NCBI GenBank assembly: GCA_026419785.1 | Contig: JAODTK010005820.1 | Span: 62,001 to 126,000 of the forward strand | Length of the DNA stretch: 64,000 nucleotides | Source: Sclerodactyla briareus | Lineage: Eukaryota > Echinodermata > Holothuroidea > Dendrochirotida > Sclerodactylidae | Reading direction: 5' to 3' | In this document: positions 1 through 64,000 of the stretch, in pieces | Layout of the letters: the number at the start of each line of letters is the position of its first letter | How positions within the stretch are numbered: the first letter of the stretch is position 1 | The notes under the pieces: model-generated | Seen by the model: only the letters and a program-made list of their open reading frames with translations | What the model was told of the DNA's origin: nothing | Database searches by the model: none | Program-made: the position numbers and the translations under genes

Positions 1-759
1 AGTATCGTTGAAGTACTCAAATCTGCTAAAATGACTTCTAAGGATTTGTAGAAATTGGGCATGCATGGCATGTTGAGTTTACTTAGGTAGCATAGTGATA
101 ACTACCTGACGCATGGTCCACTATGGTCCACACGCTAACATTAGCATGATCCAGGGAATTAGGGAATAATAAATCAATAACTCTCTCAGTATGATTATCG
201 GAGGAACAGTCCTCGATCTGAATGGCAATTCAGTGTCTGGGAGAAAATGGCTGCTTGTGCGTCTCTATATTACACCTGCAAAGTTATTTTGGCAACTGCG
301 CCTTTCCCCTTAATTCATCAGATGGATTAGAGTTACCCGTGTTGCTTTTAGAGTTCAACTCTTGAGAGGGGTTCATGTACTTCAGTCCTGAGTGCGTGGA
401 CGTGGTGACCTAACTGTCTACTGTTCCCACATTTTCACGATGAATATCTCAATCTCGTTTATTTATCCAAGAAACGTAGGTCCCGGGGCGATCAGTCAAC
501 GTCGTTTCCCGAACGTCAATAGTCGGCTTGCTGGGAGAGTGAGTTAGACGGATGATCACTGTAAACGCATAATGTGATAAGAACTACTATACCCCCCCCC
601 CCCCCCACCCCATTATTGTATGACAATAATGGCCAACTATCTGGGTGTTCCTTTTTTCCCAGCCACTCTTGTATACTTGCCGAAGCAGAGGATCGAATCT
701 GTTCAAGGCCAAGCAAGGGTGCAGTCCTGAATACTGCACCTATTGTCAGCTGCGAACCC
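1..759. other. intergenic, nothing recognised
   Basis: No coding region, RNA gene or transposon end is recognisable here. The only notable feature is a poly-C run at 592-606. The short reading frames that cross it are low-complexity and have no start context or domain. Confidence 0.5.
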
Positions 760-765
760 CTCACC

Positions 766-1300
766 AGGTACATGGAAACAGGCAATGCCTGTTTGGCGGT
801 ACCTTAACTGTTGGATGTGGGTAATCACACGCAGACGACAACTTGTAATACCTTCCACTCGTTTGTCCCTGCTCCAATCCAATCACCAAAAGATACACGG
901 AATAAGGCAATGCCTCGTTGGTAGTACTTTAATGTGGGGGTGGAGATGCAAATTGCCTTCCCCTCGTTTATCCCTGCTTCAATCCCTTGTGATGAGCGTC
1001 CAGCGAGAAGGCAACAGGTACCATTTTACCAGTCTTTTGAAAAGTAAGTACCAGTCTTTGGAAACACTCGGTCATTTTCGAAAATGAATAGAATTCCGAA
1101 CAAAGAATCCCAATCATTAGGACTGAGGTAAAATGGTACTGGAAATGACCCGACTGGGAATCGAACCCCGGTCTCCGGGTGTAAGGCCGACGCCATACCA
1201 ACTGTGCCAACACCCGGTATATGCTTCGGTCATTTTCGAAAATGAATAAAATTCCCACAAAAAATCACAATCAATAGGACTGAGGTGAAATGGGTACTTG
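766..1300 (-). mobile_element. tRNA-derived SINE, with a duplicated flank
   Basis: Read on the minus strand, this has a pol III-type internal promoter: an A-box-like stretch at 1209-1198 (TGGCACAGTTGG) and a B box at 1167-1157 (GGTTCGATTCC). The loop between them, CTTACAC, would carry a Val-TAC-like anticodon, but the stem is mispaired, so it is a SINE head or tRNA pseudogene and not a working tRNA. The body (about 766-1060) is clearly related to the copy at 61772-62032: both share the CCAGGTAC start, the GGCAATGCC-like segment and the GCAACAGGT segment. A block of about 75 bp that includes CGGTCATTTTCGAAAATGAA occurs at about 1066-1140 and again at about 1225-1300, on either side of the tRNA-like head. 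Confidence 0.6.
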
Positions 1301-1346
1301 AAATTAGGCCACATCGTTTGTTTCCTATTTTTGCATGCTTTAGTAA

Positions 1347-1352
1347 TTTATT
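1347..1352 (-). terminator. candidate polyadenylation signal of the kelch-like gene
   Basis: AATAAA on the minus strand, about 470 bases downstream of the inferred stop codon of the kelch-like gene at 1823. The SINE lies just beyond it. The position is plausible for a 3' UTR end, but the hexamer is common in AT-rich DNA. Confidence 0.25.
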
Positions 1353-1822
1353 CACCACTGCTTATACTACGTAATGTTACGTTAAATGAAGCCGTTCCCT
1401 CCGGGCAATATTCGCGGAGGATCAGAACGTCGAAAAAATGAGCATACTCAAATAAGTTCGCAAACTGCGCGGGGGACCAGGAGCGTCGGTAATTGTGCAT
1501 GGCAGGAGCAATTTGGAATTTTCTGCCAACGTTTTTCGAACTTCTCGGGGTCGTGATTTGCTCACCATTCATTCTCTGAAACGTCGCATAGGCTCCGTCA
1601 TATCATATGCGGCATTCGTGCACGTCGAAAAATTCTTCGTGAAACCCCGAATAGATCTGACACTTCGTATACTGTTCCGGGCACATATCGCGAGAGCTAC
1701 GAAGAATGAAAAATACATCACGGCGGCGACAGAGGTTCACCTCTTGGAATATGAACGTCACCGTACAACGGGTGTGTTACTCTTGCCCACAAATACCGGT
1801 ACCAACCTAAATGTTGACCACT

Positions 1823-2550
1823 CTATGGTTCCACTGCTAATGCCACACAGCCATGCATGCACAGTCCCCGCGGCATGAAGTTTTGGAGCAGTGTTCCCAT
1901 CTATCAATACTAGGCTCATATACCTCGGCACTATCCAACAATCCATCTTCTGCTTTGCCACCGACTACCCAGATCCGTTCATACAGCGAGATCACCCCGG
2001 AAACACTCGGTGTTCCATCGGTTGTTTATTGCTCGTCTCGGGTCTGTGGATGGATTATACGTAACCACGTCACGGGGTCTACGTCCACCAATCATTAGAA
2101 TCTTCCCGTCGAGGGGGGTCGCGCGAAGAGTCTTTCGCCTCAGGAGGTGCGCCACTTCAATCACCCTCCAGATTCCGAGGTCCACGTTGTAGATCTGAAT
2201 CTCGGGGCATGCGAGGCCATCCTCCGTTGCTCCTCCGATGACGTACACTTCTTCGTCGATGCATGCGACTGACGGGACGCTGACAGCGGTCGGTAGCTGG
2301 TCGAGTTCCCCTCCACTCGTTCTCGGACGGATCGAACCTCTCCACGGAGTTAGTCGTTTCTCGCGGAGACTGCTCTTACCACCTATCACTAGTAGTTTCC
2401 CGCGGTACTCGGTGGACCCGTGGCTGTGACGGGAGTGGATCATACCGGGCAGCGAGTACCAGATGTTCCGATTGTAGGAGTAACACCAAACTGAATTCAA
2501 TGATCTACTGCACACTACGTCAAAACCACCAGTTACGTAAATGTTCGTGC
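1823..2550 (-). CDS. kelch-like protein, exon 2 (most of the Kelch propeller)
   Basis: Second and last coding exon of a BTB-BACK-Kelch protein. The acceptor is a pyrimidine-rich stretch ending in TTTTGCAG just before 2550, and its phase fits the donor of exon 1 exactly: one base left over there, two here, making a Gly codon before TNIYVTGG. It encodes five blade-like units, each with the double-glycine signature: YVTGG, LLVIGG, VYVIGG, ILMIGG and IWVVGG. Each is followed by the usual Tyr/Phe then Trp spacing, such as VERFDPSENEW and AEVYEPSIDRW. The last strand ends in VALAVEP and a TAG at 1823-1825. The frame is broken by single-base shifts at runs: TTT 2357-2359, CCCC 2308-2311, TTT 2025-2027 and TTTT 1881-1884 (plus strand). 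Each restores blade-like sequence when bridged. Kelch propellers of this class usually capture substrates for Cullin-3 ubiquitin ligases. The KLHL orthologue cannot be told. Confidence 0.85.
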
Positions 2551-2910
2551 CTGCAAAATTCAAGAGGAATGGGAACACCAGTGAGTTTTCTGCACTCATG
2601 TATTTTTCCCGGAAAATTCAGTATTTTTTATTGCATCTTTCTTGTAGATAACTACCTGATAGTAACAGGTATGACACTGTCAATCAATGTTTTTTCCTGC
2701 TATATATGGTTTCCGATCTGTGTTCCATCATTACATAAATTATTTACGTATAGGAGTACAAGCGACAATCAAATGCATCATAGTATAACTACACTCGAGC
2801 CAATCCACACAGATTTCATTGAATAAACATCAACTGCGTGTACTGCCTGCATTGGCTGTTTCAACGTTTCGTCATTGAACACTTCATATCAACAAGAAGC
2901 GGAAGGAGAA

Positions 2911-3302
2911 CTGGGATTCCATAGATGCGTATGCGGGTCCGATACGCATGTGAAAAAAAGTCGCCAATTTATTGAGAGAGCGAGGGTTAGTGTTTGAATA
3001 TGTCCTATTTAGTTGCAAAGATAGATATTGGTTCCACCGAGGCAAAAACAGATATATATGAATGAAGGCAAATCAACACGAAGGCGAAATAAGCACATGT
3101 ACCAATGCGTATACGGATGCGTATCACTGCGAAAAAGCCAAACAACGACTATTGTATATGCATGAGCTGCGGCATTTCTATGGTCTGTTCGCATAAACTT
3201 AGTGTTTTCTCCTCTGAATCAAACTTCATGGTTTCGTAAATATGTGACTTTTACATCCAGGCCATACGTCCCGGACCGCATACGCAACAATGGAATCCCA
3301 GC
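2911..3302. mobile_element. MITE family 1, copy 1
   Basis: Terminal inverted repeats of about 28 bp: the left end begins CTGGGATTCCATAGATGCGT and the right end reads ACGCAACAATGGAATCCCAG. There is no coding capacity. The same internal sequence (including AGCACATGTACCAATGCGTA and GATGCGTATCAC) recurs at 16658-17066 and 48942-49350, so this is a non-autonomous DNA transposon family. I could not define a target-site duplication with confidence. It lies inside the kelch-like gene's intron. Confidence 0.8.
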
Positions 3303-3466
3303 CTTGGCCAAATGTTATTAGAGTGATAGTTGCGCCATTTTTTTTTCACATCGGTAACACTGTTAACGATAGCAATTTTCGCTCACATACAATCACAGTA
3401 TCGCCGATTACACATTCACTCACCCATAGGAGCACATGCCTGGAACTAACTGAAGCGCTGTTCACA

Positions 3467-4742
3467 CTAGTGCGATACGATACGATAATTTTATCGGATG
3501 GAGTTTTCACACTAGTACGATGAAAATTTCGTACGATAATTTTATCGGGCGTGTCGGCGCTCAATAAAACAGAGAATGTGGTGGGAGTTGAGTTGAAACG
3601 TTTTCCCTTTTGTCACCTCAGGCTAGTGGAATAACTTGGTCGGAAGAGTTTTTTAGTATCAAGAATTGCAATTCGAGGCAATTGAGAATCTGTGTCTTTT
3701 TCAGGACTTGTAGAGTGCGTTAGAAAGGTTTCGACACATTTTGAAGGAATCAACAACACTTACAGTCTTCTTCCAATCGTGGATCATTGTATGGCCCTCT
3801 ACAAGTTACCGATATTTCAACAGAGCATGAAATGCAACTTGGGGCACCCAATCACCCAGAGAGGAGGTCAGTACCCTCGCCCTATTTCCGGACACCGACC
3901 TCCATACCATCATACATTTCCCTACAATCCAGTATACTGCTCCACCTACCTGTCAGCCCTGCTACTGTCCTCAATGACCTACAAGACATTGGGCGTTAGC
4001 TCGATATTACCCCTAGAAATTATCGCCAATACCCTCCAATTTCCTGGTTCCAATCTCTCTTGTACTCTTTATATTTCCATCGAACGCTCACCCTTCCGTC
4101 AGAGGCGGTGCCAACCATACCCCCAGTGGGATCGGGGCGCACACAAGTGTCCACCGGAGGCGGTATCACTTTCTGTAACGTAATTTCAGGGGATTTCATG
4201 GCAGCGGAATTGAAAACATTAAGAATATAGGCTTTGGGTGTGGGTTAGAGCAGGGCGAAAGAAAACCTGGCACCGCCTCTCCCTCGACCCCTTTCTCTCT
4301 CCTGTCCATATGTTCTCTTTTTGTTATCTGGTGGAGGCCAACGCACCATGAGTCCACGACCCTCTCCCTTATCGTCACTGGTCGCGCTGGTATTGTATAT
4401 GAGAACGTCATGCCGAATTCAAGCTAAAATCATTGTTTTGTATGCGCTTTGTATGCGATATGTTAGGCAACATTGGGATCGACCATCTTACTCAGCGGTC
4501 GATGACTTGCCTTGGAGACATTCACACCCAATTACCCCCTATTTTATCGCCAAGACCCACGTTCACGCCAAACGTCCCCCAATAACCCGCTGGCGTTCCA
4601 TACCCTTGGGTAGGCTGTATGCGAAAGTTGATCAATGCATTGCGCAATTAATCGCATCCGGAGAATTTATCGTACGAAAAAGCTAAGAAAAAACTTGACG
4701 TCCGACAAAATGATCGTATCGTATCGTTCGCACTTGATGTAA
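3467..4742. mobile_element. non-autonomous TIR element in the intron
   Basis: The ends are inverted repeats about 80 bp long. The left arm, 3467-3550, includes GTGCGATACGATACGATAAT and later TTCGTACGATAATTTTATCG. The right arm, 4657-4742, read on the opposite strand has GTGCGAACGATACGATACGA and TTTTCGTACGATAAATTC. The interior (about 1.1 kb) has no domain-bearing reading frame. The left arm itself contains two direct copies of a unit of about 45 bp built around TTCACACTAGT. It looks like a medium-sized deletion derivative of a DNA transposon; the superfamily is not identifiable. Confidence 0.6.
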
Positions 4743-4814
4743 ATAACCCTCTGATACCATATATTGTTCGGATCTCATTTCATTGACAATAAGGACAGTC
4801 CTTATAGCACTCAC

Positions 4815-5879
4815 CTATCGCTGTTACGCAGTATTTCCTCTTCATATGATGGGGCATCGAAGCGAGCCGCGTCCAGCTGGCCGTCGTCTTCTTCCCGACC
4901 GAGGGATCGAGGAAGGTCGACATGGACGGCGCTGCTGCAGAGCGCCTCCCCGCCGTGAGAATGGTACTGTCCGCCGACCACTATCATTATGTGCGTCCTC
5001 TTCCCAGGATGCACGTACCTTGGGTACGTCTGGGCACCAATTACGCGGAACCCATCTCGCGAGAGGATCTGACAGCAGATCGCTTCGTTGATCACATCAA
5101 AGAGGTAACTCGACTGTTTTACGGTCTTGTTCTCCCGTCGTAGCTGTTTCAGTACAGATTCGCTCACTAGTGGTAGTCTGATGTTCTGGAAGACCTGTCG
5201 CGAGAATGGTTCCCTGGCCTCGAGGTTATGAGAGAGCCACCTCAGTGCGGCGAGTAGGACGTCATCTTCGTTCGGACTGCAGAGATGCTTGGAACGCAGA
5301 AGGCGTATGAATACTCTGGGGAGACGTCTAAAAGTGACATGGTTTGGCTGACCCTATCGAAATGCTTGTTAAGGAAAACCATCGCATCATTGAACAGTGA
5401 CAAACACGCCATGTGGTCGGCTGAAAATTGGATTAGATCTAGACAGTTGTAGATATTTATATTGTCTTTCAGAAAGAGGACGCATCCGCTGCAAAGACCT
5501 TCATAGTTTAGGAAATCTGCCGCCAGCAAAACCTCTTGCACGTTGCTAAGGGTCAATTTTAGCTCACCAGAATACACGTAGTCCAATACAAGTGACAACG
5601 TACCAGCGCTCATCTCTGGCAACATCACCCTGGTGGAGTCCCTTTCACTGAGATCCGAAGTGAACATCGCCCTGAAATACGGGCTGCTCGCACTTAATAA
5701 CGCCTTATGACAAGGGAACTCCTGTCCCCCGGCGCACAGCACAACGTCGGTGAATTCTGAATTTATCCTCATTTTCATCAAAGTTTGAGCAAATCAGTGG
5801 GATAGGATGGTTGGCAATGAACGTGAACACTTGGATCCGCCCGTTCAAATTCTGGAAAGTTAGTTGCTCTCCCCGCCAT
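4815..5879 (-). CDS. kelch-like protein, exon 1 (BTB, BACK, first Kelch blade)
   Basis: First coding exon of a kelch-like adaptor, likely a Cullin-3 substrate receptor. The start is ATG at 5879-5877, chosen because it has A at -3 and G at +4 and because the frame (MAGRATNFPEFERA...) runs into the BTB domain. BTB covers about residues 40-140 (SEFTDVVLCAGGQEFPCHKA, then ASSPYFRAMF, then LDYVYSGEL). The 3-box/BACK region follows to about residue 255 (CLDLIQF, FLNKHF, VLLAALRWLSHN). The first Kelch strand (IMIVVGG, SWTRLASMP) precedes a TAG|GTGAGTG donor. Single-base shifts break the frame near 5780-5782 (AAA run), near 5314 (after SPE) and at 4948-4951 (CCCC run). Bridging them, with those in exon 2, gives a protein of about 597 residues, normal for the family. 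Clustering at runs favours sequencing error, not pseudogenisation. Confidence 0.88.
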
Positions 5880-6387
5880 TGTGGTCTAACTTTGTTGAGC
5901 GTCGATTGGAAGCGTATTCCGTGTAACGAACTGTAAATATACGAAATAGAAGATAATTGTACAACCCAAACAGGAGACATAGAGATTCAGGTCAGAAGTG
6001 AAAAACATCGACCTAATTAAAAATGAACAAAATCGCATTGAGACAATCACGCCCGTGAAGGTATCGCGCATGCACGACACTATTTTAATTTTTATAACCT
6101 CCTTCAGCCATTCGGTTTTCTATGTTGCCAAACAGACACACCTGACAAAATTAAGGGTAAGGTGCGCTGCAACTAATTTGGAGTCTATGCGTAAACAATT
6201 ACAAGGGTCTTTGGTATTTAGTTGAACGTAATATCTCATCCCTACCCTAATCCCGATTCATATAGTAATTCATTAAAAGGGATTATTTTTTACAATATAT
6301 TCAGCCAATCACTACAAACGTTTATCAGGTCACTTAGCGGCCTGCTCATATTGCTAATTAGAGAAATGCTTAGGCGTCATTGAACAT
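5880..6387. other. 5' flank of the kelch-like gene
   Basis: Presumed promoter and 5' UTR side of the minus-strand kelch-like gene. I see no clear TATA box, CpG cluster or upstream exon. Whether a non-coding first exon lies further upstream cannot be decided from the sequence. Confidence 0.3.
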
Positions 6388-6575
6388 CTACACTCTTAAA
6401 AATGTAGTGTAACTAGAACACCTGTCCCGGTGTTATGTAAGAAACCACACAATAATGGTGTATAATCTGCACAATATTGTAATTTTGTACACAGCCTTCA
6501 CACAATGTTGTGTAATCTCATACACAACACCGGGATAGGTGTGCTAGTTACACATTGTTGACTTTTAGGAGTGTT
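6388..6575. mobile_element. MITE family 2, copy 1
   Basis: A 188-bp palindromic element. The left end starts ACACTCTTAAAAATGTAGTG and contains CACCTGTCCCGGTGTTATGT. The right end, read in reverse, starts AACACTCCTAAAAGTC and contains CACCTATCCCGGTGTTGTGT. Arms are about 60 bp. Related copies lie at 16131-16322 and, as a remnant, near 55690-55795. No coding capacity. Confidence 0.75.
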
Positions 6576-6929
6576 CAACGAAAATACAGTAAATACTCGT
6601 GGGTATTAAAAGATGTTGACGAATCGTTGTTTGGTGCTCTTCACATATTGAAACGTAACTATAATAAATTAGAGAAATTCGTGGGGCCTACATGTGTAGG
6701 CTTCTATTCATATGGACATCAGGAGAAACGGCAAAACCCGTGAGCACTCTGTTGATTTCCCTCAAATTCAGATTCTTAAATATCATAATATCAATCATCC
6801 ACCGTTGATGAAAGGAAAATGTTACGAGCAGTACTGACTGTGGTATATGTTTACTAGTGCGTAAATGGCCCGATCAAAAACCCTATTCATAGAATTAGCT
6901 CGAACTGCTAATAACGCAAGCGTTGAGAA

Positions 6930-7228
6930 AGTTGGCGCATTGAGAGCCTCATTTGTATCAAAATTTACGCACTGATAGCCCATGGTATTCAATAATTCGC
7001 AGTGACTGCTCCTTTGTATCTATATTCGCACACTGACAGCTCAGTTGTGTCCACATTTGACACATTGAAAGTTATTTTTTTATCCAAATTTGCCACAATG
7101 ACAGCTCGCTTGTATCCTTGATCCGCACGTGATAGTCATTTTCATCATATTTGCACATTGAAAGCTAATTTGTATCCATATTAGCGCATTGACAGCTAGT
7201 TTGTATCATTATTTGCGCAGTTGATTGT
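6930..7228 (+). repeat. diverged minisatellite, about 40-bp unit
   Basis: Roughly seven imperfect units, each with a TTTGTATC block, an ATTTGCGCA-like block and a GACAGCT/GATAGCC/GAAAGCT block. The copies differ by substitutions and small indels, so the array is old. No reading frame is maintained. Confidence 0.65.
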
Positions 7229-8719
7229 TATTTGTATTCATAATTGTTAACTAATGCACGCATAGGCCAGGTCCGCAGGATAACGAAATAATCATCAGAC
7301 AATGTGAGAAAATACTTGGGCATGGTGTGGTTCACGGTTGACGCCTATTTCATGTTCGCTGTTCTAAACCCCTAACCCGAAACGTAACAATATGCGGACA
7401 TGTAAATTTTCTATTCTATGACTCTAATGCAGTTATATTATGGATATATGATACTGTCACATCGCAGAAAAATAGCCCACATCTGTGTTCCCGACAAAAC
7501 AAATCACGTAACCTTCAGAATTGATGGAACGTTCATTTCGGCCTACATGTTCGTTTCCTCTGTTGTTACCCATAATGATCGTAATAACATTATATATTGT
7601 TGATAATGTAACATGACCTTACCAATCGGGTTCTTGGGTACTCATTGTTTTTGTTTTTTTATCGAGCGTTATCCTCTATATTGGTTCAGTTCCTGTTGAC
7701 AGCGATGATGCGACAGCTAACTTACAATAGCCTACTTAAAAACTCTGGATATTAGCCACGTGAGTGAATATCAATAAATTATTCGTTGTAGGTATAACTT
7801 AAGTCTAACTCACGATGTTGTGTATTTGCGCACAGTGTGTTACCATTGACGCCCTATCCATAGGTGACATCACTGCATCCGATTCCCGACAATCGATTTT
7901 CGAGGGAAACGAAAAATCAAATAGTGTATACCTATGATGTGAAATTGATTCGTTGAAATAAGACATAACGTGTCAAATTTCACTGATAGTTCAACTGATT
8001 TTTTGCCTGATAATACCCCCCGAAGGTATCAACTTGTTACAGCTGATCTGGTAATATGGGTGGCGCATGGAGGGATAGGTGCCCACCAAAATACGGCGTC
8101 GCCTATAATCAGCTGACAGGGAAGTAGGTCAAGGTTACAAGCATCAAACCTATATACCTAGCCCTGGATATGCAATGTCGTTAGCTGTGAAATTTCAACG
8201 GAATGAGATAAGCCGCTGTAGTGTTGTTGAGATTTGGGTGAAACCCGAACTATGACCTCAGTCAACTAAGGATAGCGACCAAAGAAAAAGAAAAAAACGA
8301 AGGTGAAAGCAGTCGATAAAGTAAGTCTGTCCATAGTTCAGGCCCTATGCCCATCGTGTTCTATACGCCCGAATTAATAACAAGGTAACGGCGATATGTT
8401 GATTGCCCATACCTGGTTAATCTAGGCAATTGGATGGAGCGCTTGCGCATGGGAGCGACGTGGACTCGAACCCACAAATTATTCGGTGTATTTACATTCG
8501 CAGTGTAGTGAATGCGCAGAGTAAAAACCAGTGGCGTTCTATCGTTGCCAAGTGTATGCGGGAAAATGGAATCAATCCTTGATTTAAATTTAAAACAAAT
8601 GTTTATGGAATAACCTGCCAGGCAAGAGAAGACCGAATCTGTTACAAGGGAGGCCAACAAGGATGTAGACCTAGACTTTACCATCCCAGCGAGATCAGTC
8701 TTACCAAGATGAGGAAGCC
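7229..8719. other. intergenic, nothing recognised
   Basis: No coding domain is found. A weak B-box-like motif is seen at 8463-8474 on the minus strand, without a matching A box. The longest reading frame (8361-8738, minus) has no recognisable motif and runs into the adjoining SINE. Confidence 0.4.
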
Positions 8720-8902
8720 TCATTAGCCGTAACTGCAAGTGTAAGAGCGTGTAATCACACGGAGACAGAGCATGCGGTTGCTACCACATTATCGGCAGAA
8801 GAAACGGGAGTACCTCGCTCAAGGGTTTTACGACGGGACGCGAACCGGCAACCCTGGATTACAAGATCCAACATGCACCTTAGGCTAACACACCTATCCG
8901 TT
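8720..8902 (-). mobile_element. tRNA-derived SINE fragment
   Basis: Minus strand: an A-box-like TGTGTTAGCCTAAGG near 8893-8880, a short stem-loop GGATCTTGTAATCC, and a B box GGTTCGCGTCC at 8846-8836. A SINE-like body follows (about 8830-8720). The anticodon stem-loop is not a canonical tRNA arm, so this is a SINE or tRNA relic and not a gene. Confidence 0.5.
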
Positions 8903-11900
8903 TTGACGTCCGTCGTAGAGCTCGCTTCATTTTTTAGGGCAGTGACGACGGAATACACTCGCGCTCAACGTGCGTCCAGCAATATTGGCAACATTAGTGC
9001 GTTCGAAATGAACCGCCGAAGAGGTATAAGGGTGTGGGGCGGCTGCGGCCCTTGCCAAAACAGGCAAATACGCTACAACAACGGATCGTCTAAGGAAAAA
9101 CGCTCTCTGAGATAATTTGGCTTAGGAAAACACAGGTTCCAGGTAGGTGTGATGTTAAGTGTACTTGCGTTATGAATGCCTACTCATAAACATACGCTGT
9201 TTGTTTATTGATTTCATTTTTATAATTCGTTGCAGGCGAAGCGTGTGTGTATCTATGCCAGTGTTGTCACCTCTCATGTCGGTTGTGAACAGGAAAATCG
9301 AAGGACGGGAGAGGTTTTGTTCCTGTACTGGCAGACTGGAGTGATGGATATCATGTGAGTAGAGTGTCCCTATTATTTTCAGTACTGATTGATTAGTATT
9401 CATAGATGAGCGATTTTTTCTTTGTGAGGAGAAAGAGAGCAACGGTTACTATATGCTAATGTATTGTTGGTAACATAAATATTCATACCATACGTGGGTA
9501 TAAGTGGTTCCCGAGGCAATTGCTCGGTACATAGAAAAAAAACAAAGTGTAACCTTTATATTAGTTCCATACAAGTTAAATTGGTGATTGACATGGCAAG
9601 TGGAAGATTCCTATCTTGATGCAGCTTCATTTGGCAGCAGTGAATGGATAGAGCTTGAAGAAAGAAAAAATCTTCAAATGCAACTAACTTTAATTACGTA
9701 GTTCGGAGCTTATCAATTCGCGATGGTGAAGCGGTAATAGTCATTACGGTTTTGTCTAGTAGATTCTCATTAATGGGGTCTTATGCACTGAAAAATACAT
9801 GTAAGACTTAAAGTCCAGTATCCGCAGTGACCCGCCTTCTTCCCCACCCCCCCCCCACCCCAACTCCTCTCGCCCCAACTCGCTCCGAGACTACCACTTT
9901 AGCTTCATTCCATAGTCCCCCTCAAAACTTGGGGTGTTAATAGAATAGAAGTTGAGCACCTCCCTAATTTTCAAGATTGCGGCCAAAATATGAGAAATCA
10001 TGAAATATGCGTGGAAACACGTAGGAATTATTCGATATTGGAGAGAAATCGGTGTGGCCTGATTTCCAGTGGTGGAAAAAATTATGCCCTATTCCCAATT
10101 TGGTCGTTCTGAAGAAAAAAAATATGACGTTATGACGATATGACGTCCAAAATGGCCGACAAAATTGGAAACATGATATGACGGGAACATGACAGAAACG
10201 TAGTTTACAAAAGGCAGAAAGGAAGTTAGGAAAACACATGTGTGCAGGTCCAGTGTTATGAACAACTACAGATAGTTGGCCATGGAATAAGGATTAATGA
10301 TCACGGGGAATCGGGCCACAATGATTGTTCTAAAAATTACTTCCGTATACTTCTTGTGTGTTTCCGTGCATAATGTGTGATTTCCCCTATTGTACCCATC
10401 TTGAAAAACACGATACTCTTTTTGTTTTGTTAACATGCTAAATGGTTAAAGAGAACCATATAATACTGTACGCTACCACAATCCAGAAGGTAGAACTAAC
10501 TATAGTTTGTCAAAACATTATCTTGAACACCCAAAAAAGGAATAATCGAGTCAGTATGCGCTTTGACCCTAAACGATTGCCACCGGAAGTGTTCCTGTTT
10601 TGAAGAAGTTCTATAGGTCACGCACAAGTTCAGAATGAAGCCTCTCAAATTAGGCCCCGGGAAAGTGGTTAACTATATACGCTATAATAATTATGCGGGT
10701 TATAATTATATAGGTTACAAGTTAATGAAATTGTATTCACTAGAAGTGGGCAATTTACTATTTGATCATACCCATCTTAGGAACGGTATGAATGATGAAT
10801 TCCCATTTCATTGAGACTCATGGACGGCCTTGGTCATTTCTGCCCATAGCATCCCTGGTTATCCTGATGCCCTAGGTCTTCAAATGATTTATCACCCGTC
10901 GAGTCTCCTCAACGCGCATTGCTCAGTCAGCCAGCGATAGTGCTCTTGTGACCGGTTCCTTCGCCATCGAGCCCCGGGCATATGTTGTACTGATGCTGTG
11001 TAGAAGAGAAGTCAGCGTAGACCTGTTCCCTATGCCACTAACAGCGCCCTCACTGACAGTGTGTTGTAGTGACATGTGATTTGGGCGAACTGATTCGATT
11101 TTGTCAGAATATCAGCATTCGTTCCGTTTTACAGCCCCCTCTAGTTCGAGCTTCACATTAATTAGCTCTAGTATGCTCAGTGACTCACGCCTAGATGGTG
11201 TTTCTGCCAGACGTAATCGATTTGTATTTTCGGGTCGTTTCTATGCTCTTGTAATGAATTAGCTGACTTTGCTTCCAACACCCGAGCGGACGACCGAGCT
11301 TGATAAGGGACGTCTGATGAGTCGTTTTGGAGCCGGTACTGAGGATCGGGCATTTCACAGTCATCCCCCATTTCCCATCTGTGGGAATACTACGTCAGCC
11401 ATCGTGGGAATACTACGTCATCAATCTAAACCAACGGCTATTTTGAGACCTATGTCAGTGTAGCCCTCACCACGACGCTAAACTCTATTGAACTGCATCA
11501 TTAGCGTCCTTGCCTGGAAAGCGAATTCACACACAATGCTTTGGTCCATCGATATCTACATTGCTCATTGAATACTAAGTTGGAAATTATTTCATATTTG
11601 AATTAGTTGAACATAAAGTAGAGGAAGTGAATTAAACTTCTGGTGAATTTGTTTTTGGGGTCGGTGGGATACAGGAAGATGGGAGAAGTGCGGTACACTC
11701 CTGCATCGCATATTTAGCCAGCCACGCCCCCAGGCAGGGACCTCAGAGAGCGTGGTACCTTAAGTCCCGGTTCAGGTATGGCAGTATATGGTCTACAGTC
11801 TACACAATCACGAGGTGAAGACAGTGAAGCCACCCAAAATAGTGCTGGAATCAACGTGTCAACCAGCGGTACCACAAATGGAGCTGAGTTGGTCATTGAA

Positions 11901-12532
11901 AGTCTAGTCTAAGCGTAAGCTGCAAATACTGATAAAGCACTTGAAGTGGTCGTCTCCCTGTCTCACACGCTTGCAGACTGTTCGTAAACGCGTTTATGAA
12001 TGTGAATGCCGTCTTGGATCCCCGAGAAAGAAGTCTTATCCCTTCTCCGTCTCTCCCTCTCCCCTCTCTCTTAGCATGAGGATCTCCTCCTGTGAACGTC
12101 TTAATCTGGCCTGACTTTTACCCAGTGTTGTCGGGATGCAATGATCCTTGTTTACATCACAGTCCGGAGGCATCAAGTTCCTTTCTTATCTCCTTTTTCA
12201 AAGAAATCGGGTACTACATGCTCTTGCGTATTAAGTCGCAACCTCCTGGTAGCGAGAATATTCGTTATATGGATACGAATGCCTGAGTCGATAGTACCAA
12301 GGTCATACTCCGCAGGTTGGTATACAAGAACAGACCAAATCATCCTTTTCCAGCATAGGTGACCAGGAATGTTCCCATACACCTGTAGATGGCGTCCGAT
12401 TCACAGCACAAGACCTGGCATGTGCTGAGATCGACCAGCCAGTAGTAGTTGAATAACACATAACACAACGGGGCTCGCACGGAAATTCCGAAAAAAAAAA
12501 CATGGTTATTCAAAACTCACTTTTCTGTTGCA
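8903..12532. other. intergenic, nothing recognised
   Basis: A 3.6-kb stretch without identifiable gene or transposon ends. It contains a C-rich run (9841-9862) and a GACGTTATGACG-type motif repeated near 10124-10150. Short reading frames show no domains or splice-supported exons. Confidence 0.4.
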
Positions 12533-13588
12533 GATTATTAGTGTCTATGTGATGGATATGAACTGTTTACTTGCTGATAACACATCTCCCACCCCAAATG
12601 GGCAAGTTTCAACATTTAAATTGAACGCAACTTACTACCACGTTCGTTCCAAATTAGAAACGCCCCCCCCCCCACTTTGCCAGTCCCCGACTGTACATGC
12701 TGTAGAGGTCGTATTACTGGATGCAGGAGTCATCTGGACTGATCTTCAAATATATATATTTTTTATAATAGAAAATATATCTGAAAATTATGAGCAAGCT
12801 GTCGGTTATCTCTGCGAAGACGGATAACTCTCCAAATAGAGCAAATAAATCTTCTATGTGAACGCGACCATCATTGACACTGATTCATCGAAATTGACAA
12901 ATGTTGCGAGGCAGAGTTGGAAAATGACTACCATTGAAAAATCGCGTGGTTGACGTTTCTTTTTATTATTCGTTATAGAGTGGTTCAGGAACTGCGCAGG
13001 AGGAGAGGGCTATAGCCCGCCCTGTTTTTCTGCACTGGGCATTTTTGGCTCGGTAGGGATCATATTGAACAATATTCTATCTACAGCGTGCTGATGAGGG
13101 GCTAATTAGCGCCTTATTAGGCCTATGCAAATTGGGAGTTTCAATCATATGCGTGGTCATTGAGACAGTCTCTCTGATAATTCTCCTTCTTATTGTACCA
13201 AGGGGCACTCGACTATGCCAATCTGCTCATTCGTACTAAACAAAATGCAACACTGAATTCTCAGCAAATTTACTAGTTGCAATGCTTCCTTTGTTAGTGC
13301 TAATCACACACCATGATCTATAATGCTGAAACGTAGGTTTTGACATGACCTCGTCTCACTGCCACTCAGTATTCATTATATATGAGTATCACTATTTCTG
13401 TACGAGGATGGGCAAGTTCAATCACCAGTCAATCTTGACATGCACAATGTCCATATCATACCTGTCACGCGTGATTGATTTCACCTGTTCTTCACTTTTC
13501 ACACAGGTGTACTCTCCACATTTTCCTGCCTCCCAGAAAGTCAGTGATATCAGAAAGCAAAAAATCTTTGCAGGTGGAGGACTAACCA
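12533..13588 (+). repeat. dispersed family R1, copy 1
   Basis: About 1.05 kb that aligns end to end, in reverse orientation, with 52268-54621. Shared anchors are GTTTACTTG, CAACATTTAAATTGAA, CACGTTCGTTCCAA, GCAAATAAATCTTCT, GGTTCAGGAACTGCGCAGGA, GGTCATTGAGACAGTCTCTC and GAAAGTCAGTGATATCAG. Relative to the other copy it has about 170 bp inserted after 12658, beginning with a C-run. It lacks the 1.4 kb inserted in the other copy. No coding content is seen. Confidence 0.65.
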
Positions 13589-14599
13589 AGAGCGTAGGAA
13601 CCGGGGGGTGGGTGGGTGGGTGGGTGGGGGGGGGGGCGCCCCCCACTCAAAATCGTGGAGGGGCGGAAATATCATTCCGCCCCCCCCCCCCTCCTCACTT
13701 CCCAAGGCAAAAAAAAACCTTTTTTATTTCACAAATTAATTAGAAATCATTGTAGGCTATAATTCAGCATTAATTTATGTTATCCTCCACACTTCACTTT
13801 CCACGGGGCACGATCGCTAAGAACCTCATAATTAATTCGCATTACTCAACGCAATTCTTGATCGTTCAGGCCTACGTGTTGTGTGCCGAGTGCCGACCAG
13901 CGATATAAAGTTTTACGTGTATGTACTGTATGCCACAAAGCCCAGTACACTGAGTATTTTGTATGTAGCTGTCGTACCGGCATGCACAGCACTGCACTGG
14001 TCAGCTGGCGAATGAGTCAGTGCCAAAAATAGAAGTGGTATTGCCAATGGCGATCCCATACTTGAATTCTATTCTTGTTCTATATTTGTTTCAAGAAAGC
14101 TGTCTGTGTAAAATGTAGCAGTTTCAAAAGAATGTTAGAGTCATTGTTCTTTCTCTTGCAATGGCCACATAGACAGCTTGACATCTTGAAAATCATTCGA
14201 AATTCCAAATACTGTACAGATGTTTATGGAAGATTAGGTGTCTATAGGTTATGAATGAACATAGTGATTTTTTTGTGGGGGTGTTCACTTTACATTATTA
14301 ATTTTATTATAATAAGTGTTCAGAAATAATGGTCTTTTCATGACTGGACGACTCGCAAAGCTTCACAGGGATTCAATCATCTACGCTCTCCTTATTTTCA
14401 ATTTTTTACTGATTTGTTGTTTATTATACTTTTCTGTCTGCAAGTCGGCAGAGATGTTAACAGAAATTTGTCAGTCCTACCATTAAAACGGGATCAGTAC
14501 ATTAGCCAGTAATGACTATATTTTATGATTTACATGAACCAAAAGTTTTCTCTTAGAACTAATTACAAAATATGTCAAGATGTTTCTTCAATTTAATTG
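13589..14599. other. intergenic with G/C homopolymer block
   Basis: Begins with a GGGT-repeat and G-run (13604-13636) followed by C-runs around a short palindrome (GGGGCGGAAATATCATTCCG, 13660-13679, continuing into C's). The remainder shows nothing recognisable. Confidence 0.4.
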
Positions 14600-14830
14600 G
14601 ATCGGAGATCGGATTAGCTCAGTCAGTAGAGCTCCAGACTGCCAATTGCGAGAACATAAGTTTGAATCCCACGAACCGATCAGCTTTTTCCGACGTGCCC
14701 TTGGGCAAGGTGCTTCACCTTCATTGTTCCTCTACTCCCATGTGTTAAATGCACCTGCGAGGAAGTTGAGTACAATCGGCATTTTATTAGCTGCTGCAAG
14801 TTACTCTTCCTGTGATTAATCAGATCTTCC
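14600..14830 (+). mobile_element. tRNA-derived SINE
   Basis: Plus-strand tRNA-like head: A box TTAGCTCAGTCAGTAGAGCT at 14614-14633 and B box AGTTTGAATCCC at 14659-14670. A SINE body follows, with CCCTTGGGCAAGGTGCTTCA, a segment found downstream of tRNA heads in many animal SINEs. The pairing of the anticodon arm is poor, so it is not a working tRNA gene. Confidence 0.6.
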
Positions 14831-15494
14831 TCCATTCACAAACATGAACGTATCAAGGCTTTATAATCAAGCGATTGTAGGTAATCACCAGCAACACCTA
14901 TAGTACAGTGAGTCCCAGAGATTTTATGGGTGGGTGACTGTGACAACGTCTTATCATAGCACTATTTCAACATGGAACAACTGTTAAACAGAATTAGCAT
15001 ATTAGCCAGAATTGTGATTAGAACCAACCTCAAGGCCCTTGGTTTTCTTCGCATTTTGGTAACAGGAAAAATGTGGATCACCAAGTCGTAATCGTGCAAA
15101 TGTGATTCCCCCCCCCCAAATGGAATGGGTGTAATAGTGTGCTATATTGGACCAAATTGCATCTAGACCTATCTGAAAATGCAAACATTTCCAAGGAAAG
15201 GAGAGGGGGACACCCCCTCTCCTTAGACCCCTCCCCCATTGTCCGTCTACAAACTTCAGCCCCCTCCACTCAAAAATTCGTTCCTACGCGACTAGGACTA
15301 ACCATCCTATATAACGTTAAAATGATAATATACAGATCATATATTCTCACATAATATACATGTAATTAATGCCGACTGGTTTCATAAATCAATCGAATCT
15401 GCCGTTTCAACCTTAATAGGGAACCTAGGAAAAGTTAAAGATGCAATTGAATGTTGTGTCTAGCACCCCCTGGTGAAACATGAACTGTGGCGTT
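14831..15494. other. intergenic with G/C-rich hairpin
   Basis: Contains a C-run at 15108-15117 and an inverted repeat around 15191-15223 (GGAGAGGGGG / CCCCCTCTCC) similar in style to the GGGGGACA/TGTCCCCC termini at 45.6 and 55.4 kb. It may be a transposon-end relic. No coding region. Confidence 0.35.
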
Positions 15495-16135
15495 CGCATG
15501 ATGTCACGACAAAAAAATCATCCAACGGTATATCAAAACCACTATTGTATTTACATATCAATATCGAATTAGGATTGGATGATCTTCCATCGTGACGTCA
15601 CTCTAACATGAGCTCATGTTCGATAAGAGCACACCTGTATTTTTTAATGTAACTGTAAAAACAGAGTTGATTCTTTATTATTATTATTTTTTTTCGATCC
15701 CATTTGACGATCGGACGACCAAAATACCGAGCCGTCATCACATTGGAAGTCTTCCATAGATCGCGTAGAAGCTTATGTCTTATATAGTACGGTTATGGTC
15801 CTTGCACTTGCTCATAGGCACGTCATTGTATACATAGGCTATACTAGTTCCATATCACCTACTTCAGTTAATAAACGCGCAAACATACGCCATCTGCTTC
15901 TGCGCAATCGCGAACATTAACATAAATACAATATCGTATGATACCAAGAGACTATGTTGACATTGCCAACTCGTGATTTTACCGGGATTCTGAAAAATTA
16001 CACGCACTTGAGTCCTGGGAATAGCACTGTTTTTTTTTTAAGAGGTATCACTGTCACAAGTTTGTATTCCCGCGGCGCAATTTGATACATCATTCTCCCT
16101 CTCTGTCCACTTTGGATTATATTCCTTAACGTATA
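15495..16135 (+). repeat. dispersed family R2, copy 1
   Basis: Aligns in reverse orientation with 55796-57150: GATGTCACGAC and GTGACGTCACT around an inner palindrome, then CATTGGAAGTCTTCC, CATTGTATACATAGGCTATA, GCCATCTGCTTC, AGACTATGTTGACATT and GTCCACTTT. It lacks a block of about 600 bp present in the other copy (about 56190-56810). No coding content. Confidence 0.6.
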
Positions 16136-16322
16136 CTCTTAAAGGGTTGTGTAACTTAGACAACTATGCCCGGTGTTATGTAAGAATACACGATCATTGT
16201 CATTGATCTGCCACCATTTGTGCAATGTTTCACAACCGTCATTGTGAGTTTCTTACACAATATCGGGATAGGTGTGCTAGTTACACAGTGTTGTGTAGAT
16301 TATACACAACATTCCCAGGAGT
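16131..16322. mobile_element. MITE family 2, copy 2 (within R2)
   Basis: Same palindromic family as 6388-6575. The left arm reads ACTCTTAAAGGGTTGTGTAA then CCCGGTGTTATGTAAG; the right arm has ATCGGGATAGGTGTGCTAGT. A remnant of the same MITE sits at the equivalent place beside the other R2 copy (55690-55795), so it was there before R2 was duplicated. Confidence 0.65.
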
Positions 16323-16657
16323 ATACAATCACACCAATGTTTGCAGGTCTAGTACGAATTCTCTAAACGTGCACTCAACCATCGACGTGACGTCATACAG
16401 GAGGCAACAACGGTAATTGCACGGAACGACAATCTACCTTGGAATAATTATTATGTTTCTAGTATTACTTTATCATTTCCCGACGAACGCATGTGTGTTT
16501 TATGTCATTATTATTCTACCACCCCTGACTCTCGGCGCGTGTCTCGCGATTTTTTAGTTTTTAAATCATTAAACACTCAACATTTATCCACAGTAGTATT
16601 CACATGGTATGTTTTGAATGTATCACATAGAACGAAAAAAAAAAGGATTGCGTTCCA

Positions 16658-17066
16658 AGGCTGGAATTCCATAGATGCGTATGCGGGTCCGGGGCGCATG
16701 TAAAAAAATCGCCAATTACGTGAACGACGCGGGGGCCATTATGGCTCATTTATTCGCAAAAGAATATATTGGTTCCACAGAGGCGAGAAAATACATAAAT
16801 GGAAGGCAAACCAACACTATGGGGCATAGAACGAAAATAAGCACATGTACCAATGCGTATACGGATGCGTATCACCGCGAATCTTCCTTAAAGAGCCAAT
16901 CAACAGGACAATATGATGGGCTGCTGCATATCTGTGGTTTTTTTGTGGTTTTTTTTTGTTTGCATAAACTTGCAGTGTTTTCTCTCCTGAAAAAAACGTT
17001 CGTTTTCGTAAATACGCGAGCTTCACGCCCAGCCCGAACACGCATACGCATTTATGGAATCAAAGA
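16658..17066. mobile_element. MITE family 1, copy 2
   Basis: The left end is AGGCTGGAATTCCATAGATG and the right end is ACGCATTTATGGAATCAAAG. The interior shares AGCACATGTACCAATGCGTA with the copy at 2911-3302. Reading frames across it are fortuitous. Confidence 0.75.
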
Positions 17067-19739
17067 CTAAGAGAAATGTGAGGAAATGCTTACAGCCGAG
17101 AAATCAGTTGAACCGTTGAAGAAAAACTTATGCTAAGAATTACGAAAAAAAAAAGGAAGGTGCATTCTGGCGAGTAGCGAAAGAAACACTTCGGATTAGA
17201 AAAATGAGGTTATTCAATCAGAAATTAACAATTATATTATTAGTGAGCTTCTTTTTATTTTTGTTTTATTTACTATGTTAAATACGACTTGCCCTCTCGT
17301 ACTTCCTATGACTAAGCCAGACCCCCAGATCGAATTTCAGCCAACCCGAGTACGTTTTTAGGGCACAACCAGCTATTGCTAAATTCGTGTTGTAACAAAC
17401 GAACTATAAATGCCATCCAAGTGAAAATCTAGTCCCTCTCAAGATGTTCAAGAGTAATTTTGCTCTTTACACGTGAATACATTTTCGTCTTCCTTGTAAT
17501 GACGCATGGCGCCAAAATGCAGCATTCACCGTGTAGAATCTTCATGCAGTCTTCGCATCGTTTCAATCCGTGATGTCGTTGGGATTTCACAAATCTCTCA
17601 AAAGTAAATCGAAATAACCAGAAAAGTCCAACATGTAGAAGAAACCAAAAATTTTAGATGGTCGGGTTTTGATAGACTTTTCTTCACATGTGCTAGTCTA
17701 AAGAGAAACCGTCGATATTTGGTCTACAATAAGTTATATCACCTTGTATTGGTGGATTTTAAATTCCTGAAACTTTGCTTGTAGACGAAGGTGTTCAGTT
17801 AGTAATCAGTGAAAAAGTTTACATTCAAGACGAACTAAAACATCCGCAATATCTGGCTCTCTGAGTCTTATAATTTAGTACAGTCATCCTAAAGTTTCAT
17901 CGACTAGTGAACAATATTGATTTTCATGAATTCATATTTTCCCATTACAATTTGTTGTGAAGTCTATCATATAACAATTGCTCACATACTCCGCGAGCAT
18001 TAGGGGTAGGACAATAATTAGAAAATAATGTTGCAGATTCTAAAATAGGAACCACTTCAGCAACTTTGGAAAATGCGTGGGATGGGGTTGATCGTCGAGT
18101 ACACCACTCGTTATGTTATTACTGAGTTCACTCAGTCCCATTATATTTTAAAAGAACAGTCTTAACCAATTAAGCGGTTATTTCACCATATAGGGTTGAA
18201 CATGCCACAGCTGGAACCTCCTATCAGTATTTGCACTCGAGTATAAAAAACGGAGACTGATTAGACTATTCTGTGCCTCTTGAAAAATCTGGTATTAAAG
18301 CGTTTGTCAACATCTTCATCTTTTTGAGATGGTTCGAATGATTCACCAATTCCACGCCAGGGAAAAATCGCACTAAGCGGGTTTGCGTCGGATTGAAAGA
18401 CCCCTGAATCGCCTCTGTCTGTTCGTGTCTTATCTGAACGGATTCGGGAATTCGGTGGAGACTTTCGTTAACGGTCCCATCGACTCCCGCGAGGCCTTCC
18501 GCTATGTGTGAAGAGAGGCTCTTCGGAGAGCAGTGTGGTGTGCAAACCCACCTCATGCACTTTTTTTTTTTATCCCCCTGTTATCCGGAACTGAGAGTGT
18601 TGTAAAGTATGATTGTGGTGGCTCTGACTTCTCCACAGTTTTCTCGCCGAGAATGTTCGGTAGATTCAACAGTTTTCAATACCTGTGTGGACTAGGTACG
18701 GAAAAGAGTTGCGGGTAGCACTAATCGCTAGTTCTTAATTGGTGAGGTTAAGTTTCTGATATGGACCTCGCAGATGACGCTACAATCACGGGAGTGAAGA
18801 TGCTTAATCAGTGTGGCAACAACTTTTCTGCTAAGACAAGTTCAGGTTCGTTAGCCTCGATGCACCTCTCCATGACTCTGAAGAATTTGTTCAGTCTTCG
18901 GTCAGAGCGGGAAGAATGGCTCGGTCAATATGGGCGCCAGTGGATCCGTAGAGAGAGCTGCTTTCATCAAGTCACCCAGGCGACCCCGTAGCGAAAGGAT
19001 GTGTTGATACGTGGAATTGCGAAGTCTGGGAATTGGGGGAAATCAAGACAATTGTTAGAAAGATAGGAAAAGGTAGAGGATACCATTTGGATGACGTGGG
19101 ATTTGATGAAGTAGCTAGTCAAAAGACAGTGAGGAAGACCCATGTCACACCCAGTTCAGCCAATGTGAGGGAGCTGAACACCATCTCCCCTCCCACACTC
19201 ACCCGGGTCGACATCGTGAAATACAAGGAGAGTTAAGCAGCCATTTACGCTCAGCTCAGTTCAATTAACAAGAGCCGCAAAACATATGGTTCAAGTTCAA
19301 ACATTCAATATTTCTTCAGATTGTAGCTATTGGTTAACAGTGGGGGACTATGAGTTCTCCACTCGGAAGTATTGCCAGGCTCACCGTTTCATACACAAAA
19401 CGCATAAAACGTCAGACAGTAATTGTCGCTAATTAAAAAAAAAATAGCTTGAGGGAATCTCTGGGCGGAGTAGAGACGACACCAAAACAGACATAGACTA
19501 AATTCTCTATTGACTAGATATAGATAGACTAGATTCTCTAGTGTCCGGATGCTTGGTAAAATGCACTCCAGAAGTGAAAATTGTCCACCGTTGTACAATG
19601 CAATTTAGACAACTTTTCGAGATCAGACATCGGATTTCTTTCACATTTTCTAAAGACTAAATATCACCCATCGCCAAAAAAATGGAAACACGAAAACCCC
19701 ATCCCACCCAAGTATGCAGCCTGAAACACCGCAATTAAT
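17067..19739. other. intergenic, nothing recognised
   Basis: A 2.7-kb stretch with no recognisable gene, RNA or transposon terminus. A poly-T run at 18562-18571 follows short frames near 18270-18560 and precedes others near 18760-18990. None of these frames matches a known family or is bounded by convincing splice sites. Confidence 0.4.
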
Positions 19740-20500
19740 TGCCTCTGAGGCCAAGAGAGGAGGAGGAAACGGGTCGCTTCAGTTCTGTGTCAGTGAATTT
19801 CAATTCCGTTGATTGGTGTGTATCAAAACGCAGGAATTTCTAGTGTGCTACGCGCTAACACTTTATCTGCGCTCCGCTCCGCTTGAATGTTGATGCGAAA
19901 TGCGAGGAGGTTAATTCATGCGTTATCTAGTTGTCATGCAGTGAACGTTTGGAGGAACACGACCTAGTTCCAAGGGTTGAAAGGAATCGGGGCGTTCAGG
20001 TTCTGATCCAGAAAATTATGTTTCCGATGATTTGGAAGGTATTGAAAATCGACAATTCTCTCACACGCTACCTGCTGGGGTTAATTAAGCCTTGCGTGAG
20101 ACGCGATTGGCAGCAGTTGTAGGGATGGGAAAGTACTATTTTCATTTTGAAAAGAGGAATCGGATCGTTCAGTTTCGGCCTAGAAAATGTATTTCCGGTA
20201 TCGAGCGGTATCAAAAACCCCAGATTTTCGCACACGCTACGCGCCCCGCTGTGATGGCGCTCCCTGATGTTCTCACAGATGTACGGTGTTGAGGGGAAAG
20301 CGAACATGGACGGTTGGCATGCAGTTTTAGAATGATATCTACGGATAGATGTATAAACTAATGGGAAACAGGCCTATTGCTTCTGAGTTGGAGGGAATGA
20401 ATTAGTAGTCAGTGCCATTCAGGGAATGTATTCCTAGTGATCTGGGTATATAAAACGCGGGAAATTTCGGGTACGCTACGCGCAGCGCTACGATACGTAG
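19740..20500 (+). repeat. imperfect tandem array, about 175-235-bp spacing
   Basis: Four diverged copies of a unit with GGAATCGG.TCGTTCAGTT, then CCAGAAAAT.TATTTCC.G, then GGTATCAAAA and ending in CACACGCTACGCGC-like sequence. Copies lie near 19760, 19980, 20155 and 20385. The CTACGCGC element at the end of each is the best conserved. No coding frame is maintained. Confidence 0.55.
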
Positions 20501-22404
20501 TCGGGCGCGACCCCAGCTTAGAAATTCTGGTACACGCACCTGAGAACATTCATAAACGATAGTCGATAGGACATCTGATCGGTCCACGTGTCTAGGGGAG
20601 TGATCCGGTCCCTGCATATAATCCTTTCCGATTTTGGGTACAAGTTTACACGATAAATGTGTGTCCGAGCGCTCCAAGTATGGGACTATCCATATTGCCG
20701 GGGCGAATACCAGGGCCTGCGGTGCACCACTAATTGGACCAATTAGACCGACGATCCTTTCTCGGTGCAAAGTTCCCACTGATACAATCTGTGGCCTTAA
20801 TCTCACAATTATTTTCCTACCATATCAATTAAAAATAGTTTGCAGAAGATGATGAAAATATTTTCAAACATCCTGACGGCTGAGGACAGTTCTGGTAATG
20901 CTTTAGGGTACGTTCATAATAACATCTCGCTATGATAATCGGACATAACCACAAGGTGAAAATGGTTTACGACCCACCGGCTCTTTTGTTCCGTGTGGAT
21001 TGTGTTTAACGGGTATACGCATAGTGGGGACATGTTAACATGGTTATTGGTTATTTTCAACCCCCCGAAGCCGATTGTCAAGACGATGCTATGAATATGA
21101 ATGGAGGTATTCATATGAAAGGGTAAATTCTCGTCTTTCTATTGCTGTTTTTAACAAGTTTGGGGCGACCTTGGTCAGTATGGAACCGCGGTTTTGAAGT
21201 GGCCGGTTGGCTGGTGCACCCCTGTACAAAACCATAGGGCAGAACAGATTTTGGCGGTTTTTCCTTTTTTCAACATACCTGTCCGAAGCAGAAGAACATT
21301 TTATTTAGAAAAAAATGCACTAACAGAAAGAAGACAAATTTTTCTTCTTTTCCGTTTTATACAAATGACAGGAAGGTGAATAAGGGTAGTAATTGTCGAG
21401 GGACAAACTATGCTTTACAGGAGCAATAGGGGCTGTAATGGGAGTTGTACGAGGCGGTGTTCGCGGGGCACAGAAAGAGCCGAAGGAATTGATTGAAACC
21501 ATCTCTCCTCTGAGACTTTGTCGGTTATATGTGAATAGTCCAATGCCAGAAAACTATACTATTTCGCCTTCTTAACCTTGTGATGTTAAATGGTAATAAT
21601 AAGAGGTAAGTTTGGCTTGAAAATTTGCAAGTTGTCGTCCTAATATCAGTAGATAACATGTACACTGAGAGCATCCGACGGCATTTACGAGGGTATTTTA
21701 GGCACGTTCGCGATCAACGAAAGTACGAACCAATCAGCTTGAAAAGAGTGAAAGTGTCCAGTGTTTGATTAGTGTTTAAATCACAAACAGGTGGTTCAGG
21801 CGATAACCGCATTACAAAATGGAAAGGTGTAAGCCAAAATGTTGTGGGGAATGTGTCGTAATTTGAATCCTGTTTTTACAGTGACATGAATGTGTGTTGC
21901 GGCTATATCAGTCTTAAACAGCTACTAATCGTGAAAAAATATCACATTCGCTAACTTACTCCAAAATACGTACCTACGACAACATTGAGAAATTGGAGCC
22001 CAGGAAGGTTGAAGTCATCTTGAACGGAGTACCGAAGCCCTTCCGTTGCGATGGGATGACAGCAAAACTCTTCTCACAATGAACAGACCATATTGTATGA
22101 TGATGACGATCGTGTTGGACTTGAATTAAACCAAAGTTGACGACTATTTATATTATTTGTGATTATTAAAGTTAGCAGGCCGAAAAGCGAAAACACATGT
22201 GAACACGCCTTTCACCTCGCCACATGGCAGCGCAGGAGCAGCATACCGGCCCGCAAAAACGATATGGAAAGAATCAAATAGTGAGCCATTCATGCCAATG
22301 TGCGCGCCCTCTTGCGAATTTGACTGCATGGTTCCTTGAGGAGGGTGTCCGAACCCCACATTACTGGCTACGTTCTCAGAGGTGGTGACAGACAATTTCT
22401 TCAA
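20501..22404. other. intergenic, nothing recognised
   Basis: No gene or repeat terminus is recognised. A 134-codon frame (20402-20806, minus) begins inside the tandem array and has no identifiable domain. It is the longest open stretch here and could be chance. Confidence 0.4.
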
Positions 22405-22575
22405 GTCCAGGTCAAGTCGCAGTCAGTGTGCAGTCAAAGGTCAAGTCAAAGTCAATTGAAAAAATGCAAGTCAAGTCAAGTCACAATTGTCAAGTGGAAA
22501 AAATGCAAGTCAAGTCAAGTCGCAAGTCATTTGATGCAAGTCAAAGTCCAAGTCACCAAGTCAGTGAAGTCTCAG
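22405..22575 (+). repeat. AAGTC-type simple repeat
   Basis: Irregular array of CAAGTCAAGT/CAAGTCACAAGT/GTCAAAGTC words over about 170 bp. A sister array is at 25098-25252. Length variation between the words suggests ongoing replication slippage. Confidence 0.75.
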
Positions 22576-25097
22576 GAGGGCATGGTATAGCGTTAACACG
22601 GTACATCTACGGATGGTGTGCGATAAAGATCGGAAGTGCGCAACTGTGGTGGGATTGACAAGGTGGCAATGCTAGTTAATGATAAGTAACTCAAGTGCTT
22701 TGAATGTTGCGTATCACAGCAGAAAGTGCTAGATATGAAACGAGTCAATGATTGTTATTAATACCAGCGATGTATTGAACCCCATGAAGCTGTCAATATT
22801 CACATAATTAGCAGTCTCCAAATTGAGGGTCAAAACTGGATTGATTTTTTTTTTTTTGATAAGTTTTGGTACTGGCCGGCTCTCATTGGAAGCTCCCAAT
22901 GTTCACTTTGAATGAAGGCCTTAAATCGCCCATCTATGATTACTTTTGCTTGTTTGCTGCCCCAGTGTCCAACCTTTTTGTGCTGCTCAATTGAAGCCCC
23001 CACCCGCAATTGAAGCAGTGCCAGTATGGTTATGAGCATAGCTCTATGGTAATGTTGCACTCTAGAGTTTCGAAACTCTGAAAAACTAAGTTATTACTAC
23101 AGTGATTTCCCGTGAATAATACATTTTTCTTTAACGACATTCACTTGAAGAACTAGAAACCTTGCGCTTGAAACTGGACTCCTAAAATGCAGTGCCATTC
23201 GTCACGTTACAATTCTTTGTTGTAATTGAATTCTGAGTGTGTTCCTATTTGAAACCCTTACATGTAACTACACTTATAGTAACTCATCCAGATACTAATT
23301 TTCAGATTTTCACTCCACATACCGGTACCGGGGCAAGGTATTTCATCGAGGCCGCTGCTGCACTCTTCTGGTAATTAAGGATAAGCTGCATTTCACATTT
23401 GCTACCTTCCAATGCCTTTCAGTTCAACAGCGCACTCACAGTTGTGGGCACCTGATATTTGACCATGCTCTCTACCTCAGAAAATCTTTTTATCATGTAT
23501 CCATCAATCTTAGCAGACGAACATGGGCCTTCTGGCGGAAAGGCTTCGATGCTCCACCCACTGGTGACAGCTTGGGTTGCCATTGGGTTTTATTTAGGGG
23601 TTGTCAAGTTTTACCATCTATCAACATCAAATTTCAAGCTCATAATGCGAAATATGGTCCATAATTATCAAACCCTTGGGTTATGTGATCAGTGAAATTC
23701 ATCAGCTGTAACTACTTTAATCATTATTATATTCCAGATTAACAATCGTGGGTGTACATGGCCGTCTGATCTAAAAGGCCATATCTTGAATTAGGAAAAG
23801 TCGGAACCTAGGAATTGGTTAGTGGAATGACCACTCCCAGTAGCCTTTAGCTATCACCTTCAGTCTCTCCACTTCATCATAGCAACTACACTTGGTGTAT
23901 ATACTTGTACTCTGGTATGACAACAAACACCCCGTAACATCACTTTGTTCTTGATACTAAAAATCTAACAATCCTAGTCCACCCATATGCAGATCAGAAA
24001 AAAATATGGTCCGTCCTTAATCCATGGTCCCACCGAGCTTTATACATGAGGAAGACTGAATAGATTGTTTTAAAGTCAGTGGGTTCTCAAAACTTTTCAA
24101 GAACTGCCGTGCCGCTCTTCCAACCTTTGGAACGATTTCAACTCCCCCCTTCCCAACTTTTTTCCAGTGAGTCCGTCAACCATTAAAAAAAAAAAAAAGA
24201 AAAAAAAGAATGGACTCAAGTTTCAAGAATTGTTGTTTGATCCCTATATGATTACGGTATACAAATATGTGGCAACGATAAACTACCACAACTCTTAATG
24301 GGCTCAACGTTCAGGTCAGTGTGAAGGGTGAGCTTGTTGGCCACACTGTCAGATTCCGAATGTCTGGCTCATCTTAAGTAAGAATATATACAATCGCTCC
24401 TCCTACATGGCTCCTAGTATTCAAGGGGGTTCCGATACAGTTACTTGGACAGAGCAAACACATGACCGTGCTGAATCCTCTGTCAACGAGGAATGAGTAG
24501 AAACGCCATAAATCCCTAGTTCATCAGGGACCCAAACCACTCGCAATTCCCCCCCCCCCTCCCGCATTCCACATTGATTCATAGCGCCCACCAAAAACTT
24601 CCCAGCGCCCCCATGGGCGTAGGGACCACTTTGAGAAAAACTGTTTTAAAGAATCTCTGGATCTGTTCTTGAAAACCAAAAAGCCAAGAGGCTTAGGGAT
24701 TCCTTGACTGATTTCTTATAACATATACCATACACGAGAAATGGGATAATGTACTAATAATTAACGGGCACCAGACTTTGACTTAGGGATTTCTGATCGA
24801 TTCTCTACATGTGGTACTTGTATCCGAGACCATGACTAGCTCGACTATAACAGGCAAGGTACTCCGACTAAGACTTTCTCTGCCCCAATACGGTACGGTG
24901 CGTTGGCATGCTAGGGCAAGGCCCTATTAGTGTTGTACGTACCGCGCCGCGATGAACCGGGGACGCGTATGTTACACGGTTCTCCAAAAATTTTGGTGTC
25001 GGCCGTTGTCGCTCCTTGTCCGACGGTTTTGCAATTTCTGTGAATTCTGTCACGGTGAAAAATCGTAACATTTTTGGCTGTTGACTTGCGATGGCGA
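22576..25097. other. intergenic, nothing recognised
   Basis: Contains poly-T (22845-22857), poly-A (24186-24209) and poly-C (24550-24561) runs. Otherwise there is no identifiable coding region or transposon end. Confidence 0.4.
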
Positions 25098-25252
25098 CAA
25101 GTCAGTTATTGCAAGTCAAGTCAAGGCACAAGTCAGATGGTGCAAGTCCAAGTCAAATCACAAGTCAATTACGTTAATCGCCAAGTCAAGTTCGCAAGTC
25201 ACTAAAAATCGGGAATCGAGTCGGACTCGAGTCCAAGTCATGACTCGAGTCC
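25098..25252 (+). repeat. AAGTC-type simple repeat, second array
   Basis: Same word family as 22405-22575 (CAAGTCAAGTCAAGGCACAA, CAAGTCCAAGTC), grading into GACTCGAGTC-containing words at its right end (25219-25250), where the array becomes locally palindromic. Confidence 0.7.
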
Positions 25253-28200
25253 CCACCCTGCGTTTCTGAACGGGATACCATCCTCTTGGTCAGAACCCTG
25301 ACCCTAAACTGGCCCTGTGGGATATCATGTTAAAATGATTTATATTATAAATCAAGTCCAATCTGTGCTCTGCATGGCCACACCATACGCCAACACACAC
25401 AACATCACTTTGGTGAGGCGCGTCATTGCTGTATCCCCAGCATACCCCCACCCAAGATACCCCAACACCGGGATACTCTCACTCCCTCATGTAAGTGATA
25501 ATCATCACACCATAAGACCGTTGCTACGGCAACAGTATAATATAGGAGGCATTGGCAAATTGACCACAATATCCCATCCGGGGCCCTCGGGGCCGATGAG
25601 ATAATTCGGCTCACTCTGATGGATTCCAATGATCAAGATGAGGCCCACTACATGAATGGAGTCCTGGGATTTAAGCAATTGATCCCTCCCTACACATGGT
25701 ACTCATATAGTACTGGTACATCTGCTCATATCCAGCTTCAGACTGAAGACGTTTCTGTCATTACTTTTCGATTGGGTATAAATAACGACACACAGTGTCC
25801 CATCCCAGGTGTTTGTTGTCAATTTGTTTACAGGGTTAAACGGTAATCAAGGATCCGGCCTAAGCGCATTCTTGCTCAAGAAGTCGCGCCTCCTCCTAAA
25901 AATCAGCGGACTGGGTCTGGAAATCTGCCTGTAATTGGTAACCTGCTTACCAGCTTCCTGTGCCAGCTGAACTTCTACAAAAGTGATTGCAATAATGTTT
26001 GTTCCCTAAACAATGTGGTGGCTGACTGTTACTCACCATCAAGTTGTCAATCAGGCTAACCTCCATTGTATCATCAAGGAAGAACCGCTCTTTGAAGTTC
26101 TCTTCGTTCTAATGAATGGGAATGGAAATCAGCGAATCAGACAACCGTGGAGTAGGCCACTATCTTCCCGCCACACACAAACCTAACAACAATGGACCGG
26201 TGTCGTCTGCGTGCATCACGACTGGAAACCGCCCACGATATTATAAAGAAAGCGTAATGACCTAATATAGTGACGGTATACCGTAAGCCATAAAGCATTG
26301 CGCTGCGACAGTTTCTTGTCACGCCGTAATGTGAACACCGCCTTTGCTTTTTCCTTCAGCTCACACCAGACCAGTATTTGCCTTTTCAAAGAGTCAGGCT
26401 AATTTGAGTCTTTATTTAAAATGTGTGTACTTCTCCTGATTAAGTTCACAAGAAAATCCATCCATTAACTTGCCTTACAATCGATGATACCGAGAAATGG
26501 GACAGACGTATTCTCGTATATATAATAAAGGTTTTCGTAATGCCGAGGGGGAACGAGGAGACTTTTTTCATTGCAAATTTAGTGCCGAATTTACTTCGGA
26601 ATTCCTGCCATATCAGCACACGGAATCGTGAAATGTGATTAGGTGTGAATTTCCACATGGCAACAATCTTCAAGTTACTCTTGCGACGTTATCGGACCAA
26701 TAATGTTTAAGTTACCCGAAGACAGTTACTGGAATCACTAAATATCTAGAGCAATTAGCAACAGTGAAATGTAGAGGAATAGCATACTAACTCTACTACT
26801 ATATCTCATCTGGCCTTCCGGGACCGAAGAGATGAAAACATATATTAAATGTTCAGCAATTGCTCAGTATTTGCATTGTGTGTGGACTTGAGTGGTACAA
26901 CTTGTAATATAGGTGGCAGAGGCAGTTTTTATTGTCCGAAAACTCTTCGAAGCGAATTTTGTAGGTGTGCCTGGTAAACATTCCTGGTTAATTTAGGCGT
27001 ACACTCATGGTGGGGTTCTTCCGCAACAGCGATAAACTCATCATAGGTGGCGATCCTAGGAGGGGGGATCCCCTATATCGACAAGTCTCCTACGCTCACT
27101 TTTACCGTACCCCAACCCTGGATGACAAGCGACCTTGTTTCAGTAATTCTGACCAAATATGTTCCCCCCCCCCACACACGAAAAATGACATAACCAACAT
27201 GAGTGGGCCTCAAAATTGCTCGCAACACACCCTTCTCTTGCACTTTGTCCACCGTCTCCCCCTCCTGTCCTGCTAACGTACCCGTATTCGTTTTCTTGCA
27301 GATGTTTTTGTTCTCCAGCTGTGATGAAAAATAAGTTTCATCAAGTCGATTACGGTTGCAGTATGGGGGGGGGGGGTAAAGAAGAGTCGTACTAGTTGAG
27401 GACCGTTCGATAAGAGTTCGGTAGTACCAATCTAGTGGTTATACATACTTGTGCATACACACGCACTGCACCTACAAGACTGTAAATAAACAGAATTCAC
27501 TCCTTACGCGAAGGATGTGCTCTTTCCCGATAACGTATTCTCCACCGGCCACACTATCCAATTGACCCCACGACCCCCGTATGCCAACCTGAGACGTGAG
27601 GAGGTCATCTATATGTGAACCTCGAGAAATTCAGTTGGGTTAATGAAATAATAATAATCATAATATAATATAATAATAATAATATCTCCTTTGACGTACA
27701 CGGCATGGCGGCATGAATCATAAGCATTGCACTGAACGTCATTTGTCCTCACATCATCACAAATTAAATTGTCATGGTATGACTAGCTGCCATCACTTCG
27801 TTGTTCTTCGTAACATACTGTCGTATCACTAACCTTTGTCGTTGCATAACTGTATACCATCGCTTCATTCTGTGTCGTCACGATACCAGATATACCCCAT
27901 TCATTCTGTCAATGATGCTATATGATGTGTGACGACAGTATCGTCTTAGCACGAGACTGAGGACTGCTGGGAAGTAGAGGCGATGATTATTAGGGGCTGC
28001 GCCCCATCCCCCACATGCCTAAATTGGTCATCAGACGGCATAGTAACGTACACGTTTCGCCTCAGATATTCCTTGGCTCCAAAGATGAACCGTGTCGTAA
28101 AAACCACCAGGTATCACCAGGCACATAGACAACGCCAGGAAAACCCTCCCCCTCAAATGGGTGATCATCGTTGCAGAACACGCAGGCAGTTCCCAATGAA

Positions 28201-28652
28201 ACAGTTCTTTTCTCCTTCACGCAAATGAAGAAATAACAACAACAACAACAACCACAAACAACATAAGCCACGATTATTTGATTCTTAATTGCACATATGT
28301 GATACTATGTCTTTTGGCCGTTGATGACAAACAGACTGACAGATAACACACCCACAGAAACACACGCACGCACGCCACACGCACACACATACTTACACAA
28401 TCACGCCATACGCATTCACGCACGCAAACAAAGACACATATGGTATAAGCACCTAGTCCACAGTTTGCACGTGTTGACACTTACTAGAGGGGAAAGAGTT
28501 CCAATTTTGTAGCTTAAAATCACGAAGTAATCCCACTTGGTGTGTGTAGGTATCCACAACCACCTTGTCTATTCTCAAAATTTTGACCACTTAGGTGCAA
28601 AAAAAAAATATACGACTTCCACTCGAGTCAATCCGCAAGTCCTTGAATGTAA
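25253..28652. other. intergenic with microsatellites and short hairpins
   Basis: No gene is recognised. It holds hairpin-like palindromes at 25566-25602 (ATCCCATCCGGGGCC / GGGGCCGATGAGAT) and 26805-26836 (ATCTCATCTGGCC / GGGACCGAAGAGAT), an ATA/AAT microsatellite (27644-27687), an AAC run (28228-28262) and a CA/CG-rich repeat (28347-28430). C and G runs occur at 27163-27172 and 27365-27376. Confidence 0.45.
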
Positions 28653-30063
28653 TTATATCCCCGCACACTGATAATGTCGGGGATCTTTATGGTTTTGATT
28701 GACCGTGTCCAACGCCGTCTCCGCCGCCGCGCCGCCGCCGCCGTCTCCGCCTCCGCCGTCCCTCCGCCGCCGCCGCCGGAACTTATGCCGGTAGTGTGCT
28801 CTCATTCTTAACAACTTTAATCCGATTGACACAAAACTTGGTACAACATGTCCGTAGGAGTAAATCTCAATAAGTTTGAAAATGGCCTATATCGTATATT
28901 TGCTGCCCTCTATTTTTGCCGGTTTCTGCAAAATTTTCAAAAGTTTGTGCGATTTACCGAAACGTGGTGGTAGGGGGTAGTTGTTGGAGTCCGGAAAACA
29001 TGGCAACTTCCAAGGTCATCCGAGGTCAGTTTGCATTTCTTTGGCCATTAGCTCAATTAGCATAATGATGTGATATTTCAAACTTCATTGGATTTTCATG
29101 AAACTTGGTGAATAGGGCCACCTATCAGTGCCGATTGAATTTTCCTAATGTGGCAGAGGTCACTGGAGGTCCATCTTGCCTGACTAATTGTGCATAATAG
29201 TTGGCCAATTAGCATTAGGCAAATTGCATCACTTTGTTTGGATTCTCACGAAACTTAGGGAGTAGGACCTTCTAACAGATCCCGATAAATTTATTCAATT
29301 GCGTGGAATCACTGAAGGTCATTTCGTGTGTTTAATTTTACATATTTCGTTAGCATAATTAGATAATTAATGCAATTATTGTCTCAACTTTATAGATTTT
29401 GACGAAACTTTTGTGATTAGGACCTCCTACCAGTCCTGATAACTTTATATTCAATGCATAAAGATCACTGAGGGTAAATTCGTGGGACTAATTGCATATT
29501 AGTTGTCCTGATCAGTCAAATGATGATTTAATACTTTTTTTCGCAATACATTGACGCTGTTCATTGGAAATGCATAATGCTTGTAGGAGTGGATGGCATC
29601 CCTGGAGTGTAACTTTTTCAAAAAAACCGCCAATGTCCATTGAAGGTCATTAACGGTCACTTACCGGGTCAAAACTGATTTTAGTACTTTTTCGGCAATA
29701 GCACTGGGTGTGTTCATCAATGCCAAATGCTCCTAGTAGTGGATGTAACACATTGGAATTAACATTCCTCATAAAAACTGTCAAATAATTCAGTTCATTC
29801 GGGTCACTTAGGGTCAAAAACTGTTTTTTCTGGGCTATAATCGGAGAATTGAATATCTGCGCAGCGGAATGGTTCACCATTGTGATATAATTGTTGACCT
29901 GCATGTGTGTACCTCTGATCTGAATGACCTCTGACGGTGTCATGGTGGTTAAGGTTGAGCTCCTTTCTACGAAATTGGTCCGTTTTCATGTTCACCAAAT
30001 TTCTTGAATAAGAGATGCGGGGGATATATACGTCTGGCGTTTACCCGCCCGACATTTTTCTAG
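28653..30063 (+). mobile_element. Helitron/Helentron-like repeat, copy A
   Basis: Starts TTATATCCCC with an immediate GGGGAT complement 28 bases on. It ends with GCGGGGGATATATACGTCTG, then a small hairpin (GGCG...CGCC), a T-run and CTAG. The start (TATATCCCC) and the GGGGATATA near the end are inverted copies. This asymmetric layout with a 3' hairpin and CTAG end matches what is known of Helitron2/Helentron non-autonomous elements. The interior has a CCGCCG-rich block (28714-28779) and many AGGTCA-like words. No Rep or helicase domain is present. Confidence 0.5.
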
Positions 30064-31457
30064 TTATCTTGTCATTCTGCTATAAACTCGGTGCATATGT
30101 AGTGGTGGTATTTGTATAGTGAGCATTCAGGATGTCTCAGTGTCTATATCCTGACAAACCATGCATAAATTAGACAATTAAGTTTTGGTCTGCTCATGTC
30201 ATTATATCCCTCAACACTGTAAGTGTTCGGGGATATTTGATTTGGCCGTGTGCCCCGCCGTCCCGCGCCTCCGCCGCCGCCGCCGAACTTTAGGCGTTAG
30301 CGCTCTCATCTCTTTAACCACTTTAATCCGATGGACCGCGAAAACTGGTCACATGTCCGTATTAGTAAAATCTTGGGAAAGTTCGAAAATGGGCTATATC
30401 GTATATTGTTGCCCTCTATTTTTGCGGTTTTTCGCAAATTTTTCAAAGTTTGTGCGATTTACAACAAACGTGGGGGTTGTGGTATTTGTTGAGCCGAAAA
30501 CATGGCGAACAATTTCAAGGTCCATCCTAGGTCAGTTTCATTTTTTGGCCGTAGCCTAATTATAGCATAATGTATGTGATATTTTCAAACAATTTCATTG
30601 GATTCTCATGAAACTTGTGAATAGGGCCAACTATCACTGCCAATGAATTTTCCTATGTTGTCCCGAGGTCACTGGAGGTCTCTTGCATGACTAATTTGCA
30701 TATAGTTGCCCAGTTAGCATTAGGGCCAATTTATAAACTGTGTTGGATCCTCATGAACTTGGTGAGTATGACCTTCTAACAGTCCCGATGAATTTTATTC
30801 AATTGCGTTGAAATCACTAGGTCATTATGTGTGTGTTTCTTTTACATATTCGTTAGCATAATTAGAATAATTATGCATAATTTTCTCAACTTTTTAGGGA
30901 TTTCGACGAAAACTTTGTGATAGGGACCTACTACCAGTCCTGATAATTTATTCAATAGCATCAAGATCACTGAGGGTAAATTTGTGGGACTAATTGCATA
31001 TTAGTTGTCCTGATCAGTCGGATGATGAGATTCAAATTACTTTTTTCGCAATAACCTTGGTACTTTTCATTGGAATGCCATAGTCCTATGAGTGGATGCA
31101 TACATGGCGTGTCACAATTTTTATAAGAGCCGCCATGTCATTGAAGGTCATTGAAGGTCACTTCGGGGGTCCAAAAACTGATTTTAGTACTTTTTCCACA
31201 ATAGCACTGGGCCGTGTTTCATCAGAATGCAAATGGCTCCTTAGAGTTGGATGTATTTCACATGGAGAGACAATTTTCCTGAAAACTGTCATTCATTAAG
31301 GTCATTCGAGGCACTTCGGGTCAAAAAACTGTTTTTTTGGCTATAAATCGGAGAATTGGAATATCTGCGAAGGCTGATTGGTTCACCATTGTGATTAAAT
31401 TGTTGGCCTCATGTGGTGTGACCTCTGACTTATTGACTCTGTCTGGTGGTCAAGTGG

Positions 31458-31710
<253 letters not shown>

Positions 31711-32534
31711 TCGAATCTTGAATAAATGTGCTTATTTAAGGAGTTATGGCAAAAAAAAATCGAATGGTTATTTTTTGATATGTGATCGGCTTTAATGGGC
31801 TTTAATGGAGGGAAACAACTCCCGCTTCGATCGGACACTTACTTTGCTAGTTACAAGGGTCAAAGTTTTCAATCTATTTCACTTACTCCCCTTACCCCAT
31901 ATTGACTTTGCACCCCCCCCGCGCCATTGAACCGCTGCAATCTTTACAGTAGTCCGGGCTGGCAACCCTATCGTCCTTCTTATTTTGCCAGTTGAACGTT
32001 TTAAGTTCATGAGCATCTTGGCTAAGACTTTCATCATCGATTCAATCGCCGACATCACCCTCTGCTTTCAATCGCATTCGAACATCTTCTAGGAGCATTT
32101 TCTGCCGGACGTCGTCTATCAGGATATGTGTATCCTTAGCGGTTGGCGTGATATTGGTTTGGATTTTTTTACTCCCGCTCGATCCCGTTTTCGTCCGTCC
32201 ATATTTATCCTAGGCTGCTCCTAGCACAATATGGCTGTGCATGGCTTTCCCCCCGTAGCCTAACACACGCGGGTTTGTGGGCTCCTATTGTTTTAGGTTT
32301 CAGTAGGCTGGACTGTTGTCCGGGCTTTCCCTAGCTTAGCCCCCCCCCGCGCCCTCCTTCCCCCTCCCTTGGGTTTTTTTCCCCTTCCCTCGCCTGTCCT
32401 TTCCTCCCCGGGGGGTGTGTCTCTCTCCGCTCGGCGCGGCGCTAAGGAATGTTACGCAAGACGTGTGAGAGCGGGGGAATGAGGGATACTTTTTGTCGTT
32501 AAGTTGGCTATTGGAGTCTAAGTTAACTTCTCTT

Positions 32535-32885
32535 ACGGAGTCGTTTACCGGCCGATACTTGTATTTTTTATCTTCTTATACTGCAATACCTCGTATATGA
32601 CAGTTCGCATATCATGTCGAAAATGATTCCTATTTGTGATATTGTTACCGGCCGTTTATTTGTATTTCTATTTCCCTATACAGGCAGACCTAGTAAGTAT
32701 GACATATCGCATATCACTCACTCGGAAATGATTCCTATCTGTGATATTATATGGTATACCGTTCGTTATCGACTGATTTTTTGTTAATTTTGTATAATCT
32801 TATACTGCAATACTTTCGTATTATGACATATCCATAGCATGTCGGAAGTGATTCCTATTTGTGATATTGATTGTATATCGTTTGG
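32535..32885 (+). repeat. tandem array, about 105-120-bp unit, three copies
   Basis: Three units inside the GC-rich element, each with ACCGGCCG or ACCGTTCG, a run including TATACTGCAATAC, a GACATATCGCATATCA-like block and ATGATTCCTATTTGTGATAT. These blocks recur near 32624, 32728 and 32848. AT-rich, unlike the rest of the element. Confidence 0.65.
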
Positions 32886-33199
32886 AGGAGCTATACTCCT
32901 GAAGTATATTTTCCGTAGCGGGACTTTCCTCAGATACGGGAAATTGTGTCGGCTACACGACCTTCCGGCCATCGCTACCTGGGACAGAGGAAGGCTGGGA
33001 GGCGCCGCCTTATCTACGAAGACTACCTACCGACGGAAGAGAAGACCCAGTGATACGGCGGCGCTCGAAGACGAGGAACGTTCCCGAGCTTGGCCCCTTC
33101 CGGGGCGCGTGGGCAGTGCTCGTTAGCACTGTAAGTCCCACAGGCATATAGCTCTGGGTCAGCATGAACCTAAAGCCGGCGGGGCGGGCCGAGGTGGCT

Positions 33200-33760
33200 C
33201 GTCTCGCACTTCGAGATGGCCGGCTCTGCTGGTCCCTCCTCGGCGCCCGGACCGAACGAGGTGTCCGTTTACACCCAGGACGGTCCTGAGGTCCCGACAG
33301 GTGAGGGAGGTCGGGCCGACCCAGTCGGGGCGGGCCGAATTCCGCTCGACTTTGCCTGGTCCAGGCCGACTGGTAAGGTCGCCGCCGGCCCTGCCGGGTC
33401 CCAACGTGGTTCGTTTACCCTCGGGACGGCCCGTAGGTCCCGACAGGAGAGGTCGGGGTCGGCCCGGCCGTGCCCGAACGGGGTGTCGTTACACTCCAGG
33501 ACGCCGAGGTCCCGACAGTCGAGGTCGGGCCGGCCCGGGCCGGGCCCGACGGGGTGTCGTACACCTCGGGACGGCCCGAGTCCCGCAAGCCTAGGTCGGG
33601 GCCGTCCCAGCCGGGGGTCCGAACGGGGGTGTGGTCACACTCGTGAGAGGAGGCAACGGACTGCCCTGGAGTCCCCGGACACGCAAGGGTCGGGGCCTGC
33701 CCCCGCCGGGTCCGATCGGGGGTGGTTACACCTCGAGGACCCGAGGTCCCGACGAGTGCG
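33200..33760. repeat. GC-rich tandem array, about 85-bp unit
   Basis: At least six units built from GGTCCCGACAG, GAGGTCGGGCCGGCC and CGAACGGGGTGTCGTTACAC. All overlapping reading frames on both strands are by-products of this GC-rich repetition and of missing stop codons. Confidence 0.65.
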
Positions 33761-34079
33761 GTCGGGACCGTTCCCGCGGCCGCGGATCCGGCTGGCCGGT
33801 ATTGCTCGGCATCAAGACCAGCGGCCAGGGGGACCAGGGATCCATGGGACCGGGATCGCCAGCCTACAGGCACCGCCTACATCGTCAACATCTTCCCAGG
33901 AAGGGTCTCTGCTCGGATATCGCAGGCCGCGAAGTTTACATTGGATATCCAAGCCGCGAGCCCTGCGGGGCGATTTTACAACAAGTTTCGCCGGTTTTTC
34001 AGACGTTTAGAGCGGCTGACGTTCCGAGGCCCGTACGGCTTGACGCTCTTGGACCCTCCCGGCCTCCGCGTAGGGGAGG

Positions 34080-34600
34080 TTAGCCCGCATCGGCCCCCTC
34101 AGGATCTTCAGCTGTGGGTGTTCCGGGCAGAGGGGGGAAGACGAAAGACGCTCCCCGATACCGAGATCGCGCGGGAGTCCTCCGGGGGTACAGGCAGTCC
34201 TCCCGAAACAGCCTAGCCCGGTAGTCCTCTTCTGCAGGCATGTGCGACTCCAAGTGAACAGTTTGTTCTACGCCCAGGAGCGGCGCGCTATTACCCCCGT
34301 AGTCCCCTCGGGGTCGGATGGACAGCATCTTTGTTAGTGTGCCGTTGATCCCGATCAACCTAGGGCGAGACTTAGGCGCTGGCGGTCTTTTTTCGGCGAT
34401 GGACTTGTTAAGGTCCCCCGCATCGCCAGACATCCACCGTTCTTGGTCCCTCTCCGACATATTTACTACGTTCGGGACAGGCTTCACTACGCTGTCGCTA
34501 TCCAAGTGAACCTCTATCGCTCGTTGGCCGGTGGCCCTCCTAATCCATTGGCCAGTCTGTCAGCTTGAGCGCGAGTGACCTTTAAGGCCGCACGGACCAT
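34080..34600 (-). CDS. unrecognised, possibly coding frame inside the GC-rich element
   Basis: The minus strand has a 141-codon frame (34505-34080) that is not obviously repetitive (for example RDQERWMSGDAGDLNKSIAE and GINGTLTKMLSIRPRGDYGG). One base shift upstream (near 34510), the frame continues as ALKVTRAQADRLANGLGGPP to about 34600. Still further upstream, around 34640-34770, another frame reads IPLLVGSLQGLNFFSGLLDE. I recognise no family. If the element is a DIRS-like retroelement this could be a gag-type ORF, but that is a guess from position. The composition could also be chance in GC-rich DNA. Confidence 0.2.
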
Positions 34601-35396
34601 TGCACAGGGCCTGGGACGCAGCCCGTTTCGTTAAGAGTTGGCTTCATAAGCCATCCATCGCGGGCCGGGGCCTCCTCGCGGGATTTTCGAAGAAGTTCGT
34701 CTAGCAGGCCGGAAAAAAAATTAAGTCCCTGGAGGGAGCCGACTAGTAAAGGAATCTTCCACCACAGGTCTACGTCAGGTCCCGCGTCTACGCCTCCCGC
34801 CTAGACTTATGGGGGAGCCGCTCCGAGGTCAGCGGCGGGGTTTGGCGGCGGCCGTCCCAGGAGCGCCCACCCTGCCAGAGTCGGATCTTCTTCAAAAGAG
34901 ATCAGCTGGCTCGCTGTGGCCACTGATGCTGGCAACTACTAGTGTCGCAGGCGAATGGACTCCTCTCTAGGCCTGCCCCCCCCCCCCTTTCCCGGGCGGA
35001 GGGCACCGGGGCGGGTGCAGGCATCCACTATCTGCGAACGTTACAAGCCGTTGCAGTCTAGGACCCTGGCGCGTTTAGTCTGTCAGGGTAGGGCTTCCAA
35101 GCGTACTGGCCATGCTTCCGTGGGAGAGACGAGCAGTTGGCTTCCTTCCCTCGGGTTCTTACCAGGCCACTCTCGGCTCACCCTCCGTAGCCGAGGCTCT
35201 AGAGAAAGAGGGCTCGCCTACATCGACAGCTTACTGAAGATAGCGGGGACTAACTACAGGAAACGTCCCAAATAGGACTTTGCCGGAATTTGCTGGCGGA
35301 CTAATACGTCTCGCCCTGTTAACGCCTACTTGACCATAGGTCGTGCCCAGTCTCGCCGACGTCTCGTCTCTGCTGAGTAGATCTCGTCCACTCTTC

Positions 35397-35960
35397 TGCC
35401 GTCTACTACTCCGTGGCCCCTATTACTTCTTTGGCACAGTTACACCTTCACGTCTCACGCGCGCTTTCCCCGAGGCCGGCACGTTCGCTCGATCGACCCG
35501 ACCTGTCGGCTGAGAGACAGAACCATACAGCCCGTTTACGGAGCATCCGGCTCACCCCGAGGTAGCCGGCTCTCGGGCAAGCCGTCTCTGCCGTCTACTC
35601 GTGGACCCAATGGCTTTACTTCGACGCAGTCATCACCTTCACGTCCGGACGCGCTTTTTCCTGAAGCCAGCACGCTCGCTCGATCGCCCCGCCCTGTCCT
35701 CTGAGAGACACAGAACCATACAGCCCGTTTACGGAGGCAACCGGCTCACCCCGATGTAGCCGTGCTCTCTGCAGCGTCTCTGCCGTCTACTCCGTGTACC
35801 CCAGTGGCTTACGTCAACGCGTCATCACCTTCACGTCGGACACGTTTTTTCCTGAAGTCAGCCCGTTCCGCGACCACCCGCCCTGTTCGCTGAGCGAAAC
35901 ATAACGTCCGGCCATTGACGGAGCACCAGCCTATACCCCGAGGGTAGCCGTGCTCCCCTA
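35397..35960 (+). repeat. tandem array, about 190-bp unit, three copies
   Basis: Three units anchored by GCCGTCTACTCCGTG at about 35399, 35589 and 35782. Each continues with CATCACCTTCACGTC, TTTTTCCTGAAGCCAGCACG, a CTGAGAGACA.AACCATACAG block and GAGGTAGCCG.GCTC. Copies differ largely by indels. Confidence 0.65.
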
Positions 35961-36049
35961 CAGCCGGCCCTTTTACAGACCCGGGCTAGGCCGACCCCGC
36001 TGACAGCGGAGTGCCACGTTGGTGGGCGTTCCATGTTCCCCAGCCGGGA

Positions 36050-37000
36050 CTTTTCTCACTAGAGACTCCAGAGCGGTCCCTGTGGCCTCCAGAGCCGTGA
36101 ACGCGTCTCTCCCTGCCTCCCCGAACCGGTCTTGCTGCCCTCCGAATCCGTGGTAGGCTCTCCGAGCCGTGAACCGTCTCTGTTTGCCGTCTCGAGGCAG
36201 TGTGTCGACGCTCTTCCGACCCTCCGGAGCTTTGGTCGACTTCTTCGGCCCTCCTGATTTAGATTGCTCTCCCGAGCCCTAGGGTCGGCCTTCCCCGGTT
36301 TTTCCTTCCATTTCCCGTGGTCTGACCTCTATCAGCCGCCTGGGCCAGAGACGGGCTCGTCCCCGGGTCGGAGGGTTATCCCTACCGACTCCCTCCGAGC
36401 CTTCATCCCCTTCTCCGACTCTCCTTAGCCAGATCGAACCTCCCGACCGCGGTTCGACTTTCCCGTCTCTCTTGAGCCACGGACCGACTCTTCAAGCCAT
36501 CCCAAGCCAGCTCCCCTGTGCAGTGCTTCGCTCATCCCCGGTCTTGCATCGCGGAGCCCGACTCTTCCTGCCCTCCTGTGTGGAGTCGGCCCTACCGAGC
36601 TGAGGATCGGACCTGCCGCCTCACCAGAGCAGTGTTCTAGACTCTTCCTGCCTCCTGGGTGAGATCAGCTCTACCGAGCCTAGGATCGAGCCTTGGCCTA
36701 CTCTCCATAGCATGGTCCCCACTCTTCCTGCCGGCCTCCCTTGGAGCATCGATCCCCTGGGATTGGGTCATCATCCCGAGCTTCCAAGCCGTATTCCCCA
36801 CTCTCCCGTCCCTCGCTGTTTAGGTCGGCCCCTTCCGAGCAGAGGATCGGGCCTGCCGACTCATCAGAGCAGTGGCCCCGACCTTTCTTCTTTCTGGCCA
36901 CTCCTCGGAAGCCAGATCGACTCTCCCGAGCCGTGGGTGGGTTCACCCGTGATCGACTCTTTAGGCCTCCCGGGCCAGATTGGTACACCCAAGCCTGCGG
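36050..37000. repeat. short-period CCGAGCC-rich array
   Basis: Irregular units (roughly 40-60 bp) with CTCCCGAGCC, GATCG.CTCT and CTTCCTGCC words. Translated frames on the plus strand are Ser/Pro/Arg-rich for that reason alone. The array gives way to unique sequence after about 37000. Confidence 0.5.
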
Positions 37001-39201
37001 TCGCAGCCGGGCACCTACCCTTTCGACATCCGAAGCCAGTTCAGCTCTCGCGCGGTGGGTCGACCCACGGCGGTCCGTGGGTCGGGTTCACCCGTCGAGA
37101 GACTTACCTCTGCAACCGTCCGGAATTCTATCCCACGGTTTGGAGGGGCGTCAGGTGTGGGTGTCCGTTGGCGGTCCACGGCACTGGTACTGGTGAAAAC
37201 GAATTCGTTCGTCAACGCATCCAACTCTTCTTCCTATGTGGTCAGCTTTTCTCTCCGGCAATCGACGGCTTTTCTCATTCCGTGGGATCGAGAGCCTCGC
37301 AAGGCCCATATCTCTGAGCAGATTTCGCTCGGGTCCCAATGTGCACTACCTCGTTGCACCGCGAGCCTGGAGATTCGGCCCTCCTCGTTCCCCCGAACTA
37401 CGCTTCTTCGCGAGACGGTATGCGAGAGTCGTGGTGTTTACCACACGACGCCGTTTCATCTGCTTCTCCAACACTTCCTCGGCCTAGCGGCACGAAGGGC
37501 TGCTCTGCAGCTACAACCGACAACAACCCCTGTTCGTGACGCACGGACCCGCCTCCAGTGCCCTGTGCTAGTCTGGTGCGTGCAATCTGGGGGTATGTTG
37601 AGTAAGTGAACTAAGATTTCACAAAACTACTGATTATGATCTGTGAACTACGATACTTCCCCATATTGGACGTACCCACCTACCGTCCCCACTTCCGGGC
37701 CATCAGGGGGCCTCCTCCTTCGTCGGATCGAGGGCCTACGCCCCTCAATCCCTTGGAGGCCTCTGCCTAGAAAAATAAGACGGACGATAGGGTTTGCCAG
37801 CCCGACTACTGTAAAAGATTGCCAGATTTTCAATGGCGCGGGGTGGGTGCAAAGTGCACTACGGGGTAAGTATTCGTAGTTCACAGATCCAAACACAGTA
37901 AGTTTTTTGTGAATGTTATACCTTTTTTCATATTTTCGCAATACATTGGACATGTTTCATTGGACTGCACATATGCTTCCTAGGAGTGGAGGCATCACAT
38001 GGAAGTGTAACATTTTCGCTCAAAACACGCATGTCATTGTAAGGTCATAAAGGTCACTTATGGGTCAAAAACCTGATTTTAGTACTTTCCTGGCAATCGC
38101 TCACTGGGTGTGTTTCTACTATGCAAAATGCTCCTAGGCTAGGAGTGGATGTATCACTGGAGAGTAACAATTTCATAAAAAGTCCATATCATAGGTCATT
38201 CAAGGTCACTTAGGGTCAAAAACTGTTTGTTTGGCTATTATCGCAGATTGAATATCTGCGAAGGCTGGAATGGTCACCATGTGATGTACTTGTTGGCCTG
38301 CATGGTTGACCTCTGACCTGAATTTGACCGCTTTCGGTTGTGTATGTGGTTAAAAGGTCCGAAGCTATCTTGAATAAATGTGCTTATTTAATGAGTTATG
38401 GGCAAAAAAACTAGAAACTGGCTATTTTTTGATATGTGATAGAGCTTTGTTTGCTTTATGGAGGAAACACTCCCGCTTCTATCAGACACATACTTTGGAG
38501 TTACAAGGGTTCAAGTTCAATTTTATAAACCTTTTTTGCAATACATTGGACATTTCATTGGAAGCAATATGCTTCCAGGATGTAGTGAATGCATCACTGG
38601 AGTGTAACAATTTTCTAAAAACCGACCTTGTCATTGAAGGTCATAAATGGTCACGTAGGGGTCAAACTGATTTTAGTAACTTTTTTCGGCAATAGCACTG
38701 GGTGTGTTTCTCAGAATGCAAATGCTCCTAGGAGTTGATGTATCGCATGGAGAGTAACCATTCCTCATAAAAACCTGTCATATCCTTAAAGGTAATTCGA
38801 GGTCACTTAGGGTCCAAAACTTGTTTTTTGGCTATAATCGGAGAATTGAATTCTGCGAAGGCTGGATGGTTTCACCATTGTGCATATAATTGTTTGGCCT
38901 GCATGTTGTGTGATCTCTGACCTGAATTTTGACCTCTTTCCGGGTGGTCTGTGGTTAAAGTTCGAATCTTGAATAATGTGCTTAGTTCAGGACGCACCTT
39001 GTCCGGGGCTGTAGAGGGGCCTCATACAGTAACGCGTGCACTTTTTTATCGAATGACCCATTTCCCTTGTACACTTTGTTGCTTCACAAGTCTAATAAAT
39101 GTCCTTCTTTCCACGATATTGTCCGGTTTATGTTACCCAAATTTCCTTGATAGTAGATTTCGGGATATAAACGCTGGCGTTTACCGCCCGACATTTTCTA
39201 G

Positions 39202-39497
39202 TTGACATTACAGAATTTATATGGGAGGGTCTCGCGGATTTCCTACGGCCAACATGCCGCTTGCGCTGGCTGCAGTTCTGTAGTCATCAACTCGCACACT
39301 GCGGTCAATGCAGACTGTGAACATGACCGCAAATTGTCGCACGCCTTGCAGTCAGCAGGTCCCACGCAGTGTTACGCGCCAGTCACACTATAACGCTTTC
39401 TTTTAATCGTTCCGCTGTACATTTTTTCTTCTCCAAATTCCAGGCTTAGCAAAAAAGAGAGTGCCTGTGTGGTCATAAACGTAATGTATGTTAGTTA
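39202..39497. other. spacer between two transposable elements
   Basis: Lies between the CTAG end of the Helitron-like copy B and the TIR of the next element. No gene is seen. Confidence 0.4.
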
Positions 39498-39609
39498 CAG
39501 GGGCGGCGATTCTGTGTTGAATATTGGGGGGGTTGGGGGGGCGGGGGGAGGGGGGGGGAACCTTGAGGGGTAGCACCATCTAAGCGGAGCGCCACCATGG
39601 GTTTGGCGC

Positions 39610-40400
39610 TTTAAATCGTGCAAGGAATTTTTTTCGTTTTACAGACCCCAGATGCAGGAAACGGCACTCCTGGGGCCATATGGCAGTAAGCCACAATCCC
39701 TAAAATCGTCACTAAATTCTCCCGATTTTTTATTTCAAGAACTGATCAATGTTTTATTCGTACAATTGGCCACCGTCGTTGTTGACGCGTAGGGTACAAT
39801 ACAATTTTGTGTTTTACAGACCCCCCAGACTGACGGAACGGTACTTTTCCCGGACCGTATGGCAGTAAGCAGCGTCCCTAAAATTGGCAATCAATTCCAG
39901 AATTCATATTTCTAGAGACTTTCTTGAAGGAACTGATCGATTTGTAATCTTTACAATTCGGGCCACCGCCACCATCCAGTGTACGCTTAAGGGTACAATG
40001 GAAATTTGTCCCTTTTTTACGAAGACCCCTCAGATTGCAGGAAAAGGCAAATCCCGCGCTGTATGGCTGTGGGCAACGTCTCTAAAAATTGGCAATAATT
40101 TTCAGAAATTTGTATTTTCAAGAAAGTTTTGAAGGACTACTTGTTGTTTATTTCCCTTACAATTTGGGCCCTCAGAGTGGTCGCGTATAGTACAAGGGAA
40201 TTTTTAGCCTTTTTTTTAAAAAACAAACGAATCCCCAGATTGCCGGAAACGTACTATCCATGTCTTATGGCATTGCGCAACAAACATCCCAAAATGACAA
40301 TAAATCTCTTAAAGTATATCTCAAGAAACACTCTGGGAGACTGATCTACGTTTATTATTCATTACAATTCCGCCCACATCAGATAATGACGCGTACCTAA
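39610..40400 (+). repeat. tandem array, about 180-205-bp unit, four copies
   Basis: Four units inside E1, each with ACAGACCCCCAGATTGC-like, GGACCGTATGGCAGTAAGC-like, CTAAAATTGGCAAT and GAACTGATCGATTTGT segments. The ATGGCAGTAAGC block recurs near 39678, 39858, 40060 and 40267 with increasing divergence. Confidence 0.7.
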
Positions 40401-40429
40401 AGGAAATAGTCTTCCAGACGGTGACAAGC

Positions 40430-40610
40430 CTATGTTCATAATGGTTTTTTATTCATAAGGTCCGTTGTTCATAAGGCCTTTTATTTATCAGGCCTTTTGT
40501 TCATAAGGCCCGGTTAGACATAAGGGGCTGAAAAGGCTTTTTATTCATAAGGTCCGCTATTCATAATAACAACAGAGGTCCGTTATTCATAATAGTAACA
40601 AGAACGCAAA
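40430..40610 (+). repeat. ATTCATAAGGTCCG minisatellite
   Basis: Repeats of TTATTCATAAGGTCCG/TTCATAAGGCC words. The same minisatellite appears at 44040-44165 and, in the opposite orientation, at 44325-44740, within the same 6.2-kb element. Confidence 0.7.
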
Positions 40611-43159
40611 TATACGTAGTGTGATTTCCTTGCATTTTTGCCTGAAATTGTTCCCCTTACTCAGCTATATCAAACCCGGCAGATGTGTGTTGCAACATCA
40701 AACCCAATTGACACAAAAGATCACCGCCCCACTATTAATCAGCGCATGAGATGAAGATACTTGTTGCTTTTGCCCAAGGTCAAAAAGTCAATCTGAGGGA
40801 ATTGAAATGAAAATATGAAAAATAAACCTGGTAAGTAAGTATTATTCTGAAGAGTTGAAGGTAACGTCACGAGTCATCTAACCAGCGAGAGTCCAAGGTT
40901 TCCATTCCGTGTGGGAAGTCCCCAGCGAACGTAAAACCAAGTAAGCAGACTGCAGGCAAGGGGTGCTAAATGATGAGATCGCTTTTTTTTCTAGCAACAT
41001 TCGTTTTAATATAGTGGAGGTGGGTCAAAGCAGATAGATTGAATGAAGTGGCAGTCCTTGAATCGGAGACGACCAAAATCATTAACAAAATGTGAAAAAA
41101 TATCTTTTTAGGGGGATATGTGTGGAGAAGGGAGTGATAACAGGCTATATAATCAATTGATCCCTCCACTACCCTGGACAGGCGATCATGTAGGTACAGT
41201 CCGTGTCCAATAGCATGGTGTCTAACATGTGGTCAGTGTACATATGTCGTTAATCAATTAATGTGGATGAGGGGTAAGTTCATTGCCCGTCAATCGTTTC
41301 AATTGAGACAGCAGAGTAGTCTGGGGTCTTTCAAAGTGACTGGGGTTATCAATTTTCATTATTTTTCAGGCACAAGTGACTGAGGGGTCATCATTTTGTT
41401 GAAGTTCAATGACTCACCTTGTCCTGGGGTACAATTGTTGGGTCATGCAATTTGACAAGTGCATACTGTCAGAATAATTGTACAATAGCCATTTTAACAC
41501 ATTCCATCAAATGTCTTATTGCTATTTTTAGGGTCCAACTTTCACAAGGCTTTCAAATCACATATTCTCTCCTACCTTGGTGGGGTTGAGGAATGGTCTC
41601 TCTATGACCCACCCTCTGCAGCACCTCCCTAACAAATATATCTGGCTGCACGTATTATACAATAGCTATAGAAAAAACAAGATCTTTGTAATTTTCCAGT
41701 ATATATAGCCCTTTAGACATTTCTGAATTATGTTGTGGGCTCCGTTATGTTGATCCAGTTATTGACGTCTGGCCAATTGTTTTAACAATGTTTTATCCTG
41801 GCAATCACTTTTCCCGAATAGTCACATCACGTGCAGTCAACACCAGAATAGAGAGGCACTGGGAAGAAGAGAGATACTTTAATGACTCAAACCCCTGCCC
41901 ATGTCTGCCTGGCTGTACATGGTAATGCCCTCACTTTTTGCTCCTGGGTACAGGGTAATGCTCACTTTGTGCTCAATCGCAAAAAATGCCACAAATGTTG
42001 TGGCCGCTTCGCTTACTTTCAGAAGCTACCTTGACCCTTGCTTTCTTCTTCCTCCCAACTCACTGCTTCTAACACACACCACAGTTATCACCGCATTGGG
42101 CTTGTCTATGAATCACCAGTAATAATACCCAATGGTCAGTCTGCCTGTCAAGTCATTCACAACCTGGAAGTGGCTTTCGCATTCCCGTAGGAAGTTTGTA
42201 AACATCAGATAATCAGTAGACTGAGTGCAACACAGAGAATAATTGGATTCCCCCCCCTCTCAATCCTCTAGCATTGCCAGTTGCCAGGTACCAGTTCCAC
42301 ACTGAATGTCTGCCAGGCAGTCTAAAGTTTATTATTGTGTTTTTTACTTCTAACTTCCTTTGCAGTCTCACAACCACACAGTTGAGGAGATGAAAATCTT
42401 TTGAGGATTGGGATGTTGACCAGTCAAACTGAAGGCTATTATAGTATACACACACATGCAGACGTGGTTTGATGAAGAGGTGAAAGGGATAATGACTGGG
42501 CGACATAGGTGTTCTAAATGAATTTCAGCAGGACATTTACATAGTGTGCAATTCCTGCTGTAATAACTAGTTAAATGGGAAAATTTGAAGATCATAACAC
42601 CGTTTTCAAATTAATGTTAAACACAAACTTGGCATTCTCCCATAAGCCTATGGAAGAAATTGCAAGTTTGTCTACCCCTCCCAACGATATCCATTATATG
42701 TATAGAAGTATACGTCAAGAAGAAAACTAATCTGCGTGCAATTAGGATTTGTCAATGAATGCAGTGATTGCAGGCTTCAAATAGGGTACATTGTCAATGT
42801 TCAAGGCTTTTGCCTATGAAAACCTGGGGGGGGGGGGGTGCGTTGCAAGACCAAAATTGCTACCCCCACCGTTAGCAACACCACTACTGGTAAGGATAGG
42901 TACATATAGGCTGGTCACTGGGGCTAATTAGTAAAATGACCAATTCAAGAATTGGACTTCTGGTCTAGGGGAAATATTTTGTTTGTAAGTCCAATACTCA
43001 AAACATATCAGGAAATATCAATAAAATGACAACAATTCAAGAATTTGTAATTTCTTCACTGGGGAAATATTTGTTTGGTGGCTATATGCGTGTTCTCACT
43101 CTGTACAATAATTAGTTTTGCAGAGATATAAAGGATTGTCCTATGGTGTACTGGAATGA
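40611..43159. other. unique interior of the 6.2-kb element
   Basis: No gene, domain or internal transposon terminus is recognised. It contains a G-run at 42827-42838. Short frames (for example 41901-42122, plus, and 42213-42506, minus) have no domain and no splice context. Confidence 0.4.
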
Positions 43160-43925
43160 CCTGACTGATACCAAAAACAATAGGGTTATTCTTCATCATG
43201 TTTACAACCACACACACTTAATTTGAACTTGATAGATACTTGCATTCATTAGATATCCTTGATGAGGAGCAGATTTGTCAAATGCCAAATTTATCCAAAT
43301 TCCAGTGTTTTAGCTGTCTTGACCTTCCCATTCATTGAGGCGCGTGTTGTGAAAGACTCCGTAGTATGTTAGAGTCATTGACTTTTTCGTTTGTCTTAAC
43401 AAGACGCTTCCGGCCAAAACATAAAAGCATCATGCACAATCACAAGGTCAAAAATGTGCAAATGAGGTCAAAAAGGTCAATAGGTCAAATGAGGTCAAAG
43501 TTGGTCACCAGAGGGATTTCACCCAGAAGGTCAAAAGGTCCTTCAAAAAAAAATGAGGTCAAAGTCGGGCACCAGATGGATTTCAACCAGACGAACAAAA
43601 ACTTTCCACTACGACCCATCACTCTAAAAATGTTTCGTTGCCACGATATATAATATTGCCTATGATGACCCTAAATTGACTTGACCTCACACCAAAAACA
43701 ATAGGGGTCTCCCCCCATGGGTACACCACCTACCAATATGAATTTCATACCTGCTGCTTGCGATCATTAGATATCGTGCGGAAACACTTTTCAAAGTTGA
43801 CCTCTCATGACTTGAACGACCATCGATGGTACCAAAAACAATAGGGGTATCCCTTCCAGGGTGACAACCACCTTACCTGTATGAAAATATTACATGCTTG
43901 CATTTGTTAGATATCGCGTGAAACG
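43160..43925 (+). repeat. ACCAAAAACAATAGGG repeat units
   Basis: The block ACCAAAAACAATAGGGGT, followed by a GGGTGACAACCACCTACC-like segment and a CATTAGATATCG-like end, occurs at about 43170, 43691 and 43831. The last two are adjacent units of about 140 bp. The gap between the first and second holds the AGGTCA cluster. Confidence 0.6.
43440..43565 (+). repeat. cluster of AGGTCA words
   Basis: Seven AGGTCA hexamers in about 125 bp, several as direct repeats with 2 to 4-base gaps. AGGTCA is the half-site of nuclear receptors, and the related repeat at 28.6-39 kb also uses AGGTCA-like words. Here it looks like simple-sequence expansion; any receptor binding is only a possibility. Confidence 0.5.
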
Positions 43926-44039
43926 AAGTGTCACACACACACACATACCACAAAATACACACACACACACACATACACACACACGCAACCCGCGTGACTG
44001 CATGAGATTCTTTTGGCTCGCCAAGGGGAAATATAAAAA

Positions 44040-44165
44040 AAAACGGTCCGTTACATTCAAATAGGAAAAAGGGTCCGTATTCAAATGAGAGAAAGGGTCC
44101 GATAGCCAGAATGAAAAAGAAGGTTCCGATATTCAGAATAGGGAAAAAGGGGGTCCATTATTATA
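44040..44165 (+). repeat. GGGTCCG..ATTCA minisatellite
   Basis: Units such as GAAAAAGGGTCCGTATTCAA, the same family as 40430-40610 and the reverse of 44325-44740. About 160 bp of non-repetitive sequence separates it from the opposite-orientation array. Confidence 0.65.
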
Positions 44166-44324
44166 ATAGGACAACGGGTGTTTTCATAATTAAGAAAAGA
44201 AAACCACCGGTCTTGGAGCTGCCAGGGATCGCAGCCTGACAAAAAGGTACAGTTTTATGGTTTGCATCCTTGCCGACCTCGCATAGGTAGAATCATCTGC
44301 TTGGCAACTATATCATTGAAGAGA

Positions 44325-44740
44325 AACACATTATGAATAACGCGACCTTTTTGGCGATTATGAATAACGGACCTCTTTGCTATTATGAATAACGGACCTT
44401 TTTTGCGATTATGAATAACGGACCTCTTTGGCTGTTATGAATAACAGTCCCCTTTTGCGTTATGAATAACGGTCCCCCTTCGCTTTTATGAATTACGGAC
44501 ATTTCGCCATTATGAAATATCGGACCTTTTCTACTAAATAAGACTATCGGTCCTGTGGGTGCTCTGGGATGAACAACAGACTCTTTTGATAATGTGAAAA
44601 AAACGGACCTTTGTGGTCATTATGAAATATCGGACTTATGAACCAAAGACCACCGCTTTATTATGGAATATCGGACCTTTTTGGCATTATGAATACGGAC
44701 CCTTTTTTCAAAAATTGCACGGTATGAATAACGGGCCTTA
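44325..44740 (-). repeat. ATTATGAATAACGGACC minisatellite, inverted array
   Basis: About fourteen units of roughly 27 bp, ATTATGAATAACGGACCTTT plus a short spacer. The array is opposite in orientation to 44040-44165, so the two could fold together as a large inverted repeat. Confidence 0.75.
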
Positions 44741-45799
44741 TGGACCAAAAGGCATCCCACCCCCCACCCCTCCCCAAGATTGCAGGGAGCGGAATTTCAG
44801 AGAACTATGCCAGAGGGCAATTCACTCAATTGACAGTAGTAAATTTCCGAAAACTGTCCGATGTTAATCCTTACATTCCCTCATCGTGGTTTCCATTCCT
44901 ACCATAGCCATGTCTTAGAAATATTCCATCGAGGACCCTTCCAATTGGGTTGGAGGCGGCCCGCCAGATTGAAAAATTTGCTTGAACCTCACTGTCATGG
45001 AAAATGTTGTGCATTTTCGGGCATTTGATTGAATTGAAGGAATGGAGCCAGTAAGAAGGCAATTTGGTCATCTGTCGATTAGTTTCCGCTCAAAATTTTT
45101 CGTCCCAAATTTCTCAGGTCTCAGAATTGTTTCGACCCGCTCCGCGCCTGTATAGTTCCCTACGTCAATCACGTTTAAAATCCATACTAATGTGCACCGA
45201 TCCCCTGATCTGTTGTTTTCCGGTACATAAGCTTTAACTTCTATTAAAAACAGCTCGTAAAAGCCAATCTGAACAATAGGATCAGAAGAGACTAAACTGT
45301 GCTGCAGTGTTAAGAAAATGCCAGTAGTTGGACTCCGGCATGGTTGTAGTGGGGGGAGGGGGGCGGGGGGGGTGCGGGATTTTGCTGCAACATGAATTAA
45401 GTCTGACGAAATTTTTATACACGTGGGCCCACTTTATACAGTCACGGAGAAAAGATTAGGCATTACAGCGCCTCGCAGCGAAGTTTTTTGCATTTCGGCC
45501 TTCTCAACATGACATTTAAGCAATCTAAAAGAAAATATGAGTAAGCACTTCTGTGTCTTGGCCGTACTGTACATATGATTATAGGATTTTTTCACCAGTC
45601 CACAAAATATTGGAGGGGGGGGGGATATTGATTACTATGTCCCCCCCCACCAAAAATATGGGGGGACATGTCCCCCCGCCCCCCCCCCCCCCCGTGATCG
45701 CCGCCCCTGGGTAGTGGGTAGGTATCGTCTACAGGTTACCGGTTAGGTACCATATTTGCCTATAGTCTGATAAATTACTCGTACATAGCAGTGAATTTA

Positions 45800-45956
45800 T
45801 ACACTTAAAAATGTTGGTTACAACCACCCTTACCCATGGAAATCTGTTTTCCCAGTTCTCACTCTGGTATTATTTTAACCATTTTGAGTAAATGTTACCA
45901 CAGGGGGTAAAGCAGATTGATAGGTGGAATTTGTACCCAACATTTTCAGAGTGTAA
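45800..45956. mobile_element. MITE family 3
   Basis: A 157-bp palindromic element: the left end is TACACTTAAAAATGTTGGTT and the right end read in reverse is TACACTCTGAAAATGTTGGG. Arms are about 40 bp and imperfect. It resembles family 2 in its ACACT.TTAAAA terminus but differs internally. Confidence 0.6.
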
Positions 45957-47752
45957 GCAGTAATACCTGCACCATACTTCCGTTTCAGTTCGTGATGTGG
46001 AAGTTACAAGGTGGTGGGCCCCAGACCGAAAAAAAGATCTATTGATTGACCAGTTTTCCTTCATTTGTGAATTTTTCTTTCTTCGCCATGGTGCCCGCCG
46101 GTTCGAACAACACGTTATACATCAATAGGTTTCTTTATAGAATTCATGAGTAAATTGTGCGCAGCACTACCCCACGCTCCCACCAGACGATTTAACGAAC
46201 TTCTTTAGCGTCCTAGTATGGCCGGGTCGTCAGTGGTGCTTGTAGGAGTTCTGCTGTGAAGTTGACCTTCCCTCCCGTGACACAACAAGGGACGAATTTG
46301 CGGAAATTTAAAATTCTGGAAGGGAGAAATCGACAGGAGAAAGGGCAACTTGATAGCACTTGCGGAATTACTCGATATTCTGAGGAGTAAGACGAGGCAA
46401 ATGGCAAATAAGAGCAGCGATCTAAACCTGGGTGCCCCCCCCCCCCCCTACCTATATATTCTCGATCGCTAGGTCATTCCTCTTCGACCCGCCCCAATAA
46501 TGAACTTGAACTGACACCCATGATCTGGAACCGCGGGCCCGGAGAAATTTGCCCCCGCCGATTATCCACTTGACCGCTGGGTCATTTCTTCCCTCTCCTT
46601 ATAATTGAAATGGAACTGACGTCTTGGAGAATAAAATGAAAAATGGAAATGGAAAGAGGAACTATATGGTAACTGCCCAGGTCGAGGGACAGGCAGTAGC
46701 TCACCTGTCCACATGGAAGGCGGCGATTGCACTCGAGATATGTCGCTCTTCGTCTAGACGGCAGAAAGGTGGCGTCGTTGTAAGCCCAGTAAAAGTAAAA
46801 GTTTCTTGAATGCCTGGCTATGGCGTAGGGAAAAAAAAAAAAAAAAAAAAGTAAAATATCGAATAGTTTGATTGAACACACACAAACACACCACACACAC
46901 GCACAGGAACACGCAATCAATAAACAAAGATATTGCAATTATCCGAGACGTTACAGTCGAGTTTAAACAAAAACACTAAATGATATCCAAAGTGGAGTCA
47001 GGGGTGGCTTTCCAAACTTCAACCCGAAACCAGTACCTATATCATTTGCTGTGGCTTAATAATTGAAAGTTATGATCTCAATATCGACATGCACATGCAC
47101 ATTCTATAACCTGCTATACCGGCTATTTTGCATATGAACTTTGATTGGAAGATTGGCCAGGCCTTCTTTCTCGTATTCTGTATGATACATTTTTCCCCAT
47201 CGGCTCATATTGTGTTCAATTTTCTCCATTTCCAATGGCTACGAACCAATATAGTCCTCAATAAGCCTTTTTGACGGTTACAGTGAATGATGATGTTAAT
47301 GATATTGTGTCAAAGGTCATAGGGATTAACGCTGTCCGAACTGGTCTATACCCCGAGTTATCAGTGCTAGGCATCGCAATCAAAAACACCCCTGGAAAGG
47401 CTGTATCAAGAATCGCCAAAATCACCTCATTGGTGTAGCAATAACCTCGTTACCATCTTCAAACCTCAGCAGAATTGAACTGCGTCCCGAAACGGAATGC
47501 CGTCGTGTTAACTATCTCCCGGTTTCAGTACTGAGCAGATGTGCATGATATGGGATGAGCGGGAGTACATTTCATCCAAGGTGATTCCATCCAAAATTGT
47601 TGCCATGCTGGGACTGGCAGCTGTTGAGATGAAAAGAATAGCTGTCTTTGGTGTGTGTTTGTTTTCGACAAAATTCGGTTTATCTCAATCAACAATCAAT
47701 CATCAGGAAAACTGTATTTATTAGCGCATGATATTCAAAGTGTAACACAATG
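45957..47752. other. intergenic with simple repeats
   Basis: C-run (46436-46449), two related segments of about 105 bp with CGCT.GGTCATT and GAACTGAC (46465-46625), poly-A (46830-46850) and a CA-rich repeat (46877-46903). No gene is recognised. Confidence 0.4.
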
Positions 47753-47955
47753 CCCAGTGGCGCTGGTCAATGGAAACAACGCTCTCAAAAATCAGATGGG
47801 CTTTTAGTCTCCTCTCAAAAGTGTGACAATCTTCGGTCAAAATTCGACTCGAAAAAATTATTAGTTTCGTCATGACACAATTGTGGTCAGTTTGAACCAA
47901 AAATTTGAATCGGAGTGATACAGAGTCCTACGAACGTGCACCACTGGCGCCACCG
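47753..47955. mobile_element. small TIR element
   Basis: The left end CCCAGTGGCGCTGG and the right end CCACTGGCGCCACCGGGG are inverted matches about 200 bp apart. The interior shares a GAACCAAAAATTTGAATCGG-like word with 55355-55375. No coding capacity. Confidence 0.4.
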
Positions 47956-48055
47956 GGGCCGTTTATACTGTGTGCCCTATAAAGTTGGTACGTATGTGCT
48001 GTAAAACGTATTTCAACTATTTATTTAATAGGATTCTACAATCCCAAGCCATCCC

Positions 48056-48132
48056 GTTATTGCAAATAAGGATTCTGATTGGCTAATCCCAATCACGTCG
48101 TAGGGAGACTAGTATTTTTGCAATAACAGTGA
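48056..48132. mobile_element. short MITE-like palindrome
   Basis: CCGTTATTGCAAATA at the left and TATTTTTGCAATAACAG at the right form inverted ends of a 77-bp unit that has inner ATTGG/CCAAT words. Small and possibly coincidental. Confidence 0.3.
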
Positions 48133-48588
48133 GCTGTTCAGAGTAACACAACAATCGAATACGTGCTCGATTTACTGCGTATGTAAGGTTGCGTGACCTT
48201 TGGAAGTTATGTTTACCGCGCAGATCGGCTTTAAGGATAACGCGCGCTTAGAGGGCGCCGTTACTGCCTCAACGAAACGGAACCGTCGCTCGCGTTGCAT
48301 TGGTGAACGACCATGTTCACACGCGACAGAATCCCCGGTTCGGCAACGCGTGGTTTGTATTGCGTCTCCGTAGTCGTAGACGTACGCACAGCACGCATTG
48401 CCAATCTTTTGGTATGGTAAGCAATTTACATTTACTTCCAATCGAACTAACGCAATGGTTACTCTAGCTGCTTATGTACTGTTTAGAGATACAAAGATTT
48501 AGATCTGAGAGATAGATATCTTAATTCGTTTGGGAATTCTGATTGAGGGTCTGTAGAATAGGAATAAACCACAGCAGGTCGACTTGTA

Positions 48589-48689
48589 CTGGGTCATAAA
48601 CAGTCTGACTCTGAATTTAGCGTATAACGAACTCGGCTGCGCCTCGTCCGTATTTCCTAAATTCAGAGTCTCGACTGTTTATCACCAGT
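48589..48689. repeat. long hairpin with CTCGGCTGCGCCTCG loop
   Basis: Arms of about 31 bp: left ACTGGGTCATAAACAGTCTG continuing ACTCTGAATTTA, right TAAATTCAGAGTCTCGACTG continuing TTTATCACCAGT, nearly perfectly complementary. The 38-base loop contains ACTCGGCTGCGCCTCGTCCG. A comparable hairpin is at 54102-54176. Confidence 0.75.
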
Positions 48690-48716
48690 AAAAGTCCCCA
48701 GTTGCAGTTTATCCGT

Positions 48717-49927
48717 ATTCAGTCAAAGAAGAAAGTTGCAAGTTCCTCACGCGCTTCGTATTCAAGAATATTAAGAGAGGGTCAAGAAGGATGTAGACTC
48801 GGGAATGGACCCTTGAACCGCAACAAATAAAACACAGAATTCGCCCCGCATTTCCCGAGACCCGAGAGGCTATAGTTAAGACTGTTCTTGAACACCTCAA
48901 CACTTGTTTATTCTTGCTTAAATGGGGGGCTGCTGAAGACTTAGGCTAGGATTCCATTAGATGCGTATGAGTTATGTGAAAAATCGCGCCAATTTACGTG
49001 AAACTGAGCGGGGGCTAGTGTTTAAATATGCTCTATTTAGTTGGCAAAGATAGAGATATTTGATTCCACAAGAGCCAAAAATTCATAAATGAAGGCAAAC
49101 CAAAGGCCGAAAAGGCGAAATAAGCACATATACCAATGCGGTAACAGATGGCGTATCACCGCGAATGAATTCTATGGAAATTCTTCCTTACCAAAGCCAA
49201 GCACGACAAAAAAAGCCATGGGTGCTGCCTTTTATGGTATAATCTGAAGACTTAGAGTGTTTTCTCTTCTGGAACAAACGGTCGTTTCCGAAAGATGTGA
49301 TTTCACATCAAGCTGGACCCGCATACGCATCTTATGGAATCCCAGCCTTACGGGGCGATCCAAGCACTCTTTTAAGGTAGGATTCCATTAGCGCGGATGC
49401 TGTGTGCGGTAAAGTTAAAAATGACTGAATATTACGTGATAAAGAAACGAATTCGTCAAATAAAAGCTATGGTGATGCCAGAGCAATGGAAGGACAGCGC
49501 TCGAGTATACGGACGTTAGTTGCTTTATCGGGAGATATTCCTAAAATCGAATGCGGGTGATGAGTTAAACATGTGATAATTGGCGGTGCAGTGCTCGTTC
49601 ATTACTTGGGATAAATCTGCCAGAAATGGGAAACCCACCTCCATCCATGACAGCCCTAACACACACATTCGTGGTACTGTTCCCAGCCATATCGCAAGCC
49701 TATCGCTATTTATCAGCATAATACATTCGGTCGAGTTTAGGATTTGATTGAAACTATTACAGTTTAAGTTTAGATCATTCTGCCTCATAAGAAGAATAAC
49801 ACAAGCATCAAAAGTACGAGGGTACGATTTTTTATCACTTTCATATGCTACGTTCTAGAAGAATAGTGGCCATCATGACCGAGTGTAAGGGCCAGCGTAA
49901 GGAACTTGCAACTTATTTTGACTGAAT
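48717..49927. mobile_element. 1.2-kb TIR element carrying a nested MITE
   Basis: The left arm, 48717-48752 (ATTCAGTCAAA then GTTGCAAGTTCCTCACGC), is matched in reverse at 49894-49927 (GCGTAAGGAACTTGCAAC then TTTGACTGAAT). MITE family 1 copy 3 lies inside. The remaining interior (49400-49890) has a frame (49525-49788, minus) without recognisable domain. Confidence 0.55.
48942..49350. mobile_element. MITE family 1, copy 3 (nested)
   Basis: The left end is AGGCTAGGATTCCATTAGAT and the right end is ACGCATCTTATGGAATCCCA, then GCCTTA. The interior shares the GCACATATACCAATGCG block with the other two copies. A further left-end-like sequence (GTAGGATTCCATTAGCGCGG, 49377-49396) follows immediately, suggesting a broken fourth copy. 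Confidence 0.75.
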
Positions 49928-52267
49928 CCTAATTAAATGAATAGTTGAAATACTGTGCACAAAAACCTACGTAACCAACATTGGGACCAGTGTACTACTA
50001 TGCAATCCGAATACAGCAAATCGAATACAGCACTGTCACGGTACATTTTCACGTGAATTTAGCATTCCATGGGTCATGCCGCACCGACATCCGCATGTAT
50101 GTTCGATCATCCGTTCACAATTGCTCTTATCTCAACTCAGGCGTAATCCCCGCGGTACTGGCATAACTGGTCAAGTTGGAGTAAGAAATACGGCATGTGC
50201 ACCGGGTTAACGGATACATTATTATATTTATTGTGTATGATAATTTTTAAATAGTTCTCTCTCAGGAGTACTTTAATTTTCAAATATTCCCGGTTGAAAC
50301 AATGTAAAAGCATGGAAGATCCACTGAACAGGAGGAAATTAAACGTAAGAGCATTTCTTCCGAATTGTGGCAATTTAGGTAATGATGTGATTTCGGCGAG
50401 CCTGTATTGGGGTTCACTGGAGATACTCTTCTATCAATGTCTCCTCGAAGTGATGCGGGAATCCATGTTATTTCTTTTATATCGTAACCTTCTATGGGAG
50501 CATGGCGATACCCTTATATCAATTGTTTTTTTGAAGTTTGATGTTTTAAGGTTATTGATACAATCTCCGCAACCTTTTATTGGTCCAAGTCTATTTAGAA
50601 TAGAAACTTGGTGTGGGGGTTAAATAGCGATCATTTCGTATGGAGTATCAATCATCTAGAAATGTTATGATGAGAGATGTATTTAATAATAATTAATTAA
50701 TAATACCTCTGGTGACATAATTCCGTAAATTAGTTTATTTTCTTCAGCGGTATTGATTTTTTTGTTTTCATTCAAAAAGAGAGGCCTCGACGTTACGAAT
50801 GAAGAATATTATATTATTGAAAATGAACAGGAAAAACTCTCCGTTTTTTCAAATACTAATTATCAACTTTGTCAGCCAGCAGTTGAGTACGGCCATAAAT
50901 TTCGGTATTATAGCCCTCTTTTTGTAAAACATCCAGTAAGAACGTGCACTGTTAGCAGTAGACGTTCAGGCTTGACACAAATTGTATAGTGGAAGAGTAG
51001 TTAATTTGATATTTTCATATATGTTCACAAATTAGGTTTCTTCACTCTAGAGGTTGATTAATTTACACATAATATTCCAACAATTTTTGAACGAATAGTA
51101 AAGTTTATATGTGGCTATGTGACCTTCAATAGCCCAATATTCTTATGGGTGAGTCAAGCTGAAAACCAAACAAGGGGCTGTGAAAAAAATTCAGTCAATC
51201 AAAAGTTCTTTTTTTTTGGTATCAATAAGTTTTTGGTTCAGACTTTTTGAACGAAGCGTCTGAAATATTCCCATAAGGTAATTGTGGTGTTATCAAAACA
51301 TGTTTATGACGTTTTTAATGACAAAAATGTTGCAATAAACTGTTTTTGTAACATAATATTACCCACAAAAATGAAAACTTTCAGACGAAACTTTTTTCAT
51401 AAAGTTTTTCTAACAACGTTTCCGTGGTTAGTGGAGATCTTTGAAAAACGCGTGAATTAAACAGGATTTGAAGTTTAGCCTACACTGTTTTAATGAATTG
51501 GCTAATCAATGCAGTCGAGGCCTAAGGGCATGCCTTTCACCTCGGATAATAGGTCATACGTGGATAGGTTATGCTTAGGTGAGTCATTAAAGTTGGATAG
51601 GTGATGAAGGTTTATGCCATTTTCATTTTGTTGGTGGGATAGGTTATGCCATTGAGTGGCTGAATTAGGCCCAAATTTGCCAAATTTTAACACAGTGTAC
51701 CTTTCCGCTGATGAGATTTCGTGATCCTTGGTGAAAGTTTCTGGCTTCCCCGTGGACTCGATCAGAAAAAACTCTTTTATCAAGTTTTGTTAACCGATTG
51801 ATCAATCCTCGGGAAGTTCTCATATGTCTCGGGGTTCTTGTAGGGCACCTCAACCATGCACACTGAAAGTCGTCCTCTTGGCTCCTTTTAAAATTCCAAG
51901 GACAGAATTGCGTTCCACAACTCGAGATGAGGACTAAGAATATTACGTAAATGAATAACACACATCATTAGCGCTCGAAGGTGAACACCAACGGAAGTTC
52001 TAAAGATTCTCGCGAGCAACAAGAACACACGGCAAACCTAGATATACTGTCCCCCGAATCACTTCAGTTGTGTAGAGAACAGCGCATTCACAAGACCGCG
52101 TAGGTCCGATATAAGGCTCCTAGGGCGTCCTTCCTCTGCTCCCTATTAAGGGAACAAAACGGGCAGGATTGATTGATTTTATGAAAACAGTCGGAGTAAT
52201 TTACATGTATATGGGAGCTTATATGATCGGATATTATTATCATAAAACCATTTATATATGATGTTCG
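49928..52267. other. intergenic, no supported gene
   Basis: Two weak coding candidates are noted but not claimed. One is an exon-like frame near 50753-50940 (plus), preceded by TTTATTTTCTTCAG and followed by a CCA|GTAAGA. The other is a signal-peptide-like frame on the minus strand at 51961-51665. Neither shows a known domain. Confidence 0.35.
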
Positions 52268-52799
52268 TCCCCCCACCGGCAAAAACTTTGCTTTCTGATA
52301 TCACTGACTTTCTGGGAGGCAGGAAAATGTGGAACGTCCACCTGTGTAAATAGGGAAGAACGGGTGATGATGAAATCAATCACCGTGACAGGTATTTAAA
52401 TATGGACATTGTACACGTCAAGGTTAACGGGGGATTGAACAGCTCATCCTTCGTACAGAAATAGTATACTAATATGATGAAAATTGAGTGGTAGTGGGAC
52501 GGCAGTTTATGTCAATACGTATGTTTCAGCATTTACCATGATCCAGGTGCGATCAAGGCACCCCAACGGAGCATAAAAAGTATAGTAGATTTGCTGAGGA
52601 AATTAGAACTGCATTTTTTTTTTTCAGTACGAATGTGCAGATTGGCATGGTCGAGTGCCCCTTGGTGCAATAAAGAGAAGAATTATCAGAGAGACTGTCT
52701 CAATGACCACGCATAGGATTGAAGCTCCTAATTGCATAGGCCTAACTTGAGCTAATTTGCCCCTCACATGCGCGCTGTAGATGGATTATTGTCATTCGT

Positions 52800-54214
52800 A
52801 AATACACGACTGAGATGTAAGTTTAGTGTGTGAAAGTGGGTGAAAGTGAATTAAGACCGGTTATAATTCCAGTATCAAACACCGGCTGGAGACGACACAC
52901 GCAAGTCGTGGGAGAATTTGAACTGGCGATTAATGGAACTTTGGAAAGTGGATCACTGTGTGTGCAAGCCCCTAGTGCAAACTATGGTGTAGGGCCCATA
53001 AAAAAGCGATATCGTGTCTGTTACGCTTTCTTGTGCTTGAAATCGTTAGTAATCCAAATACTACTAGACTAGTGGGATATTGAATGAAAATGATCAAGAT
53101 ATATTATCAGGCTTATATAAATTTGAACACCTTCCTTCTAGGCACAAATTCTTTCGTCGTTCTTTTCACGACACTAGATATGAACTATGGCACATGCAGA
53201 CTGCATGAATGCTGAAATTCATGGTCCAGGGACGAAAGACAAACTTGGGGGTCGATGATGAGCAGACTGCAGAATTGGCGCGAAACTTAAGTCTGGTCTG
53301 ATATACACGCGTTCATCCGCGATGATTCAGGGAAATGCTACTCCAACGTTAGTGTAGCATTCTGGATGATCACAGGCCTAAAATAAATGTTGAGATATGA
53401 AGGTGAGCTTGGATCTCCGTCACAAACTGTCTCGCTTGGGGAACATGAAAGTAGCTTTCAGAGTTTCCTCTCTCTTCGGCAGAAAGACAAAAAAGCAAAG
53501 ACTCACTTACCTGTTAAATAAATGCACTCGGCCAAAAATGGGAGAATAACCAGCAGTTGGAATTATGTAACGCCAACAAGCAAAATCACCAGTCAACAAA
53601 CATTCACAAGCACAACAATTTGTATGCGAATAAGAACAAAATACTTTGTGCGACTTCTCACGAATAGTAACATGTCGATGGTCCTGTGAAATTGTACTCT
53701 CCAAATAACTCGAATTCCCCGTATTAATACCAGCCACAACATGGAATCGGTATCAAATCGGGACTCGCGAGACTGACACGATCAAGGCGAGTTATTTTAT
53801 TAGCCTACTTGACTGTACGTCTAGGCTACTGGACACATTTATACCAGTATACAGAATGCGAGTGGCGAAAATCAAAACTGTTGCTGATGATCTGGCCAGT
53901 CGTGCTTGTAACGGTATAGCGGGAACGTTGGTCATTGGTTTTGTGTGAAATATGGTTCGGACCAACAAGCCATGCAGCGGGGTGACATCATGAGTTCAAC
54001 AATCGTTCCTAATTGAGCAGTTTGGGAGAATTAAATAGGTTCAAACAGAAAAGGTCTTTTCCCTGTAATTTTTACTCAGGCCTTTGTTTCGATTAAAACC
54101 GGTTTGACGTCATAATAGGAGGCAAAAATCCCTCGGCTACGCTCTCGGATTTTCTAACTCCTATTATGACATCATCCCAGATTTAATTCTGACAACAGAG
54201 GGCCTCGTTATCTG
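52800..54214. mobile_element. 1.4-kb insertion within R1 copy 2
   Basis: Defined by comparison with the uninterrupted R1 copy. TCATT is present at both junctions (near 52803 and 54215) and may be the target duplication. A long hairpin (54102-54176) lies close to its right end. Reading frames inside (52830-53072 plus, 53507-53737 minus) have no recognised domain. Confidence 0.45.
54102..54176. repeat. long hairpin with CTCGGCTACGCTCTC loop
   Basis: The arms TGACGTCATAATAGGAG (left) and CTCCTATTATGACATCA (right) enclose a second pairing, AAAAATCC with GGATTTT, around the loop CTCGGCTACGCTCTC. The loop resembles that of the hairpin at 48589-48689. Confidence 0.75.
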
Positions 54215-54623
54215 TTCATTATTCCCGAAAATGATCCCTATACCGAGCCCAAAATGCCCAGCGCAGAAAAAGGTGCGGGGCTATAGCCCCAAATCCCTTT
54301 CCTCCTGCGCAATTCCTGAACCACTCTTGAAATAAATATATTGAAATAAAACGTCAACCATGCGCTTTTTCAAAGTTGGTTTCATTCTCCAATTTGCCTC
54401 CGTTTTGGCGCTATTGCGTTTCATTACCTATAGAACCTCGCTGCATTGGTCAATTTCGATGATTCAGTGTCAAATGATGAGTCTTCTTTACAGAGAAGAT
54501 TTATTTGCTCTCGAACTTGGAACGAACGTGGGTAGTACGGTTACGTCGTTTCAAATTAAATGTTAAAACTTTCCAAATTATAAGAGATCACAAGTAAACA
54601 TTTATATCCAGTATACATAAACA

Positions 54624-55523
54624 GGGGGTCGGAGCGTTTACGAAAAGTGGGGGGGGGGGGGGGGGGACTCATCGAATGCAAATGACCATCCAAGCGGAGG
54701 CCCACCAACGGTTGGCGCGGATCGTACATAGGATAAATTTCAGATTTTCATACCTCCAGATCGACGTAAACGGCAAATTGCCCGGCTCAATAGCACACAT
54801 CCACATGTGTGATTTGATTTGGGGAAAAACGACAGACTGAAAAGTTGTCATTGTGCATACTAAGATGATTTACACATGGTATCACACCATGGTATTTTTT
54901 AACCTTTTCTACTCTGGTTTTGTTTGCGTGGGATCCAGGGGTCTACCGAACGGTTCTCTGGTGGGGATCGAAGGGAAAAGCCATAAGCGCGTACGGGACC
55001 CACCCAATTTGGGAGCAGAAAATTTGTACCCGAATTTTACAAGTTGGGGGGGGGGGACAGTTCGCCCACAAGGCTTCTGAATTTATCGAGTGAACGAAAT
55101 GATTTGTCGGTGCTGGCAATACAATCGCATTATTTGCTACACGCCCTGAGAGAAAAAAACGCCATTGCGCGCGAAACACTAAAACAATTAGGGCACTTTG
55201 GGCTATTCGATTTAAAATTCAGAACTCGGCAGGAGCATGGTTGAATCCTCCCACTTCGGCCTAGTCGCGTCCAGATCTTCACCTGGGGGTCCGCCACCTG
55301 GATTAGTGGACTTAAGACAACTGTCCAACGCGATTATTGTTTGGTTAGACCAAAAATTGAATTCAGACTAGAGTGATACAAAATCGCGGCATGTGCCTAT
55401 TATTTTATTCGGTCCGGAAAAGTGGGGGGGGGTGGACAAACGATTATGATGTATCCCCCCACTTTTGAAAGTGGGGGGACATGTCCCCCTCCCCCGTCCC
55501 CCACCTGTTGACGGCCCCATGAC
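54624..55523. mobile_element. 900-bp relative of the 6.2-kb TIR element (E2)
   Basis: Begins CAGGGGGTCGGAGCG with a G-run and CCATCCAAGCGGAGGCCCAC, parallel to the left end of the 39498-45709 element. Ends with an inverted CCCCCCACTTTTGAAAGTGG hairpin, GGGGGGACATGTCCCCCTCC and GACGGCCCC, parallel to its right end. The terminal 13-mer is degraded. No coding capacity. Confidence 0.5.
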
Positions 55524-55689
55524 ATAAACACGAATGATCTGTAACAGAAAAGTGGGTTTTGAAAAATCATGTTCTTCAGCACTTTCGGGTGAGCCCCGTT
55601 GTGCTGATGTTTATTAAACTACTCCTGGGGGTCGATTCAGTACATGCCGGGTTTTGTGCTGTGATCGGACGCCAACTACAGTGTATGTA

Positions 55690-55795
55690 TGAAACATGTC
55701 AGCAGAATGATTGTGTTAATTTCGTACATAAACACAGGATAGGTGTGCCAATACACAACATTTTCAAGAGATCGTTAAGGAATAATAACATTTGC
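55690..55795. mobile_element. MITE family 2 remnant beside R2 copy 2
   Basis: Contains ATAAACACAGGATAGGTGTGCC and TACACAACATTTTC, matching one arm of family 2. It sits at the position equivalent to the MITE at 16131-16322, next to the R2 sequence. Confidence 0.45.
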
Positions 55796-57150
55796 TAAAA
55801 GTGGACAGAGGGTAAGAATGATGTTTCAAAATTGCGCCGGCGGCAATAACGAAAATTGTGACAAGCGCTACCTTTAAGAACAGCGCTATCCCTCAGGAAT
55901 CAGGTGCGTGTTTTTTTTTTTTTTTTTTTTTTTAAGAGAAATACCGTGTGTAAAATCACGAGGTGGAAATGTCAACATAGTCTCTGGTATATACGGTAAT
56001 ATATTCAGTCATTCAACGCATTGCGCGGAACGGAAGCAGATGGCTTATGTATTTTGCGGGATCGTTACCTGAGTGGTGACATGAAACCTATAGTTTTGGT
56101 ATCATACGTTTATGTTCTGTTAAATGTTATCGCTGCGCGGAAGCAGATGGCCTATTGTATGCGCGTTCATTATTATCAACTGAAGTGGGGATATGAAATC
56201 TATAAGAGCCAGTTCGGAAGGAGTAGTTTACAAGCACGGGCATGCGCAATTTGTCCATTTGGACAACTTTCTCAACAATGCGAATTATTCAGTACGAAAA
56301 ATGCAATAACTTCGTTAGAAACAGCTGATTCCAGCAAATAAATACGGGAAATCTATCAAATCTTCCCAGGAAAACTATTAGGTCCAATAACAAAACTACG
56401 GGGACCTTCAGAATAAACAGTGAATGTATCACCACCCAGACTGCCAAATTCGGAGAAGCCAGCCAATCAACACCGCTCGTGCGCGCCGTTTAGTAGCAGT
56501 TTTTTGTAAGAGGATTATTCAATTCTCACGAAGGTTACCAAATATTAGTATAGCTAGCAGTGTGCGTATGACACAAGACAGGTGGATCAGTATCACATTT
56601 TCGCGAATTCTCTGGTTTTCTTATTTAATTAGCATACAGCGAATGCTAGAACTAATTGTAGAACAACAAGAGAGAGTAATAATGAGGGGTTTATCAAAGA
56701 TCTCAGTTATCCATTGAGATACTGTGTGCGGATTTTTGCCGAAGCAAGCAGTACAGAATTTGTCACAAATGCCAGCACCAGGGGACAATGATGCATGCGC
56801 AAGGCTATTCTCAGAAATGGGCTTATAGCGGTATAGCCTATGTATACAATGATCCTATGTGCAAATGCAATGTATATATATATATAAAGGAATATAAATG
56901 CTTCTTACGCAAGCATATAAAAAGACTTCCAATGTGACGAGGGCTCGGTATTTGGTCGAAAACGAAAAATGAAATAAAGAATTTACTCTGGTTTAACCAT
57001 TACATTTAAAAATGCATGCGTGCTTCTAATCGAACACGGGCTCATATTAGAGTGACGTCACGATGGAAGATCTTCTGATCCTAATTCAATATTGGTTACG
57101 GTATCGTACTGATATGTCATACCATATTGGTTTTGATAGACCGTTGAATG
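55796..57150 (-). repeat. dispersed family R2, copy 2 (with about 600-bp insertion)
   Basis: Reverse partner of 15495-16135. Shared words include GTGGACAGAGGG, AATGTCAACATAGTCTCTGG, GGAAGCAGATGGC, CTATGTATACAATGA, GACTTCCAATGTGACG, GAGTGACGTCACGATGGAAG and TTGGTTTTGATAGACCGTTG. About 600 bp (56190-56810) have no counterpart in copy 1. A poly-T run (55912-55933) replaces a shorter T-run. Confidence 0.6.
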
Positions 57151-57407
57151 ATTGTTCGTTCTTGACATTCAGCGATCGACACAGTCTATGTTCCGCCAGC
57201 GGTTGATAGAACACGGATTCAATTGCCTCTAAATGTGTTACTGTCGTGGCGAACGCATAGCTTTGGTAGTCAAAACAAGAAGGGAACTGAGAAGCTAACT
57301 CAAACATTTCTCAGTGAGTAGTCAGATTCAAACGCACGTGAATAGGACAAAGGACCCACAAGGCTTTCGGTGTTGTTGTTTTTGTAGCTAATAAATGCTT
57401 CCATTCA

Positions 57408-58252
57408 TTAGATGTTTGTATCCGAAATATTATCCATCATGTGCGACACAGGCATATTTTGTAAATTAAACAGCGCCGCTTCGACTGGGAGTGTGGTCCG
57501 CCACTTCTCGATAGTCACGTTGGAGTTTCGCCCCGTCCTATATGAGAATGGATGAGAAACATCTTCGGCTCGTGTGCTCTTCTTCGATCCATAGACGTAT
57601 GTTTCGTCGGGATGTCCGCCCATCAGACCTACACATTATAGATCTGTGCAGCGTACGTTAACGGGGACTGTGCGGAAATCTTCGTAACGGACGAGACAGT
57701 ATTCCTCGGATATCCATGGCAGACTGTAATCATATCTCCAGGGAGAAACACAGAGCGTACAGTAGTCCTTGAGTCCCGAAAATGAAACCTTTCTTGGTGG
57801 AAATCGTCTTTTCTATTCCCACCAATTAGCTTTTCTCTTGTCCTCTGTTTTGTTTTTTTTCTTTTTTTTTTTTTTTCTGAACTAGAGACCAAATTCCTCT
57901 AGGACCCTTACTAGTGAACACTTGAAAGACGGGGCCTGGTGATTAATGTCTTCAATTGACATATCATATAGTCGGATTGATTTTATGGCAATGTGCTCCG
58001 TGAGTACAGACACGTGTGTAGTTGTGGAGTTGATATCATTGCACATATGCGGGTTGTCCTGCGTTTGGAATCTGTCCACCGACAAGTTGAATTCATCAAC
58101 GCTGGGTGGGATCTCACTAAACTATATCATGGTTGTACTAAGCGTCGATGTTAATCTCTCCATAAAAAATCCTGTGTCTGTGAATCGCATTCGAAGATTT
58201 TCTCGCAGAGCTGCAGGACATGCTGAGCGAAACAGTTTGCTGCGGTTCTTTT
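57408..58252 (-). CDS. unrecognised coding candidate, possibly two exons, broken frames
   Basis: On the minus strand, GATTTCTTCTTGCAG precedes 58252 as a good acceptor. The sequence then reads KRTAANCFAQHVLQLCEKIF and, after a frame change, IPPSVDEFNLSVDRF and HIAIKSIRLYDMSIEDINHQ, up to a CTA|GTAAGG donor near 57913. Further on, 57628-57408 reads LMGGHPDETYVYGSKKS and ends ISDTNI before TAA, though its acceptor tract is poor. The composition looks protein-like, but there is one in-frame stop and at least one shift, no known domain is visible, and the plus strand is also open over 58209-58420. It may be a pseudogene, a degraded retroelement or chance. Confidence 0.2.
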
Positions 58253-60379
58253 CTGCAAGAAGAAATCAGCGCTAGGAAGGATCGACGTGTAAAGAAATCG
58301 TCTCTCGTCAAATATCTCCGCGATAAGGATGATCCCGACCTCATTGCTGCCAGAATGAAGACTCGTACACCGGTAGTTTGCCTGACAGAAATGAGGATTA
58401 TGCCCGCACCGATTTCATGACAGCCAATCGACATACGGGGGAACTAACAACTTCTTCGTGAGGTCAGACCTATCCCATAATACCTTCAGGCAAAGATAAG
58501 TACGAGGCAACAACCAAAGTAGTGAAGGTTTTGTTTTTTTTTTTTATTTGGTTGGTATAATGCATCCGACGCGCCATCAGTTTTAGTTCGATTAATATTC
58601 TCACTTCACGAAATTGATGTTCTGGATTGTACATAATGACTATGCTCAGCCGGTAATTATCTACACTGAAGTATGGAGCCTGACAGAAGGTCATCATCAG
58701 TGCAGGGATCCACAACGTTCGCCGATCCTCCCAGGAACCTAGTGAATGAGATAAATAGCCTACCGGATTGCCTGATGATAATATGTTACCGCAACAGCTG
58801 AACAGTATATTATCAAGGATTCTAGCGCCTACTTGCCCGGAAGTAAATGATTATTTCGTTGCCTACACGGCGAAGAACTCGCTCACACATTTGCCACGAC
58901 TACCGAAAGTGGGATCCTGACCGACGTTACTGGACACCCTCCCAAACACTGCAATACGAAGGCGTGTTCAAGGATTTTTTTCTCACTGTGTTCGATAGAT
59001 CCCGGGCGGTTGAAGTTGATTTGGATGGGGTTAGAGTTAAGATCGTGAATATAACAGGTGTATCGATCAGTTGGAAATCATTATATAAGTATAATTTATG
59101 CTGGTGATGATGGTCTGCCAGGTTATTGAACTGAATTGTAGTCAGCCCGAGAATACATTTTAGCCTGGCACGAGGGACATTGCGCATTGATCCATGTTGG
59201 AATGTTCTATAAATAGGCGGGTACAGGAGAAAGAAAAGCAACAAAATTTATTATTCAATACCGTTTCTGAACTTATTCGTGAAACAATCATTCATTGCCA
59301 TTGAAAAATCGATAGAACAGGCTGCCAATTAGTAGGACCCAGTGTTGCAACAACAACAAAATTCGGATATGTTTGTTATTCAGACCCGTAAGGGTAAACT
59401 TGGTTAACTATATCAAGGTTTCCATCGGGGTTGTGGATGATTGCCGAAGGGATCATCTTCCCCCCCCACCCCCCCCCCCCCCCCCCACCCATCCCTTTTG
59501 TTAACCCCCAAAGACTCAGTATAGTGCATTCGACTGATATGTTGTAGATAGCGTAGACCCCCGCCCCATGTTCTCGATATGGACTTTTGTTTGTTAGCTG
59601 ACAAGATTTTCCCCTCCTATAAAAGGAAAGCGGCATCGTGCCTTGTGATAATAAATAATGATAATACATGATTCTTATAAGACGCAGACAAACTACGAGT
59701 GGAATTTTCGGGCCGCTAAAACAGCAATATACGAATAATGCATTAGTGAGAAAGGTGCGCTTCAGAGTTCATTGAACGTATTGCAGACTTGCGTATTTCA
59801 CATGTTCAGGAAGAGAATTCCAGATAAATGGGCATTATATAGGAGTCATTCGGAACCCAGTAAAGCTGAGTAGTCACCCTGGGAAACAGAGTAACGACCG
59901 TGTGAGCCAGATTGGGCGTAGCTGCCGATCGAAAGTGGAGCATATTAGAGAATAGTTTGGGCTATATCGTTAGGCATTCGAACGCATAAGTGGAATTATA
60001 GTATGTATTCGTGGGGAGCCAATAGAGCTCAATCATAACGGGGGTGATATGATCATATTCCCAACTCTAGGAACAAGACTTGTAAACTGTGATTCAGTAC
60101 GCGTTGTAACCTATCAAATCTGCAATCTAGTAACCCATATAACATACCGTTACAGTAATTGCTTACGAGGACAAATGAATGAATGGGCTTAAGCAAGAAT
60201 CCCGATAAGATACTTCTCATAAGGCCAATGTAACAAATAATATAGAGGGCACTACGCAGAGTTTAAGGGTATGCTGACAAGTATCATACGGCTATCGAAA
60301 ATGAAGCAAAGATTTCGAAGTTGATCAGAGTAATTGAATGGTGGGAGTAATCTTAACGGAAGAAAACCTAGGTTACCGA
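58253..60379. other. intergenic, nothing firmly recognised
   Basis: Contains poly-T (58534-58546) and a long C-run (59459-59492). Scattered frames (58470-58715 minus, 58847-59107 plus) have no identifiable domain. The right part may include the eroded 3' tail of the LINE that follows. Confidence 0.35.
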
Positions 60380-61090
60380 GGAGTTCACCTTGTTCTGGGA
60401 ATGTGAGAACATCCAGGCATTCCGATTCGGAATATACCTACAAATAGACGAGGGAATCGTTTACCACGGACACCAGGAGAGTATTTGTGTTTGTCTGAAG
60501 CGAGACGACATGTGCATCCCTCGGTTTTCTTATCATAAGTTCGGAGCTGGTTGACAACATTACCCATTACGTCAGACAAACAGTGTTAAGATGCAGCAAG
60601 CCAGAGGATGCATCCAGTGTTGGAACTTATGTACGGCTGACTGTTGTCAGCGTAGCACATATAGGAAATTTGGTTTTGCCGGAAGATATCACCAAGCGAT
60701 CCCACTACAAATGAATGAGGTTGGGACCAAATGGAGAACCCTGTGGTACCTTCATGACCGATGGACAAACTTGAGTACGATCCTACGAGTAGCAATCAAT
60801 CCGATTCAGAATTGCTTAATAGAGGCCCATAACTGGAACTTGAGACGGTTACCAGTATAGCATTGTCCACCATGCCGTTCAAACGCCGAACTCGAGTCAA
60901 GCATACCAAGTACTACCGGCGCGCACGGTCCAACTGCTGCAAAAGGGGGGGAAAAAGGTTTTCCAAGTGTTATGCACGCACATTAGGGATTTCCGTAGAA
61001 TTGATGGTCGATGAGCAGCCTGCACTCTGAAATTGTGGTCGGAGGTATGAGCTGGCCCACCGCAATCACGATAGTAGGAGATTTGGCTGC
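60380..61090 (-). mobile_element. CR1-like LINE fragment, reverse transcriptase domain
   Basis: Read on the minus strand through several frame changes, this gives the ordered motifs of a CR1/L2-type non-LTR retrotransposon reverse transcriptase: QAAHRP with CVHN near 61022-60980, VVLGMLDSSSAFE near 60925-60885, a GTTG region near 60750, SLGDIFRQNQISYMCYADNS at about 60695-60635 (catalytic YADD read as YADN at 60643-60654), then CLSDVM and KKTEG to about 60500. The frame breaks are numerous, so the copy is dead. The 5' endonuclease part is not seen; sequence upstream to about 61550 has open frames of unclear origin. Confidence 0.6.
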
Positions 61091-61564
61091 TACAAGAGTC
61101 ACAGTGTATTCCTTGCACTCGCTCTGAGATCTGACAGGAACCTACAGTCGGCTCCACTTCCAGATCCGTTTGCCTGCGCTTATGTAGCTTCACCATATGA
61201 AGTCCTGTTGTGACCACGGGGAATTTTGACGACACGTTATTCTCCTTGATACTACAGTGATATTTGTCTGGAATAGTTTCAGGCCGTATGTAAAGGCCTC
61301 CATTTCGTTACTACCCACATAAGGCCACGCTGCAGAAAAAACCCGCACAATGGAGTCATTCAAATGACGCCGTGTGAGCAGGTTAAATATCGAATCAAAT
61401 TTTTGGAAAACATTACCATCATTTTGAAGAACACGGGAACAAGTTTTCTTCGTCAGTTCGTGGACGGAGTGCCAGATGCATGTTGTCATACGATTCGTTT
61501 TTGACTTAAAAGAAATATGGATCAACAAAAGAAATATATATAGCGCCAGCATTTACCACCCCAG
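61091..61564. other. open frames upstream of the LINE, unassigned
   Basis: The minus strand has a 120-codon frame (61552-61190) with a hydrophobic start that may instead be an intron end (ATATTTCTTTTAAG). A shift near 61230 joins it to the next frame. It could be the upstream part of the LINE ORF2 or an unrelated exon. I recognise no motif. Confidence 0.25.
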
Positions 61565-61689
61565 GCGAAAATTTCAATGGGTTCAATTGGAAAAGTTTTC
61601 AATGGGAACCGATGGGATCCCATTGAAAATCCCATAGAATCCCGTAAATCCCCATTTTTTTTATTTTATTTTTTACTCACATTGCGGAC

Positions 61690-61765
61690 AGGGACCCGAC
61701 CCTACCTCTACCGAAGGCCCCGGCAAGGGTGCGACCTGGACTCTATCCACTAAGTCAGCGGCGAA
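61690..61765 (-). mobile_element. tRNA-like SINE head
   Basis: The minus strand has GCTGACTTAGTGGATAGAG (A-box-like) and GGTCGGGTCCC (degenerate B box). The arms do not fold into a canonical tRNA. Confidence 0.35.
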
Positions 61766-61771
61766 ACCTTA

Positions 61772-62032
61772 CCAGGTACCCGGAACACGCCGATGCCTCT
61801 TTTGCGGTACTTAATGGAAGGGAGGGGGTACTTAACACCCGACGCAACTAATTCAACAATTGCCTACCCCACATTTTGCCCTGTTCCTATCCTCATGCTG
61901 GCGGCCAGCAGAAGCAACAGGTCATCATTTTTTAAGGCTTTGGTATGACCCGACGACCGGGATTCGAACCCCGGCCTACCGGGTGGAAGCGACGCTCCTA
62001 GGCCAACTGTGCTATACCACTCGGCTCGGTCC
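61772..62032 (-). mobile_element. tRNA-derived SINE, second copy of the 766-1300 family
   Basis: Minus strand: A-box region TGGTATAGCACAGTTGG at 62019-62003 and B box GGTTCGAATCC at 61970-61960. The body to 61772 matches 766-1060 (CCAGGTAC.CGGAACA.GC, TTTGCGGTACTTAATG, GCAACAGGTCATCATTTT). The anticodon arm is mispaired, so this is not a tRNA gene. Confidence 0.65.
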
Positions 62033-62190
62033 TTTGAGTAAACGTGATGTAATGGTGATTTTGGAACATTCCGTGGGGTCCCGTGATGCTATGGGAACAA
62101 ATTTTCTGTCCCAACATTATTTAACAACAGTGATTTTGGAACGTCCCCATAAGTTTTTCTAATGGGATTTAATGGGATTCCATTGAAGTT

Positions 62191-63045
62191 TCTTCTGTGG
62201 AAGGGGAACGAAGTGGAGTGCAACATACATGCTTGACGGATGCCATCCGCAAGATGAAGCTTGATAACCTGTGGCCGCTGGACTGCAGACGAAAGACAGC
62301 AGATTGACAAATAACAGATTATTGTCAGTAATGTCATTTTTTTTGGGTTTTTTTTTTTAAAAACTCATTACACAACTGGTTGCAATAAGCTCCATACTGG
62401 CCCTTGGGGGGGTTTTGACCGGAGGTGAAAGCTACTTTTCTCCTCCCATTGACGCCTAACCTGCCATTGACAATCATGTTCCCACTTGAGAAGATATTAG
62501 ACGTGATATGCTTCTTGTTCCTCTGTTGTACTGAAATGTGCCAACCACACACTCACGGTTTTTTATTCATATACATAAAAAAGAGAGAAACCCGATTTTT
62601 TTTTATCTCGTCGCCCGCAAGCCGAATAGGATATTGTCGTTACCTTTTCTATTCCACCTATATTATTGTTGCTTGTTCCATAGCAATGTTTCCTTAATAT
62701 TGGGGTGGAATTGAAGTATCTATTAAGGGGAATTCCAGCCAAATTATTACTCTCTTAGGTTAAAGAGAATAAAATCATTCAAAAATCACTTGGTTCCAGG
62801 TTTACAGCATGTTCCGTTGGGAAGATGTGGCTTCCTCAAGTTTCTATAATTATGGTGTATTCTGGAAAACTGGCAACCTTTATGTGACGTCATATCCACC
62901 AAATAAGTCGCGTCTACCCTTCCGCTAGGTTGCCATGTACGCTTGTAATCATTGATTTCCAACTTTTCGATTCCCTGGCTAGTGTCACATGTCCCGTGGT
63001 GCTTCTTGATGACTTGCTGACACCAAGTAAGGGAAACCAATCATA
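62191..63045. other. intergenic, nothing recognised
   Basis: Contains a T-run (62338-62358). No gene or repeat terminus is recognised. Confidence 0.4.
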
Positions 63046-63985
63046 GCTGCGTTTCCAGCACGCGGGCGGGCGGCTGGGCGGTCGGACGGGCGTGCGGGCG
63101 CTTGGGATAGAACGACTCTTTTTCATGCCCGCGGGCGGGGGCGCGGCGTTTTTCTCGAGTCCTGCACCTCTTCTCACTTTAGTGTGTATATATGCGCTAT
63201 ATAAGACCGATGTCCCTACTATATTAATTGTTTAAATATTATCTTGTTATTATTGTTATTATTGTTCTTATTATTGTATTATTGTTATTATTATTATTGT
63301 TGTGTTGTGTCCTTGTCGTTTGCCGTGTTGTTGTTGTTTGTTGTTGTTGTTGTTGTTGTTTTTGTCCTTTGTTCGTCGTTGTCGTTTTGTTGTTTTTGTT
63401 GTTGTCATTGCGTTGTTGTCGTTGACCGTTGTTGTCAACACCCGGACGTCCATATTAGTGCTTAACCTAACACGGGGTTCGTTCTGAAAACCTTTTTGAA
63501 TGTCAAACGTTACGCCCACCTAAATTCAAAATGGACAGGTTTTGGAGATTTAATCCGCATACTTGACATATCATCGTGTTAAAAAAACATGTAAATATTT
63601 CACAAAGGCTGTCTAGCCTTAATAGAGACACAATCCTGTATAAATCTCATCCCTAGTGTTGGTTTGAACCGTTTATGATTTGTTTGGACCACTATTTGAA
63701 CCTAAATGTCCATCCTACGCTCCATTATCTCGCTTCAAGCCGGTAAGGATTGCGGGATCCGGTAATTGATTGCGAAATACCACGCGAGACAACGCTGGCG
63801 GCGGAAAAATCGCTACTTACGCGATTCGAGAAACGCCCGCCCGCCCGCCCTGCCCGCCGCCCGCCCGCCCGCCCGCCTTCCGCGTGGCATGAAACGCTCC
63901 TTGAAAATACGATTAGCGATTTTATACGCCCTCACCGCCCGCCCGCCCGCCGCGGTGCATGGAAACGGCGGCTTTAGGGAAACGA
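63046..63985. mobile_element. GC-rich TIR element, about 940 bp
   Basis: The left arm, 63046-63165 (GCTGCGTTTCCAGCACGCGG, GGCGGGCGG..., TTTTTCATGCCCGCGGGCGG, GCGTTTTTCTCGAGTC), is matched in reverse by 63810-63985 (GCCGTTTCCATGCACCGCGG, GGGCGGGCGG..., GTTTCATGCCACGCGG, GCGTTTCTCGAATCG). The arms include GGGCGGGC tandem words. The interior carries a TTATTG/GTTGTT microsatellite (63238-63425). No coding capacity. The GCGTTTCCA terminus suggests a DNA transposon, superfamily unassigned. Confidence 0.6.
63238..63425 (+). repeat. TTATTG / GTTGTT microsatellite
   Basis: Imperfect trinucleotide-like repeat, first TTA/TTG-rich and then GTT-rich, in the middle of the TIR element. Homopolymeric-looking reading frames across it are not genes. 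Confidence 0.8.
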
Positions 63986-64000
63986 ATAGTTTTCTTAATT

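What the first reader, a model, noticed from the sequence alone, without database searches (positions are those of the whole stretch)
31891..37870. GC-rich 6-kb element with inverted ends plus an extra complementary segment beside the right end
It has 95-bp inverted terminal repeats, and the segment at 37638-37685 is complementary to the outermost right end and also resembles the left end. Inverted terminal repeats with an internal complementary region next to the right one are the hallmark of DIRS-type tyrosine-recombinase retroelements. The GC-rich interior with three or four distinct tandem arrays and no readable RT is unusual and may mark a non-autonomous or new lineage.
Basis: partly seen in the sequence, partly recalled or inferred. 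Interest (0 to 1): 0.7.

Follow-up and report, generated by a model that had tools for sequence, protein, structure and literature searches.

The report
Gene-less 6-kb DIRS-type jumping element
This is a mobile DNA element that keeps all the special end sequences of a DIRS retrotransposon but seems to carry none of its genes, so it probably moves by borrowing the enzymes of a related element in the same animal genome.

Summary
The element is 31871-37914 (6,044 bp). Its ends are inverted repeats (88% over 100 columns). The 'extra' segment is a double internal complementary region (ICR): one half complements the LEFT terminus, the other the right, together the reverse complement of a circle junction. 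A neighbouring host repeat is an empty site: insertion at AAT, no target duplication. These are the cis features of DIRS retrotransposons. The family is multicopy. No reverse transcriptase (RT) is detectable: RT frames of two DIRS loci of this genome score no better than shuffles, while a planted 50%-identical RT with similar noise is found in 18 of 18 copies. One RT-bearing DIRS locus has a homologous ICR and right end (its left end was not found), so trans-mobilisation by that lineage is the best reading. Caveat: window 28.7-39 kb and the long copies compared look like unpolished long-read sequence, so apparent decay and missing ORFs alone prove little; a very divergent RT, and the other DIRS genes, are less well excluded. 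Verdict: a non-autonomous DIRS, new variant of a known kind.

The parts
31871..31890 (+). Left terminus: crossover trinucleotide AAT (31871-31873) and divergent outer part of the left inverted repeat
   Evidence: AAT precedes the left-end motif in 14 of 18 distinct chromosomal left junctions found; complement found in the left ICR
31891..31986 (+). Left inverted terminal repeat, conserved part
   Evidence: 88% inverse match to 37772-37870, E 4e-26
32545..32882 (.). AT-rich array, units ~105-117 bp
   Evidence: self-BLAST and lag spectrum over copies
33245..33777 (.). GC-rich array, unit ~73-75 bp across copies (71 by TRF here)
33790..35390 (+). Non-repeated GC-rich interior; no RT detectable; majority sequence of 34300-35390 has stops in all six frames
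   Evidence: 34000-35300 matched at all 40 scored places, the window included
35395..35955 (.). GC-rich array, unit ~186 bp across copies (191 by TRF here)
36557..36887 (.). GC-rich array, unit ~76-80 bp
37575..37618 (-). Left ICR: reverse complement of the left terminus
   Evidence: 0 of 1000 shuffles; double ICR present in 11 of 12 long copies
37616..37618 (.). Circular-junction trinucleotide ATT, complementary to the AAT termini
   Evidence: position; same layout in copies
37616..37680 (-). Right ICR: reverse complement of the right terminus including its extension
   Evidence: (alignment from 37618); homologous to the ICR of locus L056
37772..37870 (-). Right inverted terminal repeat, conserved part
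   Evidence: the family's right end matches L056, score 80 against null maximum 31
37871..37914 (-). Right extension, complementary to the right ICR only, ending GTGAAT
38360..38640 (+). Paralogous host repeat unit that serves as the empty site; AAT at 38519-38521
   Evidence: left flank aligns up to CAAT, right flank from AAT on, no other duplicated target bases

Best explanation
A non-autonomous DIRS-type (tyrosine-recombinase, YR) retrotransposon. It keeps the cis elements of DIRS (inverted ends, right extension, double ICR equal to the reverse complement of the end-to-end junction, AAT/AAT termini), while ~5.5 kb of GC-rich sequence and arrays without detectable coding stands where DIRS carry gag, RT-RNase H-methyltransferase and YR. 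Proposed cycle: its RNA is reverse transcribed in trans by the enzyme of a related DIRS; the ICR bridges and completes the two ends into a circle with an AAT junction; that element's YR recombines the circle with a genomic AAT, with no target duplication. Shown here: ends, ICR, junction, one empty site, copy number, relatedness of ICR and right end to an RT-bearing DIRS locus, absence of a recognisable RT. Inferred: circular intermediate, trans-mobilisation, identity of the helper.
For: ITRs; both ICR halves, in 11 of 12 long copies; empty site without duplication; AAT at 14 of 18 left junctions; multicopy with shared interior and 40 of 40 scored right-end+ICR places at 83-100%, the window being the 100%. 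A recalled DIRS-RT query has 150 scored matches in the genome, the best ~50% identical. RT-bearing C1951 locus (L057 304-aa frame, 49% to that query, E 2e-29; RVT_1 E 1e-4 but below Pfam's cut-off) has an ICR matching ours (score 82, null maximum 30) and a matching right end (80, null maximum 31). A second DIRS, L054, shares the right-ICR core (45, whole-locus null maximum 32). L057 RT against 18 noisy copies: best 25.4 bits, 18 of 20 shuffles do as well, while a planted 50%-identical RT is found in 18 of 18.
Against: The letters are noisy, so a very divergent RT cannot be excluded (planted at 40% identity 8 of 18 copies detected, at 30% 1 of 18). The recalled RT query gave a weak match over the YLDD region near 35.2 kb (best E 0.004; 2 of 150 shuffles do as well; its last third 0 of 40), which the genome's own RTs did not confirm. 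RNase H, methyltransferase and YR were tested only through unlabelled ORFs of L054 and L056/L057; two L054 queries (2322 and 2585) beat most shuffles (1 of 25 and 4 of 25 reached them). The 36940-37560 piece has one 197-aa open frame, above the shuffle 95% limit of 175 (9 copies). The left end of the C1951 relative was not found; a third RT locus (L055) showed no match in the stretch fetched; the left end of L054 resembles ours only weakly (56 of 2000 shuffles do as well). L010 shows neither ICR nor right end. One empty site only was examined.
Confidence: 0.85

Rival explanations
1. An ordinary autonomous DIRS whose genes are hidden by sequencing noise or by strong divergence of its proteins.
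For: The block is noisy; weak YLDD-like match near 35.2 kb; L054-ORF queries 2322 and 2585 above most shuffles; one 197-aa open frame in 36940-37560.
Against: RT frames of two DIRS loci of this genome find nothing above shuffles (22 of 25 and 18 of 20 shuffles do as well), with planted controls detected at 50% identity in 18 of 18 and at 40% in 8 of 18; majority sequence of 34300-35390 has 4 or more stops in every frame; arrays of ~74, 186 and ~77 bp take up much of the interior.
Confidence: 0.09
2. A DDE DNA transposon or MITE-like element with terminal inverted repeats.
For: Inverted ends; short internally deleted copies (L011, L015, L016, L020, L025 among 20 loci).
Against: No target duplication at the window copy; a double ICR and one-sided extension have no role in DDE elements (established knowledge); ICR and right end homologous to an RT-bearing DIRS locus.
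Confidence: 0.02
3. The inverted ends and ICR are an assembly artefact of a chimeric or hairpin long read.
For: Noisy block and a 215-bp poly-T followed by 36 A at 31458-31708 next to the element.
Against: Same architecture in 11 of 12 long copies with different flanks; short, cleaner copies carry the same ends.
Confidence: 0.01
4. A YR element of another kind (Crypton, Ngaro or PAT type).
For: YR-type insertion without duplication; a YR frame that looks Crypton-like (label recalled) exists in the genome (C1216).
Against: Inverted rather than split direct repeats, with a double ICR, mark DIRS1-like rather than Ngaro/PAT; homology to an RT-bearing DIRS locus.
Confidence: 0.03

Closest known systems
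DIRS1-like retrotransposons of molluscs, e.g. LgDIRS2 of Lottia gigantea (PMC3266345; passages, section 10 with Table 3)
   Same: AAT start, AAT end, ATT circular junction, right extension (46 bp there, ~44 bp here), double ICR; no target duplication in the superfamily's model
   Different: LgDIRS2 is 5,036 bp with a 141-bp conserved ITR, from a survey that screened by coding-domain profiles; here 6,044 bp, ~97-bp conserved ITR, no coding detected
RT-bearing DIRS locus G000:C1951, right end near 157.2 kb, extending beyond ~162 kb (L056/L057), same genome
   Same: Homologous ICR and right end; GC 0.62 in L057
   Different: Carries a DIRS-type RT frame; no DNA similarity between the window element and L057 at E 0.01; left end not found in 158100-163900
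DIRS locus L054 (C2919), same genome
   Same: ITRs and double ICR; right-ICR core with a 17-nt exact match
   Different: RT frame (RVT_1 E 5e-6, below Pfam's cut-off); GC 0.515; otherwise different ITR sequence
LARDs (large retrotransposon derivatives of LTR elements; recalled, only listings seen)
   Same: Long non-coding interior between intact cis ends, presumed trans-mobilised
   Different: LTR ends and integrase instead of inverted ends, ICR and YR

Membership tests
DIRS1-like retrotransposon | Inverted terminal repeats with divergent outer and conserved inner part | tested here: met
DIRS1-like retrotransposon | Left ICR complementary to the left end and right ICR complementary to the right end, overlapping in a 3-bp circular junction | tested here: met
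   11 of 12 long copies; definition read in PMC3266345
DIRS1-like retrotransposon | Right extension complementary only to the right ICR | tested here: met
DIRS1-like retrotransposon | Insertion without target duplication beyond the junction trinucleotide | tested here: met
   one empty site; AAT at 14 of 18 left junctions
DIRS1-like retrotransposon | Encodes RT / RNase H / methyltransferase | tested here: not met
   RT not detectable with controls; no credible Pfam hit in 148 of 228 ORF pieces. RNase H and methyltransferase only through unlabelled ORFs
DIRS1-like retrotransposon | Encodes a tyrosine recombinase | tested here: inconclusive
   no hit in the ORF pieces, but PF00589 found only one place in a genome rich in DIRS RTs, so that model probably misses DIRS YRs
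Non-autonomous DIRS (filed here) | DIRS cis ends, no detectable RT, and an RT-bearing DIRS with related ends in the same genome | tested here: met
   only the ICR and right end of the relative could be compared, its left end was not found
Non-autonomous DIRS (filed here) | Mobilised in trans | not testable with these tools
   inference only
DDE DNA transposon | Fixed-length target-site duplication | tested here: not met
   one copy
Ngaro/PAT type | Split direct repeats | tested here: not met
   repeats are inverted

The most novel reading that the evidence does not exclude
A LARD-like class of DIRS parasites: a multicopy element that retains the cis signals of DIRS replication and carries a shared gene-free interior whose GC-rich arrays have a cis role, mobilised by C1951-type DIRS with homologous ICR and right end. 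The still smaller copies with both ends and little or no interior would then show which cis signals are enough.
Probability: 0.4. Interest if true: 0.6.

Novelty: new variant of a known kind. Interest (0 to 1): 0.42.

Why it matters
The ICR/circle model of DIRS rests largely on sequence anatomy. A high-copy element that keeps both ends and the ICR and drops the genes is a natural experiment on which sequences are needed in cis, and a ready-made reporter substrate. In the held open-access library no paper holds any of six phrases such as 'non-autonomous DIRS' or 'nonautonomous DIRS'; that does not cover Repbase or most subscription journals. It also warns that noisy gap-fill sequence can mimic ancient decay.

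Tried and rejected
Rfam on 31400-38400: no family. PF00589 in the genome: one place, C1216 (L044/L045), a YR frame without similarity to the element at E 1. Pfam on 8 window ORFs: one row, DUF3618, below its cut-off. Pfam on 148 of 228 sense-strand ORF pieces of 75 aa or more from 12 copies: four single-member rows at E 0.012-0.041, taken as chance. Period-3 coding test: dropped as powerless after its control (real coding 0.011, 600-bp windows sd 0.0104). The weak YLDD-like match was not confirmed with the genome's own RTs. Decay as the cause of the ~20% divergence: rejected because ti/tv is ~0.5 and indels of 1-2 bp dominate. A clean interior copy was sought: of the 40 scored places the best other than the window reached 81%. 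Cross-check by eye of the 150 RT places with the end places: ten shared contigs, no RT within a listed element; the nearest is ~7.5 kb away (C3079).
Full report
1. Observation. The inverted ends are real: 31891-31986 against 37772-37870, 88% over 100 columns, E 4e-26. Read together it is the reverse complement of right end joined to left end, with ATT at 37616-37618 where the AAT of both termini would overlap. The element therefore runs from AAT at 31871 to AAT at 37914, 6,044 bp.

2. Family. With the left 100 bp, 40 of 626 first-look candidates were scored and all match; with ICR plus right end 40 of 665, at 83-100%; with the interior 34000-35300 40 of 163, at 76-81% apart from the window itself; with a cleaner left end 40 of 989. 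The tool scores the best candidates only, so these are lower bounds. I fetched 20 stretches that cover places. By BLAST and by reading the letters: 11 carry most of the 6-kb interior (L009, L010, L014, L018, L019, L021-L024, L027, L028), 5 have both ends with most of the interior missing (L011, L015, L016, L020, L025), 4 have one kind of end only (L012, L013, L026 left; L017 right). Among the 11 long copies plus the window the double ICR is present in 11 of 12; L010 shows neither ICR nor right end.

3. Insertion. The element sits in a repeat whose next unit is empty. The left flank aligns with 38367-38521 up to CAAT and the right flank from AAT on, so the empty site has one AAT and the filled site one at each end, with no other duplication. 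This is one empty site; others were not examined. A motif search of L002-L045 and the window gave 35 left-end matches; 17 were the junction inside an ICR and were set aside; of the remaining 18 chromosomal left junctions 14 have AAT, 2 AGT, 1 ACA, 1 TAT. The left ends of L009 and L021 were not matched by the motif and are not in the count. That is what tyrosine-recombinase insertion of a circle with a 3-bp junction predicts (model as given in PMC3266345; passages, section 10).

4. Sequence quality. Long copies differ from each other by ~11% mismatches and a gap opening about every 16 bp; 10,150 of 11,831 gaps are 1-2 bp, and transitions:transversions are 7,482:14,474. In 28 pairs of eight interior loci (one of them the window, one the locus of L019) the ratio is 0.39-0.70. 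Repeats inside window 28.7-39 kb show the same (summing six pairs: 120:262), seven repeat pairs elsewhere in the window 161:173, and short copies of the ends compared with L012 41:40 (all). Random errors of unpolished long reads explain this better than age (inference). The apparent degeneracy of the interior is therefore not evidence of decay, and missing ORFs alone are not evidence of missing genes.

5. Coding tests that allow for noise. (a) Majority letters of five separate interior pieces, held in memory only: 34300-34850 and 34850-35390 have at least 4 stops in each of six frames, longest open stretches 72 and 78 aa against shuffle means 103 and 109; 32890-33250 and 33790-34300 are near expectation; 36940-37560 has one 197-aa frame against a shuffle 95% of 175, with 9 copies. 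(b) The RT frame of L057 against 18 copies: best 25.4 bits, reached by 18 of 20 shuffled queries; five further ORF queries of L056/L057 are reached by 9 to 19 of 20 shuffles; the RT planted in 18 artificial copies with comparable noise is found in 18 of 18 at 50% identity, 8 of 18 at 40%, 1 of 18 at 30%. (c) The RT frame of L054: best 24.6 bits, 22 of 25 shuffles do as well; of its other five ORF queries three are at shuffle level, one (2322) is reached by 1 of 25 and one (2585) by 4 of 25 shuffles. (d) A recalled generic RT gave a weak match at its YLDD end near 35.2 kb: 2 of 150 shuffles do as well, 0 of 40 for the last third alone. I take (b) and (c) as the better tests of RT, but record (d). 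RNase H, methyltransferase and YR are less well tested. Unit lengths of the arrays, ~74, 186 and ~77 bp, are mostly not multiples of three.

6. Related RT-bearing DIRS. The recalled RT query has 150 scored matches (of 389 candidates) in the genome, the best ~50% identical; the weakest may be other RTs. Of three such loci examined at the right side, two share ICR sequence with ours. C1951 (L056/L057): ICR score 82 against a null maximum of 30 in 300 shuffles, right end 80 against 31 in 200, and 72% over 135 columns, E 3e-8, by BLAST with the window element; its 304-aa frame matches RVT_1 at E 1e-4, below the Pfam cut-off, and the recalled RT query at 49%, E 2e-29. C2919 (L054): ITRs and double ICR of its own, right-ICR core score 45 against a whole-locus null maximum of 32, RVT_1 E 5e-6, also below the cut-off; its left end resembles ours only weakly (56 of 2000 shuffles reach the score). 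C2988 (L055): nothing in the 1.8 kb fetched. The left end of the C1951 locus was not found in 158100-163900, so that copy is truncated or its left end has diverged.

7. Mechanism and place among known things. The anatomy is that of a DIRS1-like element; of the elements in the table I read, LgDIRS2 with AAT/AAT/ATT and a 46-bp right extension is the nearest. The coding part of the definition is not met for RT. I therefore file it as a non-autonomous DIRS and infer trans-mobilisation by a DIRS of the C1951 kind. It works like a DIRS at its ends and, by analogy (recalled), like a LARD in its interior.

8. Novelty. Seven literature searches in the held library; a phrase search for six wordings of non-autonomous, defective or truncated DIRS gave no paper. 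Of the papers listed I saw passages of PMC3266345, PMC9210276, PMC8498967, PMC8969392 and PMC12477816 and section 10 of the first; the rest only as listings. Repbase cannot be searched here, so entries of this kind may exist.

Noticed in passing
window 28700-39000: Block of noisy, unpolished-looking sequence (ti:tv 120:262 in its repeats against 161:173 elsewhere), probably a long-read gap fill.
   Followed up: yes
window 31458-31708: A 215-bp poly-T (95% matches) followed directly by 36 A, just left of the element's flank; probably a sequencing artefact.
   Followed up: no
L012:7295-7612, L013:462-784 and 873-1307, L026:7402-7601: Fragments that begin at the left terminus, stop after ~200-435 bp and are flanked by ~30-40 bp direct repeats of target DNA (imperfect in L026; read by eye); not the usual YR outcome, possibly aborted insertions closed by end joining.
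   Followed up: partly
L011, L015, L016, L020, L025: Internally deleted copies with both ends; the four shortest (~190-270 bp) are near-palindromes that appear to lack the ICR.
   Followed up: partly
window 28740-31459 and 37933-38987: Host repeat block (copies ~0.6 and ~1.5 kb apart) into which the element inserted; it supplies the empty site.
   Followed up: partly
window ~1982-5793: Kelch, BTB and BACK domains in open frames (one frame each among 44 scanned); the Kelch frame is 1982-2617 on the minus strand: a Kelch-like gene.
   Followed up: no
L045:3709-4224 (C1216): Tyrosine-recombinase frame that looks Crypton-like (label recalled), the only PF00589 place found in the genome.
   Followed up: partly
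G000, places: 150 scored matches to a recalled DIRS-type RT query, several with open frames of 200-400 codons, so DIRS is probably abundant in this genome; some places are listed in two pieces and weak ones may be other RTs.
   Followed up: no
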